Made by a program: the position numbers and the translations under genes. The notes beneath the pieces were generated by a model. It was given only the letters and a program-made list of their open reading frames with translations, was not told where the DNA came from and made no database searches. From assembly GCA_021847795.1 (NCBI GenBank), contig JAJZPZ010000017.1, positions 1 to 34,302 on the forward strand: DNA of 34,302 bases, read 5' to 3'. The first letter of the stretch is position 1, and every line of letters starts with the position of its first letter. The stretch is from Nitrospirota bacterium. GTDB taxonomy: Bacteria > Nitrospirota > Thermodesulfovibrionia > Thermodesulfovibrionales > Dissulfurispiraceae. Below, in pieces: positions 1 to 34,302 of the stretch.

Positions 1-145
1 TGTCGATAGCAGTGGCAGATCCGCACGTGTCGACTGTTCAATAGACGCAAGATTTCCGAGAGAATGTGTCATGGTCCGCGTGCAAAAAAGGACACGCCCA
101 GAAATCCGCATCCCCAGAATGGTAAAATGGAAACAGGGTAAATTT

Positions 146-2077
146 ATGGAAAATTCCATTTCGACCAGTATCCAGGAGGAGAGGAAGTCAGTACTCGAAG
201 CAGCGAAGTATTCTGACCGGCAGATCGCCGAACATCTGAATTCTACCCTAAACAAATTTCTTCAATGGCCAGCAAAGGCTTTGCCTGCTATCATAACCGA
301 TGCTGAAGGAGACATAACTCATTTTGACTGCGCCATTTCTATAACGGCATATGAGGAATCCGAAATTCCTCGCGAGCTCGGCGCGGATAAAGTAGCCTGC
401 GCTATTCATGTAACAGCCAGCCTCGGGAAAGAGGAATTGAATGCCGGATATGAGCATATTGCTGCATTCAAGAGGCTCAAAAGGCCTGCTGGCCCCCAAT
501 TGGAATACCCGATAAATAAAACATCAATTGGGGTCATACTCGCCATGGACTCACCTTTCTCAGTTGAGGAAATTGGTGAATTAATGAAGGCTAGAAACGA
601 ACTATTCCCTCCATGGGAGTGGCCGGACATGGTTGCGGTGTTGAAATCCGGCACCGTAAATTATGTTTGTCAGATTCATGGCGGAGAAATAATGGGCAGT
701 TTCTATCTGCCCGGGTATCAGACTGGCGGTCCCGTGCCGCCTATGTACATTCACATATTTGCTCACGGACTAGGGATATACACATTAAATAATGTGTTGC
801 ACTTTATTTTCGGACACTTAGCCAGCTTTTCCCCGGGGATAAAACTACCTTCCTTTGAAAGAATAATGGAAGGCGCTCCAATGACTGGAATAACCGTAAG
901 TGCATACCTTTTTGACAGACACAATGGATTAGTGTCGCTCGCGTATGAAGAGCATTTGAATCGACAGATGCGCAAGCCGTTTCCCTATCGTATTGAGGAT
1001 GGAAGTGGTAGTTTCCTTTCCCATGTGAGTTATATCCCATGGCCAGAAGGCGGAGCAGTTAAAATTACGGGGAAGTTTCCCTTAGAGGCGTTTCTGCTTT
1101 ATCTCGGCCCTGTGGCTAAGGATGCCCACATATACAAGCAGGCCGATGGAGCAATTTCAAGCGTTCTCCCTATAAATGAAAACGATTTCAGGGGAGCGCT
1201 TTTCAGGTTTCAATGTCAATCAAATATGAAGGTGCAGCAGGAAAAGCCAAGCGGGGTTATTTTGAAGTACGCTGATGAAGGGACGGACTCTCCCTTTATG
1301 GCCCGCTTGTTTATGGGAATACTGAATTTACGAGATCGAGCATTTTCTAATGAGGGCAAACGATTAGAATTTGATGAGGCTTATAAATTTGTTTTTGATG
1401 CGCTCACTGCTGCCAGAACAGCACATAAAGAGATCATACAGACTGTAACAGAACATCGCCGTAAAGTTTCGCAAGGAGAAATTGCGAGAGTCGAAGGCGG
1501 CATGATTCACATTGCAGAAGATATTAATGGACAATTGAGCAGGCAACTTAATGATTTCCTATACAGCGCAGTCCGATGCATCAAAGATGGAATGCAAAAA
1601 TTGGTCACTCTTTTGCAGTCTGGTAATATCGGCTTTTTATTTAAAAAACAGAAACTTTTCGAAAAAGAGCTCTCAAAGTTGGCTATGACTAAACCTGAGC
1701 TAGCGGAGTATCTTAGGAACGTGAGGGATTGGTCTGATAAGCTGGTAACCCGCAGAAACAAACTGCACGAAGGATGGTTTTTGCCCCTGACTAAATACAA
1801 TGGCAATGGAAATATTATAGAGATCACAGAGCCCGAAATTGAAAAACAGCCTGTTTCGGAGTTCGTGGGATTTATGTTTGATCGCTTGTGCTGTTTCGTG
1901 GAGGAAATAACCGTCTATGGGCTTCAGTCTCAAATGCCGCAGCACACATCAATAACCGAGATAAAAGTTCAGGAAAGAAAAGAGAACTGCAAGGAACGCT
2001 TCAGGACCACATTGCTGCAGGGTGGCATGCCTGCTTGGAAGCTCACTTACCATAGAAGCTCATTCGAAGAATCCTGA
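146..2077 (+). CDS. Large protein of unknown function; possible degenerate nuclease-like N-terminus plus HEPN-like C-terminus
   Basis: 643 aa from the ATG at 146; an in-frame ATG at 71 would add 25 basic residues, and neither start has a clear Shine-Dalgarno. Residues about 58-200 resemble the DUF6602-type restriction-nuclease-like fold: a FDCAI strand, then AIHVTASLGKEEL, where active relatives would have a Glu-x-Lys (here His88 and Thr90), then a strand-rich part with a PDMVAVL segment. The C-terminal third is helical and holds RRNKLHEGW at 536-544, matching the R-x4-H pattern of HEPN ribonucleases, followed by another amphipathic helix. There is no signal peptide or membrane segment, so it is probably cytoplasmic. 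It stands alone and is more AT-rich than later genes, with a transposase remnant 300 bases downstream, which suggests transfer. The fold assignments are pattern recognition from memory; the gene being real is much surer than its function. Confidence 0.65.
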   Translation: MENSISTSIQEERKSVLEAAKYSDRQIAEHLNSTLNKFLQWPAKALPAIITDAEGDITHFDCAISITAYEESEIPRELGADKVACAIHVTASLGKEELNAGYEHIAAFKRLKRPAGPQLEYPINKTSIGVILAMDSPFSVEEIGELMKARNELFPPWEWPDMVAVLKSGTVNYVCQIHGGEIMGSFYLPGYQTGGPVPPMYIHIFAHGLGIYTLNNVLHFIFGHLASFSPGIKLPSFERIMEGAPMTGITVSAYLFDRHNGLVSLAYEEHLNRQMRKPFPYRIEDGSGSFLSHVSYIPWPEGGAVKITGKFPLEAFLLYLGPVAKDAHIYKQADGAISSVLPINENDFRGALFRFQCQSNMKVQQEKPSGVILKYADEGTDSPFMARLFMGILNLRDRAFSNEGKRLEFDEAYKFVFDALTAARTAHKEIIQTVTEHRRKVSQGEIARVEGGMIHIAEDINGQLSRQLNDFLYSAVRCIKDGMQKLVTLLQSGNIGFLFKKQKLFEKELSKLAMTKPELAEYLRNVRDWSDKLVTRRNKLHEGWFLPLTKYNGNGNIIEITEPEIEKQPVSEFVGFMFDRLCCFVEEITVYGLQSQMPQHTSITEIKVQERKENCKERFRTTLLQGGMPAWKLTYHRSSFEES

Positions 2078-2290
2078 ATCAGCTATTTCTAAAAACTGTG
2101 TTTCAGTGAATTCTATTGCCACGTTCTCGAATCTATTCAATTGTCGGATTCAGGGTTTGTTAATAGCCAAAATCGCGGTGAGGATTTTCAGAAAAAGTCA
2201 ATTACGAGATCGCGATATATATTCTCGAAAATCACCAGTAGCTGCAGGATCGTAAAGCCGAGGAGTATATGTAGTAACCAAGTGGCTTAA

Positions 2291-2335
2291 CTGTCCGAAC
2301 TAAATCAGAATACCTGTCCGACCTGATCCGGAATT
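2291..2335. repeat. Two imperfect 22-bp tandem repeats, possible transposon-end binding sites
   Basis: Two copies starting CTGTCCGA at 2291 and 2314 lie 23 bases apart and share about 16 of 22 positions. Repeats of this spacing are typical of transposase-binding ends of some DDE elements. They sit in the 553-base gap 2078-2630, which otherwise holds the transposase remnant at 2400-2545, some short inverted AT-rich segments around 2170-2245 and no convincing gene. No matching second end was seen in the window. Confidence 0.4.
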
Positions 2336-2399
2336 TCCACAATAGACCCAATAATGCGAATTTACTTTGTAATGGTATTGGGGCAATTCCGTGGACGCC

Positions 2400-2545
2400 T
2401 TACTTATCTCCCTTCTTTTTCGGCCCTGACTTCTGACGGTGGAGAGAGCGGTTTAGTGCTTTTTCAAGCTTGTCTATGAATTCTTTGCCGCCAAGAGGCC
2501 GCCCGGTATGCTCATGATAGCGAATCTTTTTTAAACTGGGGGGCG
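2400..2545 (-). pseudogene. C-terminal remnant of a REP-associated tyrosine (Y1/IS200-like) transposase
   Basis: Read on the minus strand, this stretch encodes a tail with KKIRYHEHTGRPLGGKEFI followed by DKLEKALNRSLHRQKSGPKK and a stop at 2400-2402. The HTGRPLG segment, followed by a short helix and a basic RGRPKK-like end, is the usual carboxyl end of TnpA-REP (RAYT) proteins. The catalytic HUH and tyrosine region is absent: upstream of about 2545 the frame continues only to a stop near 2620 with no family resemblance. Only about 50 of the usual 150-300 residues remain, so it is a dead fragment. RAYT proteins act on REP palindromes, which makes the palindromic repeats elsewhere in the window worth comparing. 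Confidence 0.7.
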
Positions 2546-2630
2546 GACCGAGACAAGTGTTTGATATTATAGCTGAACAACAAAAGGGAGCGAAAAGCAG
2601 CGAAAGATAGTGCCGGCCCCTGGTGTATGG

Positions 2631-3194
2631 CTACCAGCGCAGATCTGCTTCGCAGGATTCGTCGGGTTCTGAAGGCAATATGTCATCCTCCATGTCGAGT
2701 TTCGCTATTCCCCTGATATAGCTGCACTGCGGCTTCGACTCTACTGCCTTCGGGCAGTATTCCCGGCGGATAAAGCCGACCGGGTTTTCCCTTTCAACAC
2801 CTGTGAGCGCGGCAAGTATGGACAGCGCGGTCCCCGTCCGCCCGTGACCTCCCACGCAGCATACAAGCACATCGATGTCTCTTTTGCGGCTGAGTGATGA
2901 TTCCTGGAGGACGTCGAGCAGGCGCAGCCAGTCCTGTTCTGAAAAATCCGGCACGCCGCCGTCCGGCCACCCTATTTTTATGATCTGCGGCTGGGCAGCG
3001 GGTAAGTCACTTCCCGGGTTCGCTCGTTCCATAGACTGCAGGACATTTGCTCCGCAATCGATGATCACGTCCATCCCGGCGGTGTCCATTCCCCGAAAGC
3101 TGCCGGCGCCGAAGAACTTCAGGCCTTTCCATTGAAAAACGAATCGGCTGCCCCAGTGGCATTTCCTGCCTGTTTTCCCTTCATCGGGCCCCAT
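2631..3194 (-). CDS. Dual-specificity/tyrosine-phosphatase-like protein
   Basis: 187 aa from the ATG at 3194, preceded by a GAAAGGGG stretch; a longer reading from 3266 is possible. The protein-tyrosine-phosphatase signature CX5R is clear: Cys113-VGGHG-Arg119, followed by TG and a hydrophobic helix, as in the P-loop of cysteine phosphatases. A conserved Asp-containing segment (DGGVPDFSEQDW) precedes it and could supply the general acid. No signal peptide or membrane helix is seen, so it should be cytoplasmic. The start overlaps the 3' end of the preceding gene by 14 bases in another frame, which implies translational coupling, so the two products probably work together. The substrate (phosphoprotein, RNA cap-like or nucleotide end) cannot be told from sequence. 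Confidence 0.75.
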   Translation of the reverse strand: MGPDEGKTGRKCHWGSRFVFQWKGLKFFGAGSFRGMDTAGMDVIIDCGANVLQSMERANPGSDLPAAQPQIIKIGWPDGGVPDFSEQDWLRLLDVLQESSLSRKRDIDVLVCCVGGHGRTGTALSILAALTGVERENPVGFIRREYCPKAVESKPQCSYIRGIAKLDMEDDILPSEPDESCEADLRW

Positions 3195-3966
3195 AGATAT
3201 CTTTTTCTTTTCCCCTTTCACTGAAGTCTCCCGGACTATCTTCGTCACAGAGGGTCCGTGGATCACCCGGAATTTCGCTGCCCCATTGCACTGCCCGGTA
3301 GCCGTATCCCTTCGATATCACCAATTCCGGGAGTGCCTCGACCAATCTCAGAGTGCGCGCCCTGAAGAGCAGGGCCTCCACAAAATAAAATACCGGCAAG
3401 GGCATATCTATATCAAGTATGGAACCGTTTTTCTTTTGATCCAGTATGTCCAGGTATTTGCGCTTGTGCCATACATGGAACCCGGTTTCGAGCTTATCGA
3501 AGGCAAGGCCGCCGTGGTGGCTCAAATCCACGCAATGGTCGATGAAGATCCCGGAGGGCAGGGACCAATACTTCATTGCGGCCTCCGCGATGATCGCCCA
3601 GGCGCTTCCGCCGTAGGGCTCGGTCCAGCACTCCAGGAACAGATCCCTGAGCTTCGGCAGAGAGGTTTTCGGGTCGAATTGTTCTGCCAGTCTGTATGCG
3701 GATTTTCTGTCCATTACGTAAGAGAGTTCAGGGATAACGACCCCGCATCTGTCGCAGGCATGGCGTGCCTCTCCAAAGCACATCCTGACCAGTACATCAA
3801 ACAGCAGAGATGCCAAAACCCTGCTGTAGCTGCCGCGGACTTCGCAGAGGTCATGCTTAAGTTTTATCCTTGAGGGCGCCCCCTCGGAGGGTTTAAAGCG
3901 CACCAGGAGGTCCTCCAGCACATAAAAACTGGGCACCCAGTATATCAGATCTTTTTCCGTTTCCAT
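3181..3966 (-). CDS. Conserved-looking protein of unknown function, coupled to a phosphatase
   Basis: 261 aa from the ATG at 3966, chosen because AAGGAG lies five bases upstream; an in-frame extension to 4056 lacks such a site. I do not recognise the family. Visible features are a CDRCG pair at about residues 80-85, which could bind a metal with another cysteine, a FIDHCVDLSHHGGLAFDK segment rich in His and Asp, and a long hydrophobic helix near the carboxyl end. There is no signal peptide. It overlaps the downstream phosphatase gene by 14 bases, so the pair is probably one transcription unit. It could be the regulator, target or scaffold of the phosphatase; that is inference. Confidence 0.7.
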   Translation of the reverse strand: METEKDLIYWVPSFYVLEDLLVRFKPSEGAPSRIKLKHDLCEVRGSYSRVLASLLFDVLVRMCFGEARHACDRCGVVIPELSYVMDRKSAYRLAEQFDPKTSLPKLRDLFLECWTEPYGGSAWAIIAEAAMKYWSLPSGIFIDHCVDLSHHGGLAFDKLETGFHVWHKRKYLDILDQKKNGSILDIDMPLPVFYFVEALLFRARTLRLVEALPELVISKGYGYRAVQWGSEIPGDPRTLCDEDSPGDFSERGKEKDIYGAR

Positions 3967-4157
3967 TTCACTCCTTAAGGGCAAGATTCGGGGCTGATTC
4001 TTCCAATCCCCATGCGGCAAGAGCACTGCGAAGGCCGCTGCTGAAAGAGGGGGCAAACAGGCATTTGCCTGGAACTGGTGAACTGGAGTGACTATATTCT
4101 AGCCGCCCTGCATATGGTCCATGCAGTGATTTGAATCACAAAATTCCGGGGATATTG

Positions 4158-4185
4158 AAAAAGAGCGGCATATCCGATGCTGCCG
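4158..4185 (-). terminator. Probable Rho-independent terminator after the RRM gene
   Basis: On the minus strand, ten bases past the RRM stop codon, CGGCA and TGCCG pair around a roughly ten-base loop and are followed by CTCTTTTTC. The stem is short, so termination may be leaky. Confidence 0.45.
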
Positions 4186-4195
4186 GACTACCGGA

Positions 4196-4576
4196 TCAAT
4201 GCCTGTCTTTGCGGGTAAGTTTTTTGCGGCCGGTACTCAAGGCGCTGCTTTTCCTTTTAGGCGCACTATTCTCTTTCCGGGCTTCAGAATGCTCCGGCCG
4301 CACCCTGATCGGATTGTCCTGGGGAGCGTGGTAGTTTTGCCGGGCAGTTTTTTTCACCCGTATCTTCAGGCCCTTGATAAGCTTGCCGTCAAGTGCTTTG
4401 ATCGCTGCTGCGGCTTCGGAATCTTCCGGCATGTCGATGAACCCGAAACCCTTGGACTTGCCTGTGGCTGCATCAATGACTATGTCGTGTGACTTTATCT
4501 TCCCGAAAGACTGGAAGAGCATGAATAGTTCTTTCTTGTTAATTTCCCTGGACAGGTTGCGCACCAGTATATTCAA
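4196..4576 (-). CDS. RRM-domain RNA-binding protein with basic tail
   Basis: 126 aa starting with TTG at 4576, with GAGGAG six bases upstream. Residues 1-80 form a single RNA recognition motif: RNP2 is ILVRNL at 3-8 and RNP1 is KGFGFIDM at 42-49, with the aromatic residues that stack on RNA bases retained. The remaining 45 residues are rich in Lys, Arg, Ser and Pro and probably disordered, giving extra nucleic-acid affinity. Length and layout match the small bacterial RRM proteins of cyanobacteria and other phyla, some of which are cold-regulated. It lies directly behind a truncated nitroreductase whose frame runs into the TTG start, so it may be transcribed from that former promoter. Confidence 0.9.
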   Translation of the reverse strand: MNILVRNLSREINKKELFMLFQSFGKIKSHDIVIDAATGKSKGFGFIDMPEDSEAAAAIKALDGKLIKGLKIRVKKTARQNYHAPQDNPIRVRPEHSEARKENSAPKRKSSALSTGRKKLTRKDRH

Positions 4577-4758
4577 TGTAAGCTCCTCAATGAAATTCTC
4601 GCCCGGACGTGAACGTATAAGGTAAAGTATACACTATTCGTTGAGGCCACGGACAATGGCCCGGCCTTGATGATCTCTATCAGGCGCTCTCTCTCAACCG
4701 GCTGCCCGGTATAATGCCGAACGCTCCGCCGCGTGTAAATGCCTTCAAGCAGCTCCAT
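4573..4758 (-). pseudogene. Truncated nitroreductase-family protein (N-terminal fragment)
   Basis: Starts at the ATG at 4758 with AAAGGAGG eight bases upstream, so the initiation region is intact. The first 33 residues (4758-4660) read MELLEGIYTRRSVRHYTGQP followed by an LIEIIKAG helix, the usual start of FMN-dependent nitroreductases, including the RRSVR segment that contacts FMN phosphate. After that the frame loses the APS..NxQPW region and continues with unrelated residues to a stop at 4573. Families in this fold are about 170-220 aa, so some 140 or more residues are missing. The deletion seems to have joined the 5' end of this gene to the RRM gene. Confidence 0.75.
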
Positions 4759-4863
4759 TGCTGTTTGCCTCCTTTCGGGAACCACTCCCGGTGCAGTGTA
4801 AAGGAGTGGAAAGAATCCGGGACACATAAATAAAAGGGAAGTGTCCCGGATTGAAGAATTGCG

Positions 4864-5004
4864 TTAATGTCCTTTTTTTAATCTCTTCAGCAACTTCACT
4901 ATGAATCTGACTTTGCTCTTCTCTTGTGTCTCATGGATTGAGGGATAGGTCCTGATCCACCCTTCCTTGCCCGCTTCGTGCATTTTTTTCGGTTTGGTTT
5001 TCAT
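4864..5004 (-). CDS. Small basic protein, unknown (46 aa)
   Basis: An ATG-to-TAA frame of 46 codons whose product starts MKTKPKKMHEAGKEGW and ends in a basic helix with KLLKRLKKGH. About a third of residues are Lys, Arg or His, with no membrane segment. No strong Shine-Dalgarno is visible. The interest lies in its position 35 bases downstream of a structured non-coding element on the same strand, itself just past the 6S RNA. It could be a genuine small protein with a structured leader, or a chance frame; coding status is uncertain. Confidence 0.4.
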   Translation of the reverse strand: MKTKPKKMHEAGKEGWIRTYPSIHETQEKSKVRFIVKLLKRLKKGH

Positions 5005-5038
5005 AGTTCAACACCCATTGGATTCGGAGAAAAGAAAA

Positions 5039-5149
5039 GAGCCATACAAGTTTTCCCAACCTTGGTTGGACAGGCCCAATTTCTCGACGTCTGGCAAACC
5101 TTAGCTTCTACCATACGCCTGCATGGCGCCTGATTCTTTTGCATGGCTC
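5039..5149 (-). ncRNA. Unclassified structured RNA element between 6S RNA and a small ORF
   Basis: The ends pair as GAGCCAT (5149-5143) with ATGGCTC (5045-5039), and pairing can extend inward with CAA..G against CTTG. An internal perfect hairpin CCAACC-AA-GGTTGG lies near the 3' side. A T-rich run (TTTTCTTTTCT) follows the closing stem on the minus strand, as at an RNA 3' end. At 111 nt with closed ends it looks like a discrete small RNA or a leader. I could not match it to SRP RNA, tmRNA or a riboswitch class I know. Confidence 0.4.
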
Positions 5150-5159
5150 TTTGTGTGTA

Positions 5160-5338
5160 TCATATGCAATCCCCGCGGGTGATCCCATAAGCCTTGTTTC
5201 CAAGTGGGTGCATCGGCAAATGCTTTGGGCTTCCCTCTCGCTGCTGAAGGCTTGCTCACCCGCACCTGACTCCTGCTCCCTTACTGAACAAATTGGTCTC
5301 TGGGTTTTCCACCCAAGGGGATTGCTGGTCCTCTTTCT
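5160..5338 (-). ncRNA. ssrS: 6S RNA
   Basis: About 179 nt on the minus strand, starting seven bases below a consensus sigma-70 -10 box. A nine-base closing stem pairs GCAATCCCC (5325-5317) with GGGGATTGC (5174-5166). The 3' half closely follows the 6S pattern known from E. coli: GGGTGAGCA, then a GAGAGG-GAAGCCC segment, a GATGCACCCACTTGGAAACA side with CAAGGCTTATGGG, then CCGCGGGGAT. 6S RNA mimics an open promoter and sequesters the housekeeping sigma RNA polymerase when nutrients run out. The downstream gene is not the 5-formyltetrahydrofolate cyclo-ligase found beside it in enterobacteria. The exact 3' end is uncertain by about ten bases. Confidence 0.85.
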
Positions 5339-5344
5339 GACTTT

Positions 5345-5373
5345 ACTATAGCTCCGGGATATTGCCTTGTCAA
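5345..5373 (-). promoter_or_regulatory. Sigma-70 promoter of the 6S RNA
   Basis: TTGACA (5373-5368), a 17-base spacer and TATAGT (5350-5345) on the minus strand, which puts the start point near 5338, the expected 5' end of the 6S RNA. Confidence 0.8.
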
Positions 5374-5450
5374 TGCCGAAATTTGACGCATGTCACGGGG
5401 TGCGCAAAGCGCCTCATTTCTCAGTGTTCCTGATCGGGCGCGCAATAATT

Positions 5451-5816
5451 TCAGGCGGCGTATTTAACCGTTATGGTGTATTCAACATCCGAGCACTCGG
5501 GGGCAGAACAGCGCTCACAACTTATTTTTCCTTGTGCTGCTGTTTTGCGGGCTCCCACCACGGCGCTTATTATTTGGGTGAAATCAAATCCGCCTTCAAC
5601 ACATTCCGAGCACAAACAGTTTATTCTGAATACCGCAGAGCTGCCGGGAAAGAAATTAATCTTCCGCGACAACGGCTCCAATGCCCCTGTTTGACTGTAC
5701 ACCATACTGATGGCGATTTCTGCAACCTTGGGGAAGAGTTCAGACACAAGACCCGCCTCAATCTTCTGCTGCTTCCTTTCCGCTTTTGCCGCTGAGATCT
5801 TAGCTCTGCGATTCAT
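5451..5816 (-). CDS. Small cysteine-containing protein, unknown
   Basis: 121 aa from the ATG at 5816 with AGGGAGG seven bases upstream. The amino end is a basic, alanine-rich helix. The carboxyl half carries CLCSEC and then CERCSAPEC, five or six cysteines that could form one zinc site, between beta-strand-like segments ending EYTITVKYAA. No signal peptide or membrane helix is present. I do not recognise the family. It is divergent from the histidine kinase at 6133, across a 316-base gap, and convergent with nothing close; the 6S promoter lies about 80 bases past its stop. The start and reading frame look solid, the function is open. Confidence 0.7.
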   Translation of the reverse strand: MNRRAKISAAKAERKQQKIEAGLVSELFPKVAEIAISMVYSQTGALEPLSRKINFFPGSSAVFRINCLCSECVEGGFDFTQIISAVVGARKTAAQGKISCERCSAPECSDVEYTITVKYAA

Positions 5817-6132
5817 GGCGCCTCCCTATTCGTGACGGCATCTTCAGGGAATTTGATACTCCGTGCAGTCCTCCCGCACGGACGTCTATCTGGTCTAATT
5901 ATACACCTGAAGCCGTTCCATCCCCAATTCTCATTATGGACGGCCCTCAGGCCCTCAGCGCCGTGCGGAAGGAGCGGGAGAAATGGTATATATGGTATAT
6001 TACGTTGCCTGGGACCACAGGCGTGAGGGATGAAAATGCAATCCAGCTTTTTTGCAGGTTTCTTAATCTGCCGCATTCAGCGGAACCATAACCAGCCCGG
6101 ACTTCCCCGCGGGCATCGCTCCGGAGACTAAG
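5817..6132. other. Intergenic region between divergent genes
   Basis: 316 bases with no convincing gene. It holds a small inverted repeat CCGTGC / GCACGG around 5862-5882 and a 51-codon plus-strand frame (5936-6091) with no ribosome site and no family resemblance. A near-consensus GTATATATGGTATAT run at 5984-5998 could supply -10 elements for the kinase gene. Confidence 0.5.
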
Positions 6133-7629
6133 ATGCTTTCCAACAAAGATTTTTTTAATAATATTGTTATGTCGATGGTCGAGATGCTCATTGTCATACA
6201 TCCCGACGGCAAGATCAGGATGGCGAATCAATCGGCATGCAACCGCCTGGGGTACAAGGAAGAAGAGCTTATCGGCAGGCACATCAGTATGCTGTGCGGG
6301 GAGGAGGAAGGCGAGTTCAGCATGGAGGAGATCAATGCCATTGCTTTCCAGGGGGGCAGGAATGTGGAGCGCAAATATAAGGCAAAGGACGGCGCCATAC
6401 TTCCCGTATCCTGTTCCTGTTCGGTGATGTTCGATGGACTGCAGTCAATTACCGGGATGACCTTTGTGGCGCAAGATATCTCGGAGCGGAAGCAGATGGA
6501 AGAGAAGCTCCTGGAGTACAAAAACAAGCTCCAGGACCTGGTGGAGATACGCACCAAGGAGCTTTTTGATACGACGATCAGGCTAAAGATGGAAATCGCC
6601 GAGCGCAGGCAGGCGGAAGAGAAATACAGGGACCTCTTCGAAAACGCCGTTGATCCCATCTTTATTGTCGGAGCCGACATGAAGTACAAGGACGTGAACA
6701 AGCGGGCAATAGAACTCTTCGGCTATACGAAAGAGGAATTCCTGGATATGGGCATTTTCGACGTCATTCCTCCTGAACAGGTCCCCAGGTCGGAAAGCGA
6801 AGTCGAGAAGCTGAAAAAGCAGGGCGCGTACGAGAAGTTCATCGGGAAAATGCGAAAAAAGGACGGCAGCTATATTGATATCGAGGTAAGCTCGTCAGCT
6901 ATTATCGAAAACGGCACAGTTGTGGGCTCCCGGGACATTGTTCGAGATATCACTGAGCGCAAGCAGGCGGAGCATAAGGAGCGCATGGCTGAACTCGGGG
7001 CAGTTGCCGCAAAAATAGCCCATGACCTGCGGAACCCCCTGGTGTCTATCGGCGGATTTGCGAAAAGGCTGAAGACCAAACTTTCCGGTCCCATGGAAGA
7101 GCAGGCAGGCATTATCCTGAAAGAAACGCGCAGGCTGGAAAGCAATCTCAGGGAAATCCTGGGCTTTGTGAGGGAAGGGAACCTCCAGAAGAAAGAGCTT
7201 GATATCTGTTCCATCCTTGAAGAGATTGCCCTGCTTTACCAGGACGAGCTTTCCGAGAGGAAGATCGAACTGACAAAAAAGCTCGAGGACCCGCTTATGG
7301 TCCGTGCAGACAGCTACCACTTGAAAGAGGCGCTTATCAATGTCCTGACAAATGCGATGCAGGCTGTAGGGGCGGACGGCAGGATAGGCCTTGTTGCAGG
7401 AAGGAACGGCGTCCAGGTTGAAATAATCTTGTCCGATTCCGGGCCGGGCATTAACGAGAAGGACCTGCAGCAGATATTCAAACCCTTTTTCACAACAAAG
7501 GTCTTTGGTTCAGGGCTGGGGCTGACCATAACGCGGAAGATCATACAGGAGCATGGCGGAACGATAGAGGCACAGACAAAGCTGAACTCCGGCACAGCCT
7601 TCACCATACGCCTGCCTGCCGCTACCTGA
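6133..7629 (+). CDS. Cytoplasmic PAS-PAS sensor histidine kinase
   Basis: 498 aa; start ATG at 6133 with GGAG eight bases upstream. Two PAS domains (about residues 10-120 and 165-280), each ending in a DISERKQ/DITERKQ linker, are joined by a helical coil at 120-160. The HisKA domain holds the H-box AHDLRNPL with His297, then the HATPase: N-box around Asn407, G1 box DSGPGI from Asp435, the F-box KPFFTTK and the G2 region GSGLGLTI. All catalytic motifs are intact. There is no transmembrane segment, so it should sense a cytoplasmic signal, perhaps redox state or a ligand bound by a PAS cavity. No response regulator is adjacent, so it is an orphan kinase with an unknown partner. It was probably transcribed alone. 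Confidence 0.93.
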   Translation: MLSNKDFFNNIVMSMVEMLIVIHPDGKIRMANQSACNRLGYKEEELIGRHISMLCGEEEGEFSMEEINAIAFQGGRNVERKYKAKDGAILPVSCSCSVMFDGLQSITGMTFVAQDISERKQMEEKLLEYKNKLQDLVEIRTKELFDTTIRLKMEIAERRQAEEKYRDLFENAVDPIFIVGADMKYKDVNKRAIELFGYTKEEFLDMGIFDVIPPEQVPRSESEVEKLKKQGAYEKFIGKMRKKDGSYIDIEVSSSAIIENGTVVGSRDIVRDITERKQAEHKERMAELGAVAAKIAHDLRNPLVSIGGFAKRLKTKLSGPMEEQAGIILKETRRLESNLREILGFVREGNLQKKELDICSILEEIALLYQDELSERKIELTKKLEDPLMVRADSYHLKEALINVLTNAMQAVGADGRIGLVAGRNGVQVEIILSDSGPGINEKDLQQIFKPFFTTKVFGSGLGLTITRKIIQEHGGTIEAQTKLNSGTAFTIRLPAAT

Positions 7630-7769
7630 GGACCGGGGGACCCGCGATATCCCCGGGAAAATCTCTTCCCTCCCCCCTTTTTTGCAAGAGTTCTGTTTTA
7701 CAAGTAGCTGATAATTATAGACCTATTGAGCTTTCAGCATAAAGGGGCATAAGGTGCAAAGTCTTGCCT

Positions 7770-7798
7770 TTATCTTTTCTGCTTATCTCAGATATAAT
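7770..7798 (+). promoter_or_regulatory. Possible promoter of fliL
   Basis: A perfect TATAAT at 7793-7798, with a weak TTATCT 17 bases upstream, lies 33 bases before the fliL start. Only the -10 element is strong. Confidence 0.4.
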
Positions 7799-7830
7799 TA
7801 CCCATCGTTCCTGTCAGGGGGTGGAGTCCG

Positions 7831-8262
7831 ATGAAGAAAAAAAACCTGTATCTCCTCATTGTCGTCATTGTTGTGACTCTTGCAGGGGCCACGAGCGCAT
7901 TCACTTTTTTCACGAAACCCGGTGCAGCTGATGTCCACGGGAAAGAGGCACGGGCTGCTGAAAATAATGTGAATTTCCCCCTGGAACCCTTTATCGTAAA
8001 TCTCGCCGGCCCGGTAGAGACCAAGTTCGCAAAAATGTCCATAGAACTCGAACTTCCGAAGGAGCTCGAAGAAAGGGCAAAGGCCAGGACTCCTCAGATA
8101 CGGGATGCCATCCTTATGATTATTACCAGCAAGTCTCCGGAATCCCTGAAATCCCCTGAAGGGAAACTCCAGTTCAAAGATGAGATCAGCCTCGGGGTTG
8201 CCCAGATCTTAGGAGAAAATTCCGTAAAAAACGTCTACTTTACAGACCTTGTCATGCAGTAA
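7831..8262 (+). CDS. fliL: Flagellar basal-body-associated protein FliL
   Basis: 143 aa; ATG at 7831 with GGTGGAG seven bases upstream. Residues about 5-27 are a single membrane helix, followed by a periplasmic domain with the family's PLEPFIVNLAG strand, an FAKMSIELEL strand, a helix with RDAILMIITSKSPESL, and the ending KNVYFTDLVMQ. FliL sits around the stator of the flagellar motor in the inner membrane and supports torque and stator retention. It is normally inside a flagellar operon with fliM; here no other flagellar gene lies within the window, so it is an isolated copy, and a strong terminator follows it. A second copy in a flagellar cluster elsewhere is possible. Confidence 0.88.
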   Translation: MKKKNLYLLIVVIVVTLAGATSAFTFFTKPGAADVHGKEARAAENNVNFPLEPFIVNLAGPVETKFAKMSIELELPKELEERAKARTPQIRDAILMIITSKSPESLKSPEGKLQFKDEISLGVAQILGENSVKNVYFTDLVMQ

Positions 8263-8280
8263 CGTCAGTAACAGATAAAA

Positions 8281-8318
8281 AAACCGTAGTGCGTAACCAG
8301 AACCGCACTACGGTTTTT
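8281..8318. terminator. Strong bidirectional Rho-independent terminator
   Basis: AAACCGTAGTGCG (8281-8293) pairs perfectly with CGCACTACGGTTT (8304-8316) around a ten-base loop and is flanked by A and T runs on both sides. It serves fliL on the plus strand and the small membrane protein genes on the minus strand. Confidence 0.85.
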
Positions 8319-8356
8319 ACTTGTCACTTGTTACTCGTCACTTGTTACTTGTTACT
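8319..8356. repeat. Short tandem repeat of ACTTGT(C/T)ACTTGTTACT type
   Basis: Units of 7 to 9 bases built on CTTGT(C/T)A recur five times. The repeat overlaps the end of the minus-strand gene at 8338 and encodes its last residues (VTSNK and stop). Confidence 0.7.
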
Positions 8357-8670
8357 GCCGCGCGCTCCTTTGCTTCTGCCGGTGAAGTAACTGCCTCTAC
8401 CAGATAGCCGAGGGCTGTGCCTGCAATTGAGCCCACAACAATGCTTACTGATGCGATGCAGGCAATGGCCAGCAGAATACCTGCTGCAACGATCATCCGC
8501 ACAATAACCGTAGGCTCAACCGGCCCGCCCATCAGATGCCTTATCACTGTAAGGGAGCCATAGCTGCCAAAGTAAAAACCCGGTATCAGTCCGAAAATCA
8601 AAAACGCTACTCCTCCGAGTGTTGCCCCGATCTTTGTTCCTGTTGTTATGAGCTCTTTTCTTGCTTTCAT
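8338..8670 (-). CDS. Small integral membrane protein, paralogue of the gene at 8725-9051
   Basis: 110 aa; ATG at 8670 preceded by GGAGGAGGG. After a basic amino end there are two or three hydrophobic segments: residues about 10-35 with GLIPGFYFGSYG, and 55-90 with a glycine- and alanine-rich helix pair. The layout (GATLGGVAF..GLIPG, then a V/MIVAAGILL helix, then GSIAGTALGYL) matches the neighbouring upstream gene, so the two arose by tandem duplication. Function is unknown; size and Gly-rich helices suggest an oligomeric inner-membrane protein. The last five residues come from a tandem repeat, so the natural carboxyl end may once have been elsewhere. Confidence 0.75.
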   Translation of the reverse strand: MKARKELITTGTKIGATLGGVAFLIFGLIPGFYFGSYGSLTVIRHLMGGPVEPTVIVRMIVAAGILLAIACIASVSIVVGSIAGTALGYLVEAVTSPAEAKERAAVTSNK

Positions 8671-8724
8671 GATGTCCCTCCTCCAGTTTTGGTTGTGTTT
8701 ATTTTTTCTATTATTGCGTATGTG

Positions 8725-9051
8725 CTATCTGCTCTTTACTACTGCCCCTACCCGCGCCACCCTGCTGAACTGTGCCGAATCTATGAGTGTCCCTGCCAGC
8801 CTGCCCAGTAATGATGCGCTGGTAACAAAGATGGTCCCTGATATCATTATTCCGAGTACCATGGATGCGCCTACAATGAGTCTCGGCAGAAGGGTTGCAG
8901 ATACCGGGGTGCCTGCAATGCTCCCTGCTATATTCAGGCCTATGAGTCCACCGATGAACGAACCGGGAAGAAGTCCTGCCACTGCAAAGGCTGCCAGCCC
9001 AACGCCTGCTCCGATGTATAATCCCTTTTTTGCATTTTCATTTGTTTTCAT
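8725..9051 (-). CDS. Small integral membrane protein, paralogue of the gene at 8338-8670
   Basis: 108 aa from the ATG at 9051 (MKTNENAKKG), chosen for GGGAGG seven bases upstream; the frame is open back to 9213 but without a site. It has a Lys-rich start, a hydrophobic segment GVGLAAFAVAGLLPGSFIGG, then a second pair of helices with MVLGIMISGTIFV and a short basic tail. It shares its GLLPG/GLIPG motif and helix order with the next gene 54 bases downstream, so both are likely co-transcribed and may form a hetero-oligomer. I do not recognise the family. Confidence 0.75.
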   Translation of the reverse strand: MKTNENAKKGLYIGAGVGLAAFAVAGLLPGSFIGGLIGLNIAGSIAGTPVSATLLPRLIVGASMVLGIMISGTIFVTSASLLGRLAGTLIDSAQFSRVARVGAVVKSR

Positions 9052-9260
9052 TTTCTTTTCCTCCCTTTTGTTTTCTTGCTTCTTATATTGCAGATTCCGT
9101 GCCAATTCTAAACACATTGAAAAACAAGAGAATAGATGAGCAGGGTTTTTGCATCTTTGCGAAACAGGCCGGGGCGGCATTGCAAAGCTGCGAACAGAAG
9201 AGATAGAATGCAAAGGTTGCGTATTTGCTTATGCTGAGGACATAATAAAAGATACGTTAA

Positions 9261-9785
9261 ATGGTTCGTGTAAAGAAATTCATCAAGAAAATATTCACCG
9301 GAAGCAAAGAAGCAGGACCGCTTGTTGCAGGGCTCCTCGGTCAGTTGCCGGAAGACTACATGGTCTTCAGCGGCATCCTTTACAACCACAGTGAGATCGA
9401 CCACGTTGTATTCAACAGGCAGCACGGGTTGTTTATTATTAATATTGCAGCCGGAAAGGGTGAGGTCACCTATGACGGGGCCCAACTGCTTATCAACAGG
9501 AAGCCTCGGTCTGAAGTGATCAAGAAGACCCTCAAAGATACCTTCTGGCTGAAATCAACGATACGGGAGCGCATGGGACTAGATGTGCTGGTAACGCCTA
9601 TCGTGGTTTTTGAGAACGCAAAGGTGAAGGTCAGCGGTCCCATAATCGGGGTGACTGTCGTGGAAAGCGGGCGCCTCATGGACACGGTTGCACAAACTCC
9701 TGAGAAAAGTCATCTTGAGGACGGCGTGGTAATGGTGCTGCGGGAACTGCACGGCATCCACACGATCAACTACAGGAGCATGTAG
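9261..9785 (+). CDS. NERD-like domain protein with lost catalytic residues
   Basis: 174 aa; ATG at 9261 with a poor ribosome site. Residues 15-110 follow the nuclease-related (NERD) pattern: GPLVAGLLGQLPEDY, then a strand and EIDHVVFNRQHGLFIINIA, then a GKGEVTYDG turn. In active PD-(D/E)xK members the strand after the Gly reads I-E-x-K; here it is I-N-I-A, so the Glu and Lys are absent while the Asp of EIDH is kept. The carboxyl end adds strands with PIVVFENAKVKV, as in NERD proteins. It probably binds nucleic acid or another ligand without cutting. It stands alone between a small membrane gene pair and a convergent permease. Confidence 0.7.
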   Translation: MVRVKKFIKKIFTGSKEAGPLVAGLLGQLPEDYMVFSGILYNHSEIDHVVFNRQHGLFIINIAAGKGEVTYDGAQLLINRKPRSEVIKKTLKDTFWLKSTIRERMGLDVLVTPIVVFENAKVKVSGPIIGVTVVESGRLMDTVAQTPEKSHLEDGVVMVLRELHGIHTINYRSM

Positions 9786-9796
9786 GTCCCCTCTCA

Positions 9797-10873
9797 TTAC
9801 CTGCCCAGGAAATCCCCGATCGGGGCAAGGGACTGAATGCGGTCGCACAATATCTTGAACACCGTAAGGAGCGGCACTGCAATCAGCGCGCCGGTGATGC
9901 CCCATATCCAGCCCCAGAAGATGAGCCACACAAAAATCGCCACCGGGTTCAGGGCAAAACGTGCGCCGAGCACAAAGGGCGTGATGATCTGCCCCTGCAG
10001 CGTGTCTATGGCGAGATAGAGTCCCGGCGCCAGCAGGATCTTCCCCATGCTGTTAAAGGACAGGAGCGCTACGACTGCCACGACAATTACCCCGAGCAGC
10101 GGCCCGATATAGGGAATAAAAACCAGGAACCCGGCCATAACTCCCCAGAGCACCGGGTTGGGCATACCGACAAAATACATCACGAGGCTGATTACTGCCC
10201 CTTCAATGATGTTGATAAACGTCACTGTCAGAAGATAGCGCGATACACTGGTCTCTATCTCTTGTGCGATATCGACCACCTCTTTTTTTTCGTGGAAACC
10301 CGGGAAAAGATTTGTGAGCTTGTGGACAAATAAATCCCCTGAGGCAAGAAGGAAAAAAAGGAGAAAGACCATTACCGCTCCCTTTGCAACGAACTCCTGC
10401 ATGCCTGAAAAAAAGGCATCGGAGAGGCTCGGACGGCTTTTCACTTCGACCTTCGGCTTCTCTTTCTCCCCTGCTCCGGTTATCTTATGCAATTCCTCGG
10501 CGGTTTCCGCCACTTTCTGCACCGGGAGGACGATGCTCCGCACCTTTTCCTCTACGGCGCGGAAGTTTTGGGGAGCGCTGTCGATCCATGCAATGGCAGG
10601 ACCGGTAAGCTGCTCTGTTCCGTATGCTGCAGCCCCGATGAGGATGGCGAGCACAAGTGCGGCGCCTGCCACTTCAGGAATCCTGATTCTCTTTAATGTG
10701 CGCACTACCGGTCTCAGGAGAAAGGCAAAGAGCACCGCAAGGGTTACCGGCAGCAGAAAGGCCCGGGCAAAATATAGAGTATAAAAAGAGGCGAGAATAA
10801 AAAGCCCTTTGATTGCCCGGAACATATGGGAGACATCTCCGGCTCTGTTTTTTGCTTGAGGCTCTTCGTCCAA
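9797..10873 (-). CDS. AI-2E family (PerM/UPF0118) membrane permease
   Basis: 358 aa with a TTG start at 10873 and AGGGAG six bases upstream; an ATG at 10825 is the alternative. About eight membrane helices are visible: two near the amino end around a FAFLLRPVVRTLKRIRIP loop, a long soluble segment (about 85-150), then PNPVLWGVMAGFLVFIPYIGPLLG, the conserved core of the family, and a final ALIAVPLLTVFKI helix. Members are described as exporters of small molecules, including autoinducer-2 and Na+ or H+ antiport in some cases; the substrate here is unknown. It converges with the NERD-like gene, 11 bases apart. Confidence 0.9.
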   Translation of the reverse strand: MDEEPQAKNRAGDVSHMFRAIKGLFILASFYTLYFARAFLLPVTLAVLFAFLLRPVVRTLKRIRIPEVAGAALVLAILIGAAAYGTEQLTGPAIAWIDSAPQNFRAVEEKVRSIVLPVQKVAETAEELHKITGAGEKEKPKVEVKSRPSLSDAFFSGMQEFVAKGAVMVFLLFFLLASGDLFVHKLTNLFPGFHEKKEVVDIAQEIETSVSRYLLTVTFINIIEGAVISLVMYFVGMPNPVLWGVMAGFLVFIPYIGPLLGVIVVAVVALLSFNSMGKILLAPGLYLAIDTLQGQIITPFVLGARFALNPVAIFVWLIFWGWIWGITGALIAVPLLTVFKILCDRIQSLAPIGDFLGR

Positions 10874-10967
10874 GGCTTGCTCCCTGCGCGCAGTGGTGTT
10901 GAGACGGAAGTTGCTCTTATCTCAAACTATAAAGGGAAAATTGCAGGGGGTCAAGCAGGGCTTTGTT

Positions 10968-11300
10968 CTAGATCTTGTCGAATACCGCCTTGGATATTTT
11001 GATAAAGCATACCCCTTCAGGCATTTTACAGTTGCCGGCCTTTTTCTGTCCCACGGCATCTTTCGGCATCCTGATGGTGGCCAGCTTGCTCCGCGCCTCG
11101 TTCAGCAGGCGCAGTATATCGGCAGGAAGGGCTTTTATCTCATCTGCCCGGCTGCATTCAAGCTCTGCAAGGCCTTCCTGCGTCCGCGCCGTTGTATTTG
11201 CAAAGGCCTTGCAGGCGCTGCACAAAGTGTCCGCCTGCTTGCCTTCGAGCACAGAGGAGACATAATGATAATATCGTATATGATTAATGAGCTTTGCCAT
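10968..11300 (-). CDS. Small four-cysteine protein, unknown
   Basis: 110 aa from the ATG at 11300, six bases after GGAGG; longer frames exist back to 11372. The sequence opens with an aromatic helix (MAKLINHIRYYHYVSSVLEG), then CSAC, a helix running to a Cys near residue 60, a basic ATIRMPKDAVGQKK segment and KMPEGVCFIKI. The spacing of cysteines could allow a redox or metal site. No signal peptide is seen. I do not recognise it. It precedes the AI-2E permease on the same strand by 94 bases. Confidence 0.6.
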   Translation of the reverse strand: MAKLINHIRYYHYVSSVLEGKQADTLCSACKAFANTTARTQEGLAELECSRADEIKALPADILRLLNEARSKLATIRMPKDAVGQKKAGNCKMPEGVCFIKISKAVFDKI

Positions 11301-11515
11301 GAAAACCTCCATCTCATATCTTAAGGAAGTAAGGCTGTTCTTTTCAAGCTGAACACTGCGGTTCCCGTTCAATAAGCCTGGTATGAAATACTTTTAAAGG
11401 GATCGCCGTAAAGCCTTTGGGGCAAACTGAGACACTACCTTTCCTGGAGAGGTGTTGACAGGAGATAGTCTGAGTACATAAAATGATACCCACTTTTCTT
11501 TTTTGCGAGGCGGGC

Positions 11516-11746
11516 ATGCTCAAAGACAATGAACGGATATGTGATATTTGCGGGGGCGGGATTGCGGAAGGTACGCAATCCCGTGTTGCCCACATTTCTC
11601 CGGAGGCGGCAGCTGTGCTCCGTGATGCGGAAGGCGGGGACCTCACTCCGATATGGGAGCAAAACCCTGACGGGACCGTGCGCTTTGATATTTGCCGGCA
11701 ATGCGTGGTGTGCATGGGGGGGCTGAATACACAAAAAAACAACTAA
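11516..11746 (+). CDS. Small zinc-ribbon-like protein, unknown
   Basis: 76 aa from the ATG at 11516, six bases after a GAGG; an in-frame ATG at 11483 is possible. Two CxxC knuckles (CDICGG near residue 9 and CRQCVVC near residue 62) flank a central helix and acidic turn, the arrangement of a zinc ribbon. Codon use resembles the neighbours. Function is unknown; such proteins often bind nucleic acid or act as adaptors. Confidence 0.6.
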   Translation: MLKDNERICDICGGGIAEGTQSRVAHISPEAAAVLRDAEGGDLTPIWEQNPDGTVRFDICRQCVVCMGGLNTQKNN

Positions 11747-11816
11747 ACATCAACAGGGCCGGGGTTTTATCCGGGCAAAGACAAATTGCGCCCGGTCTCA
11801 ATTACAGAAGCCGCCC

Positions 11817-12161
11817 TTATTTCTTCTTCTTTTTCCTGACCTGGTCCCGATGCTCCGGCAGCTTGGCCCACAGGCACTTATCTCCGAAATCTTCAAGTCC
11901 GGAATATTCCCTGCAGACCTTCGGCCTTTTCTTGTAAATGGCGCATCCGGTTTTCTTTAAGTGCGGACAGGGGAAATCGAGGACAAGGTAGAGATATCCA
12001 TCCTCTTTGGTGACTGAGAAGCCCCTGGCGCTGTAGAAATGGATAAGCTCTTTTTCCGAACATTCATAGATGTCAGGATCGATATAGAGGCCGAGCGGCC
12101 CGCAGCATTTGCGGCAGACAGTGCACAGCTGTTGCTTCTCTGTAAGTTTTTTGGTTGCCAT
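11817..12161 (-). CDS. YkgJ-family cysteine-cluster protein
   Basis: 114 aa; ATG at 12161 with no clear ribosome site. The amino end has CxxCxxCC (Cys13, 16, 19, 20), and later PCPHLKKTGCAIYKKRPKVC follows, the standard Fe/Zn-chelating pattern of the YkgJ (CxxCxxCC) family, with another Cys at 95. The tail is five lysines. The role of the family is not well defined; metal or iron-sulphur cluster binding is inferred from the cysteines. A second, longer member lies at 30306-31076. Confidence 0.85.
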   Translation of the reverse strand: MATKKLTEKQQLCTVCRKCCGPLGLYIDPDIYECSEKELIHFYSARGFSVTKEDGYLYLVLDFPCPHLKKTGCAIYKKRPKVCREYSGLEDFGDKCLWAKLPEHRDQVRKKKKK

Positions 12162-12412
12162 AGATTTAAATCGTGAGCCGTGGATATGTTGGCAAGACCG
12201 CAGACATCACGTATGGGTACAGTTTAAAGCCAACGGGTCCTGCATGTCAATGTTCCTAATTCTCAGGCAGACAGCGGGAACCGGGATGAAAGGCTTTGAG
12301 GCATTCATGCCATCCATTATTACGGGGCAGGGTCAATGTATGCAGGATGCAGGCGTGGTGTATAATAAAAAATCACGGTTTTTGTGGTTCATGATGTATA
12401 TAAAGGAGTTTC

Positions 12413-12712
12413 ATGGCAATGGCAAAGAATGATGCTCAACAGATCATCCTGGATTTCAGAAAACGCCGGACCAGGCAGCAGTTTGCAATAGCTGTTACCC
12501 TGCTCTGCATGGTACTCCTGGTCCTGGTGTATAGGCGCCCGGATCTTTTTACAGAAGTCCCGAAGTCCCTTATCTCAGCTGCGCAAATCTTTTTAATCGG
12601 CGTCTTCATTGTCTTTACTGCAATAAACTGGAGATGCCCTGCCTGCAAAAAGTACCTGGGAGCGGATATCGCCAAAGGCAGGTGCCCCCGCTGCGGCGCC
12701 CGGCTGCAGTAA
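12413..12712 (+). CDS. Two-helix membrane protein with C-terminal zinc ribbon
   Basis: 99 aa; ATG at 12413 with AGGAG five bases upstream, and a TATAAT at 12361 that could start its mRNA. Two membrane helices span about residues 24-41 and 54-72 and are followed by a zinc-ribbon CPACKKYLG..CPRCGARLQ ending, probably cytoplasmic. Function is unknown. It is followed 22 bases later by the HIT gene on the same strand, so they may be co-transcribed. Confidence 0.75.
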   Translation: MAMAKNDAQQIILDFRKRRTRQQFAIAVTLLCMVLLVLVYRRPDLFTEVPKSLISAAQIFLIGVFIVFTAINWRCPACKKYLGADIAKGRCPRCGARLQ

Positions 12713-12734
12713 AAGGGTGGCAGGAAGAGAAAGC

Positions 12735-13193
12735 ATGTTCATACTGCATGAGAGATTGAAGGCAGACACGCTGGAGATCACACGCCTGGAGTTGTCACGC
12801 GTTCTCCTGATGAACGACAGTGCTTTCCCCTGGCTCATTCTTGTTCCGGAAAGAGAGGGCATCCGGGAGATTCACGAACTGAACGAAAAGGACCGTGTGC
12901 TGCTGGTAGAAGAGATGGCGCTTGCCTCAAGGGTCATCCGGCAGCTTTATATGCCTGATAAGATCAATATCGGGGCGCTGGGCAACCTGGTGCCGCAGCT
13001 GCATGTCCATGTGGTCGGCAGGTATGCCGCAGACCGCGCCTGGCCGGGGCCGGTGTGGGGCGCGGGCCCGGCAAGCCCCTATGCGGACAGTGAGCGTGAC
13101 AGTATCCGTGAACGTTTCAGGAAGGCTTTTCCGGACAAAAAACAGAGCGCCCTTTCCCAGCCGTTAAGACAGGGTGAGCAAGGTGCGCAGTGA
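12735..13193 (+). CDS. HIT-family nucleotide hydrolase or transferase
   Basis: 152 aa from the ATG at 12735 with AGGAAG upstream; a GTG at 12717 gives six more residues. The fold is recognisable from FPWLILVPEREGIREIHEL and the carboxyl PQLHVHVVGRY. In the histidine triad (H-x-H-x-H-x-x) the first His is Gln here, leaving the nucleophilic pair LHVH. HIT proteins hydrolyse dinucleoside polyphosphates or AMP conjugates. This PQLHVHV variant is common in one bacterial sub-branch, so it is probably still active. The 3' end overlaps the convergent LysE gene by 30 bases. Confidence 0.88.
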   Translation: MFILHERLKADTLEITRLELSRVLLMNDSAFPWLILVPEREGIREIHELNEKDRVLLVEEMALASRVIRQLYMPDKINIGALGNLVPQLHVHVVGRYAADRAWPGPVWGAGPASPYADSERDSIRERFRKAFPDKKQSALSQPLRQGEQGAQ

Positions 13194-13814
13194 AGTGGAA
13201 ATGAAGTAAAGCGAGATCATGAGGAGCATGATACCGAAGCCAAGGTTGATACGCCCGATTGTTTTTTCCGAGATGAACCGCTTTGCCCAGTAGAGAAAAA
13301 GAGATAATGCGGTAAGATAGGTTGCAAGTCCCAGGCTCCCCGCCGCAAGGAAAAGAGCGGCAGTTTCATAGGTGAATTCCCTTATCAGCCCGATGTCCTG
13401 GAATAAGCGTATACCGGAGAGCCACCAGAGGATCATCATCGGATTTATCCCTGAAAGGGAAATGCCGCCGAGAAAGGCCCACCTCTTTTTTTTGAGGAAC
13501 ATTGTGCTGTTTCCGACACCCCCGCCTTTTGAACTATGCCGAATCGCAAGGACGCCGAAGACAATTAGTAGCAGGCCCCCGATAAGCCAGAATATTGCCA
13601 TTACTTTTTTTTCCTTAAGGAAAGGCGCTATGCCGAAAAATGCGATGATGCCGTAGAAAACATCTGCGCAAAAAGCCCCCAGCACAGTCATGAGCGATGT
13701 TTTCAGGTTTCCGCTGATCGACATCCGCACCGTCTCGATCTGCACGGGCCCGACAGGGATTGCAGCAATGAAACCCAAAAGGAAAGCCGCCAGGACTAAA
13801 AGGACAGAGTTCAT
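13164..13814 (-). CDS. LysE/RhtB-family exporter
   Basis: 216 aa; ATG at 13814. Six hydrophobic helices are visible. The amino end GFIAAIPVGPVQIETVRMSI is the family signature, and the central GGISLSGINPMMILWWLS fits the conserved NP segment of LysE exporters. It should act in the inner membrane to export amino acids or related small molecules; the substrate is not predictable. The yggS remnant lies 24 bases upstream on the same strand and may have been its operon partner. The gene converges with and overlaps the HIT gene by 30 bases. Confidence 0.9.
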   Translation of the reverse strand: MNSVLLVLAAFLLGFIAAIPVGPVQIETVRMSISGNLKTSLMTVLGAFCADVFYGIIAFFGIAPFLKEKKVMAIFWLIGGLLLIVFGVLAIRHSSKGGGVGNSTMFLKKKRWAFLGGISLSGINPMMILWWLSGIRLFQDIGLIREFTYETAALFLAAGSLGLATYLTALSLFLYWAKRFISEKTIGRINLGFGIMLLMISLYFISTSLRTLLTLS

Positions 13815-13838
13815 ATCCTATAATTATAGCCTATATGG

Positions 13839-14130
13839 CTATCCCTTGAAGAGGATATCATCCACCTGCACCAGTGTCGCACCTTCCTCTATGCCGACTT
13901 CGAAGTCATGGGAAACGCCCATGGAAAGATGGGGCAGGACCAGGCCTTTCCGTGCCGCTTCGTCGCGCAAACCGCAGAGTTTCTTAAAATACGGCCTTGA
14001 TTGGGCAGGATCTGCTGAAGCAGGGGGAGGCGGTTGCTGCAATGAACTCAATGTCATCGGGACTCCTGTCGGATTTCATGATAGCGCGGCTCAGGCGTTT
14101 CATAATGGCCAGTGTGTTTTTAACGATCAT
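13839..14130 (-). pseudogene. yggS: YggS/PLPBP-family pyridoxal-phosphate protein, internally deleted
   Basis: The minus strand starts with MIVKNTLAIMKRLSRAIMKS followed by SPDDIEFIAATASP, the amino end of YggS proteins, where the strand normally continues to the PLP-lysine motif. It then shifts frame near 14034 into PPPPASADPAQSRPYFKKL, then LRDEAARKGLVLPHLSMGVS with HDFEVGIEEGATLVQV, the carboxyl end of the same family. About 130 codons between are gone, including the PLP lysine. The intact family is about 225 aa. A single internal deletion that also broke the frame explains the remnant. Confidence 0.85.
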
Positions 14131-14227
14131 CTGAATATCGTAATATCCGGCGGCAAATAAATTCAAGGCCGGCACGCAACTCCTGTGACTGCAGAAAGGG
14201 AGGCAGGCAGGCCTTTAAAGGGAAGGG

Positions 14228-15133
14228 TCAAATGTATTTAAGCCGGCGCTGCGGTTTTTCAAGGGAGTAAGCCATCTGGAAAATCCCCTCCCAGGGGTCG
14301 CCCTTGTCGTTCAGCATGCCGAAAATATTTCTGATAGTGTATTCTTTTGCACTCAGGCGCCTGTCTTTCAGGTCGCTCCACTCCAGCGGGGCAGCAACCG
14401 GAGCGCCTGGTTTCGGCCGGACAGCATAAGGCGCTACAGTTGTCTGCCCGTAAATGTTCCTGCGGACATCAACAAACATGCGCCCCTCCCGTTCCTCTTT
14501 GATGAATTCATTCGTGAAGAAATCGGGCTCGAGGCGTATCAGGATGTCCGCCATGTTCTGCGCGAATTTATTCACCGTGGGGAAATCCGCTTCCCGGTTC
14601 AGGGGAACAACCACATGGAGCCCGCGCGAGCCTGTTGTCATGGCAAACGATGCAAGGCCGACTTCATGCAGGAATTCTTTCAGGATTAATGCCGCATACC
14701 GCACGGGCTCGAATTCATCATCAGGAGGGTCCAGATCAAAAATCAATCTGTCGGGGTATTCCGGTTTGTCTGCTTTGCCGGGCCATACGTGAAGGATGCA
14801 TACCTGGTTGGCAAGGTAGATGAGGGTTTCCTTGTCTTCGCAGGTAATCTGTGTAATGCTGCCGCCTTCTTTCAACGCAACAGTCACCCTGTTTATCCAT
14901 TGGGGAAAGTAATCAGGCGCCTGCTTCTGGTAAAATTTCCCGTCGTTGATGCCGTTGGGAAATCTCTCCAGGACGATCATCCGGCCCCGTATATGTGGAA
15001 GCAAGGTATCGGCTATGCGCTCGTAATATTCCACGAATTCTTTTTTTGTAATGCCTTCATCGGGAAAGAGGACCTTCTCCAGATTGGAAAGCTCCACCCT
15101 GTGCAGATCAACCTGTATGCTTTCTCGTGCCAT
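14228..15133 (-). CDS. Stand-alone LigD-type polymerase domain (archaeo-eukaryotic primase fold)
   Basis: 301 aa from the ATG at 15133 (MARESIQV); an ATG at 15151 adds six residues and neither has a good ribosome site. The sequence matches the polymerase module of bacterial NHEJ protein LigD: FPDEGITKKEFVEYYERIA, then RFPNGINDGKFYQK, the metal-binding DLDPP, then TTGSRGLHVVVPL and DVRRNIYGQTTVAPYAVRPK with GAPVAAPLEW. All catalytic acids and the SRGLH motif are present. LigD polymerases fill gaps with ribonucleotides at double-strand breaks. Here there is no ligase or phosphoesterase domain and no ku gene in the window, so partners must be elsewhere. Confidence 0.92.
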   Translation of the reverse strand: MARESIQVDLHRVELSNLEKVLFPDEGITKKEFVEYYERIADTLLPHIRGRMIVLERFPNGINDGKFYQKQAPDYFPQWINRVTVALKEGGSITQITCEDKETLIYLANQVCILHVWPGKADKPEYPDRLIFDLDPPDDEFEPVRYAALILKEFLHEVGLASFAMTTGSRGLHVVVPLNREADFPTVNKFAQNMADILIRLEPDFFTNEFIKEEREGRMFVDVRRNIYGQTTVAPYAVRPKPGAPVAAPLEWSDLKDRRLSAKEYTIRNIFGMLNDKGDPWEGIFQMAYSLEKPQRRLKYI

Positions 15134-15178
15134 ACTAAAGTGTATCAGCATCCCGGCGTGCTATCAACAATAAAGACC

Positions 15179-15200
15179 GTGATGCGTAATGCGTAATGAG
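15179..15200. repeat. GCGTAATG-type intergenic repeat, partial copy
   Basis: GTGATGCGTAATGCGTAATG followed by AG matches most of one arm of the palindrome at 29092-29222 and is preceded by a similar CAACAATAAA stretch. It lies in a 257-base gene-free stretch (15134-15390), otherwise featureless. Confidence 0.6.
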
Positions 15201-15390
15201 TCCATTTCCTGCAGAGGGCGCAGTTTTCTATTTCCCCGGCTATCTGCAGGAGTTTTTTTTGTTTGTCCATTTTCAGAGCATATCCCATTACCCCGGCGAT
15301 GTCAAAAGCGGGTGCAAGCAGGATATCCGGGTATTGTGCAAATTGCAGAGTGAAATGCGCGAAAAGCGGGTGATTGAAAGCTGGGGGAAC

Positions 15391-15873
15391 TTACATTCCC
15401 TCTTCTTCGGGGGTGTCCTTTTCCTGTTCCTCGATAAACCTGAAGAGTTTTTCCATGGAGCTCAACTGCTGCAGCCGCTTATTCCTGCCCGAGAGCTTGA
15501 CAAGGTCTTCCAGGAAGTCAGGGGATTCGGGCAATTCTGCATTATAAACGCCCCTCTTCGTTACCTTGTATCCCTCTATTTCGGTTTTCAGGGCATTTGC
15601 GGATGCCAGGACCTTTCGTATGGCAATATAGCCGTTCTTGACATTCAGAAGGGAAATCACGGAGCGCAGATAGCTGATGGCGCTGTTCCAGCTCTCAAGG
15701 GAGAATTCTATCTCGGAATGGATGAAAACTTCGCCGTTTTTGCTGATGTCGATGGCGCTGATCGAAACATCTCTCGATAAATTCCAAAGACTGTCAATAA
15801 CTTCCTGGTTAATATCCTTATGGGAACAGGGCGGTTTTATATAGAAAGCCCGTATTTCTCTGTGAAGTTCCAT
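15391..15873 (-). CDS. Hypothetical protein, possibly translated from a leaderless mRNA
   Basis: 160 aa; ATG at 15873. No family recognised. The first half alternates strands and helices (SRDVSISAIDISKNGEVFIH), and the carboxyl end is a charged helix ending EQEKDTPEEEGM. No signal peptide or membrane segment is seen. A strong sigma-70 promoter has its -10 box six bases before the ATG, so the transcript should start at or next to the start codon with no room for a Shine-Dalgarno. An internal start further in is the alternative. Confidence 0.65.
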   Translation of the reverse strand: MELHREIRAFYIKPPCSHKDINQEVIDSLWNLSRDVSISAIDISKNGEVFIHSEIEFSLESWNSAISYLRSVISLLNVKNGYIAIRKVLASANALKTEIEGYKVTKRGVYNAELPESPDFLEDLVKLSGRNKRLQQLSSMEKLFRFIEEQEKDTPEEEGM

Positions 15874-15879
15874 TTGTCC

Positions 15880-15907
15880 ATTATACCATTATCGACCTAA
15901 AAGTCAA
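15880..15907 (-). promoter_or_regulatory. Sigma-70 promoter adjoining a start codon
   Basis: TTGACT (15907-15902), a 16-base spacer and TATAAT (15885-15880) on the minus strand. The start codon of the gene begins at 15873, six bases past the -10 box. Confidence 0.65.
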
Positions 15908-15954
15908 AACTCATGAGCCATGCCTGTCCCCTCCGAAGAAAGGCATATCGTAAT

Positions 15955-17943
15955 TTATGGGAATTCAATTGCAAGTTCTCTTTGCCCCTTTTCAGGACAG
16001 TGTAAGGCAAATGCTTTAAGTCTCAGGTATTTCAGCCTTTCCTTTTTATTAAACGATTTTGAACGGGCATCAAGGATCTTTATTTGGTCTCTTGTTTTTC
16101 CTGATAGATCGTAATATTGCTTATATCTCCGGGCATCAACCCGTATTGAAAAATCTCCGGGCATGCTCCACTTATCGCTCAACTGAACCCAGGGAGCAAA
16201 ATCCGCCAATTTGGATCCGGGCCATAATTCTATCTTTGATTTTGCCCGTAGTTGTTGAATGCGCAGGCCCTTATCATCTGCAACTATCGTGTACCCTCCG
16301 TCAAAGGGGTCTGCGCCCCCTTTATCGAGGAACTCCCACTCGGCAAAGGACCGCTGCACTGATGAATTATGGCAGGAGGGGCAGTCTCTTGCCTTTCCAT
16401 ATGGATGCGATGCTTGCTCGATCTCAAGCCATAGCAGGTGATTGTTATTAAGTGAATTGAACGAACCGCCGTTTCCCCTTAACCTGAAAGTACCCATCAC
16501 ATAATAAGCATCCCTGGTCTCACCATTCTTCCATCTGAACTGCATCCTACCCGATGGCGGCACATCCGCCTTGACATTACCCAGGCTGTGCGGCCATATC
16601 TTCACCGGCATCCAGATTCCCCGGGAATCTTTTATCAGCACAGGCGGTGACTGTACCCCATAATACAGGTATTTATGAAAAGGGGTTTCTTTTTCAGCTA
16701 CTGAGCCGGGGCCCCACACGGTCATTTGATATCCCCTCAGCTCACTGACGTGGCAGGCAGCGCAATCCAATTTCCTATGGACGCCGCTGGAGTGCGCCTC
16801 CTCGATTTCCAAATGACAGTCCTGGCAGGTAGCTTTCCTCTCTATATGTCCCATGCCGCCTTCTGCCATGAGGTGACATTTAACACATTCAAAGCCTTTT
16901 TTATAATGGATATCGGAAGGCATGCCTTGCGGTACGGAATAATCTCCGCCGATATAGGTTTCCCCCCTGCGACTGTGCATAGCGCCTGAATGGCAGACTG
17001 TATTGCCGCGCCCATATCCCAAACAGTTCTCTGCGGCAGGGGTCTTTGTAAACGAATGGGCGCCTTCAGCAAGAGAAGGGCCAGGCAGCCTCCGGGATGA
17101 TAATGGTTTATTCTTTTCTGAAGCTTTTGGGGAATAGTGACAGTCAAGACATCCTGCATGACACACATTGCAGAATTTCTGTTTCTCCCTTGCCTGCTCA
17201 TTACTGAAGGGTATGTTCATTTCTTTCCGGATTGCTGCTGTATTGGAATAGTCAAAGAGGGCTTTATTCTGAATTTCCGGGGGAAGCTGATCTGCAAAAG
17301 ACGGTCCGCAATTATGAGGTCCGTACGGAGCGAGCCATGTCCTCATGGTACGCTGTCTATAATTACGCCCCATAACGGAGGTTTTGAATTGTTTCAACTC
17401 ATCGGGGTGGCACCCGCTTTTTCCGCAGGTTTTTCCAACAATCCCAGGATCAAAGTCAAAAGTACCCGGATCTCGGTCCTGCCAGAGAATGTTTCTTACG
17501 GGGAGGGGGACCCATTCCCCATTTCTATATTGCTTCGGCAGAAGCGCAAACAGGCGATCATCTCCCGTATCGCTTATCCCGTAAGGATAACCAAGCTCCC
17601 GCTTCAGGAGCTTTCCATCCTTTGATACGATCAACATCTTAAGCATTCCTTTATGGGCATCTTCCTTATCTTGTGCCCTGCCGTTCCCAAGGTGGCAATC
17701 CCTGCATTCGACATGCGCATGCCGGCTCTCTTTCCGGGCCGTTTCATTCGTCACATAAGCCCAGGGCGCCTTAAGCTTTTTCATCTTTTTTACATCAGCG
17801 TGGCAGTTGACACAACCGGCGGAAGTATTCATCCAGGCTTTATAGCCGGAGGGAATGAGCAGGCAGAGGAATATTATCAACCCGGCAACGAGCGTGTTGA
17901 ATGTAAGGATTTCACTGAGGGCGCCGATACGCGGGGCTTTCAT
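15955..17943 (-). CDS. Membrane-anchored multihaem cytochrome c of a b6-type complex
   Basis: 662 aa; ATG at 17943. One membrane helix at about residues 12-32 anchors a large periplasmic domain. Eight standard CXXCH haem sites start at residues 44, 80, 258, 265, 353, 373, 394 and 521. Two unusual sites, CGKSGCH (173-179, CX4CH) and a Cys307 with CH at 317-318 (CX9CH), could bring the total to ten. The carboxyl 130 residues after the last haem are haem-free. It ends the operon of subunit IV, Rieske and b6-like genes, so it should receive electrons from the Rieske protein in place of cytochrome f or c1, then pass them to periplasmic carriers or reductases. The gap to the previous gene is 10 bases. 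Confidence is high for a multihaem c, moderate for its exact partner. Confidence 0.9.
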   Translation of the reverse strand: MKAPRIGALSEILTFNTLVAGLIIFLCLLIPSGYKAWMNTSAGCVNCHADVKKMKKLKAPWAYVTNETARKESRHAHVECRDCHLGNGRAQDKEDAHKGMLKMLIVSKDGKLLKRELGYPYGISDTGDDRLFALLPKQYRNGEWVPLPVRNILWQDRDPGTFDFDPGIVGKTCGKSGCHPDELKQFKTSVMGRNYRQRTMRTWLAPYGPHNCGPSFADQLPPEIQNKALFDYSNTAAIRKEMNIPFSNEQAREKQKFCNVCHAGCLDCHYSPKASEKNKPLSSRRLPGPSLAEGAHSFTKTPAAENCLGYGRGNTVCHSGAMHSRRGETYIGGDYSVPQGMPSDIHYKKGFECVKCHLMAEGGMGHIERKATCQDCHLEIEEAHSSGVHRKLDCAACHVSELRGYQMTVWGPGSVAEKETPFHKYLYYGVQSPPVLIKDSRGIWMPVKIWPHSLGNVKADVPPSGRMQFRWKNGETRDAYYVMGTFRLRGNGGSFNSLNNNHLLWLEIEQASHPYGKARDCPSCHNSSVQRSFAEWEFLDKGGADPFDGGYTIVADDKGLRIQQLRAKSKIELWPGSKLADFAPWVQLSDKWSMPGDFSIRVDARRYKQYYDLSGKTRDQIKILDARSKSFNKKERLKYLRLKAFALHCPEKGQRELAIEFP

Positions 17944-17953
17944 AATGTTACTG

Positions 17954-18601
17954 CTACAATCCTCCCGAAATTCCCTGTTTTCTTATCATATGGAAATGGG
18001 CCCACAGCAAGAGATTCATCAACAATGGAAACCATATCACATGGAGGCTGTAAAATCTTACCAGCGTAAAGCCGGTAACTTCAGGGCCTCCACGAACCAA
18101 AAGCAAAAGAGAGTTTCCTATCAAAGGTATTGTAGCAATCATGTTCGTCCCTACGACAGTTGCCCAATAGGCTTTCTGGTCCCACGGTAAGAGGTACCCG
18201 GTAAAGCCGGAAGCAAATGAAAGCACTAAGGTAAAGGCGCCGGCAATCCAGTTAAGCTCCCGGGGAGGGCGGTAGGCTTTATTTGCGAATACCCTTAACG
18301 TATGCAGCAGTATGGAAAGCATTAATAGATTAGCCGTCCATTTATGTATGGCCCTTATCAGCAATCCCAGATTCGCTACTCTCATTATTCTTACCACACT
18401 TTGAAAGGCCTCTTTTTCCGAAGGTATGTAATAGGAACTTAAAAGCATCCCCGATATCAGCAGAGTGCAATAGAAGATAAAAGCCATCCCTCCAAGGCAG
18501 TAGGAATAGTTCACATTGCCGGGTATGGTTCTTTTTAATAGCCCCTTGTGAGATTCTTTTATTCCGAAGCGGCTGTAAATCCAGTCAAATGCTTTTCCCA
18601 T
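17954..18601 (-). CDS. petB: Cytochrome b6-like subunit of a quinol:cytochrome c reductase
   Basis: 215 aa; ATG at 18601. Four membrane helices. The haem-b ligands are His86 and His187, and His100 and His202, the same numbers and the same 15-residue spacing in the second pair as in plastid cytochrome b6, and the SLPWDQ segment appears as LLPWDQKAYWA. Cys35 sits in YCLGG, the position that covalently binds haem ci in b6f-type complexes. The ending MIRKQGISGGL also matches b6. It oxidises menaquinol or ubiquinol at the outer face and passes electrons across the membrane. The four genes lie 1, 7 and 10 bases apart. Confidence 0.93.
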   Translation of the reverse strand: MGKAFDWIYSRFGIKESHKGLLKRTIPGNVNYSYCLGGMAFIFYCTLLISGMLLSSYYIPSEKEAFQSVVRIMRVANLGLLIRAIHKWTANLLMLSILLHTLRVFANKAYRPPRELNWIAGAFTLVLSFASGFTGYLLPWDQKAYWATVVGTNMIATIPLIGNSLLLLVRGGPEVTGFTLVRFYSLHVIWFPLLMNLLLWAHFHMIRKQGISGGL

Positions 18602-18608
18602 GCTCCTA

Positions 18609-19073
18609 TCAAACCTTCAAGCCTAAATATACTTTCCCGTTCCGTATCTTCATAGGAATCCTCTCAAGGGGGAAGGCAGGAGGCCCTGCAATTATCCGGC
18701 CTTCAATATCATACTTTCCCCCATGACATGGACAAGCAAACATATTGTTATTCCTCGACCATTCCACGAGGCACCCTAAATGGCTGCATACTGATGACAG
18801 GGCGAAAATCTTGCCACCGTTATTTATGAGAAATGCCCTGAAACTTCCTGCTTTTTGATTGCTCTCATAAGCCAACTCAATCCGTTTCACTCCCCTCCTT
18901 GGCAGATCCTCTTCCTTTATTGCATAAAAGAATTTCAGTTCCCTCTTCCTTATTTCCGAAGGGTAGAGAAATACCAAAGAAATAATTCCTGAGATAAAGG
19001 CCAGGAATATAAGGCCGATTTTGATGAAAGTCTTTAAGAAAGTCCTTCTGTTCTGCTGATCAGGGGTAGCCAT
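18609..19073 (-). CDS. petC: Rieske iron-sulphur protein
   Basis: 154 aa; ATG at 19073. The amino end has NRRTFLK, a twin-arginine-like segment, and a membrane helix at about 17-36. The 2Fe-2S ligands are Cys96 and His98 (CSHLGC) and Cys114 and His117 (CPCHGG), with Cys101 and Cys116 for the disulphide. A GPP loop follows at 130-132 (AGPPAFPL). It takes electrons from the quinol at the outer face of the b6-like subunit and passes them to the multihaem cytochrome. Start codon lies one base after the subunit IV stop, which implies coupled translation. Confidence 0.95.
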   Translation of the reverse strand: MATPDQQNRRTFLKTFIKIGLIFLAFISGIISLVFLYPSEIRKRELKFFYAIKEEDLPRRGVKRIELAYESNQKAGSFRAFLINNGGKIFALSSVCSHLGCLVEWSRNNNMFACPCHGGKYDIEGRIIAGPPAFPLERIPMKIRNGKVYLGLKV

Positions 19074-19074
19074 T

Positions 19075-19461
19075 CTATATTCTTATCAGCGGGAATAGAG
19101 TCAAAACCAGGAAACTTCCAAAAAGGAGGGCAAAGGCCGCGATCGCCATATTTCTGGAGACCTTAGTTCCATGATCGATAAAAGGAATTGACAATAGAAG
19201 CGCTAAAGAAGATAGAGGCACTATGATATTTCCAATAAAAGCCCACTGCCCGGAGAAATACCTTACCAATTGGTACAGCCACAGAAAATACCATTCCGGC
19301 GCCGGTTGATAGGCTGAGAAGAAACTAATCTCTCTGCCAAGAGGAGGGGGAAAGAGCAAAGAAAGGAGGACAACAAGCCCTAAGGAGAAAAAAATCACTA
19401 TGAGGATTTCACTCATGTAATCAGGGTATAATCTCTTATCTCCTCTATCCCCTGATTCCAT
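19075..19461 (-). CDS. petD: Subunit IV-like C-terminal cytochrome b domain
   Basis: 128 aa; ATG at 19461, with a weak ribosome site; an internal ATG at 19416 is possible. Three membrane helices match the carboxyl part of cytochrome b. The quinol-oxidation-site motif PEWYF is in QPAPEWYFLWLYQLVR, and the preceding FPPPLG stretch is also typical of subunit IV. Its separation from the b6-like half, as in cyanobacteria, Firmicutes and heliobacteria, is a mark of the b6f type. It opens the operon; upstream lies a 233-base gap with a perfect hairpin but no clear promoter. Confidence 0.9.
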   Translation of the reverse strand: MESGDRGDKRLYPDYMSEILIVIFFSLGLVVLLSLLFPPPLGREISFFSAYQPAPEWYFLWLYQLVRYFSGQWAFIGNIIVPLSSLALLLSIPFIDHGTKVSRNMAIAAFALLFGSFLVLTLFPLIRI

Positions 19462-19606
19462 TGTTTAATATCCCATTAACTTTATTGATGAAAGACATAT
19501 TGCTGCCGGATGGATTCTCAATGCTTAGCCTTGGAATTGCATCCTCAGCAGAGGGCAATGAATCCAACATGCAGTGCTCATAAAATTAATATATCAAATA
19601 TACCAG

Positions 19607-19628
19607 CCGGATGGGAATACCTATCCGG
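19607..19628. other. Perfect nine-base stem-loop between two minus-strand genes
   Basis: CCGGATGGG and CCTATCCGG pair (one G-T) around an AATA tetraloop, followed on the plus strand by TGCTTTTTGCG. It sits between the stop of the gene at 19695 and the start of the petD-like gene and may end one transcript or mark a leader. Two related AT-rich stretches (about 19580 and 19676) flank it. No gene was seen in 19462-19694. Confidence 0.4.
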
Positions 19629-19694
19629 TGCTTTTTGCGAAAAAAGCGGCTTTTCCCGGAGATGTCCGACCTTCTTATAAAATTGATATATTTC

Positions 19695-19979
19695 TCAGCA
19701 CCCCTCTATTACCCTAACATCAGTGGCGACATTTTTATTGTCTTTTACTTCGTATTTGATCTTTATCTCATCGCCTGTACTGTATTTCTTGAGTTTTGCT
19801 TTATTTTCAACTGTGATTGTTATGTCTTTGCCGCTTTTTTTATCAGTAACGACAATAGCGCCTTTGCCCGAGTCTATACTCTTAACGGTCCCTTCGATTT
19901 TTTCCGCCGCAATTGCACTCGCAATTATCGCTAAACAGAAAATCACCGCTAACATAATTATTGCAACCCTCTTCTTCAT
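19695..19979 (-). CDS. Small exported protein, unknown
   Basis: 94 aa from the ATG at 19979, with GGAGG eight bases upstream. Residues 1-24 form a classic signal peptide (MKKRVAIIMLAVIFCLAIIA, cleavage after AIAA). The mature 70 residues are lysine-rich beta strands (GTVKSIDSGKGAIVVTDKKS, then ITITVENKAKLKKYS and IKIKYEV), which look like a small beta-barrel of OB type. It has its own strong promoter and is divergent from the porin. Function unknown; a periplasmic binding or stress role is conceivable. Confidence 0.8.
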   Translation of the reverse strand: MKKRVAIIMLAVIFCLAIIASAIAAEKIEGTVKSIDSGKGAIVVTDKKSGKDITITVENKAKLKKYSTGDEIKIKYEVKDNKNVATDVRVIEGC

Positions 19980-20075
19980 ACCCTTGTCCTCCTTCATTCT
20001 TTCAGATTTATTTTGGGGCGTAATTTATATTACGACCTTCGGCAACCCTTTATCCAGTAGTTTAGAATCTGTTAA

Positions 20076-20104
20076 ATTTTACTGAATGGAATAAGTTTTG
20101 TCAA
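20076..20104 (-). promoter_or_regulatory. Sigma-70 promoter of the small exported protein gene
   Basis: TTGACA (20104-20099), a 17-base spacer and TAAAAT (20081-20076) on the minus strand, close to consensus, about 97 bases upstream of the start codon. Confidence 0.7.
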
Positions 20105-20176
20105 TTTTATGATACACCCCCCCAGCCATGCATTCAGGCAGACAATAGTTGCATGGTTTGTTTACCAAAATATCAC

Positions 20177-20206
20177 TTGACTTAGATACTATACATCCAT
20201 TAATGT
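20177..20206 (+). promoter_or_regulatory. Possible promoter of the porin gene
   Basis: TTGACT at 20177-20182 with TAATGT 18 bases downstream and an AT-rich discriminator; about 30 bases before the start codon. Confidence 0.5.
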
Positions 20207-20236
20207 ATAAAAAATTTAATTGTGGGGGTGTTAGTT

Positions 20237-21802
20237 ATGAGGAAGTTTATCACAGTGCTTCTTGCTTTTTCTTTTCTTCTTCCTCTCCAGGCATTTGCCG
20301 CTGACCAGGGCGACCTCCTTCAGAAGATCGAGGCTCTTTCAAAAGAGCTGGATCGTATGAAGCAGCAGATGCAGGAGATGCAGAAGAAAGACGAGACAAA
20401 GGAACAGAGGATTACGGTGGTGGAAAAGAAGGCTGAGGCAGTTGCAGGGCCTTCATGGCTTACAATCGGCGGGGATTTCAGGACAAGGATGGATTCCCTG
20501 CATGCCAAATCAGTGGACATCGGCGGTGCCGGTAAGGTGCTGTTCGGACCTAATCCCCAGGGCAAGGATGTTGCAAACGATGCCCTGATGACCAACAGGT
20601 TCGGTCTGAATCTCCAGGCAAAGGCAACCGAGGATGTTACGGTTAAGGCAAGACTCCTGATGTACAAGATCTGGGGCCATGAGAGCGAATCGCCTGTTGC
20701 CGCAGGCAACACTGCTGGCGGGAATGCATTTTTTGCCGACAGGTTTTTCAACTTTGACGGCAATATTGGTCACATACCAAAGGACAACACTTTGAGGGTT
20801 GATCAAGCCTATGCCACATGGAGCAACGTATTGAACGCTCCTGTATGGTTCTCTGTCGGCAGGAGACCGTCTACCGGCGGCGTTCCGACAAATATCAGGC
20901 AAAACGCAGAGAAAATCGGAAGTGCCGGCACACCCGGCCTGCTGATCGATTATGCCTTTGACGGCGGCACGCTCGGATATGCGCCTGATATCGACGCTCT
21001 CCCCGGCGCGTATGCAAAATTCTGTTTCGGAAAAGGCTTTGACAGCGGTTTCAGATTAGGTTCTACTGCCAACGCCAATGATGTGAAGGATGTTTGGTTT
21101 GTCGGGCTCAATGTCGTTCCTTATGATACGGATACGTTCCATACGGAAATTCAGTACAGCAGGGCGCTCAATATCTTTGCTTTCCCTGAAAGCAATACCT
21201 TTTACGGAGTTCCCAACACAAATGTCGGCGACATAGACCAGCTTGGCGCTGTCATCTCGGGCAAGATCAACAACCTCGGCATAGGAGACCTGAATCTCTT
21301 CTTATCTCCCGGTATGAGCAGAACCCATCCCAATTCTAATGCTATGGATTTAGCCGGTTTCGGAGCTGGTAAGTATGGCTTGCTCTGGGATCCCGGGACA
21401 GAGCAGAAGTCCCGCACAGGCTATGCTGTTTATCTCGGCGGAAGATATGATATTAAAAAGACCGGGACAAAGCTCGGCTTGGAGTACAACCACGGCACAA
21501 AGAACTGGATCACCTTTGCGCCTGCAGCGGATGACCTCTGGACCGGCAAGCTCGGCACAAGAGGCAATGTGTACGAGGCGTACGTTATCCAGGAGCTGAA
21601 CAAGAAACCTATTGCAAAGAGGGGGAACGCCTTCTTCAGGCTCGGCTTCCAGCACTATGACTTCAAGTACTCAGGAAGCAACAACTGGATAGGCGCTCCT
21701 TACAAAATATCGGACATGAATACTTCTTTTACGGTACCGCAGATGTTTGCGCCTCTCAAGTCAGCAAACGATATTTATTTAACCTTTGACGTTACGTTTT
21801 AA
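20237..21802 (+). CDS. Outer-membrane porin, DUF3373-like
   Basis: 521 aa from the ATG at 20237, with GGGGGTG eight bases upstream. A signal peptide (MRKFITVLLAFSFLLPLQA, cleavage near AFA-AD) is followed by a short coiled coil (about 25-65, LLQKIEALSKELDRMKQQM) that probably binds peptidoglycan, then a long beta-barrel of alternating strands ending in a terminal aromatic strand (YLTFDVTF). This matches DUF3373-type porins of Geobacter and Nitrospirota relatives. A substrate cannot be assigned. It is divergent from the small exported protein and followed by a hairpin, so probably monocistronic. Confidence 0.85.
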   Translation: MRKFITVLLAFSFLLPLQAFAADQGDLLQKIEALSKELDRMKQQMQEMQKKDETKEQRITVVEKKAEAVAGPSWLTIGGDFRTRMDSLHAKSVDIGGAGKVLFGPNPQGKDVANDALMTNRFGLNLQAKATEDVTVKARLLMYKIWGHESESPVAAGNTAGGNAFFADRFFNFDGNIGHIPKDNTLRVDQAYATWSNVLNAPVWFSVGRRPSTGGVPTNIRQNAEKIGSAGTPGLLIDYAFDGGTLGYAPDIDALPGAYAKFCFGKGFDSGFRLGSTANANDVKDVWFVGLNVVPYDTDTFHTEIQYSRALNIFAFPESNTFYGVPNTNVGDIDQLGAVISGKINNLGIGDLNLFLSPGMSRTHPNSNAMDLAGFGAGKYGLLWDPGTEQKSRTGYAVYLGGRYDIKKTGTKLGLEYNHGTKNWITFAPAADDLWTGKLGTRGNVYEAYVIQELNKKPIAKRGNAFFRLGFQHYDFKYSGSNNWIGAPYKISDMNTSFTVPQMFAPLKSANDIYLTFDVTF

Positions 21803-21811
21803 CTTATTTCA

Positions 21812-21835
21812 GGGAAGGGGCTTGCGCCCCTTCCC
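21812..21835 (+). terminator. GC-rich hairpin after the porin gene
   Basis: GGGAAGGGGC and GCCCCTTCCC pair perfectly around a four-base loop ten bases after the porin stop. No good T run follows, so termination may be partial. Confidence 0.55.
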
Positions 21836-22006
21836 GACCTTTTGGAGATGTCCTTGAAGATTGCCTTTGATGCTCCCCCTGGCGTTCCGGACACCCCACC
21901 TCCCTCGGCTTCTGCAATTACCCGATCCAGGCGCTTTCTTCAGGAGGATTACAGGCAAGCTGGAATGACAATTAAATATCCTGGCCGGATATATAAGGAA
22001 GGAAAT

Positions 22007-22516
22007 ATGACGAAATTTCGCTTTAGTTCCCTGGTTTTTATCCTTTTGTTGTTTGTCTTCAGCAGCGGATACCGCGCCTATGCGGCCCAGGGCACCGCTG
22101 CTCCTGATTTTACTCTATCTGATATCAATGGCAGGAAAGTAACCCTCTCGGAATTCAGGGGCAAGGTGGTGCTCCTGAATTTCTGGGCAACCTGGTGCGG
22201 CCCCTGCAGGGCGGAAATGCCCGCACTCAACAATCTCTATCTTGACCTGAAGGGCAAAGGATTGGTTGTCCTTGCTGTTTCTGTTGATCCTTCGGATAAA
22301 CCGGTGAGGTCCTTTGTATCGGAAAAAAAACTGGGCTTTCCCGTTCTTCTGGATAAAGAGAAAGAGGTCTATTTCGACAGTTATGCGGTTGTGGGACTGC
22401 CGGCCGCTTTCCTGATAGACAAAAAAGGCATGGTGGTGGAAAAGATCATGGGTGAGCAGGAATGGGATTCGGCGCAGATGAAAGAAAAGATTATAAAACT
22501 TCTCGGCGGGAGGTAA
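22007..22516 (+). CDS. TlpA/ResA-like thioredoxin-fold protein
   Basis: 169 aa from the ATG at 22007, with AAGGAAGG upstream; the frame is open to 21842 but without a site. A signal peptide or anchor (residues 1-27, ending AYAA) is followed by the thioredoxin fold with AAPDFTLSDINGRKVTLSEF and the active site WCGPC (Trp63, Cys64, Cys67), then a GLPAAFLID cis-proline segment. TlpA/ResA proteins keep cysteines reduced outside the membrane, chiefly apocytochrome c haem sites. That fits the neighbouring multihaem cytochrome. The lipoprotein gene follows after three bases. Confidence 0.92.
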   Translation: MTKFRFSSLVFILLLFVFSSGYRAYAAQGTAAPDFTLSDINGRKVTLSEFRGKVVLLNFWATWCGPCRAEMPALNNLYLDLKGKGLVVLAVSVDPSDKPVRSFVSEKKLGFPVLLDKEKEVYFDSYAVVGLPAAFLIDKKGMVVEKIMGEQEWDSAQMKEKIIKLLGGR

Positions 22517-22519
22517 GGT

Positions 22520-22894
22520 ATGGAAAGGCGTAAAGCAGGAAGGGTTCTCAAAGGGTTGCAGGTAGTGCTCGGCGCCGCGTTCCTGGTGTCCCTTATCGGG
22601 GGGTGCGCCTCGACCTTTATTGTTATGAAGGACGGCAAGGGATATTTCTTCGGAAGCAAGTCGGAAGGTCTTTATAAAATGCTCTGCGAATCGGGAGACC
22701 TGAAAAGTATCCTGGATGACACGCAGCTCTCCCGGGGAGACAAGGACAGTTTATATAAATACAATTGCGACCTCAATGAGCGCTCAAAAGAAAAGATAAC
22801 GGAAATCTATGCGTCTCTCAAGCCCGAACAGAGGAGGGATTTGCGCCTGGCTTTTCAGAAGCACGGGTATGATATCAATCTCCTGGAATGCTGA
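22520..22894 (+). CDS. Small lipoprotein, unknown
   Basis: 124 aa; ATG at 22520 with GGAGG seven bases upstream and only three bases after the TlpA-like stop, so both should be one operon. A signal peptide ends in a lipobox LIGGC with the acylated Cys29. The mature part has a charged helical region and three more cysteines (CESG, CDLN, terminal C), which could form disulphides. I do not recognise the family. It would be anchored in the outer or inner membrane facing the periplasm, perhaps a partner of the TlpA-like protein. Confidence 0.8.
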   Translation: MERRKAGRVLKGLQVVLGAAFLVSLIGGCASTFIVMKDGKGYFFGSKSEGLYKMLCESGDLKSILDDTQLSRGDKDSLYKYNCDLNERSKEKITEIYASLKPEQRRDLRLAFQKHGYDINLLEC

Positions 22895-22947
22895 GGGGAT
22901 AAAATTCCCGTATCCGGTCGGATACAATAAGGGCAGGCAGGAAGCAA

Positions 22948-22977
22948 TTACATTTTTTCTTCGACTTGGTATATAAT
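22948..22977 (+). promoter_or_regulatory. Possible promoter of the transketolase-to-ctpA run
   Basis: A perfect TATAAT at 22972-22977, 34 bases before the start codon at 23011, with no good -35 box. A promoter is expected here because the next genes are contiguous. Confidence 0.4.
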
Positions 22978-23010
22978 AACCGGACTTTTACAGAAATAAG
23001 GAAAAGCAAA

Positions 23011-23841
23011 ATGACTGCTGTAACGCAATCCCGCAATATTGATTTTCTTACCCAACAGGCAAAGAGGGTCAGGGTCGAGATTTTGAAGATGCTCACCGAA
23101 TCAGGCTCGGGCCACACAGGCGGATCGCTTTCTGCTGCGGATATCGCCACTGCTCTGTATTTCTACAAGATGAAGCATAATCCCCAGGAGCCCAAATGGA
23201 CGGAGAGGGATCGTTTTATTCTCTCGAAAGGCCATGCAGCGCCGCTCCTGTATACCGTTCTTGCCCTGACGGGATATTTCAATAAAGCGCTTCTCGGGGG
23301 GCTCAGGAAGGTGGGATGCCCTCTGCAGGGACATCCATCGTCCAAACTGCTCCAGGGAGTGGAGGTCTCCACGGGATCTCTCGGGCAGGGGCTTTCGATA
23401 GCAAACGGGATGGCGCTGGGGCTGAGACTCGGGAAAAACCCTGCGCGGGTTTATTGTCTTATGGGAGATGGGGAAACGCAGGAAGGGCAGATATGGGAGG
23501 CTGCGATGACGGCCGGCCACTATATGCTCGATAACCTCTGCGCAATTGTCGACCTCAACGGGCTCCAGATAGACGGAAGATGCGCAGATGTTATGAAGAT
23601 AGATCCTGTTGCCGGGAAATGGAAGGCCTTTAACTGGCATGTGTTTGAAATAAACGGGCATAACATGGAAGAGATCGTCAATGCCCTGGATGAAGCTGAA
23701 AAGGTCAAAGGCAAACCCTCGGTCATCCTTGCAAAGACCGTCAAGAGTAAAGGCGTATCGTTCTTCGAGGACAAGGCAGAGTATCACGGGGTCACGCCCA
23801 CAAAAGAAGAACTCGAAAAGGCGCTGAAGGAGTTGGCATAA
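23011..23841 (+). CDS. Transketolase, N-terminal (TPP-binding) subunit
   Basis: 276 aa from the ATG at 23011, preceded by AAGGAAAAG; an in-frame ATG at 22966 is possible. Key motifs of the ThDP domain are clear: SGSGHTGGSLSAADIATALY, KGHAAPLLYTVLALTG, GSLGQGLSIANGMALGLR and the GDGETQEGQIWEAAM cofactor-binding motif with its Asn loop. It forms a two-subunit transketolase with the next gene, moving two-carbon ketol units in the pentose phosphate pathway. Split transketolases are common in anaerobes and archaea. The stop lies one base before the next ATG. Confidence 0.95.
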   Translation: MTAVTQSRNIDFLTQQAKRVRVEILKMLTESGSGHTGGSLSAADIATALYFYKMKHNPQEPKWTERDRFILSKGHAAPLLYTVLALTGYFNKALLGGLRKVGCPLQGHPSSKLLQGVEVSTGSLGQGLSIANGMALGLRLGKNPARVYCLMGDGETQEGQIWEAAMTAGHYMLDNLCAIVDLNGLQIDGRCADVMKIDPVAGKWKAFNWHVFEINGHNMEEIVNALDEAEKVKGKPSVILAKTVKSKGVSFFEDKAEYHGVTPTKEELEKALKELA

Positions 23842-23842
23842 C

Positions 23843-24862
23843 ATGGGAAGCAGAGAGCAGGAAAACAAACCCCAGAGCACGGATTTCTCGGGACAGGCTG
23901 TTGCCACAAGGGACGCCTACGGGGCCGCGCTTCTCGAACTGGGCAAGAGGAATGAGAAAGTGGTTGTCCTTGATGCGGACCTCTCGGGCTCCACAAAAAC
24001 AGCGAAGTTTGCAAAAACCTTTCCCCACAGGTTTTTTAACATGGGCATAGCGGAGCAGGACATGGTCGGCACAGCCGGCGGCCTGTCCCTTACCGGCCTG
24101 ATCCCCTTTGCGTCGACTTTTGCGGTGTTTGAGACGGGCCGGGCCTGGGAGCAGGTTAGGCAAACGCTCTGCTATTCCGACCTCAATGTGAAACTCGCCG
24201 CAACCCATGCAGGCGTGACCGTAGGAGAAGATGGCGCATCCCATCAGGCCCTGGAAGATATTGCCCTGATGCGGGTCATCCCGAACATGACTGTTATCGT
24301 CCCTTCCGACGGATTTGAGACAAAACAGGTTGTGGATGCAGTCGCAGAATACGAACACCCTGTTTATGTGCGGCTCGGGAGGGCAAAGGTCCCGGCAGTT
24401 ATGCCGCCTGATTACAAGTTCCGGATCGGAAAAGCCCATACGTTCAATACAGGAAAGGACGTGAATATAGTAGCTGCGGGGATCATGGTTTCCGAGGCGC
24501 TGAAGGCCAGGGACATCCTGCAGAAAGAAGGAATCGATACCGGGGTGATCAATATGGTAACTATAAAACCCCTGGACACGGATGCATTGCTCGAGGCGGC
24601 AAGGAACTCAAAACTGATCGTTACTGCCGAAGAGCACTCGATAACAGGGGGACTGGGCGGCGCAGTTGCGGAATACCTCTCGGAAGCCCATCCTGTTCCC
24701 ATACGGCGGATCGGCACACGAGATGTCTTCGGGTGTTCGGGAGCGCCGGACGAGCTGCTAAGGCTTTTCGGACTGACGGCTGAGGAAATTGTAAAGACAG
24801 TAAAAAACTTCTTTCAAGGACATTCTGAAGGCCTTTCGGCAAACAAGCTCGCGGCACAATGA
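23843..24862 (+). CDS. Transketolase, C-terminal (pyrimidine-binding) subunit
   Basis: 339 aa; ATG at 23843, one base after the previous stop, with GGAG inside the previous gene. The pyrimidine-binding domain (ATRDAYGAALLELGKRNEK, VVLDADLSGSTKTAKF, NMGIAEQDMVGTAGGLSLTG with its catalytic Glu) covers residues 12-175, and the carboxyl domain follows (VIVPSDGFETKQVVDAV..ITGGLGGAVAEYL). This half supplies the acid that activates thiamine diphosphate. The ftsE start lies one base after its stop, so the metabolic and division genes share a transcript, probably by chance of operon growth. Confidence 0.95.
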   Translation: MGSREQENKPQSTDFSGQAVATRDAYGAALLELGKRNEKVVVLDADLSGSTKTAKFAKTFPHRFFNMGIAEQDMVGTAGGLSLTGLIPFASTFAVFETGRAWEQVRQTLCYSDLNVKLAATHAGVTVGEDGASHQALEDIALMRVIPNMTVIVPSDGFETKQVVDAVAEYEHPVYVRLGRAKVPAVMPPDYKFRIGKAHTFNTGKDVNIVAAGIMVSEALKARDILQKEGIDTGVINMVTIKPLDTDALLEAARNSKLIVTAEEHSITGGLGGAVAEYLSEAHPVPIRRIGTRDVFGCSGAPDELLRLFGLTAEEIVKTVKNFFQGHSEGLSANKLAAQ

Positions 24863-24863
24863 A

Positions 24864-25526
24864 ATGATTATTTTTCAAAACGTTTCGAAATACTACGATT
24901 TCCATACCGTCCTCAGAAACATCAACATCAGCATACAAAAAGGAGAAATGGCTTTTTTGACCGGGCCCAGCGGCGCCGGGAAATCCACTCTCCTGAAACT
25001 CATGTACATGGCCGAGATCCCCGATGAGGGCAACATCCTTATCGAGGACCTGGATATCGGGTCAATGAAAATGTCCCAGATACCGCTCCTCAGGAGAAAC
25101 ATCGGTGTGGTTTTCCAGGATTTTAAGCTGATCAGGAACCTCAATATCTTTGATAATGTGGCCCTGGCCCTGAGGATAAGGGGAGTGGCCGAGAAGGAAA
25201 CAAAAGCCCTTACTTCAGAGGCATTGAAAAAGGTGAACCTGCGGCACCTTGCCGACAGCTACCCGAAAAGCCTTTCAGGAGGAGAGCAGCAGAGGATCTC
25301 AATCGCCCGCGCTATTGTGGCTGAGCCGCTGGTGCTCCTTGCCGACGAGCCGACAGGGAACCTTGACCCGGGGACTGCGCTGGACATTATCCGGCTGTTC
25401 AGGGACTTGAACAGTCAGGGGACGACAATTATGATTGCAACGCACAACCGGGAGCTTTTCAGGGGTACGGGAAAACGTGTCCTTAAATTGGACGGCGGCA
25501 GCCTGGTCGGAGAGGAGCTGGGGTAA
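24864..25526 (+). CDS. ftsE: Cell-division ATP-binding protein FtsE
   Basis: 220 aa; ATG at 24864, one base after the transketolase stop. Full ABC ATPase: Walker [10 protein letters not shown] (34-42), Q-loop VVFQD, signature [14 protein letters not shown] and Walker [13 protein letters not shown], with the switch His in IATHN. The sequence starts [12 protein letters not shown], typical of FtsE. It energises FtsX at the septal inner membrane and so controls the activator EnvC, coupling hydrolase action to the divisome. The order ftsE-ftsX-envC with no gap supports this. Confidence 0.96.
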
Positions 25527-25531
25527 CGGGT

Positions 25532-26401
25532 ATGTCATATTCTTTCAAAGTAGCATTTAAGAGTCTTTACAGGGAGAAGTGGATCAACCTGCTCTCCATA
25601 TTTACGGTCGGCTCGAGTCTTCTGATCATAACGCTGACCGTTTTCTTCCTGTACAACCTCGAACTTATCACAGGCCACCTTCCGGAGCGCTTTTCAATGA
25701 TGATTTACCTGAAGGACAATCTCGCGCAGGAAGAGGTGCAGAATGTACTGAGCACACTCCGGAAGAGACCGGATGTTGCCAAGCTGAAATACATCTCCAA
25801 GGACGAGGCCCTGAAAGAACTGAAAGAGACGCTCCATGACACCAATTACATCCTTGAGGGGCTGGACGACAACCCTCTTGCGGCATCCTTTGAAATGAGA
25901 TTGAAGAAGGATTTTGTAAATGCCGCCAGTGCAGCAAAGATAGCCGGGGAAATTAAAAAGATGCCGGGAATCGACAGCGTGTATTACGGCGAAAAAATAG
26001 CAGAGGCGATAAATCTGCTGAAGCGTTCGGTTGAAAACATAAGCCTTATCATCTTTCTCACGATAGCACTGGGGGTTGTCTTTGTTACCTACAGCACGGT
26101 AAAGATCCTTTTTTACCGGCGAAAAGAAGAGATAGAAATATTGAAACTCCTTGGCGCAACCGGCGGTTTTATAAGGGCGCCCTTTCTTATTGAAGGGGGG
26201 GCTATCGGGCTTATGGGAGGCGTATTGGGGACCATAGGCGCCTTTGCCTTCTATATCGCTGTTACGTACAGGCTGAGCATCGTCATTCCCATCCTGAAAA
26301 CGCTTGTATTTCCCCCCGGCCTTCTCATAGCGCTGCCGCTCACCGGCATAATACTCGGAATCATAGGCTCTGCTATTGCAATCGGGAGATTAAGGCTTTG
26401 A
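25532..26401 (+). CDS. ftsX: Cell-division permease FtsX
   Basis: 289 aa; ATG at 25532, five bases after the ftsE stop, with GGAG upstream. An amino membrane helix (20-40) is followed by a periplasmic loop of about 120 residues (about 45-165), the EnvC-binding part, then three carboxyl helices with LLGATGGFIRAPFLIEGGAI, the family signature. It relays ATP hydrolysis by FtsE to the periplasmic activator. Length and topology are normal for FtsX. The stop TGA overlaps an ATG at 26401, but the likely envC start is at 26405. Confidence 0.95.
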   Translation: MSYSFKVAFKSLYREKWINLLSIFTVGSSLLIITLTVFFLYNLELITGHLPERFSMMIYLKDNLAQEEVQNVLSTLRKRPDVAKLKYISKDEALKELKETLHDTNYILEGLDDNPLAASFEMRLKKDFVNAASAAKIAGEIKKMPGIDSVYYGEKIAEAINLLKRSVENISLIIFLTIALGVVFVTYSTVKILFYRRKEEIEILKLLGATGGFIRAPFLIEGGAIGLMGGVLGTIGAFAFYIAVTYRLSIVIPILKTLVFPPGLLIALPLTGIILGIIGSAIAIGRLRL

Positions 26402-26404
26402 TGA

Positions 26405-27658
26405 ATGCACAATGTAAAATTTAAAATGCACAATGAAAAGTTAAGGAAATTTAAAACTCCAGCCGCCCTCCCTGCCTTCGTTTTGTTTTGTGTATTGTGC
26501 CTTCTGCAGTGTGCCTTGCCCGATGCTTTTGCCGAAAAACCCCGGGAAGAGTATAACCGGATCCAGAGGACCCTGAAATCCCACACAAAGAAGCTTGCAT
26601 CAGTCAAAAGGGTCGAACAAACGGTCCTTGTGGAACTGAAAAAGACAAATGCCGAACTGGCCGGGCTGGAAAGGCAGCTGTCCCGGCAAAGAGATAAAAT
26701 CAAGAAACTTCAGAGTAATCTGGCCGCCCTGCAGGAAGACGTCAAGTACGACAGCGCTGCCCTGCAGACGCACAGGGGACGGCTGAGAAAACGCTTGCGG
26801 ATACTCCTCACGTTTAACATAGACAGGGACGCCGCCCTGATACTCCTCAGCGGAGATGATATCTCCCAGTCGCTGAGGGTTATCCGGTATCTGAGGGACA
26901 TTTCCGCCCATGACTTCGGGCTTATAACAAAGTATAAGGAAGAATTGCAGGTCCTGGCTGCAAAGGAAATGGGCCTGAGAAAATTGTCCGCTGACCTCAA
27001 GACCGAAGAAAAGCAACTTTCAAAGCTTGAGGCTGACCTCAAGGACAAGAAGAAAGAGCGGGAGGTCCTCCTTGCAAATGTCAGAAAAGAAAAAAGCATT
27101 TACGAAAATATGATAAAGGATCTAAAGGAGTCGTCCAGCAGGCTCCGGAGGATCATACAGGAATCTGAACGGCATGAAAAAGAACTGAGAAGGAAAAAGA
27201 GGACAAAGACGCGACCAGGGGCAAAAGGGGATGATTTTTATGAAGACAGCGAGTTCCTGCGCATGAAAGGGCGGCTCCATTGGCCCGTAACAGGGAGCGT
27301 GGCGATACAATATGGGACACAGGTAGATCCTCTTTTCAATCTGCCGGTTTTCAGAAGCGGCATCCATATAAAGGCGGGAAGCGGTTTGCCGGTCAGAGCG
27401 GTTTACGGCGGAAAGGTTGTATTTGCCGATGATTTCAAAGGGTACGGGCAGCTGGTGATCATTAGCCATGGCAGCGGGTACCACACTCTTTACGGGAATC
27501 TTGCAAAGATTTTTTCAAAAAATGGAGCTATAATAAGAGAGAATCAAGCCATAGGGGCAGTCGGGGAGTCCGGCATATTGGGAACGAGCGGCCTTTACTT
27601 CGAGATCCGGTATAAGGGAAAACCTCTTGATCCCCGGCAATGGCTGACGAAGAGATAA
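26405..27658 (+). CDS. envC: EnvC-like murein hydrolase activator
   Basis: 417 aa from the ATG at 26405; an ATG at 26426 is an alternative. A signal or anchor segment (about 20-42) precedes a long coiled coil (about 48-270, rich in Lys/Glu/Leu), then a LytM/M23 domain (about 292-417) with GRLHWPVTGSVAIQYG, GYGQLVIISHGSGYHTLYGN and LYFEIRYKGKPLDP. The zinc ligands of active M23 hydrolases are lost: HxxxD gives SGIHIKAGSG and HLHFEIR gives GLYFEIR, as in EnvC. So it should activate an amidase at the septum rather than cut glycan itself. FtsEX lies directly upstream. Confidence 0.9.
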   Translation: MHNVKFKMHNEKLRKFKTPAALPAFVLFCVLCLLQCALPDAFAEKPREEYNRIQRTLKSHTKKLASVKRVEQTVLVELKKTNAELAGLERQLSRQRDKIKKLQSNLAALQEDVKYDSAALQTHRGRLRKRLRILLTFNIDRDAALILLSGDDISQSLRVIRYLRDISAHDFGLITKYKEELQVLAAKEMGLRKLSADLKTEEKQLSKLEADLKDKKKEREVLLANVRKEKSIYENMIKDLKESSSRLRRIIQESERHEKELRRKKRTKTRPGAKGDDFYEDSEFLRMKGRLHWPVTGSVAIQYGTQVDPLFNLPVFRSGIHIKAGSGLPVRAVYGGKVVFADDFKGYGQLVIISHGSGYHTLYGNLAKIFSKNGAIIRENQAIGAVGESGILGTSGLYFEIRYKGKPLDPRQWLTKR

Positions 27659-27659
27659 G

Positions 27660-27746
27660 GCGTTATAGCGTTTATTGCGTTATAGCGAAAGCTATGGAAT
27701 TGTAGTATGTTTTGCTATAACGCTTAACACGGAACGCAATAAACGC
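27660..27746. repeat. Nested inverted repeats between envC and ctpA
   Basis: GCGTTATAGC occurs at 27660-27669 and 27677-27686 and as its complement at 27714-27723. GCGTTTATTGCGTT (27668-27681) has a perfect complement at 27733-27746. The transcript of the operon could fold this into a long hairpin ahead of ctpA. Confidence 0.75.
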
Positions 27747-27762
27747 AAGAGGCGGAGGGGAA

Positions 27763-29079
27763 ATGTTTCAAAAGAAAAGATATCTTTTCATATCCATAAT
27801 ACTGTCCATGGCAGTTATGGGTGCGGTGATCGGCAGGTGGACTGTTGCGACAGTAAGTGCCCAGAACAGTTATGAAGACCTGAAGACCTTTACTGAGGTC
27901 CTGACGATTATAAAGAAAAATTATGTTGATGAAGTAAAGACAAAAGACCTTATTGCCGGGGCCATAAAAGGGATGGTCTCATCCCTTGATCCCCATTCGG
28001 GATACATGACGGTGGATGCATTTAAAGAGCTCCAGGTAGAGACAAAGGGCGAATTCGGCGGCCTCGGCATACAGATAGGCGCCAAAGACGGCCTCCTGAC
28101 GGTCATCGCTCCGATTGAAGACACGCCGGCGTACAGGGCCGGGATCAAGGCCGGGGATAAAATCATCAAGATTGCGGGCGAGGCAACAAAGGAAATGAAT
28201 ATAACCGATGCCGTGGAAAAGATGAGAGGGCCCAAAGGCACAGCGGTGACCCTGACTATTCTCAGAGAGGGCCTGAAAGGACCGAAGGACTTCACCATTG
28301 TCCGTGACATCATAAAAATTAAAAGCGTGAAGGCCAAAATGCTCGACGGGAACATCGGATATGTAAAGCTCACGCAGTTCCAGGAGACCACGGCTTCCGA
28401 CCTTTCCAATGCACTGAAGACCCTCAAGAAGGAGGGGATGGCATCTCTGATCCTTGACCTCAGGAACAATCCCGGAGGTCTGCTGAACAGTGCGGTCGAT
28501 GTTACCGAACAGTTTATTCCTTCGAAAAAGCTGGTGGTGTACATCAAAGGGAGGGACGGGGAAAAGATTGAATACCTGACCGAGGGAGATAAAACGGCAT
28601 ATACGAACATTCCCATGGTTGTTCTGGTAAACGAGGGCAGTGCAAGCGCGTCCGAGATTGTTGCCGGCGCTTTAAAAGACTGGAGCCGTGCAATAATCAT
28701 CGGTATCCAGACCTTTGGGAAGGGGTCCGTGCAGAGCCTTATTCCCCTGAGCGATGGGTCCGGGCTGCGGCTTACTACCGCAAAATACTACACCCCGAAA
28801 GGCACAAGCATACAGAGCGTCGGGATCACTCCTGATATTGTAGTGAAGCTCGAGACAAAGGACGTGAAAAACAGTCACCCTGTTGTAAGGGAAAAAGACC
28901 TGGAAAGGCATTTGAAGAACGATACGGCAGGTGACCAGGTAAAAGAGGACACAGAAACAAAGGAAACAGCGCCTCTCGAAGTAGAAGAAAAGGACGATCT
29001 CCAGCTCCAAAGGGCCATGGATACCCTGAAGACCTGGAAAGTCTTTGAAAAAATGCTGAGCAAGGACAAGGCTGCGTAA
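27763..29079 (+). CDS. ctpA: C-terminal processing protease CtpA (S41 family)
   Basis: 438 aa; ATG at 27763, with GGAGGGG upstream. A signal or anchor segment (about 5-25) is followed by a short helical arm, a PDZ domain (about 85-170 with GGLGIQIGAKDGLLTVIAPI) and the S41 catalytic domain. The catalytic Ser295 lies in GSASASEI and Lys320 in TFGKGSVQ, with Asp306 between, the pattern known for Prc. The acidic carboxyl tail (about 385-425) is rich in Lys/Glu and probably flexible. It degrades or trims periplasmic proteins, perhaps including cell-wall hydrolases. It ends the ftsEX-envC run. Confidence 0.95.
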   Translation: MFQKKRYLFISIILSMAVMGAVIGRWTVATVSAQNSYEDLKTFTEVLTIIKKNYVDEVKTKDLIAGAIKGMVSSLDPHSGYMTVDAFKELQVETKGEFGGLGIQIGAKDGLLTVIAPIEDTPAYRAGIKAGDKIIKIAGEATKEMNITDAVEKMRGPKGTAVTLTILREGLKGPKDFTIVRDIIKIKSVKAKMLDGNIGYVKLTQFQETTASDLSNALKTLKKEGMASLILDLRNNPGGLLNSAVDVTEQFIPSKKLVVYIKGRDGEKIEYLTEGDKTAYTNIPMVVLVNEGSASASEIVAGALKDWSRAIIIGIQTFGKGSVQSLIPLSDGSGLRLTTAKYYTPKGTSIQSVGITPDIVVKLETKDVKNSHPVVREKDLERHLKNDTAGDQVKEDTETKETAPLEVEEKDDLQLQRAMDTLKTWKVFEKMLSKDKAA

Positions 29080-29091
29080 AACGACCGTGGA

Positions 29092-29222
29092 GCGTAATGC
29101 GTTAAGCGTGATGCGTAAAGGGCAACAGATAAAAGATAGGTTATCAAAACCATATAACTCCGTCGTTTTTGACAGTCCTATCTGTTTATTGTTCTTTACT
29201 CATAACGCTTAACGCATTACGC
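29092..29222. repeat. Large palindromic element with 29-bp arms
   Basis: The left arm (29092-29120) and right arm (29194-29222) pair over 29 bases with two mismatches, starting with an 18-base perfect match (GCGTAATGCGTTAAGCGT). Further inside, CAGATAAAAGATAGG and CCTATCTGTTTATT continue the pairing imperfectly. The element fills the gap between ctpA and the exonuclease gene and could be a MITE-like or REP-type repeat, or a terminator-like hairpin. Confidence 0.8.
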
Positions 29223-29235
29223 ATCACTGTATTTT

Positions 29236-29910
29236 ATGAGCCGCATCATATTCGATATAGAAACCATCGGGGTGGATTTCGACTCCCTGGACCCTTCCAC
29301 CCAGGAATACCTTCTTAAATACGCTGAGACTGACGAGGATGAAATAAAAGTCAGGGAAAGCCTCTCCTTTTATCCCCTTACCGGAGAAGTCGCTGCCATC
29401 GGAATGCTGAACCCTGATTCCAACAAGGGCGCTGTTTTTTTCCAGACCCCCGGAGATCTGCTCCTGCCTTTCGAGGAAGACGGGGTCAGGTTCGAGTGCG
29501 GCACGGAAAAGGAGATTCTGGAGAAATTCTGGAATACCATCAAAACCTATGACTCTTTCATCACCTTCAACGGCAGGGGTTTTGATTGCCCCTTTCTCAT
29601 GATCCGGTCTGCGGTGAATAACGTGAAGCCGACGCGGGACCTGATGCCTAACAGGTACAACGGCGCGCATATTGATCTTCTCGATCAGCTGACGTTCTAC
29701 GGCGCTGCGAAGCGGCGCTTCAGCCTCGACATGTGGTGCAAGACCTTCAATATAAAAAGCCCTAAGGCAGAGGGTATCACCGGATATGAGGTGGCAGCGC
29801 TCTTCAAGGCGAAACGCTATGTCGATATTGCGCGGTATTGTGCCGGAGATATCAGGGCCACGAAGGAACTGTTCCTGGTCTGGGAAAGCCGCATAAAGTT
29901 TTCCCCTTAG
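29236..29910 (+). CDS. DEDDy-type 3'-5' exonuclease (RNase H-like fold)
   Basis: 224 aa; ATG at 29236 without a visible ribosome site, starting 13 bases past a palindromic repeat, so the natural 5' leader may have been replaced. The exonuclease motifs are FDIET (Asp7, Glu9), FNGRGFDCPF (Asp117) and ARYCAGD (Tyr201, Asp205), the DEDDy set of proofreading-type exonucleases. No polymerase or helicase domain is attached. It should remove 3' nucleotides from DNA or RNA; the exact substrate is unknown. It is probably a single gene. Confidence 0.88.
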   Translation: MSRIIFDIETIGVDFDSLDPSTQEYLLKYAETDEDEIKVRESLSFYPLTGEVAAIGMLNPDSNKGAVFFQTPGDLLLPFEEDGVRFECGTEKEILEKFWNTIKTYDSFITFNGRGFDCPFLMIRSAVNNVKPTRDLMPNRYNGAHIDLLDQLTFYGAAKRRFSLDMWCKTFNIKSPKAEGITGYEVAALFKAKRYVDIARYCAGDIRATKELFLVWESRIKFSP

Positions 29911-30086
29911 CCCCCTCATCATAAGAGCGGTTGCTGGACTTCGGGACTAAGCCGGACTTCCTGAAGGACAGGTCCGGATCCCTCGGCATCTCAAAAAGAA
30001 AAGTTTTCTCAGACAACTCCGATAATATATACTAACCCGGCAGGCCCGAAAGTGGTTTGAAATAATATAAGGAGAGATGCGACGGC

Positions 30087-30227
30087 ATGTCATTTACGAA
30101 AGGGCTTTTATTGTTCTTCGCGGTCTTCCTGCTTCTCTTTGCCCTGAGCGCGTATGAGGGCGGCAGTGTTGCTCCAGGAGACAACAACGGCCTCAAAGAG
30201 TCCTCTGTTCAGGCTGAAAACAGATAA
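30087..30227 (+). CDS. Small single-helix membrane peptide (46 aa)
   Basis: ATG at 30087 with GGAGAG ten bases upstream; stop at 30225-30227. The first 25 residues are MSFTKGLLLFFAVFLLLFAL and a short continuation, a membrane helix or signal sequence; the rest (EGGSVAPGDNNGLKE) is hydrophilic. It is one of few coding candidates in the gap 29911-30305, which otherwise shows only an AT-rich promoter-like stretch near 30023-30036. Function unknown. Confidence 0.5.
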   Translation: MSFTKGLLLFFAVFLLLFALSAYEGGSVAPGDNNGLKESSVQAENR

Positions 30228-30305
30228 TCCCCGTGATAGGCAATTTTATCCGGCAAGTCTGAAGTGAGCGGGAGGGACAAGAGGTCTCTTAGATGCCTTC
30301 TTTAA

Positions 30306-31076
30306 ATGGAAGATGATTTTTTTCAAGCACACTATTTGAAAGAGGAAAAAGCGGAGTCCCTTGATGCGCTCGGCGCGAACGATCTGAAATGGAAGTGCCT
30401 GGGCGCTGCCTGCCGTTCTTCCTGCTGTTTCTTTGCCTATTCCCGCATATCTCTCCATGAGATAGTTCCCCTGTCGAAATACTTCCCCGTTATCTTCTGT
30501 GCGGTGGTCCCCGAAGGCGGGGAGCGTGAAATCGCAGTCTGTATTCTCAGGAGAGTGGTTAAAGACAATAATTACTGCACCTACCTGAAAAAAGGCGAGG
30601 GCTGCGTTTTGAAAGAGGAAAGGCCCCTCTCGTGCAAACAATATCCTTTTTCCGTGGACACGGACCAGTCCGGTAGTACCAGGGTCCTTGTGAGGCAGGG
30701 CTGTCCGGGTTTCTCAGAGGACTCAGGGCATTCCCTTGTCATGCCGGGCAACAGCAGGATATCTTCCTATGTGGAGCGGGAATGCATCAGGCCGGCAATC
30801 AGCAGGCATGCAGCCCGGGAAGAGACAAACAGATTTGTCGGGGCCGTTACCCGGCACGATCTCATTGCCCCCGGGCAGTACGCCTACAGGGGTGAAAGCA
30901 TTCCTTTTAACCTCGTGGATGCAAAGAAGCTGTACGGCCTTCCCGGGGATGTTCTGGATGGGTTCAGGGCAAATGGGTATATGGAACTCGTGCATGCGCA
31001 CATGAACTCCCTGGTTGCCAACTGTACCAGGCTCATCGATGTCTACCTGGAAAGAAAAACAGCGGACTGTTTGTAG
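30306..31076 (+). CDS. YkgJ-family cysteine-cluster protein (long form)
   Basis: 256 aa; ATG at 30306 with no clear ribosome site. The cluster part has GAACRSSCCFFAYSRISL, then CTYLKKGEGCVLKEERPLSC, the family pattern of an amino-terminal Cys group followed by a C-x-L-x..GC-x-I..RP-x-x-C segment. It is more than twice as long as the gene at 11817 and carries extra carboxyl helices with no recognised domain. It probably binds iron, zinc or an Fe-S cluster. It converges with the HDOD gene, 54 bases apart. Confidence 0.8.
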   Translation: MEDDFFQAHYLKEEKAESLDALGANDLKWKCLGAACRSSCCFFAYSRISLHEIVPLSKYFPVIFCAVVPEGGEREIAVCILRRVVKDNNYCTYLKKGEGCVLKEERPLSCKQYPFSVDTDQSGSTRVLVRQGCPGFSEDSGHSLVMPGNSRISSYVERECIRPAISRHAAREETNRFVGAVTRHDLIAPGQYAYRGESIPFNLVDAKKLYGLPGDVLDGFRANGYMELVHAHMNSLVANCTRLIDVYLERKTADCL

Positions 31077-31130
31077 TCTTCAGGGGGCTTTGGTGCGCTT
31101 TTCAGTGCTGCTCCATCCGCTTTGTCATTA

Positions 31131-31958
31131 TTACGCGCAATAGACACTTATTTTTCTGATTATTTCCACGTACACGGATTCCCCGACTTTCAACGTATCT
31201 AAAAGCGCCTGGGGGTTTTTCTCCGTAGACTTGCCAACGCCTACCCCGGCGTCGAGCACCACTTTGTCTGCCATCCTGACGATATAGCAGAGCAGGTCTT
31301 TGTATTCAATTGTCTGTGAGCTTGTGAAATGCTTGATCTCTTCATTATGGTGGTTCATGATGGTGTAGTCGTAGATTTCCGGCAGTTTCCATTTGTGTGC
31401 GACCAGGCTGCCGATCCGGCAATGGTTGACGCCGAACAGTTCTTCCTCTGCCTCAAAAGAAGAGCGCCGCTCTCTCTTTATTTTTTCATTGAGCGCTTTG
31501 TATCGTGCAGGAGCATTGGCAGAGAGAACGGTCTTTCCGATGTCGTGGAGCAGTCCTGCCACAAGGGCCTCTTCCTCTGTTACGATTTTTGCATGTCTTG
31601 CAAGCAGGGCAGAGGCTGAAGAAACCGCCATTGCATGGTGTATGAGGGTCGGGTCAAGGTCCTTGCCGGAGAGCTGGTTTATTAAGGAGATAACCGAAAC
31701 AAGGGCAACCATGTTGTGCATTCCGATGGCCATAATCGCCTCGGAGAGGGTAGTGATGGACTTTCCTGTCTGGTAAAAGGGCGCATTGGCTATTTTCAGG
31801 ATATTCGCAGTCAGCGCCTGGTCATCCAGGATCAGGGTTTCCATTTTCCTCAGAGACGAGAGTTCGTCCTCGAGAAGGGCAAGCACCTTTATAGCCACAT
31901 CGGGCATGCCGGGGATGTCGACGGCATCAAGCGTGATTTTCCTGAACAGTTCTTCCAT
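31131..31958 (-). CDS. HDOD-domain signalling protein
   Basis: 275 aa; ATG at 31958 with GAGGG seven bases upstream and two bases past the APH-fold stop. Residues about 10-205 form an HDOD domain: IPGMPDVAIKVLALLED, LTANILKIANAPFY, TTLSEAIMAIGMHNMVALV and an AGLLHDIGKTVL segment that still carries the HD pair. HDOD proteins lie in chemotaxis, motility, DNA-damage and cyclic-di-GMP pathways, usually without enzymatic activity. The carboxyl 70 residues are helical. It may share a transcript with the kinase-like gene upstream. Confidence 0.9.
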   Translation of the reverse strand: MEELFRKITLDAVDIPGMPDVAIKVLALLEDELSSLRKMETLILDDQALTANILKIANAPFYQTGKSITTLSEAIMAIGMHNMVALVSVISLINQLSGKDLDPTLIHHAMAVSSASALLARHAKIVTEEEALVAGLLHDIGKTVLSANAPARYKALNEKIKRERRSSFEAEEELFGVNHCRIGSLVAHKWKLPEIYDYTIMNHHNEEIKHFTSSQTIEYKDLLCYIVRMADKVVLDAGVGVGKSTEKNPQALLDTLKVGESVYVEIIRKISVYCA

Positions 31959-31960
31959 AG

Positions 31961-33007
31961 TTAACCCTCTATATAGTTATTGATATTCCGGACATCAAAT
32001 CTTTCCGATGAGAGGACATTCCTGACAAAGGTGAAGATCTTGCTGCGCACATCAGGCTGCAAATCAGGGTAAAATACGGGGTTGGCCACAACTGCCCCCC
32101 GAAAGGCGAAAAACGGCGCAAGCACCCCGGGCAGTTCATGATCCCCTGAGAATTCGATATACTTTCTGAAAAAAAGCTCGAGCCCTTCAAGGTACGGCCC
32201 GAGAACAGACCCATAGCGCTTAAGGGAAAAGAAAATATAGTTGATCGTCAGGGCCGTTATATCATCAGCAGCATCTCCCCAGGGACCGCGACTACGGTCG
32301 AGGAGGATGAAGTCCGAATCTGATGTGAACCAGATGTTGCCGGGATGAAAATCCCCGTGTATGCGGACCAGGCGATGGGCTTTCGGCTTCAGCCGCGCTC
32401 TCCAGTCTATGCACATCTTTTCTATTTCAGCCATCTGCCCGTAGCTCAGGGTGCCGTCCGGGTAGGTATCGAATACCCCCATCAGGCATTCGCCGTGTCC
32501 TATGGTGTCGCGTATTTTTCTCCAGTAAAGGGTGCGGGACTCTTTCCTGAGTGAATGAATATCTGCAAGATAAGAGGTCATTGCCGTTATTTTCCCGATA
32601 TCCGTGGGCGTGAGCGCCTCTTTCCGGGAGAACTCCGCCAGATCATGGAAATAATGCCTGCCTTCCCCCTTTTCCATCAGGAGGTAGTATTCCTTGCCCC
32701 CGCCGATGGACTTTATTGAGCCGTCTTCCTTTTCAGAAAGCACATCAAGGGCTCTGACATGTTTGGGAAGGTGTCCATATTCATCAAGGTCCAGGAGGAA
32801 CACCGAGGCCCTGTCAGCAGGGTAATCGTGCCCCAGGCCTTCGGGAAAGAGGGACTTCACCACATAAGTTTTAAGCCCTTCGGGGGTGCTTATCTCCGCC
32901 AGAAAGCCCGAGCCCTGGACCCCGGAGCCGAGTTTCCTGATATCCACAGCAGTGGCGCCGCAGAATTCCTTCTTCAGGTAGCCCCTCAACGCCTCTTCAT
33001 TCATCAT
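31961..33007 (-). CDS. Aminoglycoside phosphotransferase (APH)-fold kinase-like protein
   Basis: 348 aa; ATG at 33007. The amino lobe has a Gly-rich segment (KLGSGVQGSGFLAEI) and a Lys in YVVKSLFPEG. The catalytic loop IHGDFHPGNIW carries Asp and Asn, and FILLDRSRGPWGDAADDITA takes the place of the D-x-D/DFG segment. This fits the APH/choline kinase superfamily, which phosphorylates small molecules; antibiotic resistance should not be assumed. The gene is followed after two bases by the HDOD gene, so the two may serve one pathway. Confidence 0.85.
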   Translation of the reverse strand: MMNEEALRGYLKKEFCGATAVDIRKLGSGVQGSGFLAEISTPEGLKTYVVKSLFPEGLGHDYPADRASVFLLDLDEYGHLPKHVRALDVLSEKEDGSIKSIGGGKEYYLLMEKGEGRHYFHDLAEFSRKEALTPTDIGKITAMTSYLADIHSLRKESRTLYWRKIRDTIGHGECLMGVFDTYPDGTLSYGQMAEIEKMCIDWRARLKPKAHRLVRIHGDFHPGNIWFTSDSDFILLDRSRGPWGDAADDITALTINYIFFSLKRYGSVLGPYLEGLELFFRKYIEFSGDHELPGVLAPFFAFRGAVVANPVFYPDLQPDVRSKIFTFVRNVLSSERFDVRNINNYIEG

Positions 33008-33101
33008 GACCGCCTCCGTTTCCCCATCCGGTGCAGACAGGTTTCATGCGGCAAAGAGTCCTGCAATCACGACCGACCGGAATGCACTTTTGGATTACTG
33101 C

Positions 33102-34217
33102 TTACGGCTTCCAGTACTCCTCGAATTTTCCGTTCTTCGTGAGCCAGACAACGTAAGGAGAACGGGAAACATCCCCCTTGTCCGTAAACTTTGTTTTCCC
33201 GAGCGCTCCGGAAAACTCCAGTGCATGGAGCTTTTCCGTTACTGCCTTTCCATCAACTGTTCCCGCTTCTTTTATCGCGGTCAGGAGAATGTTGACGGCA
33301 TCGTATGCGTATACGGAATAGGGCCCTGGTTCACCGAACTTCGCATGGTACTTTTCCAGGAAGTCTTTTGCCGCAGGAATATTTTTAGGGTCAGGGCTGA
33401 AGGTCAGATACGTTCCTTCTGCCTCTTTGCTTCCCGCAATCTCCACGAACTTGGGGTCAATGCTGCCGTCGCCGCTCAGGAAGGGTGCGGTGATGTTCAC
33501 TTCGCGTGCCTGCTTTACCAGGAGTCCTGTCTCGGGATAGATGCCCCCGAAGAAGATGAGGTCGGGACTTTTCTCCTTTATCGAGGTGAGCACTGGCTTG
33601 AAATCCGTGTCGCCCTTGGTTATCCCTCCATAGTACACTACTTCTGCCGCAGTGCCGAGGTATTTTCTGAAGAGACCGGCAAAGCCCTGCCCATAGGTGG
33701 TTTTATCATGGAGTATCGCCACTCTTTTTACCTTGAGTCTGTCTTTTGCGAAATCCGCTGCCACCTTGCCCTGCTGCGCATCTGTTCCGCATACCCTGAA
33801 AACACCCGGGTTGCCCCGTTCGGTAAGCAGGGGGTTTGTCGAGGCCGGGGTGATCATGGGGACGTTTGCCCTGCTGTAAACATCGGAGGCAGGGATGGAG
33901 CAGCTGGAATTGAAATGCCCTATGATTCCCACAGCCCCTTCATTTATCATTTTATTTGCAACCGACACCGCCTGTTTCGGGTCAGCCTGGTCATCGCCGA
34001 TAAGGACCTTTATCTTTTTCCCGAGCACACCGCCTTTGCTGTTCCATTCATCTACTGCTATGCTGACGCCGTTTCTGAAATCATTGCCCATCTTTGCTTC
34101 AGCCCCGGTCATCTGTGCAGCGACACCTACCTTTATTACCTCCTCCTTCTTTGTGCAGCCTGCTCCCATGATGGCTGCACACAATAAGGCTGTGAGTAAA
34201 ACAATACACCTCTTCAT
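33102..34217 (-). CDS. LivK-like substrate-binding lipoprotein (branched-chain amino acid type)
   Basis: 371 aa from the ATG at 34217, with GGAGG eight bases upstream. A signal peptide ends in the lipobox MGAGC with the acylated Cys21. The mature protein is a type-1 periplasmic binding fold: VGVAAQMTGAEAKMGNDFRN, then NEGAVGIIGHFNSSCSIPAS, then VYYGGITKGDTDFKPVL and the carboxyl hinge DAVNILLTAIKEAGTVDG. It would deliver amino acids or similar ligands to an ABC permease; no permease genes follow within the window, and the region past 34217 to the end is only its 5' leader. Confidence 0.94.
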   Translation of the reverse strand: MKRCIVLLTALLCAAIMGAGCTKKEEVIKVGVAAQMTGAEAKMGNDFRNGVSIAVDEWNSKGGVLGKKIKVLIGDDQADPKQAVSVANKMINEGAVGIIGHFNSSCSIPASDVYSRANVPMITPASTNPLLTERGNPGVFRVCGTDAQQGKVAADFAKDRLKVKRVAILHDKTTYGQGFAGLFRKYLGTAAEVVYYGGITKGDTDFKPVLTSIKEKSPDLIFFGGIYPETGLLVKQAREVNITAPFLSGDGSIDPKFVEIAGSKEAEGTYLTFSPDPKNIPAAKDFLEKYHAKFGEPGPYSVYAYDAVNILLTAIKEAGTVDGKAVTEKLHALEFSGALGKTKFTDKGDVSRSPYVVWLTKNGKFEEYWKP

Positions 34218-34302
34218 GCTCAAACCTCCTTCATTCTCCCCGGCAAAGGCCATTGCCGGTTCAGGGCTCTGCAGTTCCCTGCTACGGACAAAAATCTTTT
34301 CG

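What the first reader, a model, noticed from the sequence alone, without database searches (positions are those of the whole stretch)
17954..19461. b6f-type core with haem ci cysteine, outside phototrophs
Cys35, His86, His100, His187 and His202 all keep b6 numbering, and the C-terminal half is a separate PEWYF subunit. So the complex is b6f-like, probably with haem ci, in an apparently non-phototrophic organism and with a multihaem exit. The gene order (subunit IV, Rieske, b6, multihaem c) differs from the cyanobacterial one and may mark an older or reorganised branch.
Basis: partly seen in the sequence, partly recalled or inferred. Interest (0 to 1): 0.7.

Follow-up and report, generated by a model that had tools for sequence, protein, structure and literature searches.

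The report
b6f-like complex with multihaem cytochrome partner

Summary
Window 19461-17954 (-) encodes subunit IV, a Rieske protein and a 215-aa b6 aligning ungapped with plant b6 (Cys35, His86/100/187/202), followed by a 662-aa multihaem c protein. The genome has no reaction-centre genes and only this one cytochrome b. But Cys35 occurs in every split b6-type homologue examined (Bacillota, Nitrospirota, Chloroflexota, Actinomycetota, archaea, cyanobacteria), so haem ci outside phototrophs is ordinary. Subunit IV has Glu18 where phototrophs have Phe40: the low-potential haem ci type. The order IV-Rieske-b6-multihaem is derived: one clade nested among Rieske-b6-IV operons, apparently moved between families. 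What is new is the partner. In 176 order genomes b6 and the cytochrome co-occur (77 both, 11 discordant) and co-evolve (r 0.82). It has nine canonical haem motifs, an invariant CX9CH, and an invariant non-haem Cys212; three orthologues have in-frame TGA exactly there plus an identical hairpin, and one of those genomes has tRNA-Sec. Some relatives carry the cassette beside ExtH/ExtI or YedE/rhodanese genes, as in Geobacter's selenite cluster. Best reading: a menaquinol-oxidising Q-cycle complex feeding a periplasmic multihaem cytochrome with a redox-active Cys/Sec. New variant of a known kind.

The parts
19075..19461 (-). subunit IV (PetD-like), 128 aa, three helices, PEWYF motif
   Evidence: PF00032, TIGR01156; model and Foldseek hits all PetD
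19408..19410 (-). codon of subunit IV Glu18, in the place of PetD Phe40 counted back from PEWY: candidate second axial ligand of haem ci
   Evidence: role of this position from PMC12954380
19288..19299 (-). PEWY motif of the quinol-oxidation site
   Evidence: invariant in alignment A4
18609..19073 (-). Rieske iron-sulfur protein, 154 aa, Tat-type N-terminus (NRRTFLK) and single anchor
   Evidence: PF00355
18711..18788 (-). Rieske cluster motif CSHLGC...CPCHGGKY; Gly in place of the potential-raising Ser
   Evidence: effect of the Ser from PMC12954380
17954..18601 (-). cytochrome b6, 215 aa, four helices
   Evidence: PF00033, PDB b6 hits; residues
18497..18499 (-). codon of Cys35, haem ci attachment residue
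15955..17943 (-). multihaem cytochrome c, 662 aa, N-terminal membrane anchor; 8 CxxCH, 1 CX4CH, 1 CX9CH
17308..17310 (-). codon (TGC) of Cys212; in-frame TGA at this codon in three orthologues
16990..17025 (-). CX9CH motif (C307 to H318), candidate site of a tenth haem
   Evidence: 36 of 36 orthologues, spacing always 9
19695..19997 (-). small exported ExtJ-like protein upstream of the operon
   Evidence: NF040942 31.9 bits, below the cut-off of 52.5; homologue beside the cassette in L189
20222..21802 (+). DUF3373 protein (putative outer-membrane porin), divergent from the operon
   Evidence: PF11853 E 7.7e-139; homologue beside the cassette in L189

Best explanation
The operon encodes a b6f-architecture menaquinol:cytochrome c oxidoreductase (four-helix b6, separate three-helix subunit IV, Rieske) in which cytochrome f is replaced by a membrane-anchored multihaem cytochrome. 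Inferred cycle: menaquinol is oxidised at the PEWY site; one electron goes through a low-potential Rieske centre into the multihaem protein, the other through haems bp, bn and a glutamate-ligated haem ci (Cys35 of b6, Glu18 of subunit IV) to menaquinone on the cytoplasmic side, conserving energy by a Q-cycle. The multihaem protein probably holds nine or ten haems and passes the electron to a periplasmic acceptor at or near its invariant Cys212 (Sec in some species), a redox-active site; sulfur or selenium compounds are the likeliest substrates. The gene order is a derived, mobile arrangement, not an ancient one. Shown: gene content, residues, phylogeny, co-occurrence, TGA/Cys exchange. Inferred: haem ci, direct contact of Rieske and cytochrome, Q-cycle, acceptor.
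For: b6 homology and residues. Glu at the Phe40 place in every Thermodesulfovibrionales subunit IV and Phe in every cyanobacterial one, the position reported as second ligand of low-potential haem ci (PMC12954380). CHGG Rieske throughout the order and in Bacillus. Only one cytochrome b in the genome. b6 and the multihaem gene: 77 genomes with both, 6 and 5 with one, 88 with neither, although they are usually at separate loci; distance correlation r 0.82, 0 of 2000 permutations; the joined arrangement is one clade in both trees. Cys212 in 39 of 42 orthologues and in 7 of 7 paralogues, TGA in the other 3, identical 13-nt hairpin 3' of the TGA only in those three, tRNA-Sec in one of the genomes. 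Cassette beside ExtH/ExtI above their cut-offs, or YedE-type transporter/rhodanese, in relatives. Precedent for a bc complex feeding periplasmic reductases: PMC6195509.
Against: No biochemistry. CCB1 and CCB2/4 haem-ci assembly factors are absent, though Bacillus subtilis, reported to have covalent haem on its b subunit (Yu and Le Brun 1998, listed in PMC12954380), lacks them too. Two nearly complete genomes (G017, G020) have b6 without the orthologous cytochrome. ExtI is not associated with b6 across the order (p 0.82). No fold could be obtained for the multihaem protein (pLDDT 32). The Glu/Phe40 register is by ungapped count from PEWY; the gapped alignment A4 shifts it by one or two residues.
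Confidence: 0.7

Rival explanations
1. The multihaem protein is only an electron wire or storage capacitor that hands electrons to other periplasmic reductases; Cys212/Sec is a structural residue or haem ligand, not a catalytic one.
For: Eight invariant and two near-invariant extra histidines could ligate all haems. Neighbouring reductase genes differ between lineages, for example a molybdopterin oxidoreductase set in L176, which suits a general donor.
Against: Cys/Sec exchange with a dedicated hairpin is typical of redox-active residues; the cytochrome is a fixed partner of b6.
Confidence: 0.3
2. The operon is a true Nitrospirota version of the Geobacter ext cluster, dedicated to selenite/tellurite reduction (ExtO, ExtP, ExtQ as Rieske, b6 and subunit IV).
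For: Two relatives have ExtH (317, 312 bits) and ExtI (483, 488 bits) immediately upstream of the cassette; own genome has ExtH and ExtI on another contig; ExtJ-like gene in the window.
Against: b6 scores 227 against the ExtP cut-off of 290, while a Bacillus b6 scores 300, so that model is not specific. The multihaem protein gets only 22 bits from ExtN. ExtI presence is independent of b6 across the order.
Confidence: 0.15
3. The gene order marks an early-branching or ancestral b6f lineage.
For: b6 alone does not reject a basal position within the order (AU p 0.197).
Against: The multihaem tree rejects it (p 0.0007); both trees place the clade as a nested group; outgroup Nitrospirota and most non-phototrophs have Rieske-b6-IV.
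Confidence: 0.04
4. The three TGA codons are sequencing errors, pseudogenes or true stops.
For: All come from metagenome-type genomes.
Against: Same codon as a Cys conserved in all other orthologues, three species in two genera, frame open for 640-650 codons, identical hairpin, tRNA-Sec in one genome.
Confidence: 0.04

Closest known systems
Bacillus/Bacillota menaquinol:cytochrome c reductase (QcrABC) and heliobacterial Rieske/cytb complex
   Same: split b6 with haem-ci Cys, CHGG low-potential Rieske (Bacillus), Rieske-b6 gene order ancestral to both
   Different: the high-potential exit is a multihaem cytochrome rather than a mono- or dihaem c; gene order here is IV-Rieske-b6
Kuenenia stuttgartiensis Rieske/cytb complexes Kuste4569-4574 and Kustd1480-1485 (PMC12954380)
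   Same: b6-like cytochrome, subunit IV, multihaem c in place of cytochrome f, modelled Glu-ligated haem cN
   Different: those have a five-helix subunit IV, an NAD(P) oxidoreductase subunit and high-potential Rieske with Ser; none of these is seen in this operon
Geobacter extHIJKLMNOPQS cluster (PMC5877670)
   Same: Rieske (ExtO), b cytochrome (ExtP), small membrane protein (ExtQ), multihaem c proteins, a Sec-containing cytochrome c (ExtKL); ExtH/ExtI/ExtJ-like genes adjoin the cassette in relatives
   Different: different multihaem proteins; b6 and IV below the ExtP/ExtQ cut-offs; ExtH/ExtI not beside the operon in this genome
Cyanobacterial/plant cytochrome b6f
   Same: b6 length, Cys35, His numbering, separate subunit IV, PEWY
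   Different: 41-42% identity, Glu for Phe40, no cytochrome f in the operon, no CCB assembly factors, different gene order

Membership tests
b6f-type Rieske/cytochrome b complex | four-helix cytochrome b with separate subunit IV | tested here: met
b6f-type Rieske/cytochrome b complex | four His ligands, 13 and 14 residues apart in helices B and D | tested here: met
b6f-type Rieske/cytochrome b complex | Rieske protein with C-x-H-x-G-C and C-x-C-H | tested here: met
b6f-type Rieske/cytochrome b complex | haem ci covalently bound to b6 | not testable with these tools
   Cys35 present; attachment needs biochemistry
b6f-type Rieske/cytochrome b complex | cytochrome f subunit | tested here: not met
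   no PetA-like gene in the operon; a multihaem c takes its place. Genome-wide search for PetA not done. Hence b6f-like, not a canonical b6f
cytochrome bc1 | b subunit as one chain of 7-8 helices, no haem-ci Cys | tested here: not met
   the long single-chain homologues form a different group
Geobacter ext cluster | ExtP-type b6 over NCBIfam cut-off | tested here: not met
   227 of 290 bits; model not specific
Geobacter ext cluster | ExtH and ExtI in the same cluster | tested here: inconclusive
   not in the window; present on contig C251 of the same genome and adjacent to the cassette in G299 and G233
bacterial selenoprotein (orthologues of the multihaem protein) | in-frame UGA at a conserved Cys, SECIS-like hairpin, tRNA-Sec in the genome | tested here: met
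   three species; tRNA-Sec found in G010, not searched in G025 and G029; the window's own protein has Cys

The most novel reading that the evidence does not exclude
The multihaem subunit is a terminal reductase with a Cys/Sec active site next to a haem on a non-canonical CX9CH motif, so that a b6f-type Q-cycle complex and its substrate reductase form one membrane unit that couples menaquinol oxidation directly to reduction of a sulfur or selenium compound.
Probability: 0.3. Interest if true: 0.78.

Novelty: new variant of a known kind. Interest (0 to 1): 0.52.

Why it matters
b6f-type complexes in anaerobes are common but hardly characterised, and what takes the electron after the Rieske centre is mostly unknown. 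Here a specific partner is identified by co-inheritance rather than by gene order alone, and it carries two testable oddities: a CX9CH motif and an invariant Cys that is exchanged for selenocysteine. If correct, it links Q-cycle energy conservation to a multihaem enzyme in a whole order of subsurface bacteria, and makes it possible to ask how haem ci is attached without the known CCB factors.

Tried and rejected
(1) Haem-ci Cys as a rarity: rejected, universal among split b6. (2) Ancient branch: rejected by the multihaem tree, not decided by b6 alone. (3) ExtP membership: below the cut-off, and the model also accepts Bacillus b6. (4) ExtI as an obligate partner: no association across the order. 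(6) Remote homology of the multihaem protein to solved structures: best E 0.04 to NrfH over two haem motifs, not meaningful. (7) I first read the ten conserved extra His as one distal ligand for each of ten haems; weakened, because H210 becomes Gln in 5 of 42 and H502 is Gln in 3. (9) Dibrova 2013 is not in the library. (10) No paper in the library describes a CX9CH haem motif; the single text hit is unrelated.

Full report
What is there. On the minus strand the window carries four tightly packed genes, transcribed in the order subunit IV (19461-19075, 128 aa), Rieske (19073-18609, 154 aa), cytochrome b6 (18601-17954, 215 aa) and a multihaem c protein (17943-15955, 662 aa), with 1 to 10 nt between them. 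Pfam and NCBIfam name the first three without ambiguity. Subunit IV folds as three helices and its ten best matches in the PDB are PetD chains. The genome has only one PF00033 cytochrome b and no Photo_RC or PsaA/PsaB, with Synechococcus elongatus as positive control.

Which organism. The record is unnamed, but contigs of genomes in the same family or order match in length named GenBank records of Thermodesulfovibrionales/Nitrospirota: G017:C3 and JAGUWD010000007.1 (361,868 bases), G010:C44 and JASEGS010000004.1 (80,842 bases), G013:C87 and JAJYVD010000002.1 (142,040 bases). So the host is an uncultured or unnamed member of Thermodesulfovibrionales.

Haem ci. Cys35 and the 13/14 spacing of the helix B and D histidines occur in every split, four-helix b6 homologue I collected: cyanobacteria, Bacillota, Chloroflexota, Actinomycetota, Zixibacteria/Coatesbacteria, Methanoperedens, Archaeoglobus and Nitrospirota; the long single-chain homologues lack the Cys. 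The trait is therefore that of the whole b6 branch and not a sign of phototrophy or of novelty. A further residue sharpens the prediction: 37 residues before PEWY, where PetD has Phe40, all Thermodesulfovibrionales subunit IV sequences, and the archaeal, one actinobacterial and two Bacillota ones, have Glu (Glu18 in the window), and all cyanobacteria have Phe; four Chloroflexota have Ala or Val and Zixibacteria/Coatesbacteria Gln. PMC12954380 reviews EPR evidence that Glu at this place is the second ligand of low-potential haem ci. The register is by ungapped count; the gapped alignment A4 shifts it by one or two residues. The Rieske motif is CPCHGG, Gly replacing the Ser that raises the potential, throughout the order and in Bacillus (effect of the Ser from PMC12954380). 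Together this suits a low-potential, menaquinol-oxidising Q-cycle. The CCB1 and CCB2/4 assembly families are absent, as they are from Bacillus subtilis in the control set, so the route of haem attachment is open.

Gene order. In other Thermodesulfovibrionales, outgroup Nitrospirota and most non-phototrophs the order is Rieske-b6-IV. IV-Rieske-b6-multihaem occurs in six genomes of the order: G000, G001, G007, G027 (across a contig break), G299 and G233. These form one clade in the b6 tree (support 94, without G027) and in the multihaem tree (93; 99 without G007), sister to or among family f7 sequences. A basal position is rejected by the multihaem data (AU p 0.0007) though not by b6 alone (p 0.197); vertical descent within family f1 is rejected (p 0.024). 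G027 carries the cassette version while its congeners G013 and G022, 94% identical to each other in b6, carry the family version at 71-72%. The arrangement is derived and apparently mobile.

The multihaem partner. Outside this clade the orthologous cytochrome is usually encoded elsewhere in the genome or convergently beside b6, yet it follows b6: 77 genomes have both, 6 only b6, 5 only the cytochrome, 88 neither (Fisher p 5e-36, not corrected for phylogeny, but presence varies within at least six families); pairwise distances correlate at r 0.82 with 0 of 2000 permutations as high. Multihaem genes also adjoin b6-type operons in other phyla, so a multihaem exit is a recurrent design, as known from Kuenenia (PMC12954380).

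Its anatomy. All 36 aligned orthologues share nine canonical motifs (eight CxxCH and a CX4CH) and a CX9CH (C307 to H318) of constant spacing; 35 of 36 have all nine canonical ones and the other is truncated at a contig end. Seven paralogues of 36-43% identity keep the motif, as CX8CH where I counted it. An invariant non-haem Cys212 lies in GPHNCGPSF. In G010, G025 and G029 the codon is TGA, the frame stays open for about 640 codons, and 13 identical nucleotides (CCTCCGTCGGAGG) form a hairpin with its GUC loop about 30 nt downstream; the Cys orthologues lack it. In about 800 kb of G010 that I scanned there is a tRNA-Sec. This is the pattern of selenocysteine insertion; the exchange marks Cys212 as probably redox-active. 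A Sec-containing cytochrome c, ExtKL, was predicted in Geobacter (PMC1914089, PMC5877670), but it has five haems; I could not compare the sequences.

Neighbourhood. In G299 and G233 the cassette directly follows genes over the NCBIfam cut-offs for ExtH (rhodanese) and ExtI (porin), preceded by a YedE-type transporter; in G001 it follows a rhodanese and a YedE-type gene; in G027 a DUF3373 porin, an ExtJ-like gene and a YedE-type gene. The window has the ExtJ-like gene and the DUF3373 gene; its genome has ExtH/ExtI on contig C251. Across the order ExtI is not associated with b6. I therefore read the neighbourhood as a hint to sulfur or selenium chemistry and not as proof of an ext function.

Mechanism and standing. 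Best supported: a Q-cycle menaquinol oxidoreductase with Glu-ligated haem ci that delivers electrons through the Rieske centre to a dedicated multihaem cytochrome with a redox-active Cys/Sec. Shown by computation: parts, residues, trees, co-inheritance, TGA/Cys exchange. Inferred: covalent haem ci, the tenth haem, direct Rieske-to-cytochrome transfer, the acceptor. A bc complex feeding periplasmic reductases has a precedent in Campylobacter (PMC6195509, abstract). The finding as given is largely ordinary; the partner cytochrome is what deserves a second look.

Noticed in passing
L221, L222, L223 (orthologues of window 15955-17943): In-frame TGA at the codon of the otherwise invariant Cys212 with an identical 13-nt hairpin: probable selenocysteine in a multihaem cytochrome.
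   Followed up: yes
window 16990-17025: CX9CH motif invariant in 36 orthologues, between two canonical haem motifs; possible tenth haem on a motif not described in the papers searched.
   Followed up: partly
G056:C30:45683-46942, G361:C94:21196-22296, G189:C47:1033-2127: ExtH-type rhodanese genes with one in-frame TGA each: possible selenoprotein forms of ExtH.
   Followed up: no
L213 (G000:C251) 8817-11695: The window's own genome has ExtH and ExtI on another contig, without cytochrome b nearby.
   Followed up: partly
L176 1511-5245 and L178 1-450: In two other families the Rieske-b6-IV and multihaem genes lie beside a Tat-exported protein; in L176 this is a molybdopterin oxidoreductase with an NrfD-type membrane subunit.
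   Followed up: partly
L224 to L229: Paralogues of the multihaem protein (36-43% identity) keep Cys212 and a CX8CH motif but have Met at the place of His75, recalling Met ligation in NrfH (from memory).
   Followed up: partly
window 14231-15151: Stand-alone LigD-type primase-polymerase gene next to the operon; no ligase domain in the same protein.
   Followed up: no
L189 3872-4978, L154 5897-7300, L156 3471-4868: YeeE/YedE-type sulfur/selenium transporter genes next to the cassette in several genomes, absent from the window's neighbourhood.
   Followed up: partly
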